Source: Pseudobutyrivibrio sp. MD2005 (lineage in GTDB: Bacteria; Bacillota; Clostridia; Lachnospirales; Lachnospiraceae). Taken from it: a stretch of 64,000 nucleotides of DNA. Location: positions 124,001 through 188,000 of the forward strand of contig NZ_JHXE01000001.1 in assembly GCF_000621865.1 (NCBI RefSeq). The letters are read 5' to 3'. Shown piece by piece: positions 1 to 64,000 of this stretch (its first letter is position 1; every line of letters begins with the position of its first letter). The notes under the pieces were generated by a model that did not search any database, had not been told where the DNA came from, and worked only from the letters and a program-made list of their open reading frames with translations. Made by a program: the position numbers and the translations under genes.

Positions 1-1
1 A

Positions 2-871
2 GTACTGGGGGCCATCGACACAGAAGTGTTCTCTAGATTGCTTAGACATGTAATCAATGGAGAGATTCCACAGTGCATAGGCATCTTAGAGGAGATTATC
101 ACTCAGGGTAGAGATTTAAATCAATTCATCATAGATTTTACATGGTATCTTAGAAATCTGATGCTTATCAAAAGCTCAGATGATATGGAAGATGCCCTTG
201 AAATGTCATCAGACAATATAGCCCTTCTAAAGGAAGAGGCTACCATGGTAGACACAGAAATCCTTATGCGATATATTCAGGTTTTGTCGGCATTATCCAA
301 CGAAATCAAGTATGCCACAGGCAAGAGAGTTCTTATTGAGATTGCACTGATTAAGCTGTGCAAGCCAGAAATGGAACAGGATATTTCAGCATTAAATAAC
401 AGAATGGCCAACCTTGAGAAAAAGGTGGAAAAGGGTGTGCCAGTAGTTATGCAAGCCCCAGCGGCAGGACAGGCGCCTGCTCCCAGTCAAGCTCCAGTAA
501 AAAAGGAGCCACTTCCAGCAGCTATACCAGAGGAGGTGCAGCAGGTGGTTAGCCAGTGGAGCATGTTGTTAGGCAAGCTTCCTGTCAATGTAAAGACATA
601 TCTAAAGCAGGCCAACACTCGCACGGTCAATGAGCAGGGTGAGCTTGTTATCATTTACGATCAGCCACAAGGCTCAGAGCGTATGGCCGGAGATTTCCTT
701 AACAGGCCAGAGGTCATAGAGGAGATTGAATCAGCCATTGAAGAGATGATTCACAAGACCGTAAAAATAAAAGTAGAGATTAATTCCAGCGGTGTAAGTT
801 CACAGGATACCAAAACAGATATTGTGGACTTTTTCGCAAGTAAAGGAATCGAGATAGAAAGTGAGGAATAA
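2..871 (+). CDS. dnaX: DNA polymerase III subunit gamma/tau, 3' part (partial)
   Basis: This is the C-terminal 289 residues of the clamp-loader ATPase subunit gamma/tau; the start lies left of the window. The frame is open from base 2, and the GTG at 26 is internal, so it is not the start. The first residues (VLGAIDTEVFSRLL) match the region just after the AAA+ ATPase domains, followed by the helical oligomerisation domain to about residue 135. A Pro/Ala/Gln-rich linker follows, then a tau-like C-terminal domain ending in an acidic tail. The ATPase part is not visible. ybaB follows after 3 nt and recR after that, the classic dnaX-ybaB-recR order, which supports the call strongly. Confidence 0.93.
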   Translation, partial: VLGAIDTEVFSRLLRHVINGEIPQCIGILEEIITQGRDLNQFIIDFTWYLRNLMLIKSSDDMEDALEMSSDNIALLKEEATMVDTEILMRYIQVLSALSNEIKYATGKRVLIEIALIKLCKPEMEQDISALNNRMANLEKKVEKGVPVVMQAPAAGQAPAPSQAPVKKEPLPAAIPEEVQQVVSQWSMLLGKLPVNVKTYLKQANTRTVNEQGELVIIYDQPQGSERMAGDFLNRPEVIEEIESAIEEMIHKTVKIKVEINSSGVSSQDTKTDIVDFFASKGIEIESEE

Positions 872-874
872 GAA

Positions 875-1216
875 ATGGGTAAAGGTAGAGGCGGATTTCC
901 AGGTGGAGCAATGGGTGGAGCCAACATGGCCAACCTTATGAAGCAGGCACAGCGTATGCAGCGCCAGATGGAAGAAGCTCAGGCAAAGCTTGAGGAGACA
1001 GAAGTTACAGGTACAGCAGGCGGCGGTGTTGTAGAGGTTACAGTTACAGGTGCCAAAGAAATCACAAAGGTACACATCGACCCAGAAGCAGTTGATCCAG
1101 ATGATGTAGAGATGCTTGAGGACCTTGTAATGGCAGCTACAAATGAAGCACTTCACAAGATTGATGAAATCACTGCTGCATCTATGCCAAAGATGCCAGG
1201 TGGATTAGGATTTTAA
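875..1216 (+). CDS. YbaB/EbfC family nucleoid-associated protein
   Basis: A 113-residue small DNA-binding protein of the YbaB/EbfC family, a dimeric nucleoid-associated protein. A Gly/Met-rich N-terminus precedes a coiled helix (about residues 17-42, rich in Gln/Glu/Met), then a beta sheet containing the family pattern GGGVVEVTVTG and the acidic VDPDDVEMLEDLV segment, and a Gly/Met-rich tail. Length is typical for the family. Its ribosome binding site (GAGGAAT) lies over the end of dnaX and the gene sits 3 nt after the dnaX stop, so it is translated from the dnaX-recR operon. Confidence 0.93.
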   Translation: MGKGRGGFPGGAMGGANMANLMKQAQRMQRQMEEAQAKLEETEVTGTAGGGVVEVTVTGAKEITKVHIDPEAVDPDDVEMLEDLVMAATNEALHKIDEITAASMPKMPGGLGF

Positions 1217-1219
1217 TTA

Positions 1220-1819
1220 ATGGAATACTATAGCAAAGAAATTAGTAACTTAATAGCAGAGCTAAGTGATTTGCCTAGCATTGGAAATAAGTCAGCCCAA
1301 AGGCTGGCTTTCCATATATTAGGAATGGATGAGGAAAAGGTAAACGATTTGGCAAATGCCATCGTGCAAGCCAGAAAGAATGTGAGATATTGCAAGCAGT
1401 GTTTTACTCTCACTGATGATGAGCTTTGTCCTATCTGCTCCAATCCTAAGCGCAATCAGAATATCATTATGGTGGTGGAAGACACTAGAGATCTTGCTGC
1501 CTATGAAAAGACAGGAAAATACAATGGAGTATATCATGTGCTTCACGGTGCAATATCACCGATGGCTGGCATTGGCCCTGGCGATATCAAGCTCAAGGAA
1601 CTTATGGTGCGCTTGCAGCAGGTGGACGCAGAAGAAGTGATTATCGCCACCAACTCATCCCTAGAAGGCGAGACCACTGCAGCCTATATTAGCAAGCTGA
1701 TAAAGCCTACAGGCATCAAAGTCAGCCGAATCGCATCCGGCGTCCCAGTAGGTGGCAACCTTGAGTACATCGATGAAGTCACGCTGCTTAGAGCACTTGA
1801 CGGCAGAACAGAGTTGTAG
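1220..1819 (+). CDS. recR: Recombination mediator protein RecR
   Basis: RecR of 199 residues, normal length, acting with RecF/RecO in loading RecA at gaps. Visible domains in order: an N-terminal helix-hairpin-helix (about 18-34, LPSIGNKSAQRLAFHIL), a four-cysteine zinc finger (C58, C61, C70, C73), and a TOPRIM domain beginning at VVEDTRD (85-91), followed by the conserved HGAISPMAGIGP and SLEGETTA segments. It starts 4 nt after the ybaB stop, as expected for the dnaX operon, and is the last gene before a strong terminator. Confidence 0.96.
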   Translation: MEYYSKEISNLIAELSDLPSIGNKSAQRLAFHILGMDEEKVNDLANAIVQARKNVRYCKQCFTLTDDELCPICSNPKRNQNIIMVVEDTRDLAAYEKTGKYNGVYHVLHGAISPMAGIGPGDIKLKELMVRLQQVDAEEVIIATNSSLEGETTAAYISKLIKPTGIKVSRIASGVPVGGNLEYIDEVTLLRALDGRTEL

Positions 1820-1901
1820 CGGTAAAAAAATGATAGTGTCATGTATGGGTAAAAACAATTAAAATGGCAAATTAATAATTAAATATTTTTATGTATGATA
1901 T

Positions 1902-1941
1902 AAAAAGAGGATTGTGTCATCATGGCACAATCCTCTTTTTC
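1902..1941 (+). terminator. Rho-independent terminator of the dnaX-ybaB-recR operon
   Basis: A 15-bp perfect stem (AAAAAGAGGATTGTG paired with CACAATCCTCTTTTT) around a 9-nt loop, ending in a T run, 82 nt after the recR stop. Symmetric A and T runs mean it could work on both strands. Confidence 0.9.
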
Positions 1942-2001
1942 TTTATAAAAGTAAGGTTGTTATGTAAATCTTAATATGAATTGCTATTCTAATATTTTGG
2001 A

Positions 2002-2252
2002 GTATCACTATCGGCGTTATTTGCAAAGTGATACCGGAATTTCGATGAAATAAGGCAGATTTTGATTTTTCAAGTATCACTATTGAGCATATTTTTAAAG
2101 TGATACGTAATTTAGTGCTATATCCACTGATTTCACCATTTTGAAGTATCACTTTGAGAAATTGCCTCGATAGTGATACTCATTTTTTATCCTTTGCGAA
2201 GAGTTTGGCTGGATATGAGTATCACTTTATAAAAAGGCTTGAAAAGTGATAC
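2002..2252. repeat. Array of eight phased inverted octamers (GTATCACT / AGTGATAC)
   Basis: Four copies of GTATCACT (2002, 2074, 2146, 2219) alternate with four copies of its exact reverse complement AGTGATAC (2027, 2099, 2172, 2245). All eight octamers are perfect. The stretch from GTATCACT to AGTGATAC is 17, 17, 18 and 18 bp; the stretch from AGTGATAC to the next GTATCACT is 39 bp all three times. The period is therefore 72, 72 and 73 bp. The intervening sequences show no visible similarity to each other. It lies in the non-coding region after recR and does not overlap a credible gene. It is not a CRISPR array (repeats too short, inverted, no cas genes). A similar layout with a different half-site occurs at 36386-36756. 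Function unknown. Confidence 0.9.
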
Positions 2253-2421
2253 TTGAAAAATTATTACATAAAACTCTTTAATTAAAATAACATAAATGGT
2301 AAAATTTTAACCATCTGCGCTGTACAGAAATAAGCAAAAAACAAAGGGATAATAACAATTGTTGAGAATACAATAAAAGTTCATAGGAGTGACAATATTC
2401 ATCCATAACTAAACGAGGAAA

Positions 2422-2547
2422 ATGAATGAAAAAATATTAAAGAGAATAATAATTATTGTGTTTGCATTGTTTATGACATTTGAAATAGCGACGAGTTTTG
2501 AATATTGGGTTGGAGACTATAAATGTCACTTTGTAAGACTTAGATAA
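2422..2547 (+). CDS. Putative small membrane peptide (41 aa)
   Basis: A 41-codon ORF beginning MNEKILKR, followed by a hydrophobic segment (about residues 9-20) and a short polar tail ending in HFVRLR. A possible ribosome binding site (ACGAGGA) ends about 4 nt before the ATG. No family is recognised. It stands alone 170 bp downstream of the inverted-octamer array, in AT-rich DNA where the sequence looks decayed, so it may be the surviving start of a larger degraded membrane protein gene rather than a functional peptide gene. Confidence 0.35.
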   Translation: MNEKILKRIIIIVFALFMTFEIATSFEYWVGDYKCHFVRLR

Positions 2548-3009
2548 ATATACAAGAAATGAAATTATAATGGCTGTAAAAGATTATTGTTGATAAGTTG
2601 TTGCAAGTTTATATCAATTTCTACTTCATGTATGTATATCTCAAATTGTCGGAGAAGCATTTTACATGTATGTAAAGAAATATTAGAATGATGCGTGCAA
2701 TATTTAAAATAGTAAAAATAAATTATGCAAGCATAGAGTAGTTTTTTATTAGATACATGCAAAGATGTAACGTATTCTTTCAAAAAATTGCATGCTTTGT
2801 GCTGGATTAACTGTTGTGACTGCAAATATTGAATTCGTTGATTATAGAATTACATGTATGCCAGAAAAAATAAAAGCAAACATGCAACTGTACTTTATAC
2901 AGAAGTAATTATAGGCAGATATGTGGACATAAAAGAGAATCAGAGTACAAACTGCGATAAGTAACACTGGGGAATACAAAAAGCGATAGAGGAGTTATTA
3001 CAGGATTAG
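2548..3009. other. AT-rich gene-free stretch
   Basis: About 460 bp, very AT-rich, with only short ORFs lacking ribosome binding sites and no recognisable RNA gene or terminator. Fragments such as the reading frame near 2856-2910 have codon-like texture but are broken by stops, which would fit a decayed gene. Nothing firm can be called. Confidence 0.4.
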
Positions 3010-3690
3010 ATGAAGAAAATATTAATTATAAGTTGTTGCATTTTGTTACTTGGATGCGGGAGAACACCAGAACTAGTAAAAGAGGAACCTGTTCAGGTAG
3101 AAAAATCTGAAAGAGTTGACGAATGTAAACCCGGTAGAGAAATAGAAAAATTAGAGAATTCCACGGAATCATATACACCAAGGCAAGAACTATATGACAG
3201 CTATCTTAAAGGCGAACTTACTGTAGAACTAGGAGGCGAAAGCATAGATATCAATGCCAAAGGAAATGAAGTTGAATATATAGAAATGGATATCGATGGT
3301 GATGGAGAGGAAGAGCTGTGTGTCAGAGCTTTTCCATCATTCTATATACTCAAAGCGCAAGCCGGGGAGCTTACAGTAATATACTCTGGAGCGACCTATG
3401 ATGAACCTATAAATAATGAAGATATGGTAGGTGTGTATTGGTATAGACCAGGCGCAGCCCCAACTCATGATGATTATAAATTTGTTTCTTTCAAGAATGG
3501 TAGTGTCGATAAGGAAAATTACTATTCTTGGTATGACGAAAATGACAATATGAAAATGGATAAGACAGATAAATATATCGTGATTCGCAATGATGAAAGA
3601 AGCGAAATGGATATGAAAAAATGGCTTAATATGGCGCAAATATATGTAGATAATCAAGACTATCATGCGGACTGGATAGACTTAAAGTAA
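3010..3690 (+). CDS. Putative lipoprotein of unknown function
   Basis: A 226-residue predicted lipoprotein. The N-terminus has a short charged region, a hydrophobic stretch and a lipobox (LLGC) placing the lipidated cysteine at residue 16, so it is expected on the outer face of the membrane. The mature part is acidic; a segment containing DIDGDGEEEL (about residues 96-105) resembles calcium-binding/FG-GAP-like loops seen in secreted proteins, followed by a predicted beta-rich region. No specific family is recognised. It is immediately followed by a large membrane protein gene whose ribosome binding site starts just after this stop codon, so the two are probably co-transcribed. Confidence 0.75.
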   Translation: MKKILIISCCILLLGCGRTPELVKEEPVQVEKSERVDECKPGREIEKLENSTESYTPRQELYDSYLKGELTVELGGESIDINAKGNEVEYIEMDIDGDGEEELCVRAFPSFYILKAQAGELTVIYSGATYDEPINNEDMVGVYWYRPGAAPTHDDYKFVSFKNGSVDKENYYSWYDENDNMKMDKTDKYIVIRNDERSEMDMKKWLNMAQIYVDNQDYHADWIDLK

Positions 3691-3708
3691 TTGTACGGGA
3701 GAATAATA

Positions 3709-6030
3709 TTGAAAAAGATTAAAGAGTATAGAATAGATCTTTATGATGCATATAGATTAGTGATGGGTGTAGTCTACTCCGTAGTTTTTCTACACATAAT
3801 AGATTACTGTCATCACTTTATGTTTGATTGGATGGATTGGATATTATACGTATTTACGATAATAGTATTATCTGTAGTTTCGTTTTGGAAACTGGAGGAT
3901 TACGCTGAAACAGTTGCCAATGCAAAAGTAAGACAGTGTTTCAAGTTTATACTTGCAGCAGAAGCAGTTCTGTTTATTATGGAGTTATTCAGGGATTACA
4001 TAATATTCTTCGAATATATATGGCATATGGCGGAAATAATAAAACTGATTTTTACGTTTACGATTCTACCAGCTCAGATAATTAAGTATGTAAAAGAAGA
4101 TGCTGAGAATAATAGGCATCTCGAAATTGCTTATTCATTTAAAAAGCAGCTAGATTGCAATCGATATTACATAGCGGTGGTTATTATCCTTGCTTTCGTG
4201 CATTTTGTCAAAACAGAAAATGCATTTTTTTCAATGATATTAGCATTTGTTTTTATAGGATGGAGAATAAACATATTAATGTCCATCTGCGATGCAGGAA
4301 ACTACCAAAAGGAATATTCAAAAAGCAACAATACAGAAGATGATGATGAAGCACAAAACAAGAATGAAGAAACAGAATTAGATACACTTTTTAAGGTGAA
4401 ACTAATTGCTAACAAGCTCGTAAAACCACTTGGTATAGCTGCAGTTGTAATAGTTATTATAGCTGGTGTTGCCTCAAATTATTATGTAAAAGACTCTGAA
4501 AAAGAGTATGGATATAATGGCCGTGGTGATTGGAATGAACATAATTCAAAGTCATTTAAAGAAAAATACTTTTTCTACGGATACAAAAATATAATGCCAA
4601 CCTGGACGGGACTTGATAAATCTTATGGTGAAATAGTCGATTCGGACGGAACAGTTAAGGCATCTCATATAAAAATAGACATTGGCGAGGCAGACGATTA
4701 TGGGATTCTACCAGATGGCAAAGGCCATATAATAGATGTAACCGGTGAATATCAGTATGATTTACCATATCTATGTAACGCAAAAATATCTCAGCGAACA
4801 TTAGTGTATCGTTCGTTTTTAAAATATCTAAATAATCTAATATATTTACAATATGGAGAGGAAATAAAATATATAGATTATTACGATCATGTGAAGGCCC
4901 CTTATAATACTGTGGTTGATACAAATGAGGACGGCGCAGTCATATTCTACTCTCATGTCAGGGAAAAAGAGGGAGTGTGTGACAAAGATGGGATTGTGAT
5001 TAAACCAGATTATGATTATATAGAAAACAGATGGCACATCTATAAAATTGATGAACAGTTATATGGTAAAAACGGCAAACCGCTGTTAGCTGATTATGAT
5101 ATAGAGGACGTTCATATAACCGATATTGAGGGGATGGTTATAATAAAATATTACTTGCCAGAAGAGACCGCACATACATACGAGACTAAAAGATACTTAA
5201 TCCTTGACTATGATGGAAATATCCTAGTAGATGACATAGATTCAATCATAAGCAATGATAGGGATGGAATTGAATTTGAAAAAGATGGAATAAATTACTT
5301 TGTCGGGGCTGACCACGTTGTTGTGAATGCAGATAAGTACGGAATAATTAAACACATCAGTCTAAGTGATTTGTATGATTATGAAGATGATGAATCACTA
5401 AAAAACGGCATGTGGGCGAGAGTTGATGATGCAAATGCTGAAAAAGAATTTCTATCATATTTTTTTGATGATGAAGCAGATATGAAAGTAATTGAAACAT
5501 CTACTTCTAAAGTATACCTAGGGCAAGAAGATGGTGAAAACATATTTGTGTTCATCGTGAATGATGAATATGGCAATGATGCTTATGGATTCAGGTATTC
5601 TTTAAATGATGCTGTTATCGAAGGGAAATATGATAAGACAAAAAATGGTGATGAGTTATTTGATTACATGTATTCACTGGATGGGGAAAAGTATTTTTAT
5701 ACAGACGACCTCAAGCCACTATTGGACTATCAAGAAAAAAACTATGTTAAGGATGAGGATGGTTCTATTGTAAAAGTTGAATACGACTCAGATGCCTATG
5801 AGTATGGCACATACAATTCATCCGGAGAGCTGTACTTTGACGATAAGGAAAGACCATTGTATCGTCTCTATTACGTAACAAGCGGAAGTAGATTTTGTTA
5901 CTATCTGTACAACGATAATGATGAACTTGTACAAATATTTGACTTTGGAGGAATGCCATATAAGGGGCTGGAAGAGAATCCTGAAATCGCAATAGGGGTT
6001 GATTTAAGTACTTACATATTTGAGCGATAA
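3709..6030 (+). CDS. Polytopic membrane protein with large repeat-like ectodomain, unknown function
   Basis: About 773 residues. I choose the TTG at 3709, which has a GGGAG ribosome binding site 7 nt upstream, over the in-frame TTG at 3691. The first 190 residues hold about six hydrophobic segments. An acidic cytoplasmic-type linker (SNNTEDDDEAQNKNEE) follows, then a further transmembrane helix (PLGIAAVVIVIIAG, about 240-258) and roughly 510 residues of acidic, Tyr/Asp-rich sequence. Recurrent short patterns in that region (KPDYDYIENRW, KNGKPLLADYD) resemble WG-type beta repeats. I infer an extracytoplasmic sensor or surface domain. It follows the lipoprotein gene by 18 nt. No enzyme motif is visible. 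Confidence 0.7.
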   Translation: MKKIKEYRIDLYDAYRLVMGVVYSVVFLHIIDYCHHFMFDWMDWILYVFTIIVLSVVSFWKLEDYAETVANAKVRQCFKFILAAEAVLFIMELFRDYIIFFEYIWHMAEIIKLIFTFTILPAQIIKYVKEDAENNRHLEIAYSFKKQLDCNRYYIAVVIILAFVHFVKTENAFFSMILAFVFIGWRINILMSICDAGNYQKEYSKSNNTEDDDEAQNKNEETELDTLFKVKLIANKLVKPLGIAAVVIVIIAGVASNYYVKDSEKEYGYNGRGDWNEHNSKSFKEKYFFYGYKNIMPTWTGLDKSYGEIVDSDGTVKASHIKIDIGEADDYGILPDGKGHIIDVTGEYQYDLPYLCNAKISQRTLVYRSFLKYLNNLIYLQYGEEIKYIDYYDHVKAPYNTVVDTNEDGAVIFYSHVREKEGVCDKDGIVIKPDYDYIENRWHIYKIDEQLYGKNGKPLLADYDIEDVHITDIEGMVIIKYYLPEETAHTYETKRYLILDYDGNILVDDIDSIISNDRDGIEFEKDGINYFVGADHVVVNADKYGIIKHISLSDLYDYEDDESLKNGMWARVDDANAEKEFLSYFFDDEADMKVIETSTSKVYLGQEDGENIFVFIVNDEYGNDAYGFRYSLNDAVIEGKYDKTKNGDELFDYMYSLDGEKYFYTDDLKPLLDYQEKNYVKDEDGSIVKVEYDSDAYEYGTYNSSGELYFDDKERPLYRLYYVTSGSRFCYYLYNDNDELVQIFDFGGMPYKGLEENPEIAIGVDLSTYIFER

Positions 6031-6047
6031 AGAGCATTAATATTTAG

Positions 6048-6152
6048 CAAGAAAGCAAGACCATATTGGATCGTGATGAGTTAAAGCCAGAATAAGTAGG
6101 TTTTGATGAGGATGGAAATGAAGTAGATACAATATATGCACCAGGGGGCTGA
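6048..6152 (+). pseudogene. Possible gene remnant
   Basis: In one frame this reads as a protein-like tail, with DRDELKPE, a TAA stop at 6093-6095, then VGFDEDGNEVDTIYAPGG and a TGA at 6150-6152. Upstream the frame is closed by another stop. The Asp/Glu/Gly-rich text resembles the end of the preceding membrane protein, so it may be a duplicated or decayed 3' fragment. Support is only textual. Confidence 0.3.
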
Positions 6153-6185
6153 ATAATATGACAGAAAACAAAATGGAGACTAGTT

Positions 6186-7367
6186 ATGATTGAGTTAAAC
6201 AAAGAAAAAAAGCGAATAAAGAGGCTGGGAGCAGGTAACTTTATACTGGTGTTGTTTTTGATATTATGTGTAGTTTCAATCTACTATGCATATACCAGTT
6301 TGATTGTAAATGATATCAAATGGATGAGTTTCACATTTACAGCCATTGGGATTATACTCAGCCTAGCTGCAGTGTTTTGGATTGGTATATATCTTGTTTA
6401 TCGAAACTCAGTGCAGCTTGGAATTAAATGGAGAGCGATAGGTGCAATCTTTGGTATGATTCCAATTGCTCATTTGATTACTCTAGGCATCATCCTAAAG
6501 ATATGTATTGGAGAATACTATTTTGAAAAGAAAAAAATCAGATTGAATGAGGCCAGACTGGATTCTAAAATCTGCGCAACAAAATATCCAATATTGATGG
6601 TGCATGGAGTGTTCTTTAGGGATTTTCGTTATCTGAATTATTGGGGACGAATTCCAGGGCAGCTGGAGTTAAATGGGGCGAAGATATTCTATGGCAATCA
6701 GCAGTCTGCCGAATCTGTCGAATCTTGTGGCCAAGAATTGGCTGAACGTATAAAGGAAATTTGTGCAAAGACAGGTTGCGATAAGGTCAATATAATAGCC
6801 CACTCCAAAGGCGGATTAGATTCTAGATATGCACTAACAATAGGGAATACAGCTGAGCATGTTGCAAGCTTGACCACAATCAATACGCCTCACAGAGGTT
6901 GTGAGTTTGCCGATTATCTTCTAAGTAAAATCGGCACATCTCAGCAGCAGGCTGTGGCAAAGGGATATAATTCAATCTTGCACAAGTTGGGGGATCATCA
7001 ACCAGATTTTTTGGCGGCTGTTTACGATTTGACTGCCAGTTCATGCGCGGCATTTAATAAAAAATGTAAAAATGTAGAAGGCGTTCTATATCAAAGCTAT
7101 GGTTCAAAGATGAATGTGGCAAGAGGCGGGCGTTTCCCTCTGAATTTCTCTACACATTTGGTGAAATACTTTGATGGCTCTAATGATGGTTTGGTTGGAG
7201 AGAAATCTTTCCCTTGGGGAGAAAATTATAAAATGCTAACTGTAAAAGGCAACAGAGGCATTTCTCATGGAGATATGATTGATTTAAATCGAGAAAATCT
7301 ACCGGAATTTGATGTGCGAGAATTTTACGTACAGCTGGTTGCTGATTTGAAGAATAAAGGGTATTGA
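6186..7367 (+). CDS. Membrane-anchored lipase/esterase-like alpha/beta hydrolase
   Basis: A 393-residue protein with three N-terminal membrane helices (about 19-41, 50-70, 84-106) and an alpha/beta-hydrolase domain from about residue 130. Lipase hallmarks visible: the oxyanion-side strand PILMVHGV (135-142), the nucleophile elbow AHSKG (205-209, Ser207), a candidate catalytic Asp in FDGSNDGLVG and a candidate His in ISHGD near the C-terminus. This matches the triacylglycerol-lipase (class I-like) pattern; substrate unknown. The ATG at 6186 has a GGAG site 8 nt upstream. An 11-codon ORF (6158-6193) overlaps the start and might couple translation. It lies between two surface-protein groups, and I infer action at the membrane. 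Confidence 0.8.
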   Translation: MIELNKEKKRIKRLGAGNFILVLFLILCVVSIYYAYTSLIVNDIKWMSFTFTAIGIILSLAAVFWIGIYLVYRNSVQLGIKWRAIGAIFGMIPIAHLITLGIILKICIGEYYFEKKKIRLNEARLDSKICATKYPILMVHGVFFRDFRYLNYWGRIPGQLELNGAKIFYGNQQSAESVESCGQELAERIKEICAKTGCDKVNIIAHSKGGLDSRYALTIGNTAEHVASLTTINTPHRGCEFADYLLSKIGTSQQQAVAKGYNSILHKLGDHQPDFLAAVYDLTASSCAAFNKKCKNVEGVLYQSYGSKMNVARGGRFPLNFSTHLVKYFDGSNDGLVGEKSFPWGENYKMLTVKGNRGISHGDMIDLNRENLPEFDVREFYVQLVADLKNKGY

Positions 7368-7417
7368 ATATCTATCTGATAAATAGTAATATACTACCAT
7401 GACGCAAAATAAAATTT

Positions 7418-7446
7418 TTGATATATAGCATAAAATTTATTATAAT
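7418..7446 (+). promoter_or_regulatory. Sigma-A-type promoter of the TIR operon
   Basis: TTGATA (7418-7423), a 17-bp spacer and TATAAT (7441-7446), 35 bp before the start codon at 7482. A near-consensus housekeeping promoter for the three genes that follow. Confidence 0.8.
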
Positions 7447-7481
7447 CAGTTAAAACCATAGTATTAATGAGGGTAATGATT

Positions 7482-10400
7482 ATGAAATATGATGCATTTA
7501 TTAGCTACAGACATTTAGAGCGGGATATGTATGTGGCAAAAAAAGTTCACAAAGCGTTAGAGACTACCAAGATTCCTAGGAAGATTCAAAAGGAAATTGG
7601 TCGTAAAAGAATAAATAGAGTATTCAGGGATCAGGAGGAGCTTCCAATCGGTAGCGACCTTGGTTCGAACATCGAGGCAGCCCTTAGGGAGGCGGCCTTT
7701 CTTGTGGTTATATGTTCACCACAGACAAAGGATTCTTATTGGGTTATGAAGGAAATCGACACCTTCATTTCTATGCACGGCAGAGAAAATGTTTTGGCAG
7801 TGTTGGTTGATGGAGAGCCTGCCGATTCATTTCCACCACAGTTGCTCGCTGATGAAGCAGGCAGGCCAGTGGAGCCACTTGCAGCTGATGTCAGAGGCGA
7901 ATCCAAATCAGAAGTAAGACACAAGCTTAAGACCGAGACACTTCGTTTGGCTGCATCTATTTTGCACGTAGATTATGATGATTTAAAGCAAAGACACAGA
8001 GAGCGTCAGATGCGTCGCAATGTCACCATTGCAGCAGGTATCGCAACTGTCGCTGTCGCTTTTGGCGTTTATAATGCCTACAATCTTTCCAAGATTAATG
8101 CTGAATATCAGCAAAAGCTTATCAATGAATCAAAAGTGCTGGCTGCCACATCTCTTGATATTTTAGAAGCAGGAGACACCAAAACAGCAGCCCTTGTTGC
8201 AATGGAAGGTCTATCTACAGAGGAAAACAAGCGTCCATATGTGGCAGATGATGTTTACGCACTTTCGCAGGCACTTGGCACTTATAATCTTGGGCTTGAT
8301 TTGTCCCACGATTTAAAGCTTTCACATGATGTAAATGTTTCGGATTTTGCTGTCAATGAAGACGGTACTAAAGTAGTATCAGTTGATTTCAACAACAAGC
8401 TATATATCTGGAATTTGGATAATGGCGAGTGTACCTTCAAAAGGCCTGTAGATATTATTAACGAAACTGATGATAAAGTTATCGCTGTAGGATTTTCAGG
8501 CGACACAATTGTTGCAGTCACCAACAATTACATTAGAGGATTCAAAGACAACGGCGAAATAGTATACGAACGTAAGCAGGATGAAAGTATTACATTTGCA
8601 AAAATAAGCAAGTCTGGTAAGTATATTGCAGCTAAAATAAATGCCTATGACAAGAAAACATATGAGCAGCATGAATATGTACAAATGATTGATGCTGCTA
8701 CTGGTGAGCCAGGCAAAAAATACGAGAATCAGACAGATGTAACCTATGGCGCTGAAATGAACTTCACAAAAGATAATTCAAAGCTTTTGATAGAGCATCT
8801 GCCAGGTAATGATGATGTGCAGAATTATGTATCCATTATCGATTTAGAATCAGGTAACATAGTCGATGTCCCAGTAGAAGGTGGAGCTGTTGTCAACATC
8901 ATTGAAACAAGAGATGGTGACATGGCAGCTGCAAGCATGAGCTACAGTGCGATGCTCGCAGGTGAAAATGCGCCAGTGCATGTTTATAAATGTGATATCA
9001 ATACTGGTGAAGTAAAGTGGACAAAGGATGTTGATTATATCGGAGGACCTCTCAATACCAGCTATAGTTATTTAGGCTCAAGAGTCCTTGAACTCGATGG
9101 CCAGGAATATAATCAGCTTATGTTTAATGGTTCTAAAAAGCTGTATGTTTTAGACCTTGAAACTGGCGAAAGCATTAATGAAATTACCACAAATGCTTAT
9201 ATTCAAAACTATATGATGAGCGCCAGCAGCAATCTGTTATTTGTTGGAACAGCTGACGGTAAGCTCACATTCTACGATGCACTAACTGGTGATATATCTG
9301 AAGAAGTCGATGTAGATAAGGGCAATTCTTTAGTAGATTTTGATATTGAGAATGGTGTTTTTGTATCCTCTGGATTTAGAAGCCCAGAACTGACAGTTAT
9401 GCGTTTTATAACGGACGAGGATTACATAGTTAAGTACGAAATGGAGACTGGTTTTTACGGCGGAGCTGTAAGCAGCCCTTCAGGAGACACTTACGTACTT
9501 CAAACAGTAGATAGTGCTTCAGATAATAAATACATTTTTAGAGTATTTGAAACTGCAACTGGTAAAGAAATTGGTCAGATAGAAGTAGATGATGGCAGAT
9601 ATGGCAAGCTGTCTTACATTGATGAAGACACAATTGTAATACCTACATACACAGGTAAGGTAATCTACTATTCAATAAGTGATAAAAAGACGGAAATAGT
9701 GGAGATAGATGAGGATGTAATCAGCATCGAACTCGGCGTATCTACCAATGGAAAATATATTGTATTTGGAAACGACAAATACTATGTAATTGACGTGGAA
9801 GCTCGTAAGATAGTTTATCAGGGCGATGCAGATTTCCATTTCTGGACTGCAGCTATTTCCAATGACGGCGAGACAATTTATGGTGTAGACGTCTACGGCA
9901 AATCATACAAGATTAACGCCAAAAAAGGTAAGACAAAAGAAATTTTCAAAAAGTATAACGTAAATACGATAGTGACCAGCCAAAACGACAACGAAATAGC
10001 AGTCGCATGTACTGATGGATTACTTAGAGTAATAAACGCTGAAACTGGTGACGTTGAAAATGAGATTGAATATTATGGTGACCAGTATTCATTTATTCAG
10101 TTCTCTCAGGACAATAATCAGCTTTTCCTTCAGGGAGACGATTTATATTTCCGTATATACGATAGGGCTGCAGAAAAAAATGTTCTTTTGATGAATGAAC
10201 AGATAAATGATGTGCTATACACTTGCTATGATGAAGATAATAACAGACTATCAATCTGCAATTACTATGATATGTACATTATTGATTTGAACACATACGG
10301 TTTCCTTGACTATGCAGAATACGGCAGATTGTACATTCCACAGTCCCAAACAATTGTCAGTGCATACGGAAGAAGCATGACCGAATTCAAGGTTAAAAAT

Positions 10401-10487
10401 CAGGATGACCTGGTTAAAAAAGTAAAAGAAAGATTTGGCGATGCCAAGCTTACAGAATTCCAGAGATTAAAATATCTGGTTAATTAA
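7482..10487 (+). CDS. TIR-domain membrane protein with C-terminal beta-propeller
   Basis: About 1001 residues from the ATG at 7482, chosen over 7467 because GAGGG lies 8 nt upstream. Residues 1-140 form a TIR domain (start MKYDAFISYRH, FRDQEELPIGSDL at 48-60, LVVICSP at 74-80, SYWVMKEI at 85-92); Glu91 occupies the place of the catalytic glutamate in NAD-cleaving TIR domains. A single transmembrane helix (about 181-200, TIAAGIATVAVAFGVY) is preceded by an Arg-rich cytoplasmic stretch. The remaining 800 residues contain repeated WD40/PQQ-like blades (YIWNLDNGE, VIDVEARK, RVINAETGD). Topology suggests an internal TIR and an external propeller sensor. It is the first gene of a promoter- and terminator-bounded operon. 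TIR-WD40 fusions are known; NADase activity is not shown. Confidence 0.87.
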   Translation: MKYDAFISYRHLERDMYVAKKVHKALETTKIPRKIQKEIGRKRINRVFRDQEELPIGSDLGSNIEAALREAAFLVVICSPQTKDSYWVMKEIDTFISMHGRENVLAVLVDGEPADSFPPQLLADEAGRPVEPLAADVRGESKSEVRHKLKTETLRLAASILHVDYDDLKQRHRERQMRRNVTIAAGIATVAVAFGVYNAYNLSKINAEYQQKLINESKVLAATSLDILEAGDTKTAALVAMEGLSTEENKRPYVADDVYALSQALGTYNLGLDLSHDLKLSHDVNVSDFAVNEDGTKVVSVDFNNKLYIWNLDNGECTFKRPVDIINETDDKVIAVGFSGDTIVAVTNNYIRGFKDNGEIVYERKQDESITFAKISKSGKYIAAKINAYDKKTYEQHEYVQMIDAATGEPGKKYENQTDVTYGAEMNFTKDNSKLLIEHLPGNDDVQNYVSIIDLESGNIVDVPVEGGAVVNIIETRDGDMAAASMSYSAMLAGENAPVHVYKCDINTGEVKWTKDVDYIGGPLNTSYSYLGSRVLELDGQEYNQLMFNGSKKLYVLDLETGESINEITTNAYIQNYMMSASSNLLFVGTADGKLTFYDALTGDISEEVDVDKGNSLVDFDIENGVFVSSGFRSPELTVMRFITDEDYIVKYEMETGFYGGAVSSPSGDTYVLQTVDSASDNKYIFRVFETATGKEIGQIEVDDGRYGKLSYIDEDTIVIPTYTGKVIYYSISDKKTEIVEIDEDVISIELGVSTNGKYIVFGNDKYYVIDVEARKIVYQGDADFHFWTAAISNDGETIYGVDVYGKSYKINAKKGKTKEIFKKYNVNTIVTSQNDNEIAVACTDGLLRVINAETGDVENEIEYYGDQYSFIQFSQDNNQLFLQGDDLYFRIYDRAAEKNVLLMNEQINDVLYTCYDEDNNRLSICNYYDMYIIDLNTYGFLDYAEYGRLYIPQSQTIVSAYGRSMTEFKVKNQDDLVKKVKERFGDAKLTEFQRLKYLVN

Positions 10488-10499
10488 CAGGGGGATAAT

Positions 10500-11405
10500 G
10501 TGAAGATACTAGTTCTTATAGTGGCGCAGATATTGGCAGGAGTTACTGCAGTTACGCAAGTTCCAGAAGATATGCTAGCAGATGCCAATCTCCAGCCAAC
10601 ATCAGCCTACGAACAGATGCTGGTTGAGTACGATGATTCTGGCACATTTTATGACAATAACGGGCTTGATAGGAACAACGAGGTATATCGATGGGGTGCA
10701 GCAGTCACTTCACTTTATGCATATCTTGAAAATGGAAGCCCTAAGTACTTGGCTGGCCATGAAGTAGACGACAGCATTTATGATGACACAGTTACATTTT
10801 TAGCCCAAGCCTGGAACATTACAGATAGAACATCTGCAGAAGAGGTAATAGACAGAGTTCTTACAAATGGCCATAATGCAAAATGCAATCAGGCCATCAA
10901 AGAAGAATCCGATATCAAGGCTCTGATTAAGGCCATTAAAAGAGACTTTGGTGATGATTTCACCTACGAGGATGCCTTGACCATAGACGAGGATTACTTC
11001 AAGGAAAACGAAATAGATACTTCCGAATTTTATAGAGTAAAGGGCGCTGCCTGCGCCTATGTAAGATTTGGGAACGACTGCTTAAAGGGATATGATTACA
11101 TCAGATTAATAAGAGTAATCACATTTAGTTATCAGATAGGGTATCTTACAAAGGAAGAGCACGACCAGCTAATATACAATATAGACATTGCATTACAGCA
11201 ACAATATTCTAGTTTCAAAGATATTCATGAATGTTATTATTACGGCGAAATGTTTAGACTTGGAACAAAAGATAGACAATCAACATCATTAATTAATGAT
11301 ATTGTCAAAGCGATAAGCGAAATGACCGACGAGAGATACTACACTAAGATTGAAAAGCGCTTTGAAAAAGAAATCAGCTTTAATAGTGCAAGTATGGAGG
11401 AATGA
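10500..11405 (+). CDS. DUF1266-like extracytoplasmic protein
   Basis: A 301-residue protein starting at GTG 10500 behind a GGGGG site, 12 nt after the TIR gene. A hydrophobic N-terminus (VLIVAQILAGVTAV) looks like a signal peptide or anchor and lacks a lipobox. The body shows the pattern of DUF1266 proteins: an early Trp/Tyr-rich helix, an AWNIT segment, a conserved GAACAYVRFG and YDYIRLIRV stretch followed by YQIGYLTKEEH and a final helix with YYYGEMFRLG. The next gene carries a diverged version of the same pattern, so the pair probably arose by duplication. Function unknown; the operon suggests it works with the TIR protein. Confidence 0.7.
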   Translation: MKILVLIVAQILAGVTAVTQVPEDMLADANLQPTSAYEQMLVEYDDSGTFYDNNGLDRNNEVYRWGAAVTSLYAYLENGSPKYLAGHEVDDSIYDDTVTFLAQAWNITDRTSAEEVIDRVLTNGHNAKCNQAIKEESDIKALIKAIKRDFGDDFTYEDALTIDEDYFKENEIDTSEFYRVKGAACAYVRFGNDCLKGYDYIRLIRVITFSYQIGYLTKEEHDQLIYNIDIALQQQYSSFKDIHECYYYGEMFRLGTKDRQSTSLINDIVKAISEMTDERYYTKIEKRFEKEISFNSASMEE

Positions 11406-11410
11406 TATAA

Positions 11411-13318
11411 ATGAAAAAGAGATTTACAAGACTTACAGCATTAGCCTTAGCGGGCCTTATGCTAGTAGGTTGTGGCGGAGGAAAAGATGCCGCATCTAAG
11501 GAAAAGGAAAGCACCAAGGAAGAAGCTAAGGTAGAGATTCCATTAGTAGACGAGTCTTTTAAGGATGCTACAGAAAGTGATGTCAGTAATGATCTTATCA
11601 GATGGCTCTTAGCAGCCAATGCTGTTGAGATTGAGGGCCAAGGCTTAGACTGGCAGAGAATTGGTGGAGCAAGACCAGACACAGTGGACCTCGACACAGT
11701 AGAAGATTATCTTTCATTGCATTCTGCAAAAAGCAAAGATAAAGCCATTGAAAAGGTGGAAGAGCTTGTAAAGGCTGAGTACGACGATTCATCTGAAAGA
11801 GCTTATAATCTTGGAACTGCAGAAGGTATTTTGGCAGCTAGCTATTGCTCAAACGATATGGATTTTGATGAGTATTTAATGCATGCTGTTCCAGTTTCTA
11901 AAATGATTCAGCAGGACTTCGAAAGCTTTGATGACTACGGTGACAATTACGTTGCAGGTTACATGACCCATGTTGGCGAGGGCGAATTTGGTGATATTGC
12001 CTCTATCGGATACAGAGAAGTCGCTCAGCAGGAATTTGTTGGTTTAGCAAGATTTTACGATGAAGCCTATGCAATAGACTTTGACATGGAACTTACAAAA
12101 GAAGCATACTCAACATTTTTTGATGATATGCCAAAGAAAGCAGATGTAGATGCTATCAAAAGCAAGGACCCAGAATTTGTATTAGCTTATATCGCCCCAA
12201 AGGAATTAGGAGATAATCCTAAATCTGGAAACATCGAAATTGATGGTGATGTTTATCACATGCCATTTACAATTAAGCAATTTATGGACAATGGCTGGAA
12301 GGTAAAAGATGCACCTGATGAATTAGCTACAAACAGGGAAGATGATGTTACATTAAAGCGTAAAGGCAAGACAATTACTGTAACTACAAGCGCTCTTAGA
12401 GCACAATATACTCAGGTAGAATATGGACTTGTTGAAGAAATTAATACTGTAAAAATGGGCAGTGTAGACGTTGTACTTCCTGGAGACATAAAGGAAGGCA
12501 AATCTTTTGACAAAGTAGTAAAGACACTCAAGAAATACGGTATTACTAACGGCGTCAAAGACGACGGAGTAAAAGCTTCAATCACTTCAGCAGCCCACAA
12601 CATGAGTGATGTCACAATCACAGAAGACGATGGAAAAGTAGGAAGCTTCTCGATTTTTGCAACACTTGTAGGTAGAGAAGGCAATCTGGAAAACTATTAT
12701 GAGATACTTACAGAAGACGAAGAATTCTACAATTATTCTCATGCAATGTCTCTTCGAGCAAAGACATACAAATATCGCCCAGAGGCTGAAGGTGCAGCAG
12801 AGTCAGATGTAGAGATGTCGGATAACCTGGATGATTTTACTCTCCAGATTGATGGAAGAGTGGTAGCCCTTCCTCTTTCTTATCAGCAACTAGTTGATAT
12901 GGGATTTGAATTTGAAGATGGCGCTGACACTGTAGTTCCTGCCGGAGAAGAATTCGAGTTTTCTGGCTACTACTTAGGCAACGAGTACAGCAAGATGAAC
13001 TTTGGTGTTGTTAACTATTCAGAGGAAGACATGGCCCTTAGCGACTTAGATGTACAGTATGTTCGCGCTACAATGTTTGGCTGGAACCAGTACGAGGACT
13101 ACCCATTCATTATTTCTCAGGGCGCAGAGCTTGAAATCTACAATCTCGAAGATTTAGAGGAAATGTATGGCCCACTTGAGAAGAGCGGCGATACTTATGA
13201 TAATGGCTATGTTACATTAGACTATTATGAATATAAAAGTGATGCAGGCTGGTATATCTTCTGGATTCAGCCAGAAGGAATGCTATCAGGAATTGAAGTA
13301 AACAAGTATATGAAATAA
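11411..13318 (+). CDS. Large DUF1266-like lipoprotein
   Basis: A 635-residue predicted lipoprotein with lipobox LVGC (Cys21), followed by a Lys/Glu-rich linker. Residues about 45-235 carry a DUF1266-like helical region (LIRWLLAANAVEIEGQGLDW, then AYNLGTAEGILAASYCSNDMD, then GYREVAQQEFVGLARFYDEAY), related to the upstream gene. The C-terminal 380 residues hold two similar beta-rich modules, each beginning with a statement-like segment (IDGDVYHMPFTIKQFMDNGW near 277; IDGRVVALPLSYQQLVDMGF near 475). Such duplicated modules occur in many Lachnospiraceae lipoproteins. It lies 5 nt after the preceding stop and ends the operon before a strong terminator. Confidence 0.75.
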   Translation: MKKRFTRLTALALAGLMLVGCGGGKDAASKEKESTKEEAKVEIPLVDESFKDATESDVSNDLIRWLLAANAVEIEGQGLDWQRIGGARPDTVDLDTVEDYLSLHSAKSKDKAIEKVEELVKAEYDDSSERAYNLGTAEGILAASYCSNDMDFDEYLMHAVPVSKMIQQDFESFDDYGDNYVAGYMTHVGEGEFGDIASIGYREVAQQEFVGLARFYDEAYAIDFDMELTKEAYSTFFDDMPKKADVDAIKSKDPEFVLAYIAPKELGDNPKSGNIEIDGDVYHMPFTIKQFMDNGWKVKDAPDELATNREDDVTLKRKGKTITVTTSALRAQYTQVEYGLVEEINTVKMGSVDVVLPGDIKEGKSFDKVVKTLKKYGITNGVKDDGVKASITSAAHNMSDVTITEDDGKVGSFSIFATLVGREGNLENYYEILTEDEEFYNYSHAMSLRAKTYKYRPEAEGAAESDVEMSDNLDDFTLQIDGRVVALPLSYQQLVDMGFEFEDGADTVVPAGEEFEFSGYYLGNEYSKMNFGVVNYSEEDMALSDLDVQYVRATMFGWNQYEDYPFIISQGAELEIYNLEDLEEMYGPLEKSGDTYDNGYVTLDYYEYKSDAGWYIFWIQPEGMLSGIEVNKYMK

Positions 13319-13322
13319 GATT

Positions 13323-13353
13323 AAGGCCAGTAGTTTGATAAACTACTGGCCTT
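13323..13353 (+). terminator. Terminator of the TIR operon
   Basis: A perfect GC-containing hairpin (AAGGCCAGTAGTTT paired with AAACTACTGGCCTT, 4-nt or smaller loop) 4 nt after the stop codon. The downstream T content is modest (CTTGGTTTAT). Confidence 0.8.
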
Positions 13354-13384
13354 GGTTTATACATATTATAAATATAATTCTATA

Positions 13385-13561
13385 TTAGGAACAATTCATA
13401 CTCATAGCCACTTGCGTAGCAGGTGGTGTAACCCCTTTATAATTGTCATAAATACGTTTTAAATCTGTAGCTAAGAATCCTGGAAAGCATACACATAACG
13501 TATCAAAATCCATCCCACAGCTACACATTGCCTCAACGGCTCTCACATCCTGCTCCTTCAT
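13385..13561 (-). CDS. Small cysteine-containing protein (58 aa), unknown
   Basis: A 58-codon ORF on the minus strand, convergent with the TIR operon. The protein begins MKEQDVRAVEAMCSCGMDFD and continues with a CVCFPGF motif, a helical ATDLKRIYDNYKGV segment and a C-terminal cysteine (MSMNCS). It has five cysteines in total, with C-S-C and C-V-C pairs. A strong purine-rich ribosome binding site (AAAAGGGGGT) lies about 6 nt before the ATG. The arrangement of a short helix, a turn and a second helix could be a small helix-turn-helix or a metal-binding peptide, but I recognise no family. The ORF is too short for gene finders with a 60-codon cut-off and may have been missed elsewhere. Confidence 0.65.
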   Translation of the reverse strand: MKEQDVRAVEAMCSCGMDFDTLCVCFPGFLATDLKRIYDNYKGVTPPATQVAMSMNCS

Positions 13562-13677
13562 AATTGCTACCCCCTTTTACAATGCTAAATACTATATCTA
13601 GCAAGAACTTGTATATAAGTATAACAATATCTTGTGAAAAAGCTATGACAAAATTTTGAAAAATGAGGCTAATCTTA

Positions 13678-13705
13678 TAAAGAATTTATTCTTTTCATCC
13701 GACAT
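13678..13705 (+). promoter_or_regulatory. Possible sigma-28-like promoter
   Basis: TAAA (13678) followed after 16 bp by TCCGACAT (13698-13705) resembles the motility sigma-28 consensus (TAAA, 15 bp, GCCGATAA), though it is weaker than the flagellin promoter at 21120. It lies 35 bp before the start codon at 13741. Confidence 0.4.
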
Positions 13706-13740
13706 ATAAAATGTAAACGAAAATACCGTGGAGGAACTGT

Positions 13741-16713
13741 ATGCAAATTGAAGGACTAAAGGTAACGGATTACATTAAAACAGAAGGGGCCGACAGCCAA
13801 GGATATGGCGTAGGTACCAGCGGTATCAAGGATGATAAAAAAGCAAATCAAAATATAGAGTTAAGATCTATTACAGTAGAAAATGCATTTTATGATAATA
13901 GGGGAAAGAGGACTGATGAAGAATTTGCCAAGGAGGTAAATGAGGCATCAGCTCTTGGTATGTCCACAGTTGAGAAGGTAAAGAATATTGAGCGTGGTTG
14001 GGATGAAGAAGCAACTGCAAAGGTAAGCGAAGATGGACATAGCCCAATGGACATGGAAACGGATGCCCTTGTTACAGTAGTGGATGAAATCAAAATGAAC
14101 TTGGCTAAGGGCGGCAAAGATATCAGCAAAATGGGAGGCCTTGATGCAGATGAGATAGAAGCAATGACAGGCTCAGTGGCACAGGCTGTTGAAATGACAC
14201 GTGGCCTTGCTGATACACTTCCAGTAGAAACGCAGGCATACCTTGTAAAAAATGAATTAGAGCCAACAATTTCTAATATATATAATGCTACATATTCGGC
14301 TCCAGTGAATGAAAAAGGCACTGGAGAGATGAATGACGAAGACATAATTGGTCTTCTTGAAAAATTAGGAGATAAGCTAGATTCACTTATAGAACAAGTA
14401 GAAAGTGAACAATCAGAGTCTGCGCAAAGACCTATGTCACCAGAAGAGCTAAAGCAAACGGTGGCCACCATGATGAAGCAAGATGTTCCTGTTACGAAGG
14501 AGCATCTTGAGTACATGGTTGAATTGCAGGACTATGAAAAACCTTCGGAAGAAGCTATCGTAAATGCGATAGATGATATTGTGGCTGAGGGAAAAGAGCC
14601 TGTAGACGCATATCTTGTGCCTGGCTATTCTTTAATGGACAAGGCAAGAATGACATTTGATGAAGTGATGGGGATGGATGCAAATTCCCTTCCAACAATC
14701 ACCGCCCAGAGACAGCTTGTTGAAATTCAACTAACAATGACTGTTCAGTCTACATTTACCATGATGAAAAATGGTATAGAGGTGAATACTCGTGACCTAT
14801 CTGATTTATTAGACAAGCTGAAATTACAGGAAAACAATCTGCTCCAAATTCTTATGAGAGCAGGTAATAAAGAAGCTACCAATGCAAATGTAAATCTGTT
14901 CAAGCAGGTTATGAATGAGATGGCAGATATTAATTCTGCCCCTGCAGCAATGCTTGGAAGATTTTCTAATATCAATGCTGAAACATTCTCGTATGTACAT
15001 GAGGTAAGCGTATCTGTAAAGGCAGAGTATACACGTATGGAAATGACATATGAGGCAGTAGGAACGGAGGTAAGAACTGACCTTGGCGATAGCATGAATA
15101 AGGCATTCCAAAATGTGGATGATATTTTGGCTGATTTAGATATTGACGCAACCGATTCTAGTCAGAAGGCTGTGCGAGTTCTTGCATATAATCAGATGGA
15201 GATAACAGCTGAATCTGTCACTACAATGCAGGCAAGCACAGAAATGGTAGCCAGAACATTCAAGAGCATGACACCAGCCGTAGTAGCAGAAATGATTAAG
15301 CGCGGAGATAATCCTCTTGATATGACAATGGCAGACTTAAAGGCAAAAGCAGAGGAAATCAAGGCAGAAATTGGAAGCACATCTGACGATGAGAGCTTTG
15401 CGAAATTCCTGTGGAAGGCAGAGCACAATTCTGAAATAACAGAGGCAGAACGAGATGCATTTGTTGGTGTGTACAGACTTCTTCACCAAGTGGAAAAGTC
15501 TGATGGCGCAGCGATAGGTGCGTTGATAAGTCAGGGCGTAGAAGTTACTATGCGAAATCTGATGACTGCAGTGCGCTCAAGCAAGCATACAGGACAGGAT
15601 TATAAAATCAATGATAAATTTGGTCAGCTTGATGAGATGGTTGTTCGAGATCTTTCCATCACTGAGCAGATTGAAAAGGTGTTCCTAACAGATAGATGTC
15701 GTGATGCAAAAGAGGCTATGACACCAGCTAAGATGGCAAAGCTTGGCGAAGATGAGATTATGGCTATGAACCCAGATGAATTAGCAACAGCTATGGAAGA
15801 AGCTGTTGATGAGGAATCTGAGATTGCTTACAACAAGTATGTGAGCGCCCAGCTTAAGGAGGCAGTGGCAGCTGAAGAAAGATACACAGCCATTTTAGAT
15901 GAGTACAATCTTCCTCATTCACCAAATATGATTGCAGCGGTAGAGGCACTTGTGGAAAACAATGGTAAGGTGATGAAGGATCTATTCCAGAAGGCTTCTA
16001 GCCAGAGAATGGAAGTGATGAATGAAAGAGAATCCTCAGTAGATAGCTCATTAGAAGCTATGGATATTGAAGATTTAATCAACTTAGCCTACTCTCGTTT
16101 TGAGGAAGCTTGCCACATACCAGAAGACATGGCCGAGGCTCAGGAAGCATTGGGAACACTTGCTGAAAATGTCATGAAGACCATGATAGAGACAGAAGAT
16201 GTGCGCACTATCGATATGGATGGAATGAAGATGGTGGTGCAGCAGGCTAAGGCAATGCAACAGATGGCTACATCAGGCGAAACTTATCATATACCAATGA
16301 TGATTGCAGAAGAAGCTGGGACTATGAGCCTCAGAATTGTGCGAGGAAATGGCGAGGCAGGTTTAGTCAAGATGGCACTTTACATGGAATCTACAGGAAC
16401 AATATCTACCTCATTTAGATATGAAGCAGGCGAGGTGCATGCATCTGTTGAGTGCGAGACTGCACAGATGAGAGAGATGTTTGCAAGCCAGGCATCTAAG
16501 ATTTCTGAAATCATGCAAGAGCAAACAGGCTTTATGTTTAGCTTTAGCTTTACACAATCTATAGGCATTAGTGCTTCAGATATCTACAATTGGAATCTTG
16601 GTAATTTTGCCGTAGCAGACGATGTCACAAAAGCAAAAGAAAATGAGATACAGACCGAAGCGCTTTATGGAATAGCGAGAGGATATATAGATGTAATCGC
16701 TGAGCTATTCTAA
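13741..16713 (+). CDS. DUF6240-type large protein, possible flagellar hook-length control relative
   Basis: A 990-residue acidic, Met/Glu/Ala-rich, mostly helical protein without signal peptide or membrane segment. I associate it with the DUF6240 family known from Lachnospiraceae, mainly from its start (MQIEGLKVTDYIK) and the long series of helical repeats. The last 130 residues are beta-rich (GTMSLRIVRGNGEAGLVKMAL, then TGTISTSFRYEAGEVHASVE) and recall the C-terminal domain of FliK hook-length regulators. That resemblance, a possible sigma-28-like promoter 35 bp upstream and the nearby flagellin and fliS suggest a motility role. This is an inference. The start has a GTGGAGG site 6 nt upstream. 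Confidence 0.6.
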   Translation: MQIEGLKVTDYIKTEGADSQGYGVGTSGIKDDKKANQNIELRSITVENAFYDNRGKRTDEEFAKEVNEASALGMSTVEKVKNIERGWDEEATAKVSEDGHSPMDMETDALVTVVDEIKMNLAKGGKDISKMGGLDADEIEAMTGSVAQAVEMTRGLADTLPVETQAYLVKNELEPTISNIYNATYSAPVNEKGTGEMNDEDIIGLLEKLGDKLDSLIEQVESEQSESAQRPMSPEELKQTVATMMKQDVPVTKEHLEYMVELQDYEKPSEEAIVNAIDDIVAEGKEPVDAYLVPGYSLMDKARMTFDEVMGMDANSLPTITAQRQLVEIQLTMTVQSTFTMMKNGIEVNTRDLSDLLDKLKLQENNLLQILMRAGNKEATNANVNLFKQVMNEMADINSAPAAMLGRFSNINAETFSYVHEVSVSVKAEYTRMEMTYEAVGTEVRTDLGDSMNKAFQNVDDILADLDIDATDSSQKAVRVLAYNQMEITAESVTTMQASTEMVARTFKSMTPAVVAEMIKRGDNPLDMTMADLKAKAEEIKAEIGSTSDDESFAKFLWKAEHNSEITEAERDAFVGVYRLLHQVEKSDGAAIGALISQGVEVTMRNLMTAVRSSKHTGQDYKINDKFGQLDEMVVRDLSITEQIEKVFLTDRCRDAKEAMTPAKMAKLGEDEIMAMNPDELATAMEEAVDEESEIAYNKYVSAQLKEAVAAEERYTAILDEYNLPHSPNMIAAVEALVENNGKVMKDLFQKASSQRMEVMNERESSVDSSLEAMDIEDLINLAYSRFEEACHIPEDMAEAQEALGTLAENVMKTMIETEDVRTIDMDGMKMVVQQAKAMQQMATSGETYHIPMMIAEEAGTMSLRIVRGNGEAGLVKMALYMESTGTISTSFRYEAGEVHASVECETAQMREMFASQASKISEIMQEQTGFMFSFSFTQSIGISASDIYNWNLGNFAVADDVTKAKENEIQTEALYGIARGYIDVIAELF

Positions 16714-16804
16714 ATGATGTTTTATGTATATATTGTTAAAATCCACAAATTTTAAGAAAATTATTGTATAATCAGCTTAAGAAATGGGGAATTAAAAGAA
16801 ATAT

Positions 16805-16846
16805 AACAGCGGTACTTTGCGAATAGCAAAATATCGCTGTTTTTTT
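16805..16846 (+). terminator. Leader terminator upstream of the surface protein gene
   Basis: AACAGCG (16805-16811) and CGCTGTT (16835-16841) enclose 23 bp that themselves fold, with TTTGC pairing GCAAA. The result is a nearly continuous 16-bp stem with one mismatch, then a run of seven T. It ends only 8 bp before the ATG at 16855. It may end the upstream transcript or act as an attenuator in the leader of the next gene, since a TATAAT (16767-16772) lies upstream of it. The two half-sites and the 23-bp spacing equal those in the array at 36386-36756. Confidence 0.75.
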
Positions 16847-16854
16847 ATACGGAT

Positions 16855-19800
16855 ATGAGAGTTTCAAGGAAGAAAATCAGGAAGTTAATTGAAGGATTCT
16901 ACAGCAATAGCCGCGCTAGAGGAATAGCTCTAGTGCTGGTTTTTGTATTGTTTATTATCTCTATACGAATTCCATTTACAATTGCTGATGACGAGATGAG
17001 ACAATCAACAGTTGTATCTTTTGAAATGTTAGGCGAGGGCGTCGCAAATCAGTATCTTCCACTTGGGGCGTCAGAAGATAACATCAGCTTTCCAACCACT
17101 TTAACAGCTACATTAGAGACAAAGATTGAAAAAGAAAAAGAGGAAGAGCTTCTGGAAAAATTGCCAGAGGAGCTGCCTTTAGAAGTGCTGCCACCAGAAG
17201 AACTTCCACCAGAGGAGCATCCACTAGAAGAATTGCCTCCAGAGGAATTACCAGAAGGTGAATTGCCTGAGGGTGAGGTCCCAGTGGATGGAGTCATAGA
17301 AGGTGAAGGAAATGCAGACGGTGTTGAGCCTACTGATGTGGGACAACCAGGCGAAACAGGTGTAGAAGCAGTAGAAGGAACAGACGGAGCAGAAGGAATA
17401 GAAGGTACCGAAACCGGCACAGCAGAAGGTACGGAGGCACCTGTAGCTTCAGAGGGACAGCCTTCAGATGAAACTGGGGCCCAGGATGATAGCGGGGCAG
17501 ATTCAAGTCAAACTGATGCTGGTTCCTCAGATGCTGGTTCCTCAGATGCTGGTTCCTCAGATGCTGACTCCTCAGATGCTGGCACATCAGATACGGGTTC
17601 CTCAGACAGTGGCTCATCAGATGATGGAGGCTCAGATGGTGATTCTACAGCTGGGCTATTTTTAAACATGCTATTTCCAACTATGATTGCCCATGCCGAG
17701 ACAGAGATTGAGATTAAGACTGAGCAGGTTGGCATTAGCTGCACCGGTTGGGTGTTGGACGAATCAAGTAGCACAGGGGCAGGTTTTGATTCATCGATAG
17801 CAGGGGCAGTCTATGTGTATCGCCCAGAGATTGAAACAGATTATGTTGTGGAGGCAGAACTTCCTACAATAACAGTGCACATTGTGGAAGAGGCAGTGGT
17901 TCCTACAGCCCTTGAGCTTGTGGCAGTTTTGGATGATGTGACAATAATTCTTAGAGCTGATGCTGGAGTATTTCCTGATGGTGTGGCCCTAAGCGCAAGA
18001 AAGGTATCTGACGAGGAAGCTCAGATACTTGATGATGCAGTGCGAAATTCAACAGATGAAACAGAGCTAGTTGGCACAATAAGCTATGACATTAAGGTAA
18101 TCGATGCATCAGGTAACGAAGTGCAACCAGATACCACCAAGGGTGGAGCACGCCTTTCATTTACCCTTGCTAGTAATCCAGAAGAAGAGATTGAACTTTA
18201 CCACATTACGGGTTCAATAGATAATTTAACTTCTGTTGAAAGAATTAACAGCGAAAGATACGACAACACTGTGGAGGCTAATATTGATGGATTTTCTTAC
18301 TATACATTAGCCTATGCAAATGGTGCTGCCACCCCATCAATTGTTTTAAGTAAAGATAGGAATCAAAGTGCAGATAGTCTTGTAAAGGAAGTAGTTAATA
18401 AGAGTATTAAAGCCACAAATACAAGTAGAACGGGAACAGTATATACATTCTCAAATGGTGGATCAGATGTAGGAATTGGATCAGGAATTATATTAGATTC
18501 AAGCGGAACTGAAGCCGGTGCAAATGATCCAGATTTGGCCAAATTAGTCGCAAATATGGGAAAAAGTTATGGTGGACATACATCAACCCTTGAGTTTGAA
18601 ATGATAGCAGATGGGGAACTGCTTACATTTGATTACGCCTTTGCTTCATCTGAATTTGTATATGATTCTAGTTTTAATGATATATTTGGATTGTTTGTAA
18701 GCATAAATGATGGGCCTTATGAAAATATTGCATTAATTACCAGAGCAGATGGAACAACAGTACCAGTGACCATAGTAAATTTGCGTGCAGGTGTAGACGG
18801 AACAGAAATGAATAATGGTAGTGCACAGAATCCTCAAGAAGGTACACATTCATTATTTACATACACAACTCTACCATTAAATGGTACTGAATTAAATGGA
18901 ATATCCAATGTATTTACAGCCCAAAAAGCAGTGCATATAAACGATAAAGTAAAAATTAAGTTTGCGATTTGTGATATTGGAGATACATCTGTTACATCCT
19001 ATGTGTTTATAAAGAAAGGCTCTTTGAGCTTCAACGCCCCAGAGGCAGAAACAGAGTACATAGACGAAAATCTTGAAAACCTGGAACCAGGCAAGGAATA
19101 CAAAATTACAACAGATGAGGGTGAGTTTACATTTACTGCTGATGAAAATGGATGCATTCCTCTAGAAGGAACGGATAACGATGGCAATCCATATAATTTC
19201 ATAGGAAAAACTCTTACTATTGTACAAAAGGGTGGGGAGGGGCAACCAGATTCCGACCCACAGGTACATGAAATTCCAGATAGGCCAACATCCGAGGATA
19301 CCCCACAGGAAGAGCCACCTGACCCAGAGACTAGCGGTGCTCTCAAGCCTTCAGAGGTGGTAGAGGATGACGTGGATGCTGAGGCGACCAAGACTACTAT
19401 CACAATTCATATCGAGCCTAGCGAGACTGATAAGATGGATGAAGAGTATCGTATTTACGATATGGGCGGAAATGAAATGCCAGGCTATGACTGGGTGAAG
19501 CCTTCTGAGGATGGCACTCTGAAATTCGAAGGCCTGGAGGAAGGTCATGAATATATCATCAGATCGAGAAAGCCTGCTACAGAATCGTCTTTCCAATCCC
19601 CTATTAGTGAAGGTGTAAAAGTAAGGACAACAGGCTCACTTATTGTGGAAAACAAGGATGATGTGGAAGCTGTGTATGATGGCAATACAAAGGGATATTT
19701 TGTGGCTGCCGACCAGCAGGATGCTGTAATTATGTACAGCTCTGACCCAGAGGAAGCTTACACATTAGTAAAGCCAACATTCGTAGATGTTGGAGTATAC

Positions 19801-21024
19801 AAGGTTTACTATAAAGTAGGTAAAAAGGGCTTTAAGACTGAATATGGCTCATATACAGTCACTATCTTAAAGGCGCCACGTGAAGATATCATATTAGATG
19901 AAATAGAGATTAATAAAAAAGATAATCCAGTTCCAATGCTTAAAATAGGGGACCTCATTGAAGATTACGAGAAGGCTGTTCTAGTAAGCAGCAATAATCC
20001 TGTTACATATAGAATTTCAAGCAAGAACTACGAGGATTATTATATTAAGATGCCATTCAGGTATGAAAAAGAGCCTGAGGTGCCAGCACCAGTGCCAGAG
20101 AAAAAGCCGGAGCCTAAAAAAGAGCCGGTAAAGAAAGAGCCAGTAAAACAAGAAACAGTTAAGAAAGAGACAACAAAATCAACTCCTTCAAAGGCTGCTC
20201 CTACTCCAGTGACAAAAAAGGCACCAGAACCAAACCCAGAGCCAACCCCAGCCCCTGCTCCAGTAACGAAAACAAAGAAAAAAGTATTGGCTCCTGTGGC
20301 AGAGCCTGAAAAGCCAAACCCAGGTAAAATCATTGTTTCAATGGAGCTTGCAGATGCAGAAAGAAATAATGCGGCATTGGCTGATAGCAATGCCGTGGCA
20401 GATATAGTGCTCAGCCCAGACCAAAGAAATGCTGTTGATTCTGGTAGCAATATAGAAATAAAAGTCGAGCTTACACCAATCCTATTTGAAAACGTGACCG
20501 AAGAAGAAGTAGAGGCTATCGAAAGAGGTTTGAGCTCATTTGATTCAACTATTCCAAATATCACTGTGGCTGATTACATGGATATTAGTATGTTCATGAG
20601 AATGAACGATGATAATTGGGATCAGATTACTGAGACAGAAAAACCAATCAATATAGTGATAGAAATTCCTGATGATTACAAGGGCTTGTCGCAAAACTAT
20701 TATATCCTTAGAGTGCATGATGGCGTGCTTACGCTTTTGGAGGATTTGGATGACGATCCTGACACAATCACCATCTCTACAGAATTCTTCTCTACCTATG
20801 TGCTTATGTATGAAGGGGCTCCAGTGGTAGAGGAAGTGGTTGAAGAAGTAGTAGAGGAACGCTGCCATCTATGTCACAGATGTCCAACCTTCCTTGGAAT
20901 ATGCTATTTCGTATGGCTTCTTATAATAGTAGGCGTATTTACTATCATCCTTTCTATTATCATTATTAATAGAGAGAAGAAGGAGAAAAAACAGGAAGCT
21001 GAAAAGAAACAGATTGCTAGCTAA
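16855..21024 (+). CDS. Large membrane-anchored surface protein with choice-of-anchor L domain
   Basis: A 1389-residue exported protein. The N-terminus has basic residues, then a hydrophobic signal or anchor (about 24-44, ALVLVFVLFIISIRIPF). Next come a Glu/Pro-rich repeat region (ELPPEE, ELPEGE units, about 95-145), a Gly/Glu region and Asp/Ser/Gly repeats (GSSDAGSSDAGSSD). Residues about 540-720 form a domain with the pattern of choice-of-anchor L modules (GIGSGIILDSSG, DYAFASSEFVYDSSFNDIFG). A Lys/Pro/Glu-rich stalk lies near 1080-1155, then a late beta domain, CHLCHRC (1337-1343) and a C-terminal membrane helix with a Lys-rich tail. There is no LPXTG motif. The ATG has a poor ribosome binding site and sits just after a leader terminator. 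I infer an adhesin-like surface protein. Confidence 0.8.
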   Translation: MRVSRKKIRKLIEGFYSNSRARGIALVLVFVLFIISIRIPFTIADDEMRQSTVVSFEMLGEGVANQYLPLGASEDNISFPTTLTATLETKIEKEKEEELLEKLPEELPLEVLPPEELPPEEHPLEELPPEELPEGELPEGEVPVDGVIEGEGNADGVEPTDVGQPGETGVEAVEGTDGAEGIEGTETGTAEGTEAPVASEGQPSDETGAQDDSGADSSQTDAGSSDAGSSDAGSSDADSSDAGTSDTGSSDSGSSDDGGSDGDSTAGLFLNMLFPTMIAHAETEIEIKTEQVGISCTGWVLDESSSTGAGFDSSIAGAVYVYRPEIETDYVVEAELPTITVHIVEEAVVPTALELVAVLDDVTIILRADAGVFPDGVALSARKVSDEEAQILDDAVRNSTDETELVGTISYDIKVIDASGNEVQPDTTKGGARLSFTLASNPEEEIELYHITGSIDNLTSVERINSERYDNTVEANIDGFSYYTLAYANGAATPSIVLSKDRNQSADSLVKEVVNKSIKATNTSRTGTVYTFSNGGSDVGIGSGIILDSSGTEAGANDPDLAKLVANMGKSYGGHTSTLEFEMIADGELLTFDYAFASSEFVYDSSFNDIFGLFVSINDGPYENIALITRADGTTVPVTIVNLRAGVDGTEMNNGSAQNPQEGTHSLFTYTTLPLNGTELNGISNVFTAQKAVHINDKVKIKFAICDIGDTSVTSYVFIKKGSLSFNAPEAETEYIDENLENLEPGKEYKITTDEGEFTFTADENGCIPLEGTDNDGNPYNFIGKTLTIVQKGGEGQPDSDPQVHEIPDRPTSEDTPQEEPPDPETSGALKPSEVVEDDVDAEATKTTITIHIEPSETDKMDEEYRIYDMGGNEMPGYDWVKPSEDGTLKFEGLEEGHEYIIRSRKPATESSFQSPISEGVKVRTTGSLIVENKDDVEAVYDGNTKGYFVAADQQDAVIMYSSDPEEAYTLVKPTFVDVGVYKVYYKVGKKGFKTEYGSYTVTILKAPREDIILDEIEINKKDNPVPMLKIGDLIEDYEKAVLVSSNNPVTYRISSKNYEDYYIKMPFRYEKEPEVPAPVPEKKPEPKKEPVKKEPVKQETVKKETTKSTPSKAAPTPVTKKAPEPNPEPTPAPAPVTKTKKKVLAPVAEPEKPNPGKIIVSMELADAERNNAALADSNAVADIVLSPDQRNAVDSGSNIEIKVELTPILFENVTEEEVEAIERGLSSFDSTIPNITVADYMDISMFMRMNDDNWDQITETEKPINIVIEIPDDYKGLSQNYYILRVHDGVLTLLEDLDDDPDTITISTEFFSTYVLMYEGAPVVEEVVEEVVEERCHLCHRCPTFLGICYFVWLLIIVGVFTIILSIIIINREKKEKKQEAEKKQIAS

Positions 21025-21054
21025 AAGTCAAAAAATCAACATTGAGGAATAATG

Positions 21055-21093
21055 AAATGCAAGGCCTTAAAATACAAGGTCTTGCATTTTTTT
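21055..21093 (+). terminator. Terminator after the surface protein gene
   Basis: A 14-bp stem (AAATGCAAGGCCTT with AAGGTCTTGCATTT, one mismatch/wobble) followed by a T run, 30 nt after the stop codon at 21024. Confidence 0.88.
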
Positions 21094-21119
21094 GTGGGCA
21101 AAAGTTGCATATCTTGGGT

Positions 21120-21146
21120 TAAGTTTGGCAGTCTCGAACCGATAAT
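21120..21146 (+). promoter_or_regulatory. Sigma-28 (SigD/FliA) promoter of flagellin
   Basis: TAAG (21120-21123), exactly 15 bp, then CCGATAAT (21139-21146): a close match to the motility sigma-28 consensus. It is 82 bp upstream of the flagellin ATG. Confidence 0.88.
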
Positions 21147-21228
21147 TATGATGTAAGGACATGGAAGACCTATACAATTAAATACACCGCACGGATGCTA
21201 GACTTGTTTTTGCTTTAGGAGGCAACGT

Positions 21229-22665
21229 ATGAGAATTAACAACAACATGTCAGCGGTGATTACAAATAATCAGCTATTAGGTACAGAAAATTCCCTTGCA
21301 GATGTAATGGAAAAATTAAGCTCAGGCTTCAGTATTAATCATGCTTCAGATAATCCATCTGGAATCGCTATTGCCGGAAAGATGCAGGCTCAGATCGAGG
21401 GGCTTTCACAGGCTTCTACAAATGGCTCCGATGGAATCTCAGTACTTCAAACAGCAGAAGGTGCACTCAACGAAGTAACAGATATGATTCAAAGAATGAG
21501 AGAGCTTTCTGTTCAGGCAGCTAATGGAACAAATTCATTATCTGACAAACAATCAATTCAGAAGGAAATCGATTCGCTATTAGAGGAAATTGATAGAGTA
21601 GCAGACACTACAGAATTCAACAGTATTAATCTGCTTAATGGTTCTTTAGATAACAGAACCTATGGTGAGCATGCAACAAGAATTCAGACCTCTACTGCAG
21701 TTCCAGCTGGAACATACACAGTAAAGATTGAGAAGGCTGCAGAGCAGGCAAAGGTAGGCGGCACAGCTTTATTCTTGAACGGCGATACAGAGCTATCAAT
21801 GGGTGGTGAAGTCATTATTAATGGATATGGCATCACACTTGCAGCTGGTATGAGCAGAGAAGGCGTGTACGAGGCAATGAGAGATGCTTGCGAACATGGT
21901 GGCGCACAGATTACAAATCCTGATGATGTTATTCAGATTAATTCACTTAAGTATGGCGCAAATGCAAATTTGAAAATTGAATTTTCATCTATAGATTTTG
22001 CGGTAGCTTTAGGATTTACTGAGGCTGCAACAGCACCAGTTGGCGATAACGGTGCACCTATCCTTGAAGATACAGGTTTTGATGCAGTGATGTATCTTGA
22101 CACAGTCGAACCTTCAATGTTTGGCCCGCAGGCAACAGTTAACAAAGACGGAAACCATATGACTATTACAGATACAAATGGTTTCAAGTTCTCATTCTTA
22201 GTTGAAGCAGGTTTTGATGAAACTACAGATCCGGATGGGCTTGGAATTATCAATTTCAACGTAACAGATATCGGGTCAATGACACTTCATGTTGGTGCAA
22301 ATAAGAACCAGAACATGGAAGTAAGAATTGCAGCAGTTACAACAGAGTTTATGTACATCGATGATTTAGATGTTACAAGAAAAGATGGAGCAGAGGATGC
22401 GTTAGATTCTCTTGATACAGCTTTAAGCTATGTTACATCTGTAAGATCTCAGCTTGGTGCATACGAAAACAGATTGGACCATACAACAAAATCGCTTGAT
22501 ACAACAGAGGAAAATATGACATCAGCCATTTCCAGAATTGAAGATGCTGATATGGCAACAACAATGGTTGAATATACAAGACTAAATGTTTTAGAGCAGG
22601 CTGGCACATCGGCGCTTGCTCAGGCAAATGAGCTTCCACAGCTAGCATTACAGTTATTACAGTAA
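21229..22665 (+). CDS. fliC: Flagellin
   Basis: Flagellar filament protein of 478 residues. The N-terminal D0/D1 region (MRINNNMSAVITNNQ, then KLSSGFSINHASDNPSG and the helix with RMRELSVQAANGTNS) and the C-terminal D0 region (RIEDADMATTMVEYTRLNVLEQAG, shown here as its parts RIEDADMATTM and LEQAGTSALAQAN) are strongly conserved. The central 200 residues are a variable surface domain. It is driven by a sigma-28 promoter and has a strong AGGAGG site. The 80-nt leader contains GGA triplets at 21157, 21163, 21193 and 21218 (the last in the ribosome binding site); in Bacillus such motifs are bound by CsrA, so similar control is possible. fliS follows 55 nt downstream. Confidence 0.96.
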   Translation: MRINNNMSAVITNNQLLGTENSLADVMEKLSSGFSINHASDNPSGIAIAGKMQAQIEGLSQASTNGSDGISVLQTAEGALNEVTDMIQRMRELSVQAANGTNSLSDKQSIQKEIDSLLEEIDRVADTTEFNSINLLNGSLDNRTYGEHATRIQTSTAVPAGTYTVKIEKAAEQAKVGGTALFLNGDTELSMGGEVIINGYGITLAAGMSREGVYEAMRDACEHGGAQITNPDDVIQINSLKYGANANLKIEFSSIDFAVALGFTEAATAPVGDNGAPILEDTGFDAVMYLDTVEPSMFGPQATVNKDGNHMTITDTNGFKFSFLVEAGFDETTDPDGLGIINFNVTDIGSMTLHVGANKNQNMEVRIAAVTTEFMYIDDLDVTRKDGAEDALDSLDTALSYVTSVRSQLGAYENRLDHTTKSLDTTEENMTSAISRIEDADMATTMVEYTRLNVLEQAGTSALAQANELPQLALQLLQ

Positions 22666-22720
22666 GGGAATGGGAGCGAAGCTTCACAAGTAAATCCGAT
22701 GCCTTAGAGGAGTATAGTTA

Positions 22721-23197
22721 ATGAACAAAGATAAGATTTCAGCTTTTACCTTAAAAATAGCATCTAGTAATGGCACAGGATTAATTACAATCCTTTATGA
22801 CATTTACGAAGAATACGAGAGTGATGCACTTATATATTTTGAAGCTGGCCAAGTGGATGAAGCTGTGGTTGCACTGAAAAAGTGTGCTGAGGTTGTAGAC
22901 CACCTCCAGAAAGATTTAAACTTTAACTACAAGGTAAGTGGAAATCTGTACGCGCTTTACGATTATGTAAAACGAAATGTTGCAAAGTCCATCTATAAGG
23001 CAAATACGGAGGGGCTTATAGAAGCAAAGAAAGTAATGGATGAATTAGGTGACGCATTTGAGCAGATTGCAAAGGAGGATAATTCAGCTCCGTTAATGCA
23101 GAATACCCAAGCTATAATGGCAGGCGCTACATATGGAAGAAACTCATTAAACGAAAGTGTAATGGGCAACCAAGCAAGCCGAGGCTTTTGGGCATAA
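22721..23197 (+). CDS. fliS: Flagellar export chaperone FliS
   Basis: A 158-residue FliS-type chaperone that binds the C-terminal helices of newly made flagellin and prevents early assembly. All-helical pattern: an N-terminal polar stretch, the helix with TGLITILYDIYEEYESDA, a helix containing VVALKKCAEVVDHLQKDLNF, and LYALYDYVKRNVAKS matching the family's conserved LYDYL segment. It is slightly longer than typical FliS (about 125-135 residues) owing to a polar C-terminal tail. Placed directly downstream of flagellin, with AGAGGAG upstream of its ATG, and ended by a strong terminator. Confidence 0.92.
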   Translation: MNKDKISAFTLKIASSNGTGLITILYDIYEEYESDALIYFEAGQVDEAVVALKKCAEVVDHLQKDLNFNYKVSGNLYALYDYVKRNVAKSIYKANTEGLIEAKKVMDELGDAFEQIAKEDNSAPLMQNTQAIMAGATYGRNSLNESVMGNQASRGFWA

Positions 23198-23218
23198 ATA
23201 TGAATAAGAATTATGTAA

Positions 23219-23252
23219 AAGAGATTCCAATTGATTTGGAGTCTCTTTTTTT
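23219..23252 (+). terminator. Terminator after fliS
   Basis: Stem AAGAGATTCCAA with TTGGAGTCTCTT (one mismatch) and a 5-nt loop, followed by a run of eight T. Confidence 0.88.
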
Positions 23253-23301
23253 TAGGCCTATTTTGTAGCTTTTATTGTCACAACTATACATGAGAGATGA
23301 T

Positions 23302-23331
23302 AAATTGACTTGATTTGATGTCAATTTTTTA
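23302..23331 (+). terminator. Terminator-like hairpin before the Tad operon
   Basis: AAATTGAC and GTCAATTT (8-bp perfect stem, 10-nt loop) run directly into TTTT, 80 bp upstream of the first Tad gene. It is AT-rich and therefore weak; it could attenuate readthrough or be part of the leader. Confidence 0.4.
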
Positions 23332-23411
23332 CAAATTATCAATTCGTAAAAATAAACAAAATAAAATATAGCGAGAAATGCTATATAAAAAATGGCTCCA
23401 GGGACCTATAC

Positions 23412-23858
23412 TTGTCACTCGGAAGCGAGGTGAGAAAAACGAGCTTATTTTTGATCTGGACTATCTTGACTACCGCATCTATCTTTGATGCAAAATCATA
23501 TCGGATTCCAAATCAATTAATCATCCTAGGATACGGCGCAGGAATATGCTTGAACCTGGAGGCTTATGGGATGATGGGTATTGCTTATTTCATATTAAAG
23601 GCCGCCTGGCCAATATTTGCTTTATCACTGTTATACATATTGGGTAAAGGACTAGGTGCAGGAGATATCAAATTATTTTCTGTCATGTCATCCGTGGTGG
23701 GATCTCAATTAACAGTGGATGTGATGGTTACTTCCGTAATAATCGCAGGCTGTGTTATTTTGGTGCTAAGTCTTTATAGAAAGCAATTAATAAAGGGAAA
23801 GCTTCATTATTCTTTTTATATGACGGCTGCGTTTTTCTTACTGCAGTTCAAATCATAG
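23412..23858 (+). CDS. tadV: Prepilin peptidase (A24 family, TadV/CpaA-like)
   Basis: A 148-residue integral membrane aspartic protease that would cut the leader of Flp-type prepilins. Two catalytic aspartates are visible: Asp26 in FDAKSYRIPN and Asp85 in the family motif GAGDIK (residues 82-87). About four hydrophobic segments fit the short, methylase-free form. The start is uncertain: the TTG at 23412 has AGGGGA 7 nt upstream, while the GTG at 23430 also has a purine-rich site. It is the first gene of a long same-strand Tad operon. A second A24 enzyme occurs at 30656. Confidence 0.88.
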   Translation: MSLGSEVRKTSLFLIWTILTTASIFDAKSYRIPNQLIILGYGAGICLNLEAYGMMGIAYFILKAAWPIFALSLLYILGKGLGAGDIKLFSVMSSVVGSQLTVDVMVTSVIIAGCVILVLSLYRKQLIKGKLHYSFYMTAAFFLLQFKS

Positions 23859-23874
23859 ATAATGGAGGTTAAAA

Positions 23875-24873
23875 ATGAAAAATTTGGAACTTGCATTGTG
23901 TGATACCTGCGATGAATACATATTAAAATTTGCATCCTATCTTATGGATAATATGGACGTAGGGATACACATATTTACAACAACAGAAGGCTTCTATTCT
24001 GATGATAGTGATTATGATATCGCTATTATGTCGGAAGATTTTAAAGAGATATCTGAGTTTAGACCCAAAGGGGTGATTAAGCATAAGTACTTTTTATGTG
24101 AAAGCCATGACAATGAAGACGCAAATTTCATTTATAAGTACCAGTCGATGACAAATATTATGGATGAAATAAAGGAACTTAAGAAAGTAAAATGCGTTGG
24201 TGCTAGTATACATAATTCTAATACAAAGTCTAAATTTGTAGGTGTTTATTCACCTACATGCCATGAACTACAGTTGCCATTTTCAATGGCGCTAAGTCAG
24301 GTTAGTAAAACCTACGGAAAAATCTTGTTTCTTGATCTGGAAGAGATTTCTATTTTGCCAAAGCTGCTCGGTAAAAATAATGAACGAAATCTGATGGATC
24401 TTCTATATGAAATAGATACAAACACCAACCATATTGACTTAAGTGAATATATCAGAAGCTTTATGGGCGTTGATTACATCGAACCATTTATCAATCCTAA
24501 TGAAATAAGTGAAATTGATAGCGAAAGCTGGATAGGCTTATTTGAGTTGTTACTAAAAATGGATTACGACATGATAGTGGTGCTATTTGGCAGAACGATA
24601 AATGGATTTGAGAAATGTATTCAGATGTTGGATAAGCTATATGTTTTAGGAAAGCCGGGAGACTATTTCAAAAAGGGCCAGGACATATTTTTTAATTACA
24701 TTGAAAAATTAGATGCTGAAATTAATTTGGAAAATGTAATCCTACCAATGTCAGCGTCAAATCTATCGGATAATAGCTATCAAATAGAAGAACTGTTGCA
24801 AGGTAATTTAGGTGTATTTGTAAAGAAATTACTCAGTGCAAATGGACAAGGTATGAAAGAAAATTATGGATAA
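23875..24873 (+). CDS. tadZ: TadZ/CpaE-like degenerate ParA-family protein
   Basis: A 332-residue cytoplasmic protein. An N-terminal receiver-like segment (about 1-110, with YDIAIMSEDF) is followed by a ParA/MinD-like core. The Walker A position has degenerated (GVYSPTCHELQLPFSMALS near 125-143, where MinD-type enzymes carry a glycine- and lysine-rich loop), while the following strand ILFLDLEE and the DYDMIVVLFG strand are kept. Such atypical ATPases are typical of TadZ, which places the pilus machine. It starts 16 nt after the peptidase gene with GGAGG and overlaps tadA by 8 nt, so its place in the operon supports the call. Confidence 0.78.
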   Translation: MKNLELALCDTCDEYILKFASYLMDNMDVGIHIFTTTEGFYSDDSDYDIAIMSEDFKEISEFRPKGVIKHKYFLCESHDNEDANFIYKYQSMTNIMDEIKELKKVKCVGASIHNSNTKSKFVGVYSPTCHELQLPFSMALSQVSKTYGKILFLDLEEISILPKLLGKNNERNLMDLLYEIDTNTNHIDLSEYIRSFMGVDYIEPFINPNEISEIDSESWIGLFELLLKMDYDMIVVLFGRTINGFEKCIQMLDKLYVLGKPGDYFKKGQDIFFNYIEKLDAEINLENVILPMSASNLSDNSYQIEELLQGNLGVFVKKLLSANGQGMKENYG

Positions 24874-26077
24874 TCTAGAAGAACAAATTAGAGTAGAGGT
24901 AATGGATGCCGTAGATCTTTCGGTGGACATTTCAGACGAAGCACTTCTTAGACTCATTAAAGAAAAAATAATTCAAATGGGCAGAATACGCCCGGTATCC
25001 CTCAAGGAAAGAAAAAGAATAGAATCTCATGTGTTTAACTCTTTGCGAAAATTGGATGTCTTAGAGGACCTGTTAAACGATGAAGAGATAACGGAAATAA
25101 TGATAAATGGACCTGACAATATTTTCATAGAAAAGAATGGAAGGGTCATTCATTCAGAGGAAAAATTTTCATCGGAAGAAAAGTTAAATGACATCATTCA
25201 AAGTATCGTAGGAAGCAGTAATAAGGTTGTAAATGAATCAAATCCTATTGTAGACACACGTCTAAAAGACGGCTCCAGAGTGAACATCGTATTGCCGCCG
25301 GCTGCAGTAGATTACAGCATAATCTCAATAAGAAAATTCCCAAAAGAACAAATGACAATGGACAGGTTGAAAAGCTATGGCTCTATATCTGCTGAACAGA
25401 TAGAGCTGCTTAGAAAGCTGGTAATAAGTGGGTATAACATATTTGTCTCTGGCGGAACAGGTAGCGGCAAAACGTCATTTTTGAATGCACTAGGAGAATT
25501 TATTCCAAAAGACGAAAGAGTGATCACAATTGAGGATAGCGCAGAGCTTCAACTAAAGAATGTTGAAAACATAGTGAGGCTTGAAGCTAGAAATGCAAAC
25601 CTTGAAGGAAACAATGAAATCACTATTAGAGATTTGCTAAAGTCATCCCTCAGAATGCGCCCCGATAGAATAATTGTAGGAGAGTGTCGTGGTGCTGAGG
25701 CGTTAGAAATGTTGCAGGCTTTCAATACAGGGCATGATGGCAGCTGCTCTACAGGACATAGCAATTCCTGTAAAGATATGCTTTCAAGATTGGAGACAAT
25801 GGTGCTGATGGGGGCGGAGATTCCACTCACTGCTATTAGGCAGCAAATTGCATCAGGCATAGATGTAATTGTTCAATTAGGCCGATTGCGTGACAAAAGT
25901 AGAAAGCTATTAGAAATATCAGAGGTAATTGGACTTGAAGATAATGAGATACTGCTGAATCCATTATACAAGTTCAAAGAAATTGAAGAAGTAAAAGGAA
26001 GGATTGTTGGTGAATGGGAAAAGATAGGAAGCCTAAAAAGAAGAGACAAACTACTGGCAAGTGGTCTATCAATATAA
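24866..26077 (+). CDS. tadA: Tad pilus assembly/secretion ATPase
   Basis: A 403-residue type II/IV secretion ATPase of the CpaF/TadA group that powers pilus export. Visible motifs: an N-terminal domain with LLNDEEITEIMINGPDNIF, the conserved arginine pair region SIISIRKF, the Walker A motif GGTGSGKT (196-203), an Asp box and Walker B region (MRPDRIIVGECRGAEALEM) and a His box with TGHDGSCSTGHSNS. Length is normal. Its start overlaps the tadZ end, and its 3' end overlaps the next gene by 64 nt, which implies translational coupling. Confidence 0.94.
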   Translation: MDNLEEQIRVEVMDAVDLSVDISDEALLRLIKEKIIQMGRIRPVSLKERKRIESHVFNSLRKLDVLEDLLNDEEITEIMINGPDNIFIEKNGRVIHSEEKFSSEEKLNDIIQSIVGSSNKVVNESNPIVDTRLKDGSRVNIVLPPAAVDYSIISIRKFPKEQMTMDRLKSYGSISAEQIELLRKLVISGYNIFVSGGTGSGKTSFLNALGEFIPKDERVITIEDSAELQLKNVENIVRLEARNANLEGNNEITIRDLLKSSLRMRPDRIIVGECRGAEALEMLQAFNTGHDGSCSTGHSNSCKDMLSRLETMVLMGAEIPLTAIRQQIASGIDVIVQLGRLRDKSRKLLEISEVIGLEDNEILLNPLYKFKEIEEVKGRIVGEWEKIGSLKRRDKLLASGLSI

Positions 26078-26781
26078 AAAACACAGTGCCATATTTTCAA
26101 TCAGTTGGTTTGTCTGCTGTGATTGCATTCCTTTTTTACAGATCCATTTGGGGCATGGCGGTAGCTGTTGCAGTTATACCATTTTGGCTACGCTTATGGA
26201 AAAACGAACAGGCCGCAAAAAGAAAATCCGTGTTGCTGCTAGAATTTAAAGAATACATGATGATGATTGTTGCAAGTCTCCAGACAGGATATTCTCTGGA
26301 GCGAGCTATAAAACAATCCGAGATAGAAATAAAAAAATTATATCCAAATGGGTCAGTAATTCTTCCATATGTGCATGTGATGAATCAAAAAATTGCAATG
26401 AACATTCAATTGGAAAAAGCCTTTATGGACTTTGCTCAAGCGGTGAACCTGGAGGAAGCAATAAGCCTTGCAGATATCATATCCTTTGCCAAAAGAAGCG
26501 GTGGAGACTATGGAAAAAACATAAGAGAGACCGCTATCAAAATCGAGGAAAATCTGGCAATAAAGCAGGAGATAGAGACCATAACAACGGAAAAGAGACT
26601 AGAGCTAAAGGTAATGTGCGTAATGCCTATGGGTATTTTAGCGTACATCACACTTACATCAAGTTCGTTTATTGCTCCGCTTTATGGAAATATCATCGGC
26701 ATCACTTTGATGAGTGTGTGCCTGGTTGCATATGGCTTTTTGATTATGCTTGGAAGGAGAATCATTGAAATCAACGTATAA
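26014..26781 (+). CDS. tadB: TadB-like inner membrane platform protein
   Basis: A 255-residue GspF/TadB-type membrane protein of the pilus export platform. An N-terminal basic stretch precedes two close hydrophobic segments (about 33-60), then the soluble type II secretion F domain with the usual LLEFKEYMMMIVASLQTGYSLERAI pattern (as LEFKEYMMMIV and SLQTGYSLERAI) and C-terminal hydrophobic helices. The ATG at 26014 lies 64 nt inside tadA. No later start has a ribosome binding site, so the overlap appears real. It is followed by the paired TadC-type gene, as in most Tad loci. Confidence 0.88.
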   Translation: MGKDRKPKKKRQTTGKWSINIKNTVPYFQSVGLSAVIAFLFYRSIWGMAVAVAVIPFWLRLWKNEQAAKRKSVLLLEFKEYMMMIVASLQTGYSLERAIKQSEIEIKKLYPNGSVILPYVHVMNQKIAMNIQLEKAFMDFAQAVNLEEAISLADIISFAKRSGGDYGKNIRETAIKIEENLAIKQEIETITTEKRLELKVMCVMPMGILAYITLTSSSFIAPLYGNIIGITLMSVCLVAYGFLIMLGRRIIEINV

Positions 26782-27970
26782 GAAAATACTTATTGTTTGC
26801 ATAATTATGGGGCTGGCATTGCTTGCCCATGATTACATGGACAACAAGGTGAATTTTGATGGAATTTTAAAAAGAAATGAAGCAGGTCAGGGAAGTGCAA
26901 GCGAAGCTTTGGAGTTGCAGTTTCTTGATGAAGATAAAGAAGTGACCGTGGAAGTTTCTGAAAAGGGACTTAAGAACAAGCAAGTCCAGTCTAAATTTAA
27001 ACAGGCAATAAAAGAGATTGAAGAATCATATTTAGGGAATAATGAATCGGCAAATAATGTTTGCTACGACCTAAATTTCAAATCCAGCTATTGTGATGGT
27101 TTGATACAGGCATATTGGCGATTTGATCAGTATGGACTCATAACAGATGAGGGCAAGCTAAATGAGGAGAACATACCTGATGAGGGTCAGGTGGTAAATG
27201 TAATAGCTGAGCTTTCTTACGAAGATTATGGTGAGATTTATAGCTTTTCAGTAGTGGTATGCCCTATCAGCATAGATACAACTGAAGGGAAAATCAACGC
27301 AATCAAAAAAGCTGTAAGAAACGAGGATGAGAAAACAAGGGCAGAAGATAATCTTGTCTTGCCTAAAAAAGTAGAGAACATGAGTCTCACCTGGTCTAAG
27401 AAAATGAACTATAGAGGGCTACAGCTGATCCTCCTAGGAATTGCAGCAGTAGTAGGCTTGCAGGTAGGCGAAAAGCGTGATGAGAAGCTGCAAGCCAAAA
27501 ATCTATTAGCCCAAAAGGAGCAGGATTATCCACTTATCATAAGTGAATTATCAATACTGCTTAGTGCGGGCATGAGCTTTAGAAAAGCCTTAGAGCGAAT
27601 TGTTGGAAAATATAATAAAAGAAAAACAGATGGAGAGATTCGCCCTGGCTATGAAGACATGCTTTACACCTACAGAAAAATGCTTGACGGAATGGGAGAG
27701 ATTGCAGCCCTTGAGGACCTAGGGCAAAAAAGTGATAGCAAGGAATACAGAAAGCTTGCCATGATGTTGGTTCAAAACCTAAAGAAAGGTTCCAGAGATT
27801 TAATATCAAGTCTTGAAAAAGAAGAACAGTACGCTTTTGAAATGAGAAAGCAACGAGCAATTAGAGCAGGTGAGGAAGCATCTACAAAACTATTGCTACC
27901 AATGGCAGGAATGCTTTTCATCGTAATAGTTATTCTGATTGTACCTGCGTTATTAAGTTTTAGTTTATAG
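26765..27970 (+). CDS. tadC: TadC-like membrane platform protein with N-terminal extension
   Basis: About 401 residues. I choose the TTG at 26765, which has AGGAG 5 nt upstream; it overlaps tadB by 17 nt. The C-terminal part (about 260-400) is a GspF/TadC domain (LSILLSAGMSFRKALERI, then MLVQNLKKGSRDL and a terminal membrane helix). Unlike usual TadC proteins, there is a long N-terminal region: a membrane helix (about 8-24), roughly 190 polar residues of unknown fold predicted outside the cytoplasm, and a second helix (GLQLILLGIAAVVGLQV region). Extensions of this kind are common in Clostridial Tad loci. It forms the export platform with TadB. Confidence 0.85.
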   Translation: MKSTYKKILIVCIIMGLALLAHDYMDNKVNFDGILKRNEAGQGSASEALELQFLDEDKEVTVEVSEKGLKNKQVQSKFKQAIKEIEESYLGNNESANNVCYDLNFKSSYCDGLIQAYWRFDQYGLITDEGKLNEENIPDEGQVVNVIAELSYEDYGEIYSFSVVVCPISIDTTEGKINAIKKAVRNEDEKTRAEDNLVLPKKVENMSLTWSKKMNYRGLQLILLGIAAVVGLQVGEKRDEKLQAKNLLAQKEQDYPLIISELSILLSAGMSFRKALERIVGKYNKRKTDGEIRPGYEDMLYTYRKMLDGMGEIAALEDLGQKSDSKEYRKLAMMLVQNLKKGSRDLISSLEKEEQYAFEMRKQRAIRAGEEASTKLLLPMAGMLFIVIVILIVPALLSFSL

Positions 27971-27986
27971 GAAGGAAATAAAGAAA

Positions 27987-28172
27987 ATGAATTATTTAAT
28001 GATTAAGCAAAAGATAAAAAATTTTATTCAGGAGGAAGATGGAATCGGAACAGTTGAGATGATATTGATTTTGGTTGTTCTCATTGGCTTAGTACTTATC
28101 TTCAAGGATCAGCTTACATCTTTGGTAAATGATATCTTCAAGACAATCAAGAGCCAGGCAGGAAAGGTTTAA
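27987..28172 (+). CDS. flp: Flp-type prepilin (Flp1-like)
   Basis: A 61-residue candidate major pilin. A polar leader ends in EEDGIGTVE followed by a 17-residue hydrophobic helix (MILILVVLIGLVLIFKD) and a short polar tail. The glycine before a Thr/Val-Glu sequence fits A24-type processing, with Glu24 as the conserved fifth-position glutamate. Size and shape fit the Flp1-like family. It lies 17 nt after tadC with an AGGAAGG site and overlaps the next gene's start, so it is within the operon. Confidence 0.85.
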   Translation: MNYLMIKQKIKNFIQEEDGIGTVEMILILVVLIGLVLIFKDQLTSLVNDIFKTIKSQAGKV

Positions 28173-29668
28173 TGGGAAAAAAGCTAAAGGGAAGCCTAAC
28201 AGTGTTTTTTGCTCTGATAATGGTTTCAGTTATGTCGCTTATTTTTACCATGGCTGAGTGTATTCGTATATACGAATTACATGATTTTGCCAGTGAGTAT
28301 ACAGACATGGCAGTAGAAAGCGCATTTTCTGAATACAACCCATATCTTTGGGCCAATTATCGCATACTGGCTGTGGATTTAGGATATGGGACAGAGGCCG
28401 TCGGGCCAGCAATCTTAGAGCAAAAAACTTTAGATTACTGCCGTTATAATTCAAACATTGATTACGGCAGTAACTATGCTAGGCTTACCCCGGCCAGCTG
28501 TAATGCAAAACAGTATTCTCTGCTAACAGATAACTTAGGCCAAGGTGTAATTATGCTTGGCACCAAAGCGGCTAGAGATGGAATGGCTGCCCAGGTGATA
28601 GATGCTGTTCAGGGAAATGTAAATGATGTAAATGGTGTAGAAATAGTTAATGTGGATGAACAGACTCAAAGCGGTAAGGCTGATTTGGAGAATGCCAAAG
28701 AAGAATTAGCCGCAGCTAAAGAGGCAGCAGCAAATGACGATGACCCCAACACCAATCCAAGCGATTATCCAGACCCCGGAGAGGTGGAGGATGATCCGCT
28801 GGATGCTTTTAGCACCATGAAAGAAGCCTTATCAAAGGGATTGCTTGCTACGGTTGTTGATGCTGATAGTTTATCTGATAAAAGAGTAGATTTAGATAAT
28901 CTTCCGTCTCACCGAAGCTTAAATGCAGGCACTGGGGAAGTAGCTTATAGCACAGGCATTACAGATAAGGCATTATTCATCGATTATCTTCTCACAAATT
29001 ACAGTTATTATGGTATGGACAGAAAACATGCCGGCATGCAGTATGAAATAGAATATCTCGTATCTGGAAAAGAAACAGATGCTCAAAGTCTTGCAGCAGT
29101 TGTTGAAGAGCTTATGGTCATAAGAGAATCAGCCAACTATGCAACAATTCTTAAAACACCAAGTATGGTGAATCAGGCCCAGGCAATAGCAGAAATATTG
29201 GCGGGCTTTACAATGAATCCAGCAATCATAGAAGCAGTTAAATATGCGATTATTGGCGCATGGGCATATGCGGAAAGCACCTTGGATATCCGCTTGCTAT
29301 TAGCAGGAGGCAAGGTCTCCATTATTAAAAGCAGTGAAGAATGGACATCAGATGTGTGGCATCTTTCAGCCTGCTTTGATGTAAAGACAAAGGCAAAAGA
29401 ATGCAAAGGTGGCATTGGATATAAAGAGTATCTTATGGGCTTTTTGGCACTGCAATCAAATGAAACTCTGGCAATGCGAGCATGTGATGTGATGGAAACA
29501 GCACTGCATGGTACAGATGATTATAAAAATGTTAAGTGCGACAATATGATTTTTGCCGCAAATATGGAAATTGGATTCACTGGAAGTGAGATGTTTTTAT
29601 CTCTGTTTTCTACTGGAAACACAATCGAAGGATATGAACTGACCAAGGAAAAATACTTATGCTACTAA
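28172..29668 (+). CDS. DUF5702-type Tad-locus protein
   Basis: A 498-residue protein with an N-terminal pseudopilin-like helix (GSLTVFFALIMVSVMSLIFTM, residues 6-26 in part) and a conserved region after it (ECIRIYELHDFASEYTDMA, then SAFSEYNPYLWANYRIL) that I recognise as DUF5702, a family tied to Clostridial Tad loci. The central part has an Ala/Glu-rich helix and an Asp/Pro-rich linker. The GSLTVF motif resembles the GxxTVE-type entry of prepilin helices, though Glu is replaced, so processing by the A24 peptidases is uncertain. Its ATG overlaps the stop of flp. Confidence 0.78.
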   Translation: MGKKLKGSLTVFFALIMVSVMSLIFTMAECIRIYELHDFASEYTDMAVESAFSEYNPYLWANYRILAVDLGYGTEAVGPAILEQKTLDYCRYNSNIDYGSNYARLTPASCNAKQYSLLTDNLGQGVIMLGTKAARDGMAAQVIDAVQGNVNDVNGVEIVNVDEQTQSGKADLENAKEELAAAKEAAANDDDPNTNPSDYPDPGEVEDDPLDAFSTMKEALSKGLLATVVDADSLSDKRVDLDNLPSHRSLNAGTGEVAYSTGITDKALFIDYLLTNYSYYGMDRKHAGMQYEIEYLVSGKETDAQSLAAVVEELMVIRESANYATILKTPSMVNQAQAIAEILAGFTMNPAIIEAVKYAIIGAWAYAESTLDIRLLLAGGKVSIIKSSEEWTSDVWHLSACFDVKTKAKECKGGIGYKEYLMGFLALQSNETLAMRACDVMETALHGTDDYKNVKCDNMIFAANMEIGFTGSEMFLSLFSTGNTIEGYELTKEKYLCY

Positions 29669-29693
29669 ATTTTTAGAAAGGGGGCGTAAATAG

Positions 29694-30644
29694 GTGTCTC
29701 TATTAAAAAAGAAATCCCATTGCTCATTTGCACCGAGCAAAAACAAAGAACTTATTAACAGATTTAGATTTAGAAAAGTTGTACTCAATAGTAAAAAGAT
29801 AAGAAAGCTAGAGATGCCTATTTATGCCTCCTTGAAAAAGGCCAGTTACACAATTGAGGCAGCTGTGATAATCCCGCTTTTTATTACACTAATGGTTTTC
29901 GGAATCTTTTTGTTTAGGCTACTTCAAGTAGAGTCGGGGATGCAGCAGTCCATAGATTTCGCCAGCAGGACCATGGCAGTAACACTTGGCAATGTTTCAA
30001 ACACAGGTGAATCGGATAAGGATGTGGATCCAAGCAGTGAGGATTCCACAATAAAAGGCGAGCTGTCGGAGGCGGCACTTTTAGCATCTACCATAGCCCT
30101 GGCTGGATATCAGGTGGCAGAAAATGATGTGCCACTTGCCTTTATTGATGGTGGTGCAGCAGGCATCAATTTCCTTGAAAGCACAGCTGAAGGAAACTAC
30201 ATAGACTTAAAAGTCAGCTATAAGATGACTTTTCCCGTGGGTTTGCTTGGGAAGTTTAAATTTGATGTGGACCAGAGAGCCCGAAACAGAAAATGGGTTG
30301 GCTATGATAAATCAGAGAATCAAAGTGACGGGCAATATGTGTACATTACAGAGCATGGAGAAGTGTACCATAGCAACTATTATTGTACATATCTAAACCC
30401 AAGTGTTCATCGTATAGAAAAAGCAGAAGTGTCTGCAAAGAGAAATAAATCCGGGGCCATCTACTATAAGTGCAAAAGGTGCCAAGGTGTAAAAGAAGGT
30501 GGATTTTTGTACATCACAGATTATGGAACGGCCTATCACAGCGATGTGAATTGCACAGAAATAAAGCATGATATTAAAAAAGTTCTATATGAGGAAGTTA
30601 ATGATAAAATGAGGCCCTGTAGCAAATGCGGTGCACCTCATTAG
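29694..30644 (+). CDS. TadE-like pseudopilin with two C-terminal Cys modules
   Basis: A 316-residue protein starting at GTG 29694 behind AAAGGGGG. A basic N-terminal stretch of about 50 residues precedes a TadE-type helix (ASYTIEAAVIIPLFITLMVF, residues about 50-69) with the conserved Glu. The C-terminal third has an unusual duplication: two modules that each read YIT-x-GxxYHS, then a Cys, then a C-x-x-C pair (Cys231 with Cys260/Cys263; Cys287 with Cys309/Cys312). Such three-Cys plus His modules suggest metal binding or disulfide cross-linking outside the cell. The tail is not part of standard TadE. Operon position supports a minor pilin or assembly role. Confidence 0.78.
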   Translation: MSLLKKKSHCSFAPSKNKELINRFRFRKVVLNSKKIRKLEMPIYASLKKASYTIEAAVIIPLFITLMVFGIFLFRLLQVESGMQQSIDFASRTMAVTLGNVSNTGESDKDVDPSSEDSTIKGELSEAALLASTIALAGYQVAENDVPLAFIDGGAAGINFLESTAEGNYIDLKVSYKMTFPVGLLGKFKFDVDQRARNRKWVGYDKSENQSDGQYVYITEHGEVYHSNYYCTYLNPSVHRIEKAEVSAKRNKSGAIYYKCKRCQGVKEGGFLYITDYGTAYHSDVNCTEIKHDIKKVLYEEVNDKMRPCSKCGAPH

Positions 30645-30655
30645 GAGGAAGAGTT

Positions 30656-31093
30656 TTGGAAAGCTTAGGATTAGTTTGTTTATATGGATTAACCAGTTTT
30701 GATGATATTAGAACAAAGCAGGTTAGATTGAATGAAATAATTATTTTTGCCGTTTTGGGAATTGCCTTAAATATAGCATTTCCATCAAAGAGCGCCCTTA
30801 GCATTTTAGGCGGCGTAGGAGTAGGCCTCGGCCTTTTGATTTTTAGCATCCTGTCAAAAGAAAAGATAGGAAAAGGGGATGCATACATAATCATGGTCAC
30901 GGGCTTGTATTTAGGATTTATAAATACACTGGTGCTTTTATGGATAAGCTGTATCTTTGCAGCAGTAATTGGCGTAATAACACTTCGTAAATGCGATAAT
31001 TCAAAGTGCCAGGAATTACCCTTCGTACCTTTTCTTTTGATGGGGTATTTAGCACTATTTGCACTTCAAATGTTTAGAGGTGGTGCGGTATGA
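30656..31093 (+). CDS. Second A24-family prepilin peptidase
   Basis: A 145-residue membrane aspartic protease from the TTG at 30656, which has AGGAGGAAG 4-5 nt upstream; the ATG at 30626 lies inside the previous gene. Both catalytic aspartates are present, in FDDIRTKQV and in GKGDAY. About four hydrophobic segments follow the standard topology. Together with the enzyme at 23412 this gives two prepilin peptidases in one operon, possibly one for Flp and one for TadE-like substrates. This is an inference. The stop overlaps the start of the next gene. Confidence 0.84.
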   Translation: MESLGLVCLYGLTSFDDIRTKQVRLNEIIIFAVLGIALNIAFPSKSALSILGGVGVGLGLLIFSILSKEKIGKGDAYIIMVTGLYLGFINTLVLLWISCIFAAVIGVITLRKCDNSKCQELPFVPFLLMGYLALFALQMFRGGAV

Positions 31094-31296
31094 AATTAAA
31101 GGGAAGTTACACAGTGGAAGCCGCAATTGTAATCAGTTTTTGTTTTATTCTGTTTGGCATGGCGGTGATTTTGTCTTACGAAGTGTTTAAGGTTGTAATT
31201 GAATATGTGAAGTATAAGGAAGACAGCTTTGATGCAGTTTCCCTATTTAGATTGAAGGAAGGAGTAATGGGTGTGATTCATGCCATAACAAATTAG
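31090..31296 (+). CDS. Small TadE/pilin-like protein
   Basis: A 68-residue protein starting KLKGSYTVEAAIVIS, the same entry sequence as TadE-type pseudopilins (SYT-[VI]-EAA), followed by a hydrophobic helix of about 20 residues and a short polar tail. The glycine before SYTVE fits the processing site of A24 peptidases. Its ATG overlaps the stop of the second peptidase gene (ATGA at 31090), and the next gene begins 3 nt after its stop. I read it as a minor pilin. Confidence 0.75.
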   Translation: MKLKGSYTVEAAIVISFCFILFGMAVILSYEVFKVVIEYVKYKEDSFDAVSLFRLKEGVMGVIHAITN

Positions 31297-31299
31297 ACA

Positions 31300-32424
31300 A
31301 TGGAACTAACAAATATTGAATACGAGAGAAAACATAACGAAAGCTATATGATTATCGATGCTAATTTAGATTCTAAGAGCTATGAGACCAAAATGATAAA
31401 GTCCAATGACATTAGGGCATTACTGGATATGACATCAGTTTCTATCAATGGCGTGGATAAGCTTAGCTACAAAATAAGCCGAATGGAGAACCTGGAAGAT
31501 TTTGTGGAATCACGTGATTTAGATGCGGAAAATCTTTCTCGTCTAATCATAAATATCAAAATTGCACTAGACGAAATAAGCAAATATCTTATTGATGAAA
31601 ATCATATCCTTCTGAACAAGGAGACAATATTTCTGGAAAAAGGCGGTGACAGCTATCAGGTGAATTTATGCTATTTACCAAAGAATTCCGGCTCTGTCCA
31701 AGAGCAGTTTAGAGAGGTAATGGAGTATTTCATTACAAAGCTTACGATAAGCGATAGGGAAATCTCAAAGCAGATATATGCAGCCTATGAAATATGCCTA
31801 AAGGAAGACTATACCTTGGATGAGGTGATAGATTGTCTCCAAAAAATCAAATGTGAAAAACCACAAATCTATGTGGAAAAAGTATCTCTAGATGATGACG
31901 ATGTGGATAACTCAGCTGTATATGATGCAACACAGGAATCAGAATATATTACGGATTATATAGAAATGGGCGCAAATGAAGATAACAGAAGAGAGGGACC
32001 ATTTGAAAAACTGAGAAACCTGTTTTCAAAATTAAGATTTGAGGACATAGATACCGAGAAGGCATCGGAGGATTTTGTATTTGATCCTGATTATGAGCTT
32101 GAGGAAAAGACAGTGCTTCTAACAGAGACAAAGCCTGTGGGGCGCCTTGTGTACGATGGGAACAATAACGAGGATGATTTTATAATCACAAAAGACATTT
32201 TTAAGATTGGAACAGCCAAAAACAATGACGCTGTATTAAAGGCGAAGACAGTAAGCGGAAACCATGCGAAGATCACAAAAGAAGGTAATGATTTCTATCT
32301 ATGTGATTCAAATAGCACAAATGGAAGTTTTATAAATAGTCTACCTCTAGCCTATAGAAAATCATACAAGCTAAATCCAATGGATAGAATAAAGTTTGCA
32401 AGCGAATCCTATATCTTTTATTAA
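31300..32424 (+). CDS. DUF6382 plus FHA domain protein
   Basis: A 374-residue cytoplasmic protein without signal or membrane segments. The first 190 residues match the DUF6382 pattern (ESYMIIDANLDSKSYETKM, later LCYLPKNSGSVQEQFREVM in part), and the C-terminal 90 residues form an FHA phosphothreonine-binding domain: FKIGTAKNNDAVL, SGNHAKI with the Ser/His pair, and the NSTNGSFIN loop. An acidic linker joins them. FHA proteins often act in regulated secretion; here the last gene of the Tad operon may link assembly to Ser/Thr phosphorylation. No kinase gene is visible in the window. Confidence 0.8.
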   Translation: MELTNIEYERKHNESYMIIDANLDSKSYETKMIKSNDIRALLDMTSVSINGVDKLSYKISRMENLEDFVESRDLDAENLSRLIINIKIALDEISKYLIDENHILLNKETIFLEKGGDSYQVNLCYLPKNSGSVQEQFREVMEYFITKLTISDREISKQIYAAYEICLKEDYTLDEVIDCLQKIKCEKPQIYVEKVSLDDDDVDNSAVYDATQESEYITDYIEMGANEDNRREGPFEKLRNLFSKLRFEDIDTEKASEDFVFDPDYELEEKTVLLTETKPVGRLVYDGNNNEDDFIITKDIFKIGTAKNNDAVLKAKTVSGNHAKITKEGNDFYLCDSNSTNGSFINSLPLAYRKSYKLNPMDRIKFASESYIFY

Positions 32425-32435
32425 GTATCTCTTTA

Positions 32436-32464
32436 TTGTGAACTCCTATGTTTTCTGTTAAAAT
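32436..32464 (+). promoter_or_regulatory. Putative secA promoter
   Basis: TTGTGA (32436-32441), 17 bp and TAAAAT (32459-32464). An inverted repeat (AACTCCTA with TAGGAGTT) flanks the spacer and -10 region and could be an operator or a weak terminator for the Tad operon. Confidence 0.6.
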
Positions 32465-32506
32465 AGTAGGAGTTTGTGGGGAAACCCTAGATTAGGAGAA
32501 ATGAAA

Positions 32507-35074
32507 ATGAGCATTATCAGCAAAATATTCGGAACACATTCCGAGCGAGAGCTTAAACGTATTAAGCCTATCGTGGATAAAATAGAGGAACTTCGCCCTG
32601 AAATGCAGGCTCTTTCAGATGAGCAGCTTCGTGGCAAAACAATCGAGTTTAAAGAGCGTCTTTCAAAAGGAGAGACTCTTGATGATATCTTACCAGAGGC
32701 TTATGCAGTAGTTCGCGAAGCCGGCAAGCGTGCACTTGGTATGGAGCACTTCCGTGTTCAGTTAATCGGTGGTGTTATCCTCCATCAGGGGCGTATCGCA
32801 GAGATGCGTACTGGTGAAGGTAAGACATTAGTATCAACACTTCCAGCATATTTGAACGCCTTAGAGGGAAAGGGCGTACACATCGTTACAGTTAACGATT
32901 ACCTTGCTAAGCGTGATGCCGAGTGGATGGGTGAGGTTCACCGTTTCCTTGGCCTTACAGTAGGTGTTGTTCTTAACGACATGACAAAAGAAGAGCGTCA
33001 GGCAGCATACAATTGTGATATCACATACATCACTAACAACGAGCTTGGTTTTGATTACCTTCGTGACAACATGTGTGTATACGAGAAGGATTTGGTACAG
33101 CGTGGTCTTCACTACTGTATCATCGATGAGGTGGATTCAGTTCTTATTGATGAGGCACGTACACCTCTTATTATTTCAGGTCAGTCAGGCAAGTCTACAA
33201 AGCTTTATGAACTTTGCGATGTTCTTGCTCGTCAGCTCAAGCGAGGCGAGGATCTTCCAGAATTCTCTAAGATGGATGCCATCATGGGCGTTGAGCGTAA
33301 CGAGACTGGTGATTTCATCGTAGATGAAAAGGATAAGGTAGTTAACCTTACAGCAGAAGGTGTTACAAAGGTTGAGCAGTTCTTCCACATTGATAACCTT
33401 GCAGACCCAGAGAACCTTGAGATTCAGCACAACATCATCCTTGCACTTCGTGCTCACAACCTTATGTTTAAGGATCAGGATTATGTTGTTTCAGACGGAC
33501 AGGTAATGATCGTAGATTCATTCACAGGTCGTATCATGCCAGGTCGTCGTTATTCAGATGGTTTACATCAGGCCATTGAAGCAAAAGAGCGCGTTGAAGT
33601 TAAACGTGAGTCAATGACACTTGCTAGCATCACATTCCAGAGCTTCTTCAACAAATATGACAAGAAGGCTGGTATGACAGGTACAGCTCTTACTGAGGAG
33701 CAGGAGTTCCGTGATATCTACGGAATGGACGTTGTAGAAGTTCCTACTAATCGTCCAGTACAGCGTATTGATCATGATGATGCAGTTTACAAGACAAAGA
33801 AAGAAAAGTATAAAGCCGTAGTAGAAGAGGTTAAGAAGGCTCATGATAAGGGACAGCCTGTTCTAGTAGGTACTATTGATATTGATATTTCAGAGCTCGT
33901 TTCAAAGATGCTTCGTCGCGAAGGAATCGAGCACAACGTATTAAATGCTAAGTTCCACGAGAAGGAAGCTGAAATCGTAGCAGAAGCTGGTAAGCATGGT
34001 GCAGTTACAATCGCGACTAACATGGCTGGTCGTGGTACTGATATTAAGCTTGATGAGGATGCACGTGCAGCAGGTGGTCTTAAGATTATCGGTACAGAGC
34101 GTCACGAATCACGTCGTATTGATAATCAGCTTCGTGGACGTTCAGGACGTCAGGGTGATGTCGGTGAGTCACAGTTCTTCATTTCACTTGAAGACGATCT
34201 TATGAGACTCTTCGGTTCAGACCGTTTGATTGGTATGTTTAATGCACTTGGCGTTCCAGAAGGTGAGCAGATTAAACATCCAATGCTTTCTGATGCCATC
34301 GAAAAGGCACAGAAGAAGATAGAGGAAAATAACTTCTCAGCTCGTAAGAACTTGCTTGATTACGATCAGGTAATGAATGAGCAGCGTGAGCTTATTTACA
34401 AGCAGCGTCGCCGTGTACTTATGGGTGAGGATATGCACGAGCAGATTCTTGGCATGATTCGTGACAAGGTTGATGAGTGCGTTGAAAAGACTATTCCAGA
34501 TGATGTTGAGACAGATCTTTGGGAGCTTCAGGAGCTTAACCACTTACTTTGCCCTGTAATCCCAGTGCCTGTTATGACAAAGCTTTCAATTGGCAATATC
34601 AAAGAAAAGAAAGAGCTTAAGGATAAGCTTACAGAAATCGCACTTGATATGTACGCTAAGAAGGAAAAAGAATTCGAGCAGCCAGAGCAGTTTAGAGAGG
34701 TTGAGCGTGTAATTCTTCTTAGAGTTATTGACCGCAAGTGGATGGAAGAAATCGACGACATGGAGCAGCTTCGTCAGGGCATCCGTCTTCAGGCTTACGG
34801 TAACCGTAACCCAGTTGATGAGTACAAGGCAGCCAGCTACGACATGCTTGATGCAATGAATGCAGCAATCATCAATGACACACTTACAATGCTATATCGT
34901 ATCCGCATTGAAAAGAAGGTAGAGCGTGAGGAAGTAGCCAAGGTTACTGGCACAAACAAAGACGACACAGCTTCTTCAGGACCAAAGGTTCGCAAGGAAA
35001 AGAAGGTTTTCCCAAATGATCCATGTCCTTGTGGAAGCGGATTAAAGTATAAGCAGTGTTGCGGTAGGCACTAA
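32507..35074 (+). CDS. secA: Preprotein translocase ATPase SecA
   Basis: SecA of about 855 residues, the motor that drives unfolded proteins through SecYEG. I choose ATG 32507, which has AGGAG 8 nt upstream, over the ATG at 32501 and the upstream TTG. Visible: Walker A region [15 protein letters not shown]-like motif [16 protein letters not shown], the second nucleotide domain motifs [12 protein letters not shown] and [19 protein letters not shown], and the C-terminal zinc finger [14 protein letters not shown]. Codon use is distinct from the neighbouring accessory genes (frequent CGT), as expected for a highly expressed gene. It is transcribed alone between a putative promoter and a terminator. 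Confidence 0.98.
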
Positions 35075-35126
35075 GAAGGGATGTGTCTTCCCGTCAGGCA
35101 TGCCAAAAACTAAATTACTGATTATT

Positions 35127-35155
35127 GGGGCCTCATACATAGTATGAGGCCTTTT
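35127..35155 (+). terminator. Terminator after secA
   Basis: GGCCTCATA paired with TATGAGGCC around a 5-nt loop, then TTTT, 53 nt downstream of the secA stop. Confidence 0.88.
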
Positions 35156-35164
35156 AAAATATAG

Positions 35165-35216
35165 CCTTCCCCCTGTTTACAGGGGGAAGGGGGACCGCTT
35201 TAGCGGTGGATGAGGG
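35165..35216. repeat. Double-hairpin intergenic repeat, copy A
   Basis: A 12-bp perfect palindrome (CCTTCCCCCTGT with ACAGGGGGAAGG, 35165-35190), then a 6-bp hairpin (ACCGCT with AGCGGT, 35194-35207), then GGATGAGGG. Its reverse complement aligns with copy B at 41650: both read CCCTCATC, short hairpin, long hairpin, but with different, compensating stem bases. The GAGGG end of this copy supplies the ribosome binding site of the following methyltransferase gene. It resembles MITE/REP-like repeats I know from gut Firmicutes; recalled, not checked. Confidence 0.75.
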
Positions 35217-35221
35217 TAAAT

Positions 35222-36037
35222 ATGACAAACTTGGAAGAATACTATAATAAATTTAACGAAGACAAACGACTAAAAAGCCGTCATGGCATTATGGAATTTA
35301 CAGTGACCATGAAGTATGTCCATAAATATTTGGATATGCTTGAACAGGGGCAAGAAATGCCAGAAGCTGAGCCTAAAGACAAATCCGATATCAAGATTCT
35401 TGATATTGGAGCCGCCACCGGCGGCTACAGTATCCCTCTTTGGGAAGAGGGGTATGATGTTACCGCAGTGGAGCTTGTAAAGCACAACCTTGGCATGCTG
35501 AAAGCCAAGGGCACAGGGGTGAAGGCCTACCAGGGCAATGCCTTGAAGCTGAAGCGTTTTGAAAACGATTCTTTTGACCTTACCCTTTTGTTTGGACCAA
35601 TGTATCACTTAAAGACTCGCGAGGAGCAGCTTCAGGCATTGCTTGAAGCAAAGCGAGTGACCCGTCCTGGCGGATTTATACTTGTAGCATATGTAATGAA
35701 TGAGTATGCCTTCCTGACTTATGGAATCAAGGAGGGCCACGTCTTAGAGAATATTGCTGAAGGAAAGCTGGACGAAGCCTACCACGTACGGCCGGGCGCT
35801 GATGATTTGTACGCGTTTATGCGCACAGAGGATATTGAATCGCTGAATTTGGACGCTGAGCTGACCCGCGTACAAATCATATCGCCAGACGGCCCTGCCA
35901 ATCACATGCGCCGGGAGGTCAACGCCCTGACCGAGGAGCAGTTTAAGGCATTCATACAGTATCAGATGGCCGTCTGCGAGCGCGCCGACTTGCTCGGCGC
36001 CAGCGCCCACACAGTCGACATTTTACAGAAATCATAG
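35222..36037 (+). CDS. Class I SAM-dependent methyltransferase
   Basis: A 271-residue protein; the ATG at 35222 has GAGGG 5-6 nt upstream, provided by a repeat element. The SAM-binding motif I is clear (KILDIGAATGGYSIPL, about 58-72), followed by a motif with YDVTAVELVKHNLGML and the later DLTLLFGPMYHL (motif IV region) and RVTRPGGFILVAYV. Substrate cannot be read from sequence; this subgroup (often annotated ubiE-like or methyltransferase type 11) is diverse. It stands between secA and a structured non-coding region. No restriction enzyme partner is evident, apart from the broken nuclease gene 750 bp downstream. Confidence 0.85.
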   Translation: MTNLEEYYNKFNEDKRLKSRHGIMEFTVTMKYVHKYLDMLEQGQEMPEAEPKDKSDIKILDIGAATGGYSIPLWEEGYDVTAVELVKHNLGMLKAKGTGVKAYQGNALKLKRFENDSFDLTLLFGPMYHLKTREEQLQALLEAKRVTRPGGFILVAYVMNEYAFLTYGIKEGHVLENIAEGKLDEAYHVRPGADDLYAFMRTEDIESLNLDAELTRVQIISPDGPANHMRREVNALTEEQFKAFIQYQMAVCERADLLGASAHTVDILQKS

Positions 36038-36069
36038 AATCACAGTTATATCACTTAATATCTTTAACC

Positions 36070-36340
36070 CAGTGCGGCCGCTACTGCGGCTCGCACTGTT
36101 CAATTCTAATCCCACCACAGTAACAAAAGAGAAATAGCCCTTGGCACTGCCTAGCCTGACGGCCAGAGGCAGTGCCAAAATAAAAGAAAAAGGTATGACT
36201 TCTTGCTGACAGAACAATGAAATTGTCAGCAAGAATCCTGCTTTGCAGGACATGAAAATAGATAAATCTATTTTCATGGTATTTACGATTCCTGAAAAAC
36301 TGATGTTTTTCAGGAATCTATATACTGTCGCCAGGCCGTC
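36070..36340. ncRNA. Candidate structured RNA or multi-hairpin repeat element
   Basis: Six consecutive perfect hairpins: H1 36070-36098, H2 36141-36178 (12 bp), H3 36201-36234 (11 bp), H4 36236-36250 (6 bp), H5 36251-36278 (13 bp arms), H6 36287-36318 (14 bp, 4-nt loop). The loop of H2 contains GACGGCC (36158-36164), exactly complementary to unpaired GGCCGTC at 36334-36340, giving a potential pseudoknot. No stem contains a wobble or mismatch that would reveal the transcribed strand, and no clear promoter or terminator is visible. The minus strand has a 113-codon ORF across the whole element, which I treat as spurious. The density of perfect stems strongly suggests RNA structure or a mobile hairpin element. 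Confidence 0.6.
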
Positions 36341-36385
36341 GCCCAAGCCAAAAAAGGCAGTGCAAATAATCAAGAATTAAATAAA

Positions 36386-36756
36386 CGCTGTTAGAAATTT
36401 TGTAGAAGCGGCGTGTAAACAGCGCAAAGGGCTATAAAAATAAAAAGCACTGTTGGAATAAGAATGGAAGTAAGCAGTTTTACCGCTAAACAAGAAATGT
36501 TAATGATTAACGCTGTTTAAGTCTTATAAAAAAACAGCGTAAGGAATCTAATAAATCGCAAGCGCGGTGATGATAAAGGATTCTTATAGATAAAAACAGT
36601 ACATAGATTCAATAATTATAAATACGCTGTTTTGCGAGACATTATATTAATTATCAAACAGCGTAAAAATATTGCTAAAAGCATAAACGCTGTTTAAGGA
36701 GATTTGCAATAGGTGACAGGACAGCGCTTTCAATAACTCAATATGATTACACTGTT
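36386..36756. repeat. Array of 13 phased 7-bp inverted half-sites (CGCTGTT / AACAGCG)
   Basis: CGCTGTT-type half-sites begin at 36386, 36448, 36511, 36563, 36625, 36688 and 36750. The inverted AACAGCG-type half-sites begin at 36418, 36481, 36533, 36595, 36657 and 36720. Seven of the 13 are exact, the others have one to three changes. The gap from AACAGCG to the next CGCTGTT is 23 bp five times and 24 bp once; the other gap is 25, 26, 15, 25, 25 and 25 bp. The single short gap is 10 bp (about one helical turn) shorter, so the phasing survives. Intervening sequences are unrelated. The array ends 34 bp before the nuclease-like gene. Architecture parallels the array at 2002-2252. Confidence 0.88.
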
Positions 36757-36790
36757 TTTTGAGTCGATGTATAAAGAAATGGAGATTTAA

Positions 36791-37600
36791 ATGAAAGAAA
36801 TTATAAAGCAAATAGAAGAATATAAGATTTTGATTAACAATCTAATAATTAAAACGAATAAAGGTATCACAAAGGCGAAAAAATTTGACGGAAAACATAT
36901 CCAACATAGTCGAAGCCATGGATTAGAGCAACTTTATTGCTACGATACTAGCACCCAAACTCGCAAGTACATCAAATCTTCAGACATCATCAAATACGCC
37001 CCAATAATTCAGCGGGACTACGACCTCTCAGTAAACAAAACCCTCCTGAAAATCCAAAAGAAATTAACAAGGATATCCAAAGACCTTAAGGAAGTGGATT
37101 TAGAGCTGGTTAAATAAATCTACGAGAAACAAGCTCAATCAAAAAAGACATTTATCACTCCGATTATAGAAAGTGACGAAGCTTTCATTAGCCGCTGGTA
37201 TGAAGAAAATCAGGGTGGGCAAAATAGCTATCCAATAGAAAGTAATATTTATACTTCTAAAGGCGAGAAGGTGCGGTCTAAGTCGGAAAAAATCCTAGCT
37301 GATCTCTTTCATAAATACGATATTCCTTATGTGTATGAGCCCAGGCTAAAACTTGAGAATGGTCAAAGCTTGTGTCCAGATTTTGCAATACTAAATAAAA
37401 GAACTAGAAAGACTATTTACTGGGAACACTTAGGGCTGATTGACCAGGGGGAGTATGCAGTTAGAACAATGGAAAAGTTCCATGAGTACGAGAATAATAA
37501 CCTGCGACTAGGGGAGAATTTGCTGCTGTCAATGGAATCCTCAAAGAGCGGCCTAAATATGAAAATAGTAGAAAATCAAATAAAAATGAAATGCATGTAA
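36791..37600 (+). pseudogene. PD-(D/E)XK nuclease-like gene split by an in-frame stop
   Basis: One reading frame runs from ATG 36791 (GGAG site 6 nt upstream) to TAA 37598-37600, interrupted only by TAA at 37115-37117; the sequence after that stop continues as good protein (IYEKQAQSKKTFITPIIES). The 108 residues before it are helical and Lys-rich (KEIIKQIEEYKILINNLI, then LLKIQKKLTRISKDLKEVD) like a coiled coil. The later part carries a PD-(D/E)XK-type pattern: RSKSEKILADLFHKY, YEPRLKLENGQSLCPDFAIL (D of PDF) and IYWEHLG. This family is common in gut Firmicutes as an unassigned protein. The gene is probably inactivated, unless a GTG at 37271 restarts the C-terminal half. Confidence 0.75.
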
Positions 37601-37625
37601 AACTGCAATATATAAAACGAAAAGC

Positions 37626-37654
37626 TTGATATTATAGGATTCTTTAGATAAATT
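37626..37654 (+). promoter_or_regulatory. Possible promoter of the J-domain gene
   Basis: TTGATA (37626-37631), 17 bp, TAAATT (37649-37654), 35 bp before the ATG. The -10 box is weak. Confidence 0.4.
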
Positions 37655-37688
37655 ACAATATAGAATTAAAGAAAGTAATCTAGGAATC

Positions 37689-38594
37689 ATGAATAAAGCA
37701 CAAGCAAAGAAAATCCTTGGTCTTACAGGTGCAGAGACACCAAAGGAAATAAAAAGTAAATATAGAAAACTGATGCATGACTATCATCCAGACAATACCC
37801 AAAATGATGCTAGTTCAAAGACCGCTGCCAAAATTAACACAGCCTATGAGCTTTTAAAGGATGGTTTTGCCAAAAGTGAAGTAAAGTCTTCTAAAAATAA
37901 GAAAACTCAAACAGTCTGGAAGGCAAAAGAAAACAAAAATGCATTTACAGAAAGACCGATACTGCATCAGATAGAAGACTATGATGGTGAAGTAATCGGC
38001 ACAATTGAAGTTGCCAGAGGTAAATATATTTGGACGATGGATGAAGAATTTCCAATGTTTTTAAAGAGTGTTTACGAAACAGCAAAAGATTTGCTGATAG
38101 ATGCTAGAGGCATTGGCAATGAGCCTGCAGAAATAACAAAGCAAAAGTATTTGGCGGACCTTACGTACCTTCTCACTAGCCAGTATATTGATGGGCTTAC
38201 AAGCCTTCAACAACTTGCAACCAAAGAAGGCTCTGATTTTAAAGTGTCTGCAATGCTTGAAATGGAATCAGATAAAGCTATTCCAAAGGTTGGAACATCA
38301 CTTTATCCAGCAGGGATTACAAATCATAGACTATATATTCGAAATATATCTGGGGAGATACTTGGATATTTAAGTTTCAAGGATGATAGGCTGTATTATG
38401 TAATTATTCCATTGTTAGAAGGTCACGCAGTGCAAGTGAAGATGCAGGTGGTGGAGAAGAAACTAAAAGCAAGATCAAAAGGAAGATATGCAGAAGTTGC
38501 ATTGTGGTTAAGATTAAATAAAGAAAGAAAAACAGATATTGAGAGTAAAAATCTTAAGATAGAAGAGTTGCTAAGAGCCTACGCTCAGCAATAA
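37689..38594 (+). CDS. J-domain (DnaJ-like) protein of unknown partner
   Basis: A 301-residue protein with an N-terminal J domain (residues 1-60): AKKILGLTGAETPKEIKSKY, the catalytic HPD motif at 33-35 in DYHPDNTQ, and AKINTAYELLKDG. It would stimulate the ATPase of an Hsp70. The G/F-rich and zinc domains of true DnaJ are absent; instead a Lys-rich linker leads to a 200-residue unknown domain (SLYPAGITNHRLYIRNISGE region). It follows the broken nuclease gene and may belong to the same accessory block. The ribosome binding site is AGGA, close to the ATG. Confidence 0.8.
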   Translation: MNKAQAKKILGLTGAETPKEIKSKYRKLMHDYHPDNTQNDASSKTAAKINTAYELLKDGFAKSEVKSSKNKKTQTVWKAKENKNAFTERPILHQIEDYDGEVIGTIEVARGKYIWTMDEEFPMFLKSVYETAKDLLIDARGIGNEPAEITKQKYLADLTYLLTSQYIDGLTSLQQLATKEGSDFKVSAMLEMESDKAIPKVGTSLYPAGITNHRLYIRNISGEILGYLSFKDDRLYYVIIPLLEGHAVQVKMQVVEKKLKARSKGRYAEVALWLRLNKERKTDIESKNLKIEELLRAYAQQ

Positions 38595-38596
38595 AA

Positions 38597-38625
38597 AACA
38601 GCTACATCGGTTTGATGTAGCTGTT
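38597..38625 (-). terminator. Hairpin terminator, strongest on the minus strand
   Basis: A 12-bp perfect stem (AACAGCTACATC with GATGTAGCTGTT, 5-nt loop). Read on the minus strand it is followed by a T run, so it would end the small ORF transcript from 38725; it may also catch the J-domain transcript. Confidence 0.75.
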
Positions 38626-38638
38626 GATTTATCTAGTA

Positions 38639-38725
38639 TTAATCGATGTAGCCGCTCTTAAGATAATCGATGAATGTCATAACTGTTCCGTTCTCACTGT
38701 CGAATAACTCTTTGAAAATGTTCAT
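38639..38725 (-). CDS. Small peptide gene (28 aa) with its own RBS and terminator
   Basis: A 28-codon ORF on the minus strand: starts MNIFKELFDSENG, then TVMTFIDYLKSGYID. An ideal ribosome binding site (AGGAGGT) lies 7 nt before the ATG, and a perfect terminator with a T run begins 14 nt after the stop. This organised layout argues for a real peptide gene despite its size. The peptide is acidic and amphipathic with no signal sequence, so a regulatory or toxin-like role is possible, but nothing in the sequence decides. No family recognised. Confidence 0.6.
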   Translation of the reverse strand: MNIFKELFDSENGTVMTFIDYLKSGYID

Positions 38726-38916
38726 GATAAAACCTCCTATAAACTTCTCAATCAACATCTATAGAATACCACGATTTTAGGAAACTTCCATTGACTAGTT
38801 ATACATATTATATAAAAGTCAACCATCAAAACTGTACATATCGCACAAAAATAAGAGATTTAATGGTTTGGCACAATCAAATAGTGTAAAATGATAAATG
38901 ATTGGAGGTAAAAGCG

Positions 38917-39726
38917 ATGTTTATTGATGATGTTAAAAATAGAAGAAGCGTTAGAACCTTTGATGGCAAAGGAATCAGCGAGGAAGTTATCGCGGATTTG
39001 AAAAGCTATGCGCAAACAATAGTTAATCCTTACAACATTCCAGTGGAATTTGTTTTCTTAGATAGAGAGAAGCATGGATTATCAAGCCCAGTTCTTTCTG
39101 GAGAAAAAGAATATATTGCCGCAAAAGTAAAGGCTGTAAAAAATGCTGATGTTGCCTACGGCTATAGTTTTGAAGAGCTATTGATGTATGCAGTAAACAA
39201 AGGCCTTGGAACAGTTTGGATTGGTGGAACATTGCCACGTGATAAATTTGAAAAAGCTTGTGAATTAAAGGATGGTGAGTTAATGCCTTGCATGAGCCCT
39301 ATTGGCTATGTGGCAAGCAAAATGGGCTTGAAGGAAACCCTTATGCGTAAGGGAGTTAAGGCTGATACCAGATACGATTTCGCGGAATTGTTTTTCAAAA
39401 ATGATTTCAGTACAGCTTTATCTGAGGATGATGCTAAAAAGCTTGAGGTAAATGCAGCCCTTGAAGCAGTTAGACTTGCTCCTTCTGCAGTAAATAAACA
39501 GCCATGGAGAGTTGTTGTTACAGAAAATGCTGCTCATTTCTTCGAAAAGAAAGATAAAGGCTATGACAATGGCACGTATGATTTACAGAAAGTGGATATG
39601 GGAATTGCTCTTTATCATTTTGAGGCACAGTGCCGTGAAGAAGGCAAGAAACTAACATTTAAGATAAGCGACCCAGGCATCCAACTCCCTGAAAAAACTG
39701 AATATGTAGCAAGCTACATTTGGTAA
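38917..39726 (+). CDS. Nitroreductase family protein
   Basis: About 269 residues from ATG 38917 (TGGAGGT, about 7 nt upstream); the earlier TTG at 38902 is discarded. The N-terminal DVKNRRSVRTFDGK motif is typical of FMN-dependent nitroreductases of the Tm1586 group, and the second half contains LEAVRLAPSAVNKQPWRV, the FMN-binding pattern of the family, so the protein is an internally duplicated nitroreductase fold. LLMYAVNKGLGTVWIGGTL fits the substrate-side helix. The natural substrate is unknown. It converges with an AraC-type regulator gene whose stop lies 1 nt beyond its own stop. Confidence 0.88.
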   Translation: MFIDDVKNRRSVRTFDGKGISEEVIADLKSYAQTIVNPYNIPVEFVFLDREKHGLSSPVLSGEKEYIAAKVKAVKNADVAYGYSFEELLMYAVNKGLGTVWIGGTLPRDKFEKACELKDGELMPCMSPIGYVASKMGLKETLMRKGVKADTRYDFAELFFKNDFSTALSEDDAKKLEVNAALEAVRLAPSAVNKQPWRVVVTENAAHFFEKKDKGYDNGTYDLQKVDMGIALYHFEAQCREEGKKLTFKISDPGIQLPEKTEYVASYIW

Positions 39727-39727
39727 A

Positions 39728-40585
39728 TTAAAATGAAAATGAGGCCTGTGACACCGCCTTTTTCTTAGGGCTGGTGCCATAGGTCTTTTTGTATGCTCTA
39801 AGAAAAGTAGAATATGTGCCAAAGCCTGCTTGCTCGGCAGCCGATGCGATTGCGGTCCCTTTATCTATAAGGGCTTGCGCATGTGATAGGCGCTTTATTG
39901 TAATATAATTTCCTATGGTATAGCCGGTTTCTTCTTTAAAAGTGTGCATTAGATAATATCTTGAAAGAAAAAACTGTCCAGCTATTACATCTACCGATAA
40001 ATCTTCTTTTAGATGCTCGTTAATATAGTGGATAATATCGCCGATTTTTGAGCCCGCGTAATTGGTATTGATATATTCCACTTCATTTCCAATTGCAGCT
40101 CGGTTAAGCTCAACCATAAATTCTAAAAATAGAACCTGCATAAGCAACTCATTTGCATAGTCATCCTTGCCAAGGTTAGCGGTTAGACGAGAGACGGCTG
40201 CAGCTACTTTCGAATTCTTAAAAGAATGCATTCGAAGCACGTGAGAACCTTTTTCCATGGCATTTCTAAAGCAATAAGATAAATCATTGCCGGCCTGGCT
40301 ATACTCAGCCAAAAACTCTTTAGAAATATATATAATGATTCTTTCATAGGTGGAATCGTCGTGAAAAATAGGACGATGCACCTCGCCTGCGGTGACAAAC
40401 ACAATATCATCTGCCTGAAGATCAAAAGTCTGGCCTTCTATTGAATAAGAAGTATTGCCAGATAGATGAATCAGAACCTTGTGGAAATCATGATAGTGAA
40501 AATCAATCTCTCCAAGATTAGTATCTGTTAGATGGAAAATCTTAAAATTATCGTATAAATAACCCTTCTTTGAATATGATTCCAT
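39728..40585 (-). CDS. AraC family transcriptional regulator
   Basis: A 285-residue regulator. The N-terminal half is a cupin-type sensing domain (DFHYHDFHKVLIHLSGNTSY, then DDIVFVTAGEVHRPIFHDD), and the C-terminal 100 residues hold the two helix-turn-helix units of AraC: LSVDVIAGQFFLSRYYLMHTFKEETG and AIASAAEQAGFGTYSTFLRAYKKTYGTSP, each quoted here only in part. The ATG follows AGGAGG. It converges with the nitroreductase gene almost without spacer, and its effector and targets are unknown. Confidence 0.9.
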   Translation of the reverse strand: MESYSKKGYLYDNFKIFHLTDTNLGEIDFHYHDFHKVLIHLSGNTSYSIEGQTFDLQADDIVFVTAGEVHRPIFHDDSTYERIIIYISKEFLAEYSQAGNDLSYCFRNAMEKGSHVLRMHSFKNSKVAAAVSRLTANLGKDDYANELLMQVLFLEFMVELNRAAIGNEVEYINTNYAGSKIGDIIHYINEHLKEDLSVDVIAGQFFLSRYYLMHTFKEETGYTIGNYITIKRLSHAQALIDKGTAIASAAEQAGFGTYSTFLRAYKKTYGTSPKKKAVSQASFSF

Positions 40586-40720
40586 GGCATCCTCCTAAAT
40601 AGAATTATAACATTAGAAGCACTATTTGCAATATTTAGGGCACTAATCTGACTAGATAAATCAAAAAGTGCGGAGTATACTAAAGTTATGATTAAATATA
40701 GGGGGAGTCACTGATTCCAG

Positions 40721-40789
40721 TTTATAAATGATTACTAAAAACTCTTTTACAAACAAGTTTGACAAGAGTTTTTTATTAATCATTTATAA
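40721..40789. repeat. Long imperfect palindrome upstream of dapF
   Basis: Outer arms TTATAAATGATTA (40722-40734) and TAATCATTTATAA (40777-40789) are perfect complements. Inside, AACTCTT pairs with AAGAGTT and CAAAC with GTTTG, leaving small loops, and a run of six T follows the inner stem. On the plus strand the inner part resembles a terminator. The full 68-bp structure is larger than needed and could be a leftover of a mobile element or a leader hairpin of dapF. Confidence 0.7.
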
Positions 40790-40815
40790 CTGCGAATAGT
40801 AACATATTGATTATC

Positions 40816-41649
40816 ATGAAATTTACAAAAATGCATGGTTGCGGAAATGATTATGTTTACGTAAACCTATTTGAAGAAAACCTAGAAAACCCAGCAGAAG
40901 TTTCTATTAAGGTAAGTGATAGACATTTTGGAATCGGTTCAGACGGCCTTATCACCATAGGCCCATCTGATAAGGCAGATTTCAGAATGCACATATATAA
41001 TGCAGATGGCTCAGAGGCAGAGATGTGCGGAAATGGTATCCGCTGTGTTGCCAAATATGTTTATGACCACAAGCTCACAGACAAGACTGAAATCACAGTT
41101 GAGACTGGTGCCGGAGTCCTTACACTGATTCTTTTCCCAGAAAACGGTAAGGTTCAGCAGGTTCGTGTAGATATGGGAGAACCAATCCTCACACCAGCAG
41201 AGATTCCAGTGGTGTCATCAAATGACCGAGTAATAAACGAGCCAATCGAGGTAGGTGGAAAGACATGGAATATGACTTGTGTTTCTATGGGCAACCCACA
41301 TGCAGTTGTGTTTGTAGATGATACAGCTAGCTTCCCGCTTGAGACCTACGGGCCGCTATTTGAAAATCACGAAAGATTTCCAAAGCGCACCAATACAGAA
41401 TTTGTTCAGATTATCAGCAGAACAGAGGCAAATATGCGAGTGTGGGAGCGAGGCAGTGCCGAGACATGGGCTTGCGGAACAGGCACCTGTGCCTGCGTGA
41501 TGGCTTGCATCTTAAATGGAAAGACAGAGGATAAGGTGCTTGTTCACCTTCGTGGTGGAGATTTGACTATTGAATATGACCGCGCGACAAATCATGTATT
41601 CATGACAGGACCAGCTACAGAAGTGTTTAGTGGAGAGATAGAGGTATAA
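40816..41649 (+). CDS. dapF: Diaminopimelate epimerase
   Basis: A 277-residue DapF, converting LL- to meso-diaminopimelate for lysine and peptidoglycan synthesis. ATG 40816 starts the conserved [15 protein letters not shown]; the TTG at 40807 is discarded. The two catalytic cysteines lie in EMCGNGIRC (about residues 73-81) and in [11 protein letters not shown] (about 216-226). No strong ribosome binding site is visible. It leads a cluster with murE and dapA, all serving meso-DAP cell-wall synthesis. Normal length. Confidence 0.96.
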
Positions 41650-41694
41650 CCCTCATCAGTCAGCTGCGCTGACAGCTTCGCCCATAGGGAGAAG
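41650..41694. repeat. Double-hairpin intergenic repeat, copy B
   Basis: CCCTCATC (41650-41657), hairpin GTCAGC/GCTGAC (41659-41673), hairpin CTTCGCCC/GGGAGAAG with one mismatch (41676-41694). It is the inverted-orientation relative of copy A at 35165, with the same order of parts and different stem bases. It starts at the base after the dapF stop codon. Confidence 0.75.
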
Positions 41695-41716
41695 TCTACA
41701 ATGGAAAGGATAAATA

Positions 41717-43189
41717 ATGAAACTTTGTGAATTATTAAATGAATTAGATTATGAATTATATGCAGGAGAGCTTGATAAAGAAATCTCCACATTGGTATAC
41801 GACTCTAGAAAGGTAGAGAAGGATAGCGTGTTTGTCTGCATCTCAGGTACAGTTAGGGATGCACACGATTTTATCCCTGATGTAATCGAAAAGGGTGCCA
41901 GTGTAATCATCATTGAAAAGGACGTAGAGCCAGTAGATGGCATCACATATATAAAAGTAAAGAACAGCCGTCAGGCACTTGCCATTACATCAGCTGCTTA
42001 CTTTGGTCATCCAGCAAAGGAGCTTAAGACTATCGGTATCACAGGTACAAAGGGAAAGACCACCACTACATACATGGTTAAGTCTATCCTTGAAAAGGCT
42101 GGCATCAAGACTGGTCTTATCGGCACCATCGAATCAATCGTAGGTGACGAGCACATTCCATCTGTAAACACAACACCAGAATCATACCGTGTTCAGGAGC
42201 TTTTCAGACAGATGGTAGATGCAGGATGTGATGCAGTAGTTATGGAGGTTAGCTCACAAGCACTTATGCTTCACAGAGTTTCAGGCTTCACTTTTGACAT
42301 CGGTGTATTTACAAACCTTGAACCAGACCACATCGGCGACAATGAGCACAAGGATTTTGAGGACTATATGCACTGTAAGAGCTTACTTTTCCAGCAGAGC
42401 AAGACCGGTATCTTCAACGGCGACAGCGAGCACATCGAAGGTATCCTTAAGGGACACACTTGCGATGTTATCAAATACGGATATGGCAAGGATAACGACC
42501 TTATTGCTGAAAATGTAGAGCTTCTTAATGAAAATGGTGCTCTTGGAGTTCGCTACCACATCGCTGGCAAGGAAAACATGGATGTAGAGGTAAATGTACC
42601 AGGTACATTTTCTGTTTACAATTCACTTACAGCAGTTGCTATCTGCAAGCAGTTTAATGTGGCTGAGGACAAGATTAAGTCTGCACTTATGAATGTGCAT
42701 GTAAAGGGACGTATCGAGCTTGTTCCAGTTTCAAGCAAGTTTACAGTTATGATTGACTATGCACATAATGCCATGGCACTTGAGAGCCTTCTTACAACAC
42801 TCAAGGCTTACGAGCCAGGCAGATTGGTTTGTCTCTTTGGCTGTGGTGGAAACCGTGCTAAGAGCCGTCGCTACGAGATGGGTGAGGTATCTTCAAAGCT
42901 TGCAGACCTTACAGTTGTCACATCAGACAACCCACGTAATGAAGAGCCAATGGATATTATTAATGACATCTTAATCGGTGTTAAAAAGGCTGACGGTGAG
43001 TACGTGACAGTGCCAGACCGTAAGGAAGCTATAAGATATTGCCTTACAAATGCAAAGGAAGGTGACATCATCGTTCTTGCAGGTAAGGGCCACGAGGATT
43101 ATCAGGAAATTAAGGGTGTTAAGCACCACATGGATGAGCGAGAACTCATTGCAGAGATTATTAAGGAGGATGGCAATGACATTATTTAA
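41717..43189 (+). CDS. murE: UDP-N-acetylmuramoyl-tripeptide synthetase MurE (meso-DAP adding)
   Basis: A 490-residue Mur ligase that adds the third residue to UDP-MurNAc-Ala-Glu. The ATP-binding loop TGTKGKTTTT (109-118) and the Mur-ligase segments NTTPESYRVQELF, EVSSQALMLHRV and DYAHNAMALESLL are clear. The substrate-specificity loop reads DNPR (in TSDNPRNEEP), the form found in enzymes that add meso-diaminopimelate, consistent with the neighbouring dapF and dapA. The gene overlaps the ribosome binding site and start of dapA, so the two are coupled. Confidence 0.95.
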   Translation: MKLCELLNELDYELYAGELDKEISTLVYDSRKVEKDSVFVCISGTVRDAHDFIPDVIEKGASVIIIEKDVEPVDGITYIKVKNSRQALAITSAAYFGHPAKELKTIGITGTKGKTTTTYMVKSILEKAGIKTGLIGTIESIVGDEHIPSVNTTPESYRVQELFRQMVDAGCDAVVMEVSSQALMLHRVSGFTFDIGVFTNLEPDHIGDNEHKDFEDYMHCKSLLFQQSKTGIFNGDSEHIEGILKGHTCDVIKYGYGKDNDLIAENVELLNENGALGVRYHIAGKENMDVEVNVPGTFSVYNSLTAVAICKQFNVAEDKIKSALMNVHVKGRIELVPVSSKFTVMIDYAHNAMALESLLTTLKAYEPGRLVCLFGCGGNRAKSRRYEMGEVSSKLADLTVVTSDNPRNEEPMDIINDILIGVKKADGEYVTVPDRKEAIRYCLTNAKEGDIIVLAGKGHEDYQEIKGVKHHMDERELIAEIIKEDGNDII

Positions 43190-44069
43190 GGGTGCAGGAG
43201 TAGCACTAATCACTCCATTCAACGAAGATGAAACCGTAAATTATGACATGCTTGGACGACTTATCGATAGACAGATTGAAGGACATACAGACGCTATTAT
43301 TGTGTGCGGCACTACAGGTGAGCCAGCCACAATGAGCGAGGAAGAAAAGCTTTCAGTCATTGATTTTACAGTAAAAAGAGTAAATCATCGCATCCCTGTA
43401 ATTGCAGGTGCAGGTGCCAACTCTACTAAGCTTGTAATTGATTTTTCAAAGAAGCTTGAAAAACTTGGTGTAGATGGACTTCTTATCGTCACACCTTTCT
43501 ACAACAAGGCCACACAGGAAGGCTTATATAAACATTATTCTACAATTGCAAAGGAAATTGACCTTCCTATCATCATGTACAATGTGCCTAGCCGTACAGG
43601 CTGCAACATCTTACCAGAAACAGCTATGAAACTTGGCCTTGAGCATAAAAATATCGTAGGCATCAAGGAAGCCAGTGGAGATATTTCTCAGATTACAAAG
43701 CTTGCCAGCCTTTGCCGCGGATGTCTTGATATTTATTCAGGAAATGATGATCAGATTATCCCAATCCTCGCACTTGGTGGAATTGGCGTAATTTCTGTAT
43801 TGTCTAACGTTGCACCACAGGGTACACACGATATGGTAATGGAGTACTTAAATGGTGATGAGAAGAAAGCAAGACGCCTTCAGCTTGATTATTTAGAATT
43901 AGTTGATGCGCTGTTTTGCGAAGTAAATCCAATCCCTGTTAAATCTACAATGAATATGTTAGGATTTAATGTAGGAAGCTTAAGACTTCCACTTACAGAG
44001 ATGGAGGAAGAGCATAAGGTGGCTATGAGCAAGTTGCTTAGCAGAATGCCACAGGAAATGCTTGCATAA
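43176..44069 (+). CDS. dapA: 4-hydroxy-tetrahydrodipicolinate synthase
   Basis: A 297-residue DapA, condensing pyruvate and aspartate semialdehyde in the diaminopimelate/lysine pathway. I choose ATG 43176, with AAGGAGG 6-7 nt upstream, so it overlaps murE by 14 nt. Features of the Schiff-base aldolase family: GTTGEPATMSEEEK, the tyrosine in MYNVPSRTGCN, and the active-site lysine in VGIKEASGD. Length is normal. It forms a meso-DAP supply group with dapF and murE. Confidence 0.96.
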   Translation: MTLFKGAGVALITPFNEDETVNYDMLGRLIDRQIEGHTDAIIVCGTTGEPATMSEEEKLSVIDFTVKRVNHRIPVIAGAGANSTKLVIDFSKKLEKLGVDGLLIVTPFYNKATQEGLYKHYSTIAKEIDLPIIMYNVPSRTGCNILPETAMKLGLEHKNIVGIKEASGDISQITKLASLCRGCLDIYSGNDDQIIPILALGGIGVISVLSNVAPQGTHDMVMEYLNGDEKKARRLQLDYLELVDALFCEVNPIPVKSTMNMLGFNVGSLRLPLTEMEEEHKVAMSKLLSRMPQEMLA

Positions 44070-44071
44070 TA

Positions 44072-44749
44072 TTGAAGGACGAATATTTCAATCCTAAGGA
44101 AACACCAATTACATTTATACTTGTGTTAGCAAATATAATTACATTTGTAGTTTTGGAATTCATGGGTGACACTACAGATGCTATTTTCATGCTCTTAAAC
44201 GGAGCCATGAATCCACACATGGTGCTTCAAAATGGTGAATGGTACAGGCTGTTCACATCTAACTTCATGCATTTTGGAATTGAACATTTGATGAATAACA
44301 TGCTCCTACTGTTTTTACTTGGACAGATATTTGAAAGAGCTGTAGGGCCAGTGCGTTATTTAGGAATTTATTTGGGGTCAGGATTATCTGGCTCCTTTTT
44401 GTCATTCTTTTATATGTGTCTAATGCGAAAGGAAGATATTGTCGCAGGCGCCTCTGGGGCGATATTTGGCATTGTTGGAGGCATGATTATAGTCATTGTC
44501 GTAAATAAGGGGCGATATAATGGTATCAGCATAAAACGAATGCTTTTTATGGCAGTACTTACATTGTATTTTGGATTTACATCGGCCGGCACAGACAATG
44601 TAGGCCACATAGGTGGCTTTGTTTCGGGGATGATTTTCACCTTTTTCAGCTATGGAATTACCACATTAATAAAGGCGGCACACGTTGATTTTAAGGGTGA
44701 AAAAACATATACTTTAAGTAGGAACGAAGACGAAGAGGGGCAAAAATGA
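44072..44749 (+). CDS. Rhomboid family intramembrane serine protease
   Basis: A 225-residue polytopic protein from the TTG at 44072, two bases after the dapA stop, with a probable coupled start. It has six hydrophobic segments with the rhomboid hallmarks: WYRLFTSNFMHFGIEHLMNNM (HxxxN-type helix 2), the catalytic serine in GASGAIFG, and the catalytic histidine in NVGHIGGFVSG. These intramembrane proteases cut transmembrane substrates; the target here is unknown. The C-terminus is a short polar tail. Its stop overlaps the next start. Confidence 0.92.
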   Translation: MKDEYFNPKETPITFILVLANIITFVVLEFMGDTTDAIFMLLNGAMNPHMVLQNGEWYRLFTSNFMHFGIEHLMNNMLLLFLLGQIFERAVGPVRYLGIYLGSGLSGSFLSFFYMCLMRKEDIVAGASGAIFGIVGGMIIVIVVNKGRYNGISIKRMLFMAVLTLYFGFTSAGTDNVGHIGGFVSGMIFTFFSYGITTLIKAAHVDFKGEKTYTLSRNEDEEGQK

Positions 44750-45738
44750 AGGTAAACATTTACTATGGCGGAAGGGGCCTTTTAGAGGATCCAACCCTAT
44801 ACGTTATCAACAAAATGGAGCAAGTGCTTACTGAACTTCAGGTTGAAGTAAAGCTCTATAACATCTATGAGCAGAAGAATGCTATCTCTATGCTTCCGCA
44901 GACACTTAAGGATGCAGATGGTATTATTTTGGCCACTACAGTTGAATGGCTTGGAATCGGCGGGTTCATGAATCAGTTTTTGGATGCATGTTGGCTGTAT
45001 GCAGATAAGACTGCCCTTTCCACTACCTACATGCAACCGGTGGTTATGTCCACAACCTACGGTGAAAGGGAAGCTATGGTTACCCTTGAAAATGCCTGGG
45101 AAATCCTTGGTGGTTTGCCATGCTCAGGCTTCTGTGGCTATGTGGAGGATGTGAAAGAATTCCGTGAAAATACGGAATATGCTCACATCATCGAAAAGAA
45201 GGTTGAGACATTGTATCGTACCATTTCTCAGCATACAAAAGGCTTGCCTACCAGCAATCAGGCTGTTACCAGAAGCATTTTGCGTACAGCTCAGCTTGAG
45301 CTTTCGCCTCAGGAAACAGAGCAGCTATCCAAGTTTGTTTCTGATGATGAATATGTTCAGACACAGAAGGCAGATATTGCGGATCTTACCAGCATGTTTA
45401 GAAATATGATGGGCCAAAAGCAGGAAGATAGCAGCAATGAATACATTAATGATTTCAAAGTTCATTTTAGGGGGAATCCAGAGTTCACTGCTAAATATCT
45501 TTTCATGATAGACGGCAAGGAGCAGCCACTTCTTGTTTGTGCAGATGGAGAGCAGATGGATTGCCGCTATGGTAAGGATGAAAATATCGATGTTTATATG
45601 AAGCTTACGGGCAACATTATGGATAACATCGTGGCAGGACGAGAGACATTCCAAAGAGCTTTTTCAGTGGGAGATATGACTGCAAAGGGCAATTTCAGAA
45701 CACTTAGAATGCTTGATGAAATATTTACTTTTAGTTAG
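44746..45738 (+). CDS. Flavodoxin-like oxidoreductase with C-terminal SCP2-like domain
   Basis: A 330-residue protein overlapping the rhomboid stop (ATGA). The first 170 residues have the flavodoxin-like fold of NADPH-dependent FMN reductases: MKVNIYYGGRG, DADGIILATTVEWLGIGG and the later CGYVEDVK. The C-terminal 100 residues (YINDFKVHFRGNPEFTAKY, then NIDVYMKLTGNIMDNIVAGR) resemble an SCP2 sterol-carrier fold, which binds lipids. The combination suggests a lipid- or quinone-related redox step, but no substrate is evident. Confidence 0.78.
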   Translation: MKVNIYYGGRGLLEDPTLYVINKMEQVLTELQVEVKLYNIYEQKNAISMLPQTLKDADGIILATTVEWLGIGGFMNQFLDACWLYADKTALSTTYMQPVVMSTTYGEREAMVTLENAWEILGGLPCSGFCGYVEDVKEFRENTEYAHIIEKKVETLYRTISQHTKGLPTSNQAVTRSILRTAQLELSPQETEQLSKFVSDDEYVQTQKADIADLTSMFRNMMGQKQEDSSNEYINDFKVHFRGNPEFTAKYLFMIDGKEQPLLVCADGEQMDCRYGKDENIDVYMKLTGNIMDNIVAGRETFQRAFSVGDMTAKGNFRTLRMLDEIFTFS

Positions 45739-45758
45739 AGACACAGGAGGATAATGAA

Positions 45759-46175
45759 ATGAAGGACAACAATTGTATTTTTTGTAAATTGGCAAATGGT
45801 GATATACCTACCAATTCAATTTACGAAGATGGAGATTTTAAAGTGATTTTGGATGCAGACCCAGCTACAAAGGGCCATGCACTTATCTTACCAAAGAACC
45901 ATTTTGCTAATCTTTTAGAGGCAGATGATGACGTTCTTGCTAAAGCACTTCCTCTTGCTAAAAAGCTTGCAAACAATATGAAGGCAAAGCTTGGATGTGC
46001 TGGAATCAACGTGGTTCAGAATAATGGAGAAGCTGCTGGACAGACAGTTCATCATCTCCATATTCACCTTATCCCTAGATATGAGGATGATCCAGATAAG
46101 ACACTCTGCGGATGGAGCCACCAGAGCTTTACAGATGAAGAGACAAAAGAAGTTGTAGAAAAATTAAGCATGTAA
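45759..46175 (+). CDS. HIT family nucleotide-binding protein
   Basis: A 138-residue histidine triad protein. The N-terminal CIFCKLANGDIPTNSIYED and the triad near the C-terminus, HHLHIHLIPRY, with the second histidine as nucleophile, are diagnostic for the HINT branch, which hydrolyses nucleoside phosphoramidates. Length is normal. It follows the flavodoxin gene by 20 nt with AGGAGG and is ended by a bidirectional terminator. Confidence 0.94.
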   Translation: MKDNNCIFCKLANGDIPTNSIYEDGDFKVILDADPATKGHALILPKNHFANLLEADDDVLAKALPLAKKLANNMKAKLGCAGINVVQNNGEAAGQTVHHLHIHLIPRYEDDPDKTLCGWSHQSFTDEETKEVVEKLSM

Positions 46176-46181
46176 ACTAAA

Positions 46182-46245
46182 AGCCCCTGTGACTATCAAA
46201 TCTAACTGAATGAAACAGTAGATTGATGGTACAGGGGCTATTTTT
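46182..46245. terminator. Bidirectional terminator between the HIT gene and murG
   Basis: Outer arms AGCCCCTGT (46182-46190) and ACAGGGGCT (46231-46239) with a second paired block (CTATCAAATCTA with TAGATTGATGG) and flanking A and T runs. Lies between convergent genes. Confidence 0.85.
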
Positions 46246-47302
46246 AACAATTCATTATCAAATCAAGAATGGTCTGATTTGCGTCTAAAAGTTTCGACTC
46301 AGCCATACGATTGATGATTTCTTCGCGACGTCCATATACGTCTTCTACAGAATTAATTAGAAGTTCGCTTGTGAGTTCTTCCTCCTGAAGAACAGTAGAG
46401 AATCCTTGCTTCTTGTAGCTTTCAGCGTTAAGTATCTGATCGCCACGACTAGCTTTTGCAGAAAGTGGAATCAGAATATTAGGAATCTTCAGAGCAAGAA
46501 TCTCGCTGATTGAATTAGCACCGGCACGGCTAATCATAAGGTCTGTCATTGCGAAAATATCGTTAAGCTGTTCACTGATAAATTCATATTGTTGATAACC
46601 AGCACGGCCAATCAATTCATTGTTGATATTTCCTTTGCCAACCAGATGAACAATCTGGAATCTCTCAAGTAATGTATCAAGTGATTCCCAAACAGCGTTG
46701 TTAATAAATTTAGAACCGATACTGCCACCCATAATAAGGATTACTGGCTTATCAGCTGAGAATCCTGTGAAAGAAAGACCAGCTTCGCGATTTCCTGAGA
46801 AAAGCTCCTTTCTAATAGGAGAGCCTGTATGTACAGCTTTGCCTTCTGGCAAGTATTCCAAGGTCTCTGGAAAATTGCAGCATACCTTAGAAGCAAAAGG
46901 AATAGCAAGCTTATTTGCAAGACCTGGAGTCATGTCGGACTCGTGGATAATGGCTGGAATATGCTGACGACCAGCAGCCATTACAACAGGTACAGAAACA
47001 AATCCGCCCTTTGAAAAAACAACATCAGGCTTTAAGTGCTTGAGCAACTGATTAGCTTCTGAAAAACCCTTTATTACTCTGAAAGGATCCGTAAAGTTTT
47101 TCCAATCAAAATATCTTCTAAGCTTTCCTGAGGAAATGCCGTAGTATGTGATGCCAGCATCTTCAACAAGCTTCTTTTCAATACCATTATATGAACCGAT
47201 ATAGGCCACATCATATCCGTGTTCTTTGAGAAGTGGAACGAGGGCCAGGTTAGGAGTGACATGTCCGGCAGTTCCGCCTCCTGTCATAACTATAGTCTTC
47301 AT
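46244..47302 (-). CDS. murG: UDP-N-acetylglucosamine transferase MurG
   Basis: A 352-residue MurG, adding GlcNAc to lipid I to form lipid II at the membrane. Visible: the N-terminal glycine-rich loop TGGGTAGHVTPNLAL (about 7-21), VFSKGGFVSVPVV, IPAIIHESDMTPGL, the UDP-GlcNAc side GSPIRKELF, and the conserved GGSIGSKFIN and ISRAGANSISEIL segments. Length matches the family. It is transcribed away from the rest of the cell-wall genes, divergent from the SleB-type hydrolase gene. Confidence 0.96.
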   Translation of the reverse strand: MKTIVMTGGGTAGHVTPNLALVPLLKEHGYDVAYIGSYNGIEKKLVEDAGITYYGISSGKLRRYFDWKNFTDPFRVIKGFSEANQLLKHLKPDVVFSKGGFVSVPVVMAAGRQHIPAIIHESDMTPGLANKLAIPFASKVCCNFPETLEYLPEGKAVHTGSPIRKELFSGNREAGLSFTGFSADKPVILIMGGSIGSKFINNAVWESLDTLLERFQIVHLVGKGNINNELIGRAGYQQYEFISEQLNDIFAMTDLMISRAGANSISEILALKIPNILIPLSAKASRGDQILNAESYKKQGFSTVLQEEELTSELLINSVEDVYGRREEIINRMAESKLLDANQTILDLIMNC

Positions 47303-47401
47303 AATATAAAACCTCTTATTTTAATAAGTAATAATCAAACAATCTAATCATAGCAAGTCGACTAAAAAAGTCAAATATGAGGGTGACAAAAACCGCAAAA
47401 T

Positions 47402-47430
47402 TTGACTTTTAATTGTAATAATGTTATAGT
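47402..47430 (+). promoter_or_regulatory. Sigma-A promoter of the SleB-type gene
   Basis: TTGACT (47402-47407), 17 bp and TATAGT (47425-47430), 59 bp before the start codon at 47489. Confidence 0.78.
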
Positions 47431-47488
47431 AACAGCCGTAACAAGTTTGTAACAAATAGAAAACTTTTGTAAAAAAGCGCGGAGGCTT

Positions 47489-48697
47489 ATGATTAAATTA
47501 AAAGAAAATCTTTCTGTTATGTATGCTAAGAATAGAAAACATATTAACAAACGCAGCATGCAGTCAGGAGCTCTTGCATTAGCAACAATACTTTTATTCA
47601 CAGGTGCATACACATGCGCACCTAAGAAGGTAAGCACAACTGTTGAGGTGAAGCCAGCTAGTACAGCAGGTGTATTTTCAGCAGTATCAGCAATGGAGCT
47701 TCAGGCAGGAGATACAGATATCGTATATGCATCTGCAGATGTTTCTGTAGTTGCTGCTACAACTGATCAGGTTGAGCCAGAATTAGCAGACGCTTATGAT
47801 GAGTGGGCTGATAAGGTTATGGCGACTGTAGATGATTATCTCTACATTCGTTCAGAAGCTAACGGTGATTCAGAGGCCGTTGCAAAGCTTCGCTCAGGCG
47901 ATGTTGCTACACTTGTAGATGTATTTGATGGTTGGTATGAAATTGAGTCAGGCAATGCTCATGGTTTTGTATCAGCAGATTATTGTGTAACAGGTATTGA
48001 AGCATATGAGTATGCCCTTGATATTTGCAGCTCATACGCTACAACAGATGTTGCAGGACTTCGTATTCGTGAAGAAGCATCTGAGGATGCTAAGATATTA
48101 AAGGTTGTTTCTCAGGGCACAAAGCTTGTAGTTGATGCCGATGTAGAAGCAGTTGATGGCTGGGTAGCAGTTTCTGATGGTAATGTATCAGGCTTTGTTA
48201 AGGCTGAATACGTTCAGGTAGATATGGAGACTGGTGAGGCTATCACATTAGAGGAAGAAGCTGAGGCAAAGGCCGCAGCTGAAGAAGCAGCTCGTCAGGC
48301 TGAAGAGGCAGCAAAGGCTGCTAAGGAGCAGGCCGAAGCAGCTGCAGCAGCAAATCAGGCAGTTGTTGATTCTGCAGATGATGTTGCGTTACTTGCAGCA
48401 ATCATTCAGATTGAAGCTGGTAATGAAGGATATGAGGGACAGGTTGCAGTTGGTGCAGTTGTTATGAACCGTGTTCACAGCGGTGCATATCCAAACTCAG
48501 TTAATGGCGTAATTTTTGCTAGAGGACAGTTCTCTACATCACGTATGTCATCAGTTCTTTCAAGAGGACCAAAGGCATCATGTGTACAGGCTGCTCAGGA
48601 GGCGCTTGCAGGTTCTGACCCAACAGGTGGATTAACACACTTTAGACGTGCAGGTTCAAAAGAAGGCCTTATTATCGGCAACCACGTTTTCTACTAA
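47489..48697 (+). CDS. SH3-domain cell wall hydrolase (SleB/CwlJ-type)
   Basis: A 402-residue exported protein. A basic N-terminus and hydrophobic segment (about 26-42, GALALATILLFTGAYTC) act as signal or anchor. Two bacterial SH3 domains follow (about 112-168 and 180-245; DDYLYIRSEANGDSEAVAKL and GLRIREEASEDAKILKVV), then an Ala/Glu-rich coiled coil (about 253-292). The C-terminal 105 residues are a SleB-type hydrolase_2 domain: LAAIIQIEAGNEGYEGQVAV with the catalytic-type Glu, VGAVVMNRVHSGAYP and a final GLIIGNHVFY. In non-spore contexts such enzymes cut peptidoglycan in growth; SH3 modules bind the wall. Confidence 0.9.
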   Translation: MIKLKENLSVMYAKNRKHINKRSMQSGALALATILLFTGAYTCAPKKVSTTVEVKPASTAGVFSAVSAMELQAGDTDIVYASADVSVVAATTDQVEPELADAYDEWADKVMATVDDYLYIRSEANGDSEAVAKLRSGDVATLVDVFDGWYEIESGNAHGFVSADYCVTGIEAYEYALDICSSYATTDVAGLRIREEASEDAKILKVVSQGTKLVVDADVEAVDGWVAVSDGNVSGFVKAEYVQVDMETGEAITLEEEAEAKAAAEEAARQAEEAAKAAKEQAEAAAAANQAVVDSADDVALLAAIIQIEAGNEGYEGQVAVGAVVMNRVHSGAYPNSVNGVIFARGQFSTSRMSSVLSRGPKASCVQAAQEALAGSDPTGGLTHFRRAGSKEGLIIGNHVFY

Positions 48698-48711
48698 AAT
48701 AAGCACTTTTG

Positions 48712-48745
48712 GAGTCTTTGGGGGTTTCCCTAAAGGCTCTTTTGT
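48712..48745 (+). terminator. Terminator after the SleB-type gene
   Basis: Stem GAGTCTTTGGGG with CCCTAAAGGCTC (a T-G wobble and a mismatch) and a T-rich tail (TTTTGTTTT). Confidence 0.8.
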
Positions 48746-48784
48746 TTTATACTTAGATAAAATTTGATTTCAGGAGGGTGCGTT

Positions 48785-49783
48785 ATGGACTTAAAGGGAA
48801 AGAACTTTTTAAAAATGCTTGATTTTACTTCAGAGGAAATAGAGGGACTCGTTGATTTATCTCTCAGACTCAAAGAAGAAAAGAAGCAGGGAAAGTCGCA
48901 GGCTAGTTATTTAGAGGGCAAGAATATTGCACTTATTTTTGAGAAGACTTCCACACGTACCCGTTGTTCGTTTGAAGTGGCAGCTCACGATATGGGCGCA
49001 CATGTTACATATCTTGATCCATCTGGTTCACAGATTGGCAAGAAAGAATCAATTGCAGACACAGCTCGAGTTTTAGGCCGCATGTATGATGGAATCGAAT
49101 ACCGAGGTTTTGAGCAGACAATCGTAGAAGACCTTGCAAAATTTGCTTGTGTTCCTGTTTGGAATGGTCTTACAAACGAATCACATCCAACTCAGATGAT
49201 AGCAGATATGATGACTATCAAAGAGCATTTTGGAAAGCTTAAAGGCATCAAGTTCGTATACATGGGCGATGCCAGATACAACATGGGCAATTCATTAATG
49301 GTTACTTGCGCAAAGCTTGGAATGGATTTTGTTGCATGTACTAATAAGAAATATTTCCCAGAGAGCTGGCTTGTAGAAAAGAGCCAGGAAATTGCAAAGG
49401 AAACAGGAGCAACTATCACACTTACAGAAGATGTTGCAGAAGCATGTAAGGATGCTGATGTAATCTACACAGATGTATGGGTATCAATGGGCGAGCCTGA
49501 TGAAGTATGGGAAGAGCGTATCAAGGAGCTTAGCCCATATCAGGTAAATGCAAAGGCTTTCTCTTATGCAAAGGATAATGCAAAGTTTATGCACTGCCTT
49601 CCTGCATTCCATGATTTAAACACTACAATCGGCAAGCAGATTCATGAGAAGTTTGGCATCGATTGCATGGAAGTTACAGACGAAATATTTGAAAGTGAGC
49701 GTTCAATTGTCTTTGATGAGGCAGAGAATCGTATGCATTCAATTAAGGCAGTTATGTACGCAACATTAGGAAATGCTAGATAA
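48785..49783 (+). CDS. argF: Ornithine carbamoyltransferase
   Basis: A 332-residue OTCase, making citrulline from ornithine and carbamoyl phosphate in arginine synthesis (or the reverse in the deiminase pathway). I choose ATG 48785, with AGGAGG 7 nt upstream, over the TTG at 48764. Diagnostic motifs: STRTR (56-60) for carbamoyl phosphate, the HPTQ motif in [12 protein letters not shown], and HCLPAFHD containing the ornithine-site cysteine. No other arginine genes are near. Its 3' end overlaps birA by 11 nt. Confidence 0.96.
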
Positions 49784-50546
49784 TATACAGTATGAGTATT
49801 TTGAATCGGTAGATTCGACAAATGATAAAATAAAACAAAGAGCGCGAGGCGAGGCTGCTGAGGGGCTTGTGATTTCGGCAGGCACACAGACAGCAGGAAA
49901 AGGCCGCGTAGGTCGTAAATGGGAATCACCAAAGAATGATTCCATTGCAACATCTATTTTGCTTCGCCCAGACAGCATGCCGCTAGAGGCTGTTCCTACA
50001 GTCACCGTAGTTGCAGCTATGGCTGTAAGGGATGCGCTATATTCTCTTTATAATTTAGACGGCAAAATAAAATGGCCAAATGATATAGTCCTAAACGGTA
50101 AAAAGATATGTGGCATTCTTACAGAGATGGAGTTGAAGGATGGCAAGCCATGGTTTGTGGTTGTTGGAATTGGTGTTAATGTACACAATCGCCAATTTGA
50201 TGACGATATTGCCTTTAAAGCTACATCAGTTGACCTTGAGCTTGAAAAGCTCGGGGCAGCTCAAAGGGGCCACAGGGCAGAATTGACTAGAGCTATTTGG
50301 GAAAGCTTCAAGAAATATTACAATATCTTCATTAAGACCCAGGATATGTCAGGATTAAAGGGAGAATACGAATCACATCTTGCCAACTTGGGAGAACGTG
50401 TTAGAATAGAAGCTCAGGAAAAATCCTATGAAGCAATCGCCATAGGCATTACTGATAAGGGCGAACTTATCATTGAAGCAAGTGGTGAGAGAAAAATAAT
50501 TAGAACAGGAGAGGTCTCAGTCAGAGGCATCTATGGCTACGTATAA
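49773..50546 (+). CDS. birA: Biotin--[acetyl-CoA-carboxylase] ligase
   Basis: A 257-residue biotin protein ligase. Catalytic-domain motifs are clear: [13 protein letters not shown], the [12 protein letters not shown] adenylate loop (about 43-54), [19 protein letters not shown] and [12 protein letters not shown]. The N-terminal DNA-binding domain of E. coli BirA is missing, so it is a group I enzyme that does not repress genes directly. It overlaps argF by 11 nt and abuts the DUF6145 gene. Confidence 0.94.
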
Positions 50547-50872
50547 TGGAAGAAGAAACAGTACTTTGCGGCGCTAGCTGCTATACAAAGAAATTTTATC
50601 TGAACCCAGATTTTGAAGGGTTACCTCCTATGATAAAGGATGAGCTTAAAATCTTATGTGTTATGTACACAGAAGAAGTAAGCGGTACAATCCAGATGAT
50701 ATACGAGGAAGACGGCACACTCAGAATCGAAGTGGATCACAATGAGGATGATTTGCTTTATGATGAGATTGGCTCGGCCTTAGAGGTTAAGCGTATGCAG
50801 CGCGAACGCACAGAATTATTTGAGGCGCTGGAAACATATTACAAGGTAGTTTTTCTAGGGGAGGGACTCTAA
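50546..50872 (+). CDS. DUF6145-type small protein
   Basis: A 108-residue acidic protein with no signal or membrane segment. It starts [20 protein letters not shown], contains [22 protein letters not shown] and ends in a helix ([20 protein letters not shown]). I associate it with DUF6145, a Lachnospiraceae family found next to birA and coaX. Function unknown. Start and stop overlap neighbouring genes (TAATG at 50546 and 50872), so translation is coupled with birA and coaX. Confidence 0.7.
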
Positions 50873-51642
50873 TGTTACTTACAATCGATGTTGGAAATAC
50901 AAATATTACAATGGGTGTATTTTCTGGAGAGGAGCTTTTAGGCAACTTCCGTATCACCACTAAAATCAATAGAACATCAGATGAATTTGGAATAGTAATA
51001 AAGGATATTCTTCGTTCAAATGATTTGGATGCGTCTGCAATTGATGATGTTATCATCGCATCAGTTGTGCCAAACGTAATGCACTCACTAACAAGTTCTA
51101 TCATCAAATATTTCGATATTCAGCCTATTATTGTTGAGGCAGGAATTAAGACTGGTATTCGTATTGCTACAGAAAATCCAAAGCAGATTGGTGCAGATAG
51201 AATCGTAGATGCAGCAGGTGCTTATGATTTGTACGGTGGCCCAGTTCTTGTAATCGATTACGGAACAGCTACAACTTACGATTTGGTTGATGCAAACGGA
51301 GCTTTTGTATCAGGTGTTACAGCACCTGGTATCAGAATCAGTGCCAAGGCTTTGTGGCAGGATGCTGCTAAGCTTCCAGAAATCGAAATTAAAAAGCCAG
51401 AAAAGATTCTTGCAAAAGAAACTATTTCTTCAATGCAGGCTGGTCTTGTATATGGTCAGATTGGTCAGACAGAATACATTGTTAAGCACATGATAGAAGA
51501 AAGTGGTTATGAGGATGTAAAGGTCGTTGCTACAGGCGGCTTAGGCAATCTTATTTCCAGCGAGACTCAGTGTATAGATATTTACAATCCAAATCTTACA
51601 CTTTATGGAATGAAATTTATTTACGATAAGCAAAAAAGATAA
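50872..51642 (+). CDS. coaX: Type III pantothenate kinase
   Basis: A 256-residue CoaX, the first step of CoA synthesis from pantothenate. ASKHA-fold motifs: the phosphate loop [14 protein letters not shown] at the N-terminus, [31 protein letters not shown] and [11 protein letters not shown] near the C-terminus. Type III enzymes replace CoaA in many Firmicutes. It starts at the stop codon of the DUF6145 gene and ends at the start of dusB, so the five genes argF-birA-DUF6145-coaX-dusB look like one operon. Confidence 0.94.
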
Positions 51643-52616
51643 TGATAAATAAGTTAAAAATCGGAAACGTAGAATTAGAAAACAATTTGATTTTAGCACC
51701 AATGGCAGGCGTTACTGACCTGCCATTTCGTTTGCTGTGCAAGGAGCAGGGGGCAGCCTTATGTTGCATGGAAATGGTCAGTGCAAAGGGAATCTATTAC
51801 AACAATAAAAACACAGAGAGCCTGCTTACTGTTGATGAAAGAGAACGTCCGGTAAGCCTACAACTATTCGGGTCAGATCCAGATATCATGGCTGCCATGG
51901 CGGCAAAAATCGAGCATCGTAATTTCGATATACTTGATATCAATATGGGATGCCCTGTGCCAAAGGTTGTAAACAACGGCGATGGCTCAGCACTTATGAA
52001 GAACCCTAAGCTGGCAGGTGAAATCATCGAAAAGATGGTTAAGGCTATAAAAAAGCCTGTTACTGTCAAGATTAGAAAAGGGTTTGATGATGACCATATC
52101 AATGCTGTTGAGATGGCTCATATTGCACAGGAATCAGGGGCTGCGGCAGTAGCGGTTCACGGTCGCACAAGAGAACAATATTACTCCGGCAAAGCTGATT
52201 GGAGCATCATCGCAGACGTAAAGGCTGCGGTATCTATACCAGTTATCGGTAATGGAGATATTTTGGATGCTAAGGATGTCATAGCCATGCATGAGCAGAC
52301 AGGCTGTGATGGATTCATGATTGGAAGAGGGGCCCAGGGTAATCCTTGGATTTTCCATCAGATATTGCACTATTTTGAAACTGGTGAGCTGATAGGCAAG
52401 CCACCAATGGAGGAGATGGTCAAAACAATGCTTCGCCATGCAAAGCTTCAAATAGAGTTTAAGGGCGATTACCTTGGTATCAGAGAAATGCGCAAGCATG
52501 CAGCATGGTACACAGCTGGTTATAAGGGCGCCAGCAAGCTTAGAGGCCAGATAAATGATGTGGAATCATATGAAGAATTAGAAGAGTTATTTAAAAGATT
52601 TCTCAGCAAATTTTAA
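51642..52616 (+). CDS. dusB: tRNA-dihydrouridine synthase (DusB-type)
   Basis: A 324-residue flavoenzyme that reduces uridine in tRNA to dihydrouridine. Visible motifs: NLILAPMAGVTDLPFRLLC, EMVSAKGIYY, INMGCPVPKVVNNGDGSALM with the catalytic cysteine, HGRTREQYYSGKADW, PVIGNGDI and GFMIGRGAQGNPWIF. These fit the DusB/Dus group of Firmicutes. The ATG overlaps the coaX stop (TAATG). A hairpin GAACTC/GAGTTC just downstream may end transcription. Confidence 0.93.
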   Translation: MINKLKIGNVELENNLILAPMAGVTDLPFRLLCKEQGAALCCMEMVSAKGIYYNNKNTESLLTVDERERPVSLQLFGSDPDIMAAMAAKIEHRNFDILDINMGCPVPKVVNNGDGSALMKNPKLAGEIIEKMVKAIKKPVTVKIRKGFDDDHINAVEMAHIAQESGAAAVAVHGRTREQYYSGKADWSIIADVKAAVSIPVIGNGDILDAKDVIAMHEQTGCDGFMIGRGAQGNPWIFHQILHYFETGELIGKPPMEEMVKTMLRHAKLQIEFKGDYLGIREMRKHAAWYTAGYKGASKLRGQINDVESYEELEELFKRFLSKF

Positions 52617-52643
52617 ATAAACTATGAACTCAAGGTGGAGTTC

Positions 52644-52672
52644 TTGACATCAATTTACCTGTGGCTTATAAT
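52644..52672 (+). promoter_or_regulatory. Perfect-consensus promoter of greA
   Basis: TTGACA (52644-52649), exactly 17 bp, TATAAT (52667-52672). Both hexamers are perfect consensus. A small inverted repeat GAACTC(N6)GAGTTC (52626-52643) touches the -35 box and may be the dusB terminator or an operator. Confidence 0.9.
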
Positions 52673-52758
52673 TCACTAAGTTACTGAATTTATTAGATTT
52701 TTTAATACGTAAAATCTTTTCAAATACAAACAAAATCCAGAGGGAAAGGAACCAAGAT

Positions 52759-53238
52759 ATGGAAGCAAAGAAGAATTTACTTACAGCCGAAGGACTTAAG
52801 ATATTAGAGGACGAATTAGAGGATTTAAAGGTCAATAGACGAAAAGAAGTTTCTCAGAAGATTAAGGAAGCCAGAGAGCAGGGCGACCTTTCAGAGAACG
52901 CTGAGTACGATGCAGCTAAGGATGAGCAGCGTGATATCGAAGCGCGTATCGAGGAAATCGAGAAGATCCTTAAGAATGCAGAAGTAGTTACAGATGAGCA
53001 TGACACTAAGAACATCAATATTGGTTGGACAGTTACACTTCTTGACGTAGAGTTCGATGAGGAGACAGAATACAGAATCGTTGGTTCAACAGAGGCTAAC
53101 AGCCTTAAGGGTAAGATTTCAAACGAGTCTCCAGTAGGAAAGGCAATTCTTGGACATAAAAAGGGTGATACAGTTACAGTAGAGACTGAATCTGGTGAGT
53201 TCCAGTACAAGATTATTGCAGCTAAGAAGACAAAGTAA
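52759..53238 (+). CDS. greA: Transcription elongation factor GreA
   Basis: A 159-residue GreA, which rescues backtracked RNA polymerase. The N-terminal coiled coil (residues about 8-75) includes LTAEGLKILEDELEDLKVNR and the acidic tip ENAEYDAAKDEQ (aspartate and glutamate at the catalytic tip). The C-terminal FKBP-like domain has VGSTEANSLKGKISNESPVG and ILGHKKGDTVTVE. Length and motifs are normal. A single-gene unit with its own consensus promoter and terminator. Confidence 0.97.
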   Translation: MEAKKNLLTAEGLKILEDELEDLKVNRRKEVSQKIKEAREQGDLSENAEYDAAKDEQRDIEARIEEIEKILKNAEVVTDEHDTKNINIGWTVTLLDVEFDEETEYRIVGSTEANSLKGKISNESPVGKAILGHKKGDTVTVETESGEFQYKIIAAKKTK

Positions 53239-53258
53239 TTAGACTATGTTTATTTAAG

Positions 53259-53288
53259 TCGCAACCGATATGGTTGCGGCTTTTTTTA
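53259..53288 (+). terminator. Terminator of greA
   Basis: GCCGCAACC-type stem (GTCGCAACC with GGTTGCGGC, one wobble) and a run of eight T. A second small hairpin (TTCCACT/AGTGGGAA) follows at about 53294-53310. Confidence 0.9.
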
Positions 53289-53349
53289 GGCTTTTCCACT
53301 TTTTAGTGGGAAGCTGAATAGAGTTTATTAAAAGTACAAGGAGGAAAAT

Positions 53350-54735
53350 ATGTTAGCACAACTAAAGAAAAAGTACATCGGAGACAAGGCATTTTATAGA
53401 AGATATATTTTCCTTGCGACACCAATGATTATTCAAAATGCGATTACAAATTTTGTTAGTTTTTTGGATAACATCATGGTAGGACAATTAGGCCAGGAAG
53501 CAATATCAGCAGTTGCCACAGTTAATCAGCTTAATTTTGTATTTTCACTGGCTGTTTTTGGCGCAGCAGCTGCAGGAAGTATTTATGGTGCACAGTATTA
53601 TGGAAAAGGTGACCATCAGGGCCACATGTACACATTCCGATTCAAGCTGTATGCAACACTTTTGATTACATTGCTTGGAATATTGATGTTTTTGAAGTTT
53701 GGCCCACAGCTTATTTCACTATTCTTGACAGAGAGTGAAGGAGCGTCACCAGAGCTGGCACTTCAGCTTGGTCTTCAATATTTAAATATCATTCTTGTTG
53801 GTCTGATACCATTTGCTGTAAACCAGGCATATTCAACCAACATTAAAGAGACAGGGCAGACCGTTGTGCCGATGTTAGCCGGAATGGTTGCCGTTGCCAC
53901 AAACGCTATTTTAGATTATTGTTTAATATTTGGTTTTGGACCATTTCCAAAGCTTGGTGTTGTGGGAGCAGCAATTGCAACAGTCATAGCAAGATATATT
54001 GAGGCTACAATCGTTATTGTTTGGGCACACAAGCATAGGGATGAGAATAAATATCTAGCAGGCGCATACAAAGGCTTTGGGATTCCAAAGAACATTTTCA
54101 ATCAGATTTTCATAAAAGGTGCACCGTTAATGTTAAATGAGGTGCTTTGGGCTGCAGGTGTCAGCGCTGTAACACAGAGCTACTCAGTTCGAGGAATGAA
54201 CGTTCTCACAGCATTAAGCATTTCAAACACAGTTGGAAATTTATTTAACATAGTTTTCATTCAATTGGGAGCTTGCATCAGCATTATAGTTGGTCAGTAT
54301 TTGGGAGCAGGCGAATTAAAAGAAGCAAAGGATGCTGATAATAAGATGATTGCATTTAGCGTATTTTGTTGCACCATAATGGCACTTATAATGTTTATGT
54401 TTGGAGGCCTATTTCCACACATTTACAATGTAACTCCTGCAATCCGCGCACTTGCAACAAAGTTTATTGCAGTTGCAGCCATCTGGATGCCATTCTGTTC
54501 ATTCAGCCATTGCTCTTACTTTACCCTTCGTTCAGGAGGAAAGACAATCGTTACTTTCTTATTCGACTCGGTATTTACTTGGGTAATTATGGCACCACTT
54601 GCATTTGTGCTTGCTCATTATACAGGCCTTGGCATCGTATGGGTTTACTTCTTCGTACAGGGTACAGAAATCATCAAAAATATAATGGGTTATTTCATGG
54701 TTAAATCTGATGTATGGCTTGTTCAGATGGTTTAG
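53350..54735 (+). CDS. MATE family multidrug/cation efflux protein
   Basis: A 461-residue membrane protein with about 12 hydrophobic segments arranged as two six-helix halves, as in MATE transporters (DinF/NorM class). Typical segments: FLATPMIIQNAITNFVSFLDNIMVGQLGQEA near the start (cited as MIIQNAITNFVSF and DNIMVGQLG), AVATVNQLNFVFSLAVFGAA, and the matching second-half PLMLNEVLWAAGVSAV. It would use a sodium or proton gradient to export drugs or metabolites. A standalone gene with AAGGAGG before the ATG. Confidence 0.93.
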   Translation: MLAQLKKKYIGDKAFYRRYIFLATPMIIQNAITNFVSFLDNIMVGQLGQEAISAVATVNQLNFVFSLAVFGAAAAGSIYGAQYYGKGDHQGHMYTFRFKLYATLLITLLGILMFLKFGPQLISLFLTESEGASPELALQLGLQYLNIILVGLIPFAVNQAYSTNIKETGQTVVPMLAGMVAVATNAILDYCLIFGFGPFPKLGVVGAAIATVIARYIEATIVIVWAHKHRDENKYLAGAYKGFGIPKNIFNQIFIKGAPLMLNEVLWAAGVSAVTQSYSVRGMNVLTALSISNTVGNLFNIVFIQLGACISIIVGQYLGAGELKEAKDADNKMIAFSVFCCTIMALIMFMFGGLFPHIYNVTPAIRALATKFIAVAAIWMPFCSFSHCSYFTLRSGGKTIVTFLFDSVFTWVIMAPLAFVLAHYTGLGIVWVYFFVQGTEIIKNIMGYFMVKSDVWLVQMV

Positions 54736-54766
54736 AAAGATCAAATCAGGTCAGCTGAAAGCAGAT

Positions 54767-54812
54767 TACAATGCATGCATCCTTGACATGCATTGTAACC
54801 GTAGTCTATAAT
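54767..54812 (+). promoter_or_regulatory. lysS promoter overlapped by a 12-bp inverted repeat
   Basis: TTGACA (54783-54788), 18 bp, TATAAT (54807-54812). A perfect inverted repeat TTACAATGCATG (54767-54778) and CATGCATTGTAA (54787-54798) overlaps the last bases of the -35 box and the start of the spacer, as expected for a repressor operator, though it could also be a weak terminator of the MATE gene (it lacks a T run). Confidence 0.8.
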
Positions 54813-54863
54813 CAATTAGTTTAAAAGGAAAATATTTTTTATTTAAATAGATAAGGAGATAAT

Positions 54864-56888
54864 ATGGCAGAGCAGGATATTAACCAGTTACTTAAGGTTC
54901 GCCGTGAAAAGCTTTCTGCACTTCAGGAGGCAGGCAAAGATCCATTTGAGATCACAAAGTTTGATCAGACTCACCACAGTGATGAAGTTCGTTCACTTTA
55001 TGAGGAGCACGAAGCAAAGCTTTTAGCAGGTCGTGCAGCAGTTAACACTGATGGTATGGATGAAGAAGCAGCAAAGCAGGCTATCAACGACGATTATAAT
55101 GAGCGTCGCGCTATTATGGATGCAGATCCAATCCATGTTAGCATTGCAGGACGTATGATGTTCAAGCGTGTTATGGGTAAGGCCAGCTTCTGTAACATTC
55201 AGGATTTACAGAACAGCATTCAGGTATATGTAGCACGTGATGCAATCGGCGAGGAATCATACGCAGATTTCAAGAAATCTGATATTGGTGATATTTTCGG
55301 AGTAAAGGGTTATGCCTTCAGAACAAAGACTGGTGAGATTTCTATCCACGCAGAAGAGATTACACTTCTTTCTAAGTCTCTTCAGATTTTACCAGAGAAG
55401 TTCCACGGTCTTACAGATACAGACACACGTTACAGACAGCGTTATGTTGACCTTATCATGAATAAGGAATCAAAGGATGTATTTATTAAGCGTTCACTTA
55501 TGATGCGTGAAATCCGTAACTTCCTTGCAGGTCGTGATTTCATGGAAGTTGAGACACCTATGCTTGTTGAAAATGCAGGTGGTGCAGCAGCTCGTCCATT
55601 CCTTACACATTACAATGCGCTTGGCGAGGAGCGTAAGCTTCGTATCTCTCTTGAGCTTTATCTTAAGAGACTTATCGTTGGTGGTCTTGAGCGTGTATTC
55701 GAGATTGGCCGTGTATTCCGTAACGAGGGTGTTGATGCTCGTCACAATCCTGAGTTCACTCTTATGGAGCTTTACCAGGCATACACAGATTACGAAGGTA
55801 TGATGGAGCTCACAGAGAGCATGTTTAGATATTTGGCAGAAAAGGTTGTTGGTTCTACAAAGATTTCTTACAACGGAGTAGAAATCGACCTTGGCAAGCC
55901 ATTCGAGAGACTTACAATGACAGATGCTGTTAAGAAGTACGCAGGCATTGATTTTGATACAGTAGCAGACGATGAGGCTGCTAAGGCACTTGCTCGTGAG
56001 AAGGGCATCGAGTTTGAGGAGCGTCATAAGAAGGGCGATATCCTTAACCTCTTCTTCGAGGAGTTCTGCGAGGAGAATTTGGTTCAGCCTACATTTATTA
56101 TGGACCACCCAATCGAGATTTCTCCACTTACAAAGAAGAAGCCATCTGACCCTACAAAGGTAGAGCGTTTCGAGCTCTTCATCAATGGATGGGAAATGTG
56201 TAACGCATATTCAGAGCTTAACGACCCAATCGATCAGCGTGAGCGTTTTGCAGCACAGGATGCTAATGCAGAAGCTGGTGATGATGAGGCTGAGCACACA
56301 GATGAGGACTTCCTTAACGCACTTGAAATCGGTATGCCACCTACAGGCGGTATTGGATACGGACTTGATAGACTTTGCATGCTTCTTACAGATAGTGCAG
56401 CTATCCGTGACGTATTATTATTCCCAACTATGAAGTCACTTAACCCAGCAAAGGCTTCACAGTCTGCTGGCGACAACAATGGATTCTTTGCTCCAAACTC
56501 TAGCATTGATTTCTCAAACGTTAAGATTGAGCCATTGTTCGAAGAGACAGTGGATTTCGACACATTCTCAAAGAGTGATTTCAGAGCAGTAAAGGTTAAG
56601 GCTTGCCAGGCAGTACCTAAGTCAAAGAAGCTTCTTCAGTTCACACTTGACGACGGTACAGGTGTTGATCGTACAATCCTTTCTGGAATTCATGCATTCT
56701 ATGAGCCAGAGGAGCTTGTTGGAAAGACACTTGTAGCTATTACAAATCTTCCACCAAGACCAATGATGGGAATTGAATCATGCGGTATGCTTCTTAGCGC
56801 TGTTAACAACCTTAAGGACAGCGAGGACGAAGAGCTGCACCTTCTCATGATTGATAACCATATTCCAGCTGGTGCAAAATTATACTAA
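54864..56888 (+). CDS. lysS: Lysyl-tRNA synthetase with C-terminal tRNA-binding (Trbp111-like) domain
   Basis: A class II LysRS of 674 residues, about 170 longer than usual. Residues 1-150 are the anticodon-binding OB domain with an inserted stretch (about 45-80). The catalytic core has motif 2 (FRNEGVDARHNPEF), EIGRVFRNEG and motif 3 in GGIGYGLDRLCML. From about residue 565 comes a second OB fold of the Trbp111/EMAP-II type (SDFRAVKVKACQAVPKSKKL, then PRPMMGIESCGMLLSA), as fused to some MetRS. The extension probably increases tRNA binding. Codon use is of the highly expressed type. Promoter at 54783. Confidence 0.95.
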   Translation: MAEQDINQLLKVRREKLSALQEAGKDPFEITKFDQTHHSDEVRSLYEEHEAKLLAGRAAVNTDGMDEEAAKQAINDDYNERRAIMDADPIHVSIAGRMMFKRVMGKASFCNIQDLQNSIQVYVARDAIGEESYADFKKSDIGDIFGVKGYAFRTKTGEISIHAEEITLLSKSLQILPEKFHGLTDTDTRYRQRYVDLIMNKESKDVFIKRSLMMREIRNFLAGRDFMEVETPMLVENAGGAAARPFLTHYNALGEERKLRISLELYLKRLIVGGLERVFEIGRVFRNEGVDARHNPEFTLMELYQAYTDYEGMMELTESMFRYLAEKVVGSTKISYNGVEIDLGKPFERLTMTDAVKKYAGIDFDTVADDEAAKALAREKGIEFEERHKKGDILNLFFEEFCEENLVQPTFIMDHPIEISPLTKKKPSDPTKVERFELFINGWEMCNAYSELNDPIDQRERFAAQDANAEAGDDEAEHTDEDFLNALEIGMPPTGGIGYGLDRLCMLLTDSAAIRDVLLFPTMKSLNPAKASQSAGDNNGFFAPNSSIDFSNVKIEPLFEETVDFDTFSKSDFRAVKVKACQAVPKSKKLLQFTLDDGTGVDRTILSGIHAFYEPEELVGKTLVAITNLPPRPMMGIESCGMLLSAVNNLKDSEDEELHLLMIDNHIPAGAKLY

Positions 56889-56900
56889 TTATAAGTATTC

Positions 56901-56938
56901 AAAGCTTCTTGGATAGAAATATCCAAGGGGCTTTTTTT
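56901..56938 (+). terminator. Terminator after lysS
   Basis: Stem AAGCTTCTTGGATA with TATCCAAGGGGCTT (internal mismatches) followed by seven T. Confidence 0.85.
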
Positions 56939-57107
56939 AAATCAAAACTTAAGAACTTTTGCGGTTTAAAGTGCTAATGCATTGCATTTCCTTTGTATTA
57001 AGAATATATGATTTATGGAGAAATTGTGAAAAAGATGATATAATTGACAACGCTGTCGTATACATAAAATTAAATAAAGAATATATTTTGTAGAAGGAAG
57101 ATTAAAA

Positions 57108-58655
57108 ATGAAGGAAAAGAAACTCGGACTTATGTCCCTCATACTGATGATCTTTACATCAGTTTATGGCTTCAACAATATCCCTAGATCTTATTACTTA
57201 ATGGGATATGCAGCTATACCTTGGTTTGTAATAGCTGGTATTTTATTTTTCGTACCATTTGCATTTATGGTAGCTGAATTCGGTTCAGCATTCCGTGAAG
57301 AGACAGGTGGTATGTATTCATGGATGTGTAAATCTGTTGGACCTAAGTATGCGTTCGTTGGAACATTTATGTGGTACACATCTTATGTACTTTGGATGGT
57401 AAATGTATCATCAGGAATTTGGGTACCTGTATCTAATGTAATTTTTGGTGAAGACTGTACATCACAGTGGTCATTCTTTGGAATTGAGTTTTTATCAGGC
57501 TCTAGATTACTTGGATTAATGGCAGTTGTTTTCTTTATCTTTATCACATATTTTGATTCAAAGGGTATTGATAAGATTAGCAAGGTTACATCTATCGGCG
57601 GAACAGCAGTACTTGTTATCAACATCATGGTATTTGTTGGTTCTATCGTAATGATCATTGCTAGACACGGCAGACTTGAGCAGCCATTTGCAGGAATGGA
57701 ATCACTTCAGGTTCCTCTTAACGTAGCATACCAGGGCAGCCCAATAATGATTTTATCATTTATTGTTTATGCACTTTTTGCTTACGGCGGAATCGAAGCA
57801 GTTGGTGGTCTTGTTGATAAGACAGAGAATCCTAAGAAGAACTTCCCTAAGGGAATCGTTATCGCTGCAATGGTAATCGTTGTTGGTTATGCATCACTTA
57901 TCATGCTCGTTGGTTCATTCACAAACTACAAGGAGATCCTTGGAGCAGGCGATATCACATTAGGTAACGTATCTTATGTAATTATGTCTAACTTTGCGGC
58001 AGCCTTTGGAAAAGCCTTTGGTGCATCAGAGGCTACACAGATAGCACTTGCACATGGTTTTGCAAGAGTATACGCACTTATTATGTTACTTGCACTTTTA
58101 GGTGCTATGTTCACATTAGTATATTCACCACTTAAGCAGCTTATCGATGGTACAGACAAGCGTCTATGGCCAGGTAAGATGGGTGAAATCGAAGAAGATG
58201 GTATGCCAAAGAACGCTATGTGGATTCAGTGTGCAATCGTTTGCGTAATGGTTCTTTTAGTTTCATTTGGTGGCGACACAATGCAGCAGTTCTTCTTAAT
58301 CCTTACAGCTATGGTAAATGTAGGTATGACAGTTCCTTACATGTTCATCTCATTTGCCTTCCCTAAGTTCAAGAAGCTTCAGGGTCTTGATAGAAGCTTT
58401 GAGGTTTACAAGACTCAGACATCAGCAAATATCTGGGGATATGTTGTAACACTTACATTACTTTTTGCAAACGTATTTGCAATTATTCAGCCAGCACTTG
58501 ATGGTGATTTCAAGACAACATTCTGGTCATTAAGCGGTCCTGTTATTTTCGGATTTGCGGCATGGGTTATCTACACAAGATACGAGAAAAAGATTAACTC
58601 AGAAAAGGTTTCTTCTGAGGAAGAAAATGCAGTAGAGCAGAAGAAAATTGGTTGA
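57108..58655 (+). CDS. APC superfamily amino acid permease (GadC/YjeM-like)
   Basis: A 515-residue transporter with about 12 hydrophobic segments. The start resembles the glutamate/GABA exchanger group and YjeM: LGLMSLILMIFTSVYGFNNI, FMVAEFGSAFREETGGMYSWM and the helix-6 AYGGIEAVGGLVDKTENPKK. That group exchanges or imports amino acids; the substrate cannot be read. Its ribosome binding site is GAAGGAAG. It is flanked by the lysS terminator and a GGDEF gene on the same strand. The C-terminal tail is Glu/Lys-rich and cytosolic. Confidence 0.87.
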   Translation: MKEKKLGLMSLILMIFTSVYGFNNIPRSYYLMGYAAIPWFVIAGILFFVPFAFMVAEFGSAFREETGGMYSWMCKSVGPKYAFVGTFMWYTSYVLWMVNVSSGIWVPVSNVIFGEDCTSQWSFFGIEFLSGSRLLGLMAVVFFIFITYFDSKGIDKISKVTSIGGTAVLVINIMVFVGSIVMIIARHGRLEQPFAGMESLQVPLNVAYQGSPIMILSFIVYALFAYGGIEAVGGLVDKTENPKKNFPKGIVIAAMVIVVGYASLIMLVGSFTNYKEILGAGDITLGNVSYVIMSNFAAAFGKAFGASEATQIALAHGFARVYALIMLLALLGAMFTLVYSPLKQLIDGTDKRLWPGKMGEIEEDGMPKNAMWIQCAIVCVMVLLVSFGGDTMQQFFLILTAMVNVGMTVPYMFISFAFPKFKKLQGLDRSFEVYKTQTSANIWGYVVTLTLLFANVFAIIQPALDGDFKTTFWSLSGPVIFGFAAWVIYTRYEKKINSEKVSSEEENAVEQKKIG

Positions 58656-58716
58656 AAGCTAGGCTAAATTATAATACACTCTGAATATAGGGGACTATAT
58701 TTAAGAGGGGATTAAA

Positions 58717-60393
58717 TTGGGTTTTTCAACTATTAAAACAACTAAAAAAATGGCACTTACTTTAATGTGTATTGTGTCAGTCCTATTGGGCTTGATTTTT
58801 AATTACACATCTATTGTAAGGGCCTCAAATAATGATAACGAGGCATATACACATCGTGTACTATGCCTTTTGTCATATAATTATGCTTATCCAACAGTAA
58901 GGGAAGAAGTCGACGGTATTGTTGCGGGGTTTGCAAATAACGGTAACGATATCAGGTATGAGATTACTTACGAGTCTATGGATGGCAAGCGCTTCTATAC
59001 TTCAGACGATATTGCACAGTTTGAAGACTATCTTGAATACAAGCTTTCAAAGGGCGAAAAATATGATTTAATAATCGCGGCTGACGATACAGCACTTGGG
59101 TTTGCAACAAATCATAGAGATTCTATATTCAAAGACGTTCCAATCGTATTTATGGGAGTAAACTCCCTTTCAGATGCAAAGACAGCTGCTTTAATCGACA
59201 ATGTTACAGGAGTGGCAGAAGTGCCTGATATGGAATCTAATTATGAGCTGATGAAGAGCTTATTCCCGCACAGAACAAAAATCACAGCCATTGTAGATGC
59301 AACTACTACCGGCCAGGGTGAGTTCGTTCAGTTCATGGAATTTATAGATAATCATCCAGAACAGGATTATCAGGTTTTAAATACGTCCAGATATTCTCAA
59401 GATGGAATTAAAAAGTATCTTTCAGAGTTAGGAGAGAATGACATTATTCTTTACTTGGATTTTCTGGAGGATGGTGAGAAGAATATCTACACTTTAGAAT
59501 CAGCATCAAGCTTTATTAGTGAGTATGCAAGTGATGTTCCTATTTTTAGAGTATCATCGGCTAATATCCAAAATGGCGTGTTAGGTGGAGTGTCCTATTC
59601 ATTTTTCGATGCAGGAAAGATAGCTGGTGAAATGGGAGTGGATATTTTATCGGGAAAGCCAGTAGATAAAATAGACCTTGTCACAGATACAGTGACAAAC
59701 ACGTATTTTGAACAATCAGCTCTGGACAAATTTGGCATTAAAGAATCAAAGTTGCCCGAAGATGCAATTATTCTGAATCGCCATGAAAACGTAATTACCT
59801 GGTATAAGGAAAATACACTAATGGCCAATCTGGTGATATTGATAGTAATTCTTTTAATAATAATTATTGTACTTCTTGCAGCAGCTAATAGACGAAACGA
59901 TAAGCTTATTAATAGCGATACCCTCACGCAAATTCCTAATCGACTATTTATTAATAAGCAGATCAAACAGATAGCTTCAGGAAAAGAACCATATGGAATC
60001 ATAATGGTGGACTTGGATTTATTTAAAAGCATCAATGATACATTGGGTCACATTGTGGGGGATGAAGTATTAAAGGAGCTTGCAATACGTCTTCATGTGG
60101 TTGCCATTGAAAATGATTCTATTGCCGCAAGAATTGGCGGAGATGAATTTATGGTACTTGTGAAAAATGCCAGCCAGCAGAAATGCATAAGCATTTGTAA
60201 ACAGGTACAAAAGATAATGCGAAAGCCGATTGAGACTACCAAAGGGGATATCCCTATTACCGTATCAATGGGTGGTGCTGTATATCCCGATGATACGGAT
60301 GATTCATCAAAGCTGTTTTCAAGAGCGGATAAAGCATTGTATAAGACTAAGCGTGAAGGCCGCAATGGATATTGCATGTATAGTGAACTATAA
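58717..60393 (+). CDS. GGDEF diguanylate cyclase with periplasmic-binding-like sensor
   Basis: A 558-residue protein from the TTG at 58717 (GAGGGG upstream). A signal or membrane helix (about 13-30) precedes an extracytoplasmic ABC-type substrate-binding domain (about 45-355, with VLCLLSYNYAYPTVREEVDG and KDVPIVFMGVNSL), then a second membrane helix (about 370-390) and a cytoplasmic GGDEF domain. The active-site motif is GGDEF at 474-478, with DTLTQIPNRLFINKQI and LDLFKSINDTLGH upstream. The allosteric RxxD site is not seen five residues before the motif. A ligand outside probably controls c-di-GMP production. It converges with a sugar-binding lipoprotein gene. Confidence 0.92.
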   Translation: MGFSTIKTTKKMALTLMCIVSVLLGLIFNYTSIVRASNNDNEAYTHRVLCLLSYNYAYPTVREEVDGIVAGFANNGNDIRYEITYESMDGKRFYTSDDIAQFEDYLEYKLSKGEKYDLIIAADDTALGFATNHRDSIFKDVPIVFMGVNSLSDAKTAALIDNVTGVAEVPDMESNYELMKSLFPHRTKITAIVDATTTGQGEFVQFMEFIDNHPEQDYQVLNTSRYSQDGIKKYLSELGENDIILYLDFLEDGEKNIYTLESASSFISEYASDVPIFRVSSANIQNGVLGGVSYSFFDAGKIAGEMGVDILSGKPVDKIDLVTDTVTNTYFEQSALDKFGIKESKLPEDAIILNRHENVITWYKENTLMANLVILIVILLIIIIVLLAAANRRNDKLINSDTLTQIPNRLFINKQIKQIASGKEPYGIIMVDLDLFKSINDTLGHIVGDEVLKELAIRLHVVAIENDSIAARIGGDEFMVLVKNASQQKCISICKQVQKIMRKPIETTKGDIPITVSMGGAVYPDDTDDSSKLFSRADKALYKTKREGRNGYCMYSEL

Positions 60394-60422
60394 AAAAGAG
60401 TGCCAGCGATGGCACTCTTTAA
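60393..60422. terminator. Bidirectional terminator between the GGDEF and sugar-binding genes
   Basis: AAAGAGTGCCA with TGGCACTCTTT (11-bp stem, 4-nt loop) flanked by A and T runs; it serves both convergent genes. Confidence 0.9.
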
Positions 60423-60426
60423 TAAT

Positions 60427-61560
60427 TTATTCGTCGATAATAAAATCATCAACATTATCGATAGTAATTGTTTTGGGCGAAAGCAAATATGATGTGATAG
60501 CTACGTTATCACTGACATAGGAAATAGTATCTCGCCTTATCTTAAAATCGAAATCATTTCCAGCACTTAAATCATCTCCAGTGGAAACACCATTTAAAAA
60601 GCTATTTACGATATATACAGTAGCCAATGCTTCATTGTTGAGATTCTTATAAATGCTCATGGACTGCTTGCCTTCTTTTATATATTGAAGGTTTACTTTG
60701 TCACCATCCTGGCCAGTGATAATGATTTTGTTATCTAGCTTATAGGAAGAATCAATGGCATCGCATACACCATGGGCAATAGAATCATTAGCACAAAGTA
60801 CTGCATCTAATTGTTGGTTGTCCGTATAATAGCTGGCCAAAAGAATCTCCATTTTTTGCTTTGCCAGGTCTGTATCCCAAGAAGGAATAGAGCAGGCATA
60901 AAAAGATTTTTGATTAGAAATAATATTTATCTTACCTGTTTCAACATAAGGCGATAAAACCTCATAGGCAGCATTGAAAAAGCAAAGAGCGTTATTATCA
61001 GCAGAATCTCCTGCGAATATTTCTATATTAATAGGCTCTGAGTTTGAGGTGTTATTCAAATCAAATGCGTCCACTATATACAAGGCTTGAAGTTTTCCAA
61101 TATAGTAATTGTCATAAGATACATAAGCTAAGAGCGTTGGGGCATGGTTAATCAGTCTGTCATAAGCTACCACTGGAATATTATTTTCGTTTGCTCGCTT
61201 TATACATGGCCCTAAAGAATCGGAATCAACAGGTGCGATAATTAGAAGATCGGCTCCGTCATCAATCATTTGATTTATATCATTGATTTGAGTATCGATA
61301 AGATTATCGCCGTATGATACTAGGACGTTGTAGCCTTCTTCTTCAAACATAGACTGAAGAAGTTCCGCATCATTAGTCCACCTTTCAAGCTGGGCTGCAG
61401 GCATGCTAATACCTATAGTGTCAATTTCAGAAGAGTCAAATGTTTCGGCGGTTTGCTGAACAATCTTGGATTCATTGGTATCGACTATTTCTTCTGTAGA
61501 GCTGCAACCACAAAAAATAAGTGTTGTGCAAAGCACAAGTGTAATTAATCTATTTCTCAT
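60427..61560 (-). CDS. Orphan sugar-binding lipoprotein (periplasmic-binding protein type I)
   Basis: A 377-residue lipoprotein with lipobox FCGC (Cys19) and a type I periplasmic-binding fold of the ChvE/XylF/rhamnose-binding kind: IDTIGISMPAAQLERWTNDAE, DGADLLIIAPVDSDSLGP, NNIPVVAYDRLI and QLDAVLCANDSIAHGVCDAI (cited in part), GQDGDKVNLQYI. No permease or ATPase lies beside it, so it may be a receptor rather than a transport subunit. Its convergent neighbour is a GGDEF protein with a binding-protein-like sensor, which could be its signalling partner (inference). Confidence 0.88.
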   Translation of the reverse strand: MRNRLITLVLCTTLIFCGCSSTEEIVDTNESKIVQQTAETFDSSEIDTIGISMPAAQLERWTNDAELLQSMFEEEGYNVLVSYGDNLIDTQINDINQMIDDGADLLIIAPVDSDSLGPCIKRANENNIPVVAYDRLINHAPTLLAYVSYDNYYIGKLQALYIVDAFDLNNTSNSEPINIEIFAGDSADNNALCFFNAAYEVLSPYVETGKINIISNQKSFYACSIPSWDTDLAKQKMEILLASYYTDNQQLDAVLCANDSIAHGVCDAIDSSYKLDNKIIITGQDGDKVNLQYIKEGKQSMSIYKNLNNEALATVYIVNSFLNGVSTGDDLSAGNDFDFKIRRDTISYVSDNVAITSYLLSPKTITIDNVDDFIIDE

Positions 61561-61696
61561 GATTCACCTCAAGTGATAATAATTAAGTTAAATACATTAT
61601 ACATCATATTAATGTGAAGATATTGTTAAATTGTCAAAAAGGTTTTGAAAATGTCAGAAAAGTGCTACAATAGTAAAAAAAGGTGGAGGGGTGCAT

Positions 61697-62266
61697 ATGT
61701 ACGATTTTATTACCATAGAGCGAAAATACGGCAGTGGTGGACACGAAATAGCTGACAAACTAGCTAAAAAACTTGGCTATCGTCTGTACGACCGTGGTGT
61801 GGTGGTAGAGACTTGTAAGCGCATGGGCTTAAGCTATGATGTTGTTTCTGGCATGGATGAGCAGAATCCTATCAAGCCGATCTTCAAGGCTCCTGGCCAG
61901 GAAATCTCTTTATATGAGCAGATTTACAACACTGAGTCAGAGATTATACGCGAAGCTGCAGAAAATCCTGGTGCGATTTTTGTAGGTAGATGTGCCAGCG
62001 AAATCCTTAAGGATAAAAAGCTGCTTAGGATTTTCATTACAGCAGATGACGATTACAGATTGAATCGCGCAAAGACTGTTGAGAAAATCAAGGCAGAAGA
62101 TGCCGCTGATGTAATGAAGAAATTCGATAAGAAGCGTGAAAAATTCTTCACTACTAATTCTAAAGCAAAATGGGGTTCATCTGATTATTTTGATTTAATT
62201 TTAAACACAAGCACAATCACAGTAGATGAGGCTGTTGCGATGCTTGAAGCTTTGGTAAAAGCATAG
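61697..62266 (+). CDS. Cytidylate kinase-like family protein
   Basis: About 189 residues from ATG 61697 (TGGAGGGG 7 nt upstream). The N-terminus, FITIERKYGSGGHEIADKLAKKLG, is the modified P-loop of the cytidylate-kinase-like group, and GAIFVGRCASEIL and RIFITADDDYRLNRA match the core and CMP-side regions. True Cmk motifs are only partly kept, so the substrate is uncertain; the group includes many unassigned NMP-like kinases in Firmicutes. A terminator-like hairpin lies about 30 bp downstream. Confidence 0.85.
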   Translation: MYDFITIERKYGSGGHEIADKLAKKLGYRLYDRGVVVETCKRMGLSYDVVSGMDEQNPIKPIFKAPGQEISLYEQIYNTESEIIREAAENPGAIFVGRCASEILKDKKLLRIFITADDDYRLNRAKTVEKIKAEDAADVMKKFDKKREKFFTTNSKAKWGSSDYFDLILNTSTITVDEAVAMLEALVKA

Positions 62267-62298
62267 GAAAATACCTTTGAAAAGCAAGGCTGCTTCTT

Positions 62299-62334
62299 GA
62301 CTATAATGGTCATGAAGCAGCTTTAATTTTGTTG
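62299..62334 (+). terminator. Terminator after the cytidylate-kinase-like gene
   Basis: GGCTGCTTC (about 62289-62297) and GAAGCAGC (62315-62322) with a 17-nt loop and a T-rich tail; promoter-like TATAAT (62359-62364) for the next gene follows. Confidence 0.65.
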
Positions 62335-62409
62335 ATGACAATTCACAAAATAAAGACTATAATACAACTAATAATTTAGTACATTAAAGTGACAGAGAGG
62401 GTGGATAAA

Positions 62410-63600
62410 ATGGTTATTTCTAAAAATATGGAGAAACTTGTAGCAGGAAGTTCCACTATAAGAAAGCTTTTCGAAGAAGGTTTACAGCTTGCAGCGGAAG
62501 TTGGTGCAGAAAATGTATATGATTTCAGCCTTGGTAATCCAGCGGCGCCAGTACCTCAAAAGGTTACGCAGGCAATAAAGGATATCATTGCAGAGAATCC
62601 TGATTCATATATCCATGGATATATGAAGAATGCAGGCTTTGATGAGGTAAGAACAAACGTCGCTAATAGCTTAAATAAGAAGTTTGATATGGGCTACGGT
62701 CCAGATGACATTGTCATGACTGTAGGTGCTGCCGGCGCCATGAATTGTGTATTTAGAGCGCTTCTTGGCCTGAATGATGAAGTAATCGCATTTGCTCCTT
62801 ACTTCGGAGAATACAGAAGCTATGTGGCAAACTTTGGCGGAACATTAAATGTTGTGCCAGCAAAGCTTGATGATTTCGATTTGAACTTAGATGAGCTTGA
62901 TAAGCTTATCACAGAAAAGACAAAATGCATCATCGTAAATAATCCAAACAATCCTTCAGGAAAAGTATATCCAGCCTCTACGATTGAAAAGCTTGCTGAG
63001 ATATTAGAGAAGGCAGAAAAAAGAGTAGGTCATCCAATCTATGTCATTGCTGATGAACCATACAGAGAGCTTGTATACGATGGAGACGAGGTGCCATACA
63101 TCCCTTCAATAATCAAAAACAGCATCTACATGTACTCATTCAGTAAGACTCTTTCTCTTCCAGGAGAGCGAATCGGTTACATGGCTCTTTCAAAGAAGAT
63201 GGATTACTATGAGGAGATGATAGGGGCTATGGTAGTAGCAAACAGATGCTTAGGCTACATCAATGCACCATCCCTTTTCCAGCTTGTAGTTTCAAGATGC
63301 TTAGATGTAGACGTTGATTTGGATTTCTACGACAAAAACAGAAAGCTTTTATACAGTAAGCTAACAGAGCTGGGCTTTGAGGTAGTAAAGCCTCAGGGAG
63401 CCTTTTATCTTCTTGTTAAATCTCCATACGAAAATGAGGAAGAATTTGTAAAAGCAGCAAAGAAGAATCACATCATACTGGTTTCAACCAAGACCTTCGG
63501 CTGCCCAGGATATGTAAGAATTGCATATTGCGTTGATTACGATATGATTAATCGTTCTCTAAAAGCATTTGAACAATTAGCAAAGGATTGTGGCATCTAG
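62410..63600 (+). CDS. Class I/II pyridoxal-phosphate aminotransferase
   Basis: About 397 residues from ATG 62410, preceded by GGGTGG; the GTG at 62389 is discarded. Fold-type I aminotransferase features: YDFSLGNPAAPVP, GAAGAMNCVFRALL, the CIIVNNPNNPSGKVYP asparagine motif, IADEPYRELVYDG with the PLP aspartate, and the Schiff-base lysine in SFSKTLSLPGERIGY. This is the AspC/ARO8-like aspartate or aromatic aminotransferase group; the exact substrate is open. A convergent terminator follows. Confidence 0.93.
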   Translation: MVISKNMEKLVAGSSTIRKLFEEGLQLAAEVGAENVYDFSLGNPAAPVPQKVTQAIKDIIAENPDSYIHGYMKNAGFDEVRTNVANSLNKKFDMGYGPDDIVMTVGAAGAMNCVFRALLGLNDEVIAFAPYFGEYRSYVANFGGTLNVVPAKLDDFDLNLDELDKLITEKTKCIIVNNPNNPSGKVYPASTIEKLAEILEKAEKRVGHPIYVIADEPYRELVYDGDEVPYIPSIIKNSIYMYSFSKTLSLPGERIGYMALSKKMDYYEEMIGAMVVANRCLGYINAPSLFQLVVSRCLDVDVDLDFYDKNRKLLYSKLTELGFEVVKPQGAFYLLVKSPYENEEEFVKAAKKNHIILVSTKTFGCPGYVRIAYCVDYDMINRSLKAFEQLAKDCGI

Positions 63601-63613
63601 CCACAATCCTTTA
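63582..63613. terminator. Bidirectional terminator between the aminotransferase and LysR-type genes
   Basis: AAAGGATTGTGG with CCACAATCCTTT (12-bp perfect stem, 7-nt loop) and a T-rich tail; it overlaps the 3' ends of both convergent genes. Confidence 0.9.
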
Positions 63614-64000
63614 TTTAAAGTGATTCTTAAGTTTTTCATAGAGTTTATCGATGGAAGGAGCGATAGTGCTTCTGTGCCATGCGATAGAGATAGGCAACTC
63701 ATCGTTTAGAGTCATGTAGTGAATGCCTGGATGATGGATGCCCTGATACCAGCCGTCTAAGACTGCAACGCCTAAGCCATTTTCAACGGCAGCAAATACA
63801 GTATTGATGTTTGGGACAGCTGTGAACTTTGGTACAAAACCGTAAGGTCTAAAAAGCAATTCTATGTCCTGGCATAGTTCACCAACTCGAGGGTCATCAA
63901 TCATATAAAAGGTGCATGAAGCAAAATCAGCTGCTGTAGTGATTTTGTCGTAATTAGGCAAAAGCTCAGAATATACTATAATTCTAGGCACGCTTGTGAA
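63611..64000 (-). CDS. LysR-type regulator, C-terminal part (partial)
   Basis: The last 130 residues of a LysR-type regulator; the reading frame is open to the window edge at 64000, so the DNA-binding N-terminus lies outside. The visible part is the second half of the substrate-binding domain: CQDIELLFRPYGFVP, the LysR signature AAVENGLGVAVLDGWY and SIAWHRSTIAPSIDKLYEKL. The regulated genes are not in view; the neighbouring aminotransferase is convergent, so it is not an obvious target. Confidence 0.85.
   Translation of the reverse strand, partial: FTSVPRIIVYSELLPNYDKITTAADFASCTFYMIDDPRVGELCQDIELLFRPYGFVPKFTAVPNINTVFAAVENGLGVAVLDGWYQGIHHPGIHYMTLNDELPISIAWHRSTIAPSIDKLYEKLKNHFK

Follow-up and report, generated by a model that had tools for sequence, protein, structure and literature searches.

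Arrays of short, alternately inverted half-sites accompany the genes of one predicted nuclease family, and the array at positions 36386-36756 of the DNA analysed here is a worn member of this array family in gut bacteria. The analysed DNA, called the window below, is a stretch of 64,000 nt from Pseudobutyrivibrio sp. MD2005 (assembly GCF_000621865.1, contig NZ_JHXE01000001.1, positions 124,001-188,000 of the forward strand). The arrays probably serve as docking sites in duplex DNA for the PD-(D/E)XK-like protein that is usually encoded alongside them, and from the sequence patterns we infer binding, cleavage and mobility.

Thirteen alternating half-sites, CGCTGTT and AACAGCG, with set gaps between them had been described in the original prediction, and all of them were found at their positions (Table 1). 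Seven half-sites match exactly; of the others, three differ by one letter, two by two and one by three. The successive gaps are 25, 23, 26, 23, 15, 23, 25, 23, 25, 24, 25 and 23 bp, and the distances from one forward half-site to the next are 62, 63, 52, 62, 63 and 62. Shuffled sequences stayed far below the array: seven strictly alternating exact 7-mers were counted within 380 bp, compared with a maximum of four in 5000 dinucleotide shuffles, and among tiles across the whole window more than three were found at 36386-36756 and 2002-2252 only. CGCTGTT occurs 14 times on both strands of the window (seven times within the array) versus 4.8 expected, a number reached in none of 100 shuffles, and outside the window it was found as a single pair only. 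A lone AACAGCG-N23-CGCTGTT pair with the gap class of the array is located at 16805-16841 of the window. The general search for 8-mers with one mismatch gave a chain of four at 36386-36756, which is not above its own shuffles, nor was the array called when the window was scanned for chains of exact 7-mers; because both searches miss it, the array has to be regarded as degenerate. The case for its being real depends on the 7-mer tests and the intact relatives. The original prediction had named absence of conservation in any relative as a point that would speak against it. At the level of letters this absence is real, as DNA homologous to the array was found in none of the 28 other species of the genus; the design, in contrast, is found again in relatives.

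Table 1. Positions in the window of the two arrays, the individual half-sites (F, CGCTGTT; R, AACAGCG) and the adjoining gene
Feature	Start	End	Strand	Remark
Alternately inverted 7-bp half-sites CGCTGTT/AACAGCG, n=13	36386	36756	.	degenerate
Half-site F, exact	36386	36392	+	
Half-site R, exact	36418	36424	-	
Half-site F, 1 mismatch	36448	36454	+	
Half-site R, 3 mismatches	36481	36487	-	by eye, from spacing only
Half-site F, exact	36511	36517	+	
Half-site R, exact	36533	36539	-	preceding gap 10 bp shorter (~one helical turn)
Half-site F, 2 mismatches	36563	36569	+	
Half-site R, 2 mismatches	36595	36601	-	
Half-site F, exact	36625	36631	+	
Half-site R, exact	36657	36663	-	
Half-site F, exact	36688	36694	+	
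Half-site R, 1 mismatch	36720	36726	-	
Half-site F, 1 mismatch	36750	36756	+	
Second array, 8 half-sites GTATCACT/AGTGATAC, 4 units	2002	2252	.	no family gene beside it
Family gene, ~265 aa, coiled coil and PD-(D/E)XK-like	36791	37600	+	one in-frame TAA at 37115-37117

The array stops 34 bp before the PD-(D/E)XK-like gene, whose ATG is at 36791, exactly as had been proposed. The gene runs in one frame in two pieces, 36791-37117 and 37118-37600 (open reading frames 36791-37117 and 37271-37600). Its intact relatives encode about 265 aa, composed of a helix, a three-stranded sheet, a long helix and a PD-(D/E)XK-like domain. The AF2 model of an intact paralogue from the host genome had a pLDDT of 93.8, and Foldseek placed DrdV second among its matches (probability 0.98, E 0.03), with no match at E 0.001 or better. 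E183, D197, E212 and H213 are invariant in 68/68 members; the conserved acidic core residues of the PD-(D/E)XK nuclease fold are present, and both the fold and a nuclease activity are predicted on the basis of the model. In 64 of the 68 members the N-terminal part has a net positive charge. No Pfam or NCBIfam family fits, and single members match weakly. Nine copies of the gene are present in the host genome, the family was matched in 28 of 29 genomes of the genus, and the nuclease domain was matched in 52 of 150 sampled genomes of Lachnospiraceae, at least three of them solely via proteins longer than 1100 aa. The matched nuclease stretch contains a stop or a broken frame in five of the 80 named loci (L081, L122, L087, L088 and L105), and therefore loss of the gene recurs. 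A viral origin was considered and rejected: the eight viral relatives have open frames of 747-1353 aa, several of them cut by contig ends, and their loci contain no chain above five, the DNA before the frame being covered in four of the eight (chains of 2-3).

Association of arrays with the PD-(D/E)XK-like gene is general, as had been suggested from the window. We called an array when a chain of at least six alternating 8-mers was present, one mismatch being allowed, in 86 loci made up of 78 of the 80 named loci, the window and seven copies from the host genome; L089 and L108, with less than 150 bp upstream, were left out. Such chains were found upstream of the gene in 49/86 loci and downstream in 3/86, and shuffles gave 1/860. 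The calls depend on the chain threshold, and 37 of the 86 loci are below it on the upstream side, including the window and host copy C7, both with chains of four. The near-duplicates L065 and L080 are kept in this count and left out of the period and wobble counts given below; without the two near-duplicates the upstream number is 47/84. Chains of at least four exact 7-mers gave the same picture in the 80 named loci, with 28 upstream and two downstream and 1/80 in the best of 20 shuffles, and 29 of the 32 chains of this type in 599 kb end no more than 700 bp upstream of the gene, while two of the remaining three repeat the upstream half-site. The longest chains have 21 half-sites. In the host genome, eight of the nine gene copies have an adjacent array, called as a chain or seen by eye, and two of these arrays are downstream. 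The ninth copy, C5a, has no visible array and its upstream side is cut by a contig end, where positions 1-350 of L039 read, by eye, like what we take to be the start of an IS110-type transposase. The upstream arrays of the host copies share a common design and have differing half-sites; half-sites also differ between most loci, and TACGGTT is common to one related clade. Arrays are located just downstream of host copies C17b and C10, and on both sides of the gene in L063. Contig ends within 1 kb of the match were found upstream in 21/80 loci versus 3/80 downstream, an excess which is expected if arrays break assemblies.

The neighbouring genes that recur in the 89 loci, named by eye, are an ABC-type ATPase (16), rplM (13), rpsI (13), an RNA-methyltransferase-like gene (8) and a truA-like gene (6), and they look like synteny. 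The proposed association with J-domain and methyltransferase genes was not borne out: a J-domain gene stands beside the family in the window only (1/89 loci), the methyltransferase gene of the window was matched in 2/89, and both were rejected as partners. The J-domain protein gene of the window lies downstream of the nuclease gene at 37689-38594. Other repeats were also observed close to gene copies. Several perfect hairpins in a row at 36198-36320 of the window make up a dispersed repeat, about 120 bp long, which is present in near-identical form beside host nuclease copies C17a and C10, and a long hairpin, CTTGGCACTGCC ... GGCAGTGCCAA, was seen by eye just before the window repeat at 36140-36179. 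In L042, a large near-perfect palindrome, also seen by eye, is located just before the GTATCACT array of host copy C5b.

Restriction-modification controller proteins hold down transcription in operator fashion, and the arrays could likewise be operators only, bound by the nuclease or another repressor in order to hold down a dangerous gene. The excess of arrays directly upstream (49 versus 3 downstream in 86 loci) agrees with this explanation, as do some arrays which, by eye, lie between promoter-like sequence and the start codon. On the other side are the arrays located downstream (C17b and C10) or on both sides of the gene (L063), the chains of up to 21 half-sites and the arrays away from the gene that have, by eye, no constant relation to neighbour genes, and we consider an operator function alone unlikely. 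Linkage to a methyltransferase or controller gene, by which restriction-modification systems with controller operators would be recognised, was not found as a feature of the 89 loci. If the arrays are docking sites, the gene-adjacent array would be the home site of the protein and may in addition control the gene.

Arrays were also found away from the gene. The arrays at 36386-36756 and 2002-2252 are of one kind and belong to a family of elements, in agreement with the original prediction. The GTATCACT half-site of the latter forms 28 half-site pairs in eight groups across the host genome (G000), one of them near family gene C5b, and its pattern was found in none of the 28 other species of the genus. 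In seven of these groups, four units make up an array of 250-252 bp, or about 24 helical turns. In the inner spacers G/C at places 5-7 and A/T at places 9-13 recur when units 3 and 4 are reversed, and the other letters differ; this column count covers 24 of the 28 inner spacers, four with 18 instead of 17 bp being left out, and the orientation of units 3 and 4 was picked by eye beforehand. C4a and C4b are copies of each other, 84% alike in the spacers, and their similarity stops at the array ends, the flanks being unrelated. The similarity between L188 and L189, from another genome, is 72-81% in several registers and lies mainly within the array extent. No target-site duplication was found for the arrays. 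Where both flanks of the C2 or C4 array had listed matches in a sister genome, they were on different contigs or far apart, and therefore the insertion point is not readable; no clean empty site was found. Behind recR, a chain above four is present in none of the 28 other species (three of them with at most 250 bp of downstream DNA), and therefore the array there was either gained or brought in by a rearrangement. The DNA behind recR differs among the sister species compared.

Two half-site classes were found away from the gene, GTATCACT and TACGGTT; in the host genome CGCTGTT and GTATCACT were followed by pattern. When the TACGGTT array alone was searched for, it was found in 7 of 397 genomes. 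Six of these seven hold the nuclease family, and all six have a copy with TACGGTT sites upstream. In G374 and G377, TACGGTT sites are beside a broken gene, and the intact copy of G374 is without a TACGGTT site. No family gene was found in G356, whose TACGGTT array is located at a contig start. A TACGGTT triple was found in two viral stretches, in which a simple motif scan detected no nuclease motif. When 464 kb of the host genome (about 15%) were scanned de novo, two eight-site arrays were detected, those at 2002-2252 and of the ACTACATA class, besides an irregular chain of six, a length which was reached once in 1160 shuffles. The ACTACATA array (L308:4700-4970) has symmetric gaps of 33, 41, 32, 52, 32, 41 and 32. 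The first of its units doubles as a perfect hairpin and, with the T-run behind it, resembles a terminator. No family gene was found for the ACTACATA class, and host copy C5a was rejected as its cognate, for its two exact sites lie within a coding gene. The sister species G018 has a chain of six with a related half-site, AGTATGAC/AGTATCAC, at positions 1372-1539 of L300.

The arrays away from the gene bear on an architectural or anchoring function, in which the protein would bend or bridge chromosomal DNA at arrays and the nuclease fold would be secondary. The uniform GTATCACT arrays, seven with four units in 250-252 bp and inner spacers in which the A/T tract keeps its position, and the preservation of half-sites in copies away from the gene are what such a function would produce. 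The invariance of E183, D197, E212 and H213 in 68/68 members makes catalysis look selected, and 0/28 sister species have the half-site pattern or a chain above four behind recR; both speak against this explanation, which we hold to be quite improbable. If the arrays are docking sites of an active nuclease, the scattered arrays with the home half-site would be satellite sites, which are kept and occasionally copied as units, perhaps by nuclease cleavage and repair, much like the relation proposed between RAYT enzymes and REP repeats. The array at 2002-2252 would be such a satellite, since its half-site equals that of the array near C5b elsewhere in the host genome, and the one at 36386-36756 would be a home array which is decaying and has an interrupted gene copy next to it.

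Half-sites are better kept than spacers in five of six related pairs (union mode), a comparison in which motif-based site finding favours conservation somewhat. The identical letters are 73/75 in half-sites versus 109/171 in spacers for L188/L189, and 63/64 versus 158/186 for C4a/C4b; L064/L065 is the exception, with no better preservation of half-sites than of spacers (p 0.77, union mode). The arrays might be without function, being ordinary tandem repeats in decay or MITE debris that happens to lie close to a common gene, as several of them are plain tandem repeats, the C4a/C4b copies are limited to the array and L188/L189 are alike mainly inside it, but this is very improbable because half-sites outlast spacers in these five pairs, and neither the association with one protein family nor quantised periods are expected of debris. 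Ordinary tandem duplication, which the original prediction had raised against itself, is part of the picture: in several arrays the units are repeated in tandem and the spacers resemble each other, whereas the better kept half-sites and the quantised spacing do not fit it. As compared to insertion sequences and MITEs, the similarity of C4a and C4b ends at the array ends, and neither a target duplication nor a clean empty site was seen.

The half-site consensus of 50 arrays is about 6-9 bp and varies between loci. Half-site similarity and protein identity are correlated in 37 loci (Mantel r 0.33, reached in 0/5000 permutations), with r 0.40 for the N-terminal part (0/5000) and 0.26 for the C-terminal part (1/5000). 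Joint inheritance could give part of this covariation. In the pair L103/L110, the proteins are 80% alike and the half-sites are different.

The spacing of the arrays follows the turn of the DNA helix. The periods of the 50 arrays are 52-55 bp (30 arrays), 62-65 bp (7), 72.5-75 bp (6) and 83.5-85 bp (4), and the remaining three are 58, 79.5 and 106 bp, so that they cluster near 53, 63, 74 and 84 bp, equal to 5-8 helical turns. The original prediction that helical phase is kept was borne out. The best-fitting repeat for the 50 periods is 10.45-10.5 bp, a value in which the relatedness of loci inflates the 53-bp class; when this class was collapsed to one value (n=21), the best repeat was 10.55 bp with p 0.0005 after scanning repeats, against a null of uniform periods between 50 and 109 bp. 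Within arrays, the spacing departs by values near 8-13 bp in L064, L124, L128 and the window, while the departures are off the helical turn in L071 (5), L119 (6), L083 (18, 35 and 53) and L085 (26.5), and mixed in L132 and host copy C8. In the RNA wobble test of the 50 arrays, 41 wobble-keeping and 53 wobble-breaking transitions were counted (p 0.26), besides 109 transversions, and Rfam gave no match on the main arrays of nine loci. The periods near whole helical turns and the negative wobble test point to arrays that work at the DNA level. That transcribed array hairpins guide or inhibit the nuclease in a CRISPR-like or type III toxin-antitoxin-like manner, as might be thought from the frequent location of the array in a possible 5' leader, from inverted half-sites that could pair as stems and from a Clostridiales-1 RNA match (RF01699, L103:7667-7889) which overlaps a 4-site GATTTGC chain by 43 bp about 3 kb from the nuclease gene, is very improbable in view of the wobble count, the spacing which tracks the B-DNA turn, the arrays downstream of the gene and the Rfam result.

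In the docking mechanism that we favour, the basic N-terminal part (helix, three-stranded sheet and long helix) would bind one half-site per protomer, and a protein dimer would take an inverted half-site pair. The dimers are proposed to line up on one DNA face because the pairs repeat every whole number of turns. The aligned dimers may bend or wrap the DNA, a proposal in agreement with the constant position of the A/T tract in the GTATCACT spacers.

Several known systems resemble the nuclease arrays in part. Like CRISPR, they have short, regularly spaced repeats, variable spacers and a nuclease gene alongside; in contrast to CRISPR, the repeats measure about 6-9 bp and alternate in orientation, and no recurrent partner gene beyond synteny was found in 89 loci. 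In type III toxin-antitoxin systems a repeat array is located upstream of a toxin-like gene, whereas the arrays described here can be downstream, show no RNA pairing signal and accompany a PD-(D/E)XK-like fold. The ends of the PADLOC PDC-S68 models align with the C-terminal nuclease domain in 21 of 22 members, but these models have about 1200 aa and the present family about 265 aa.

The closest parallel in organisation is that of the REPtrons, i.e., REP/REPIN repeats and BIMEs with their RAYT/TnpA-REP enzymes. They consist of dispersed extragenic palindromic repeats of alternating orientation and a dedicated endonuclease gene flanked by its own repeat, and the enzymes are repeat-specific where several repeat families coexist (PMC3733652, PMC3116915, PMC2817692, PMC8266576). 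Both systems have in common dispersed, alternately oriented repeats with a dedicated enzyme gene beside them. Dispersed copies sharing the motif that flanks the enzyme gene were found for GTATCACT (eight groups) and TACGGTT (6/6), and were not seen for CGCTGTT. The HUH/Y1 tyrosine transposase of REPtrons is absent, the present family being PD-(D/E)XK-like and Pfam having matched no transposase family in 22 members, and so is the GTAG- or CGTC-tagged REP hairpin of 20-40 bp, instead of which there are half-sites of about 6-9 bp that share no tag, with GTAG in single classes. Unlike REPtrons, the nuclease arrays are helix-phased, have chains of 6-21 and a half-site that varies by gene copy, and show no sign of a pairing constraint. 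As compared to REPtron mobilisation, only similarity bounded by the array was seen, and no target duplication was found. The nuclease arrays are not filed under REPtrons because protein, repeat and spacing differ; the system is most likely a DNA-binding nuclease with docking arrays of its own, REPtron-like in its logic and built of unrelated parts.

The nuclease-array family has apparently not been described before; no earlier description was found among the matches listed, as judged from titles and abstract openings of openly accessible journal papers. We tentatively suggest, as a possibility rather than the expected outcome, that it is a new kind of nuclease-array system of Lachnospiraceae and some Treponema, in which each paralogue has its private half-site, forms phased nucleoprotein arrays on duplex DNA (one class being globally palindromic) and spreads or maintains satellites that drift except for protein contacts and A/T-tract positions, and arrays and DNA-binding domains coevolve fast. 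Such quick coevolution may be likened to that of eukaryotic satellite DNA and its binding proteins. If the docking explanation is true, the arrays and the nuclease would form a widespread protein-DNA partnership (28/29 genomes of the genus and, for the nuclease domain, 52/150 of the family), providing dozens of naturally matched proteins and half-sites from which DNA recognition could be worked out, with a helical phasing that is readable from sequence alone. The arrays may also explain contig breaks (21/80 upstream versus 3/80 downstream). Besides RAYT and REP, this partnership would be a possible second route by which a chromosome comes to hold dispersed palindromic elements tied to one enzyme.
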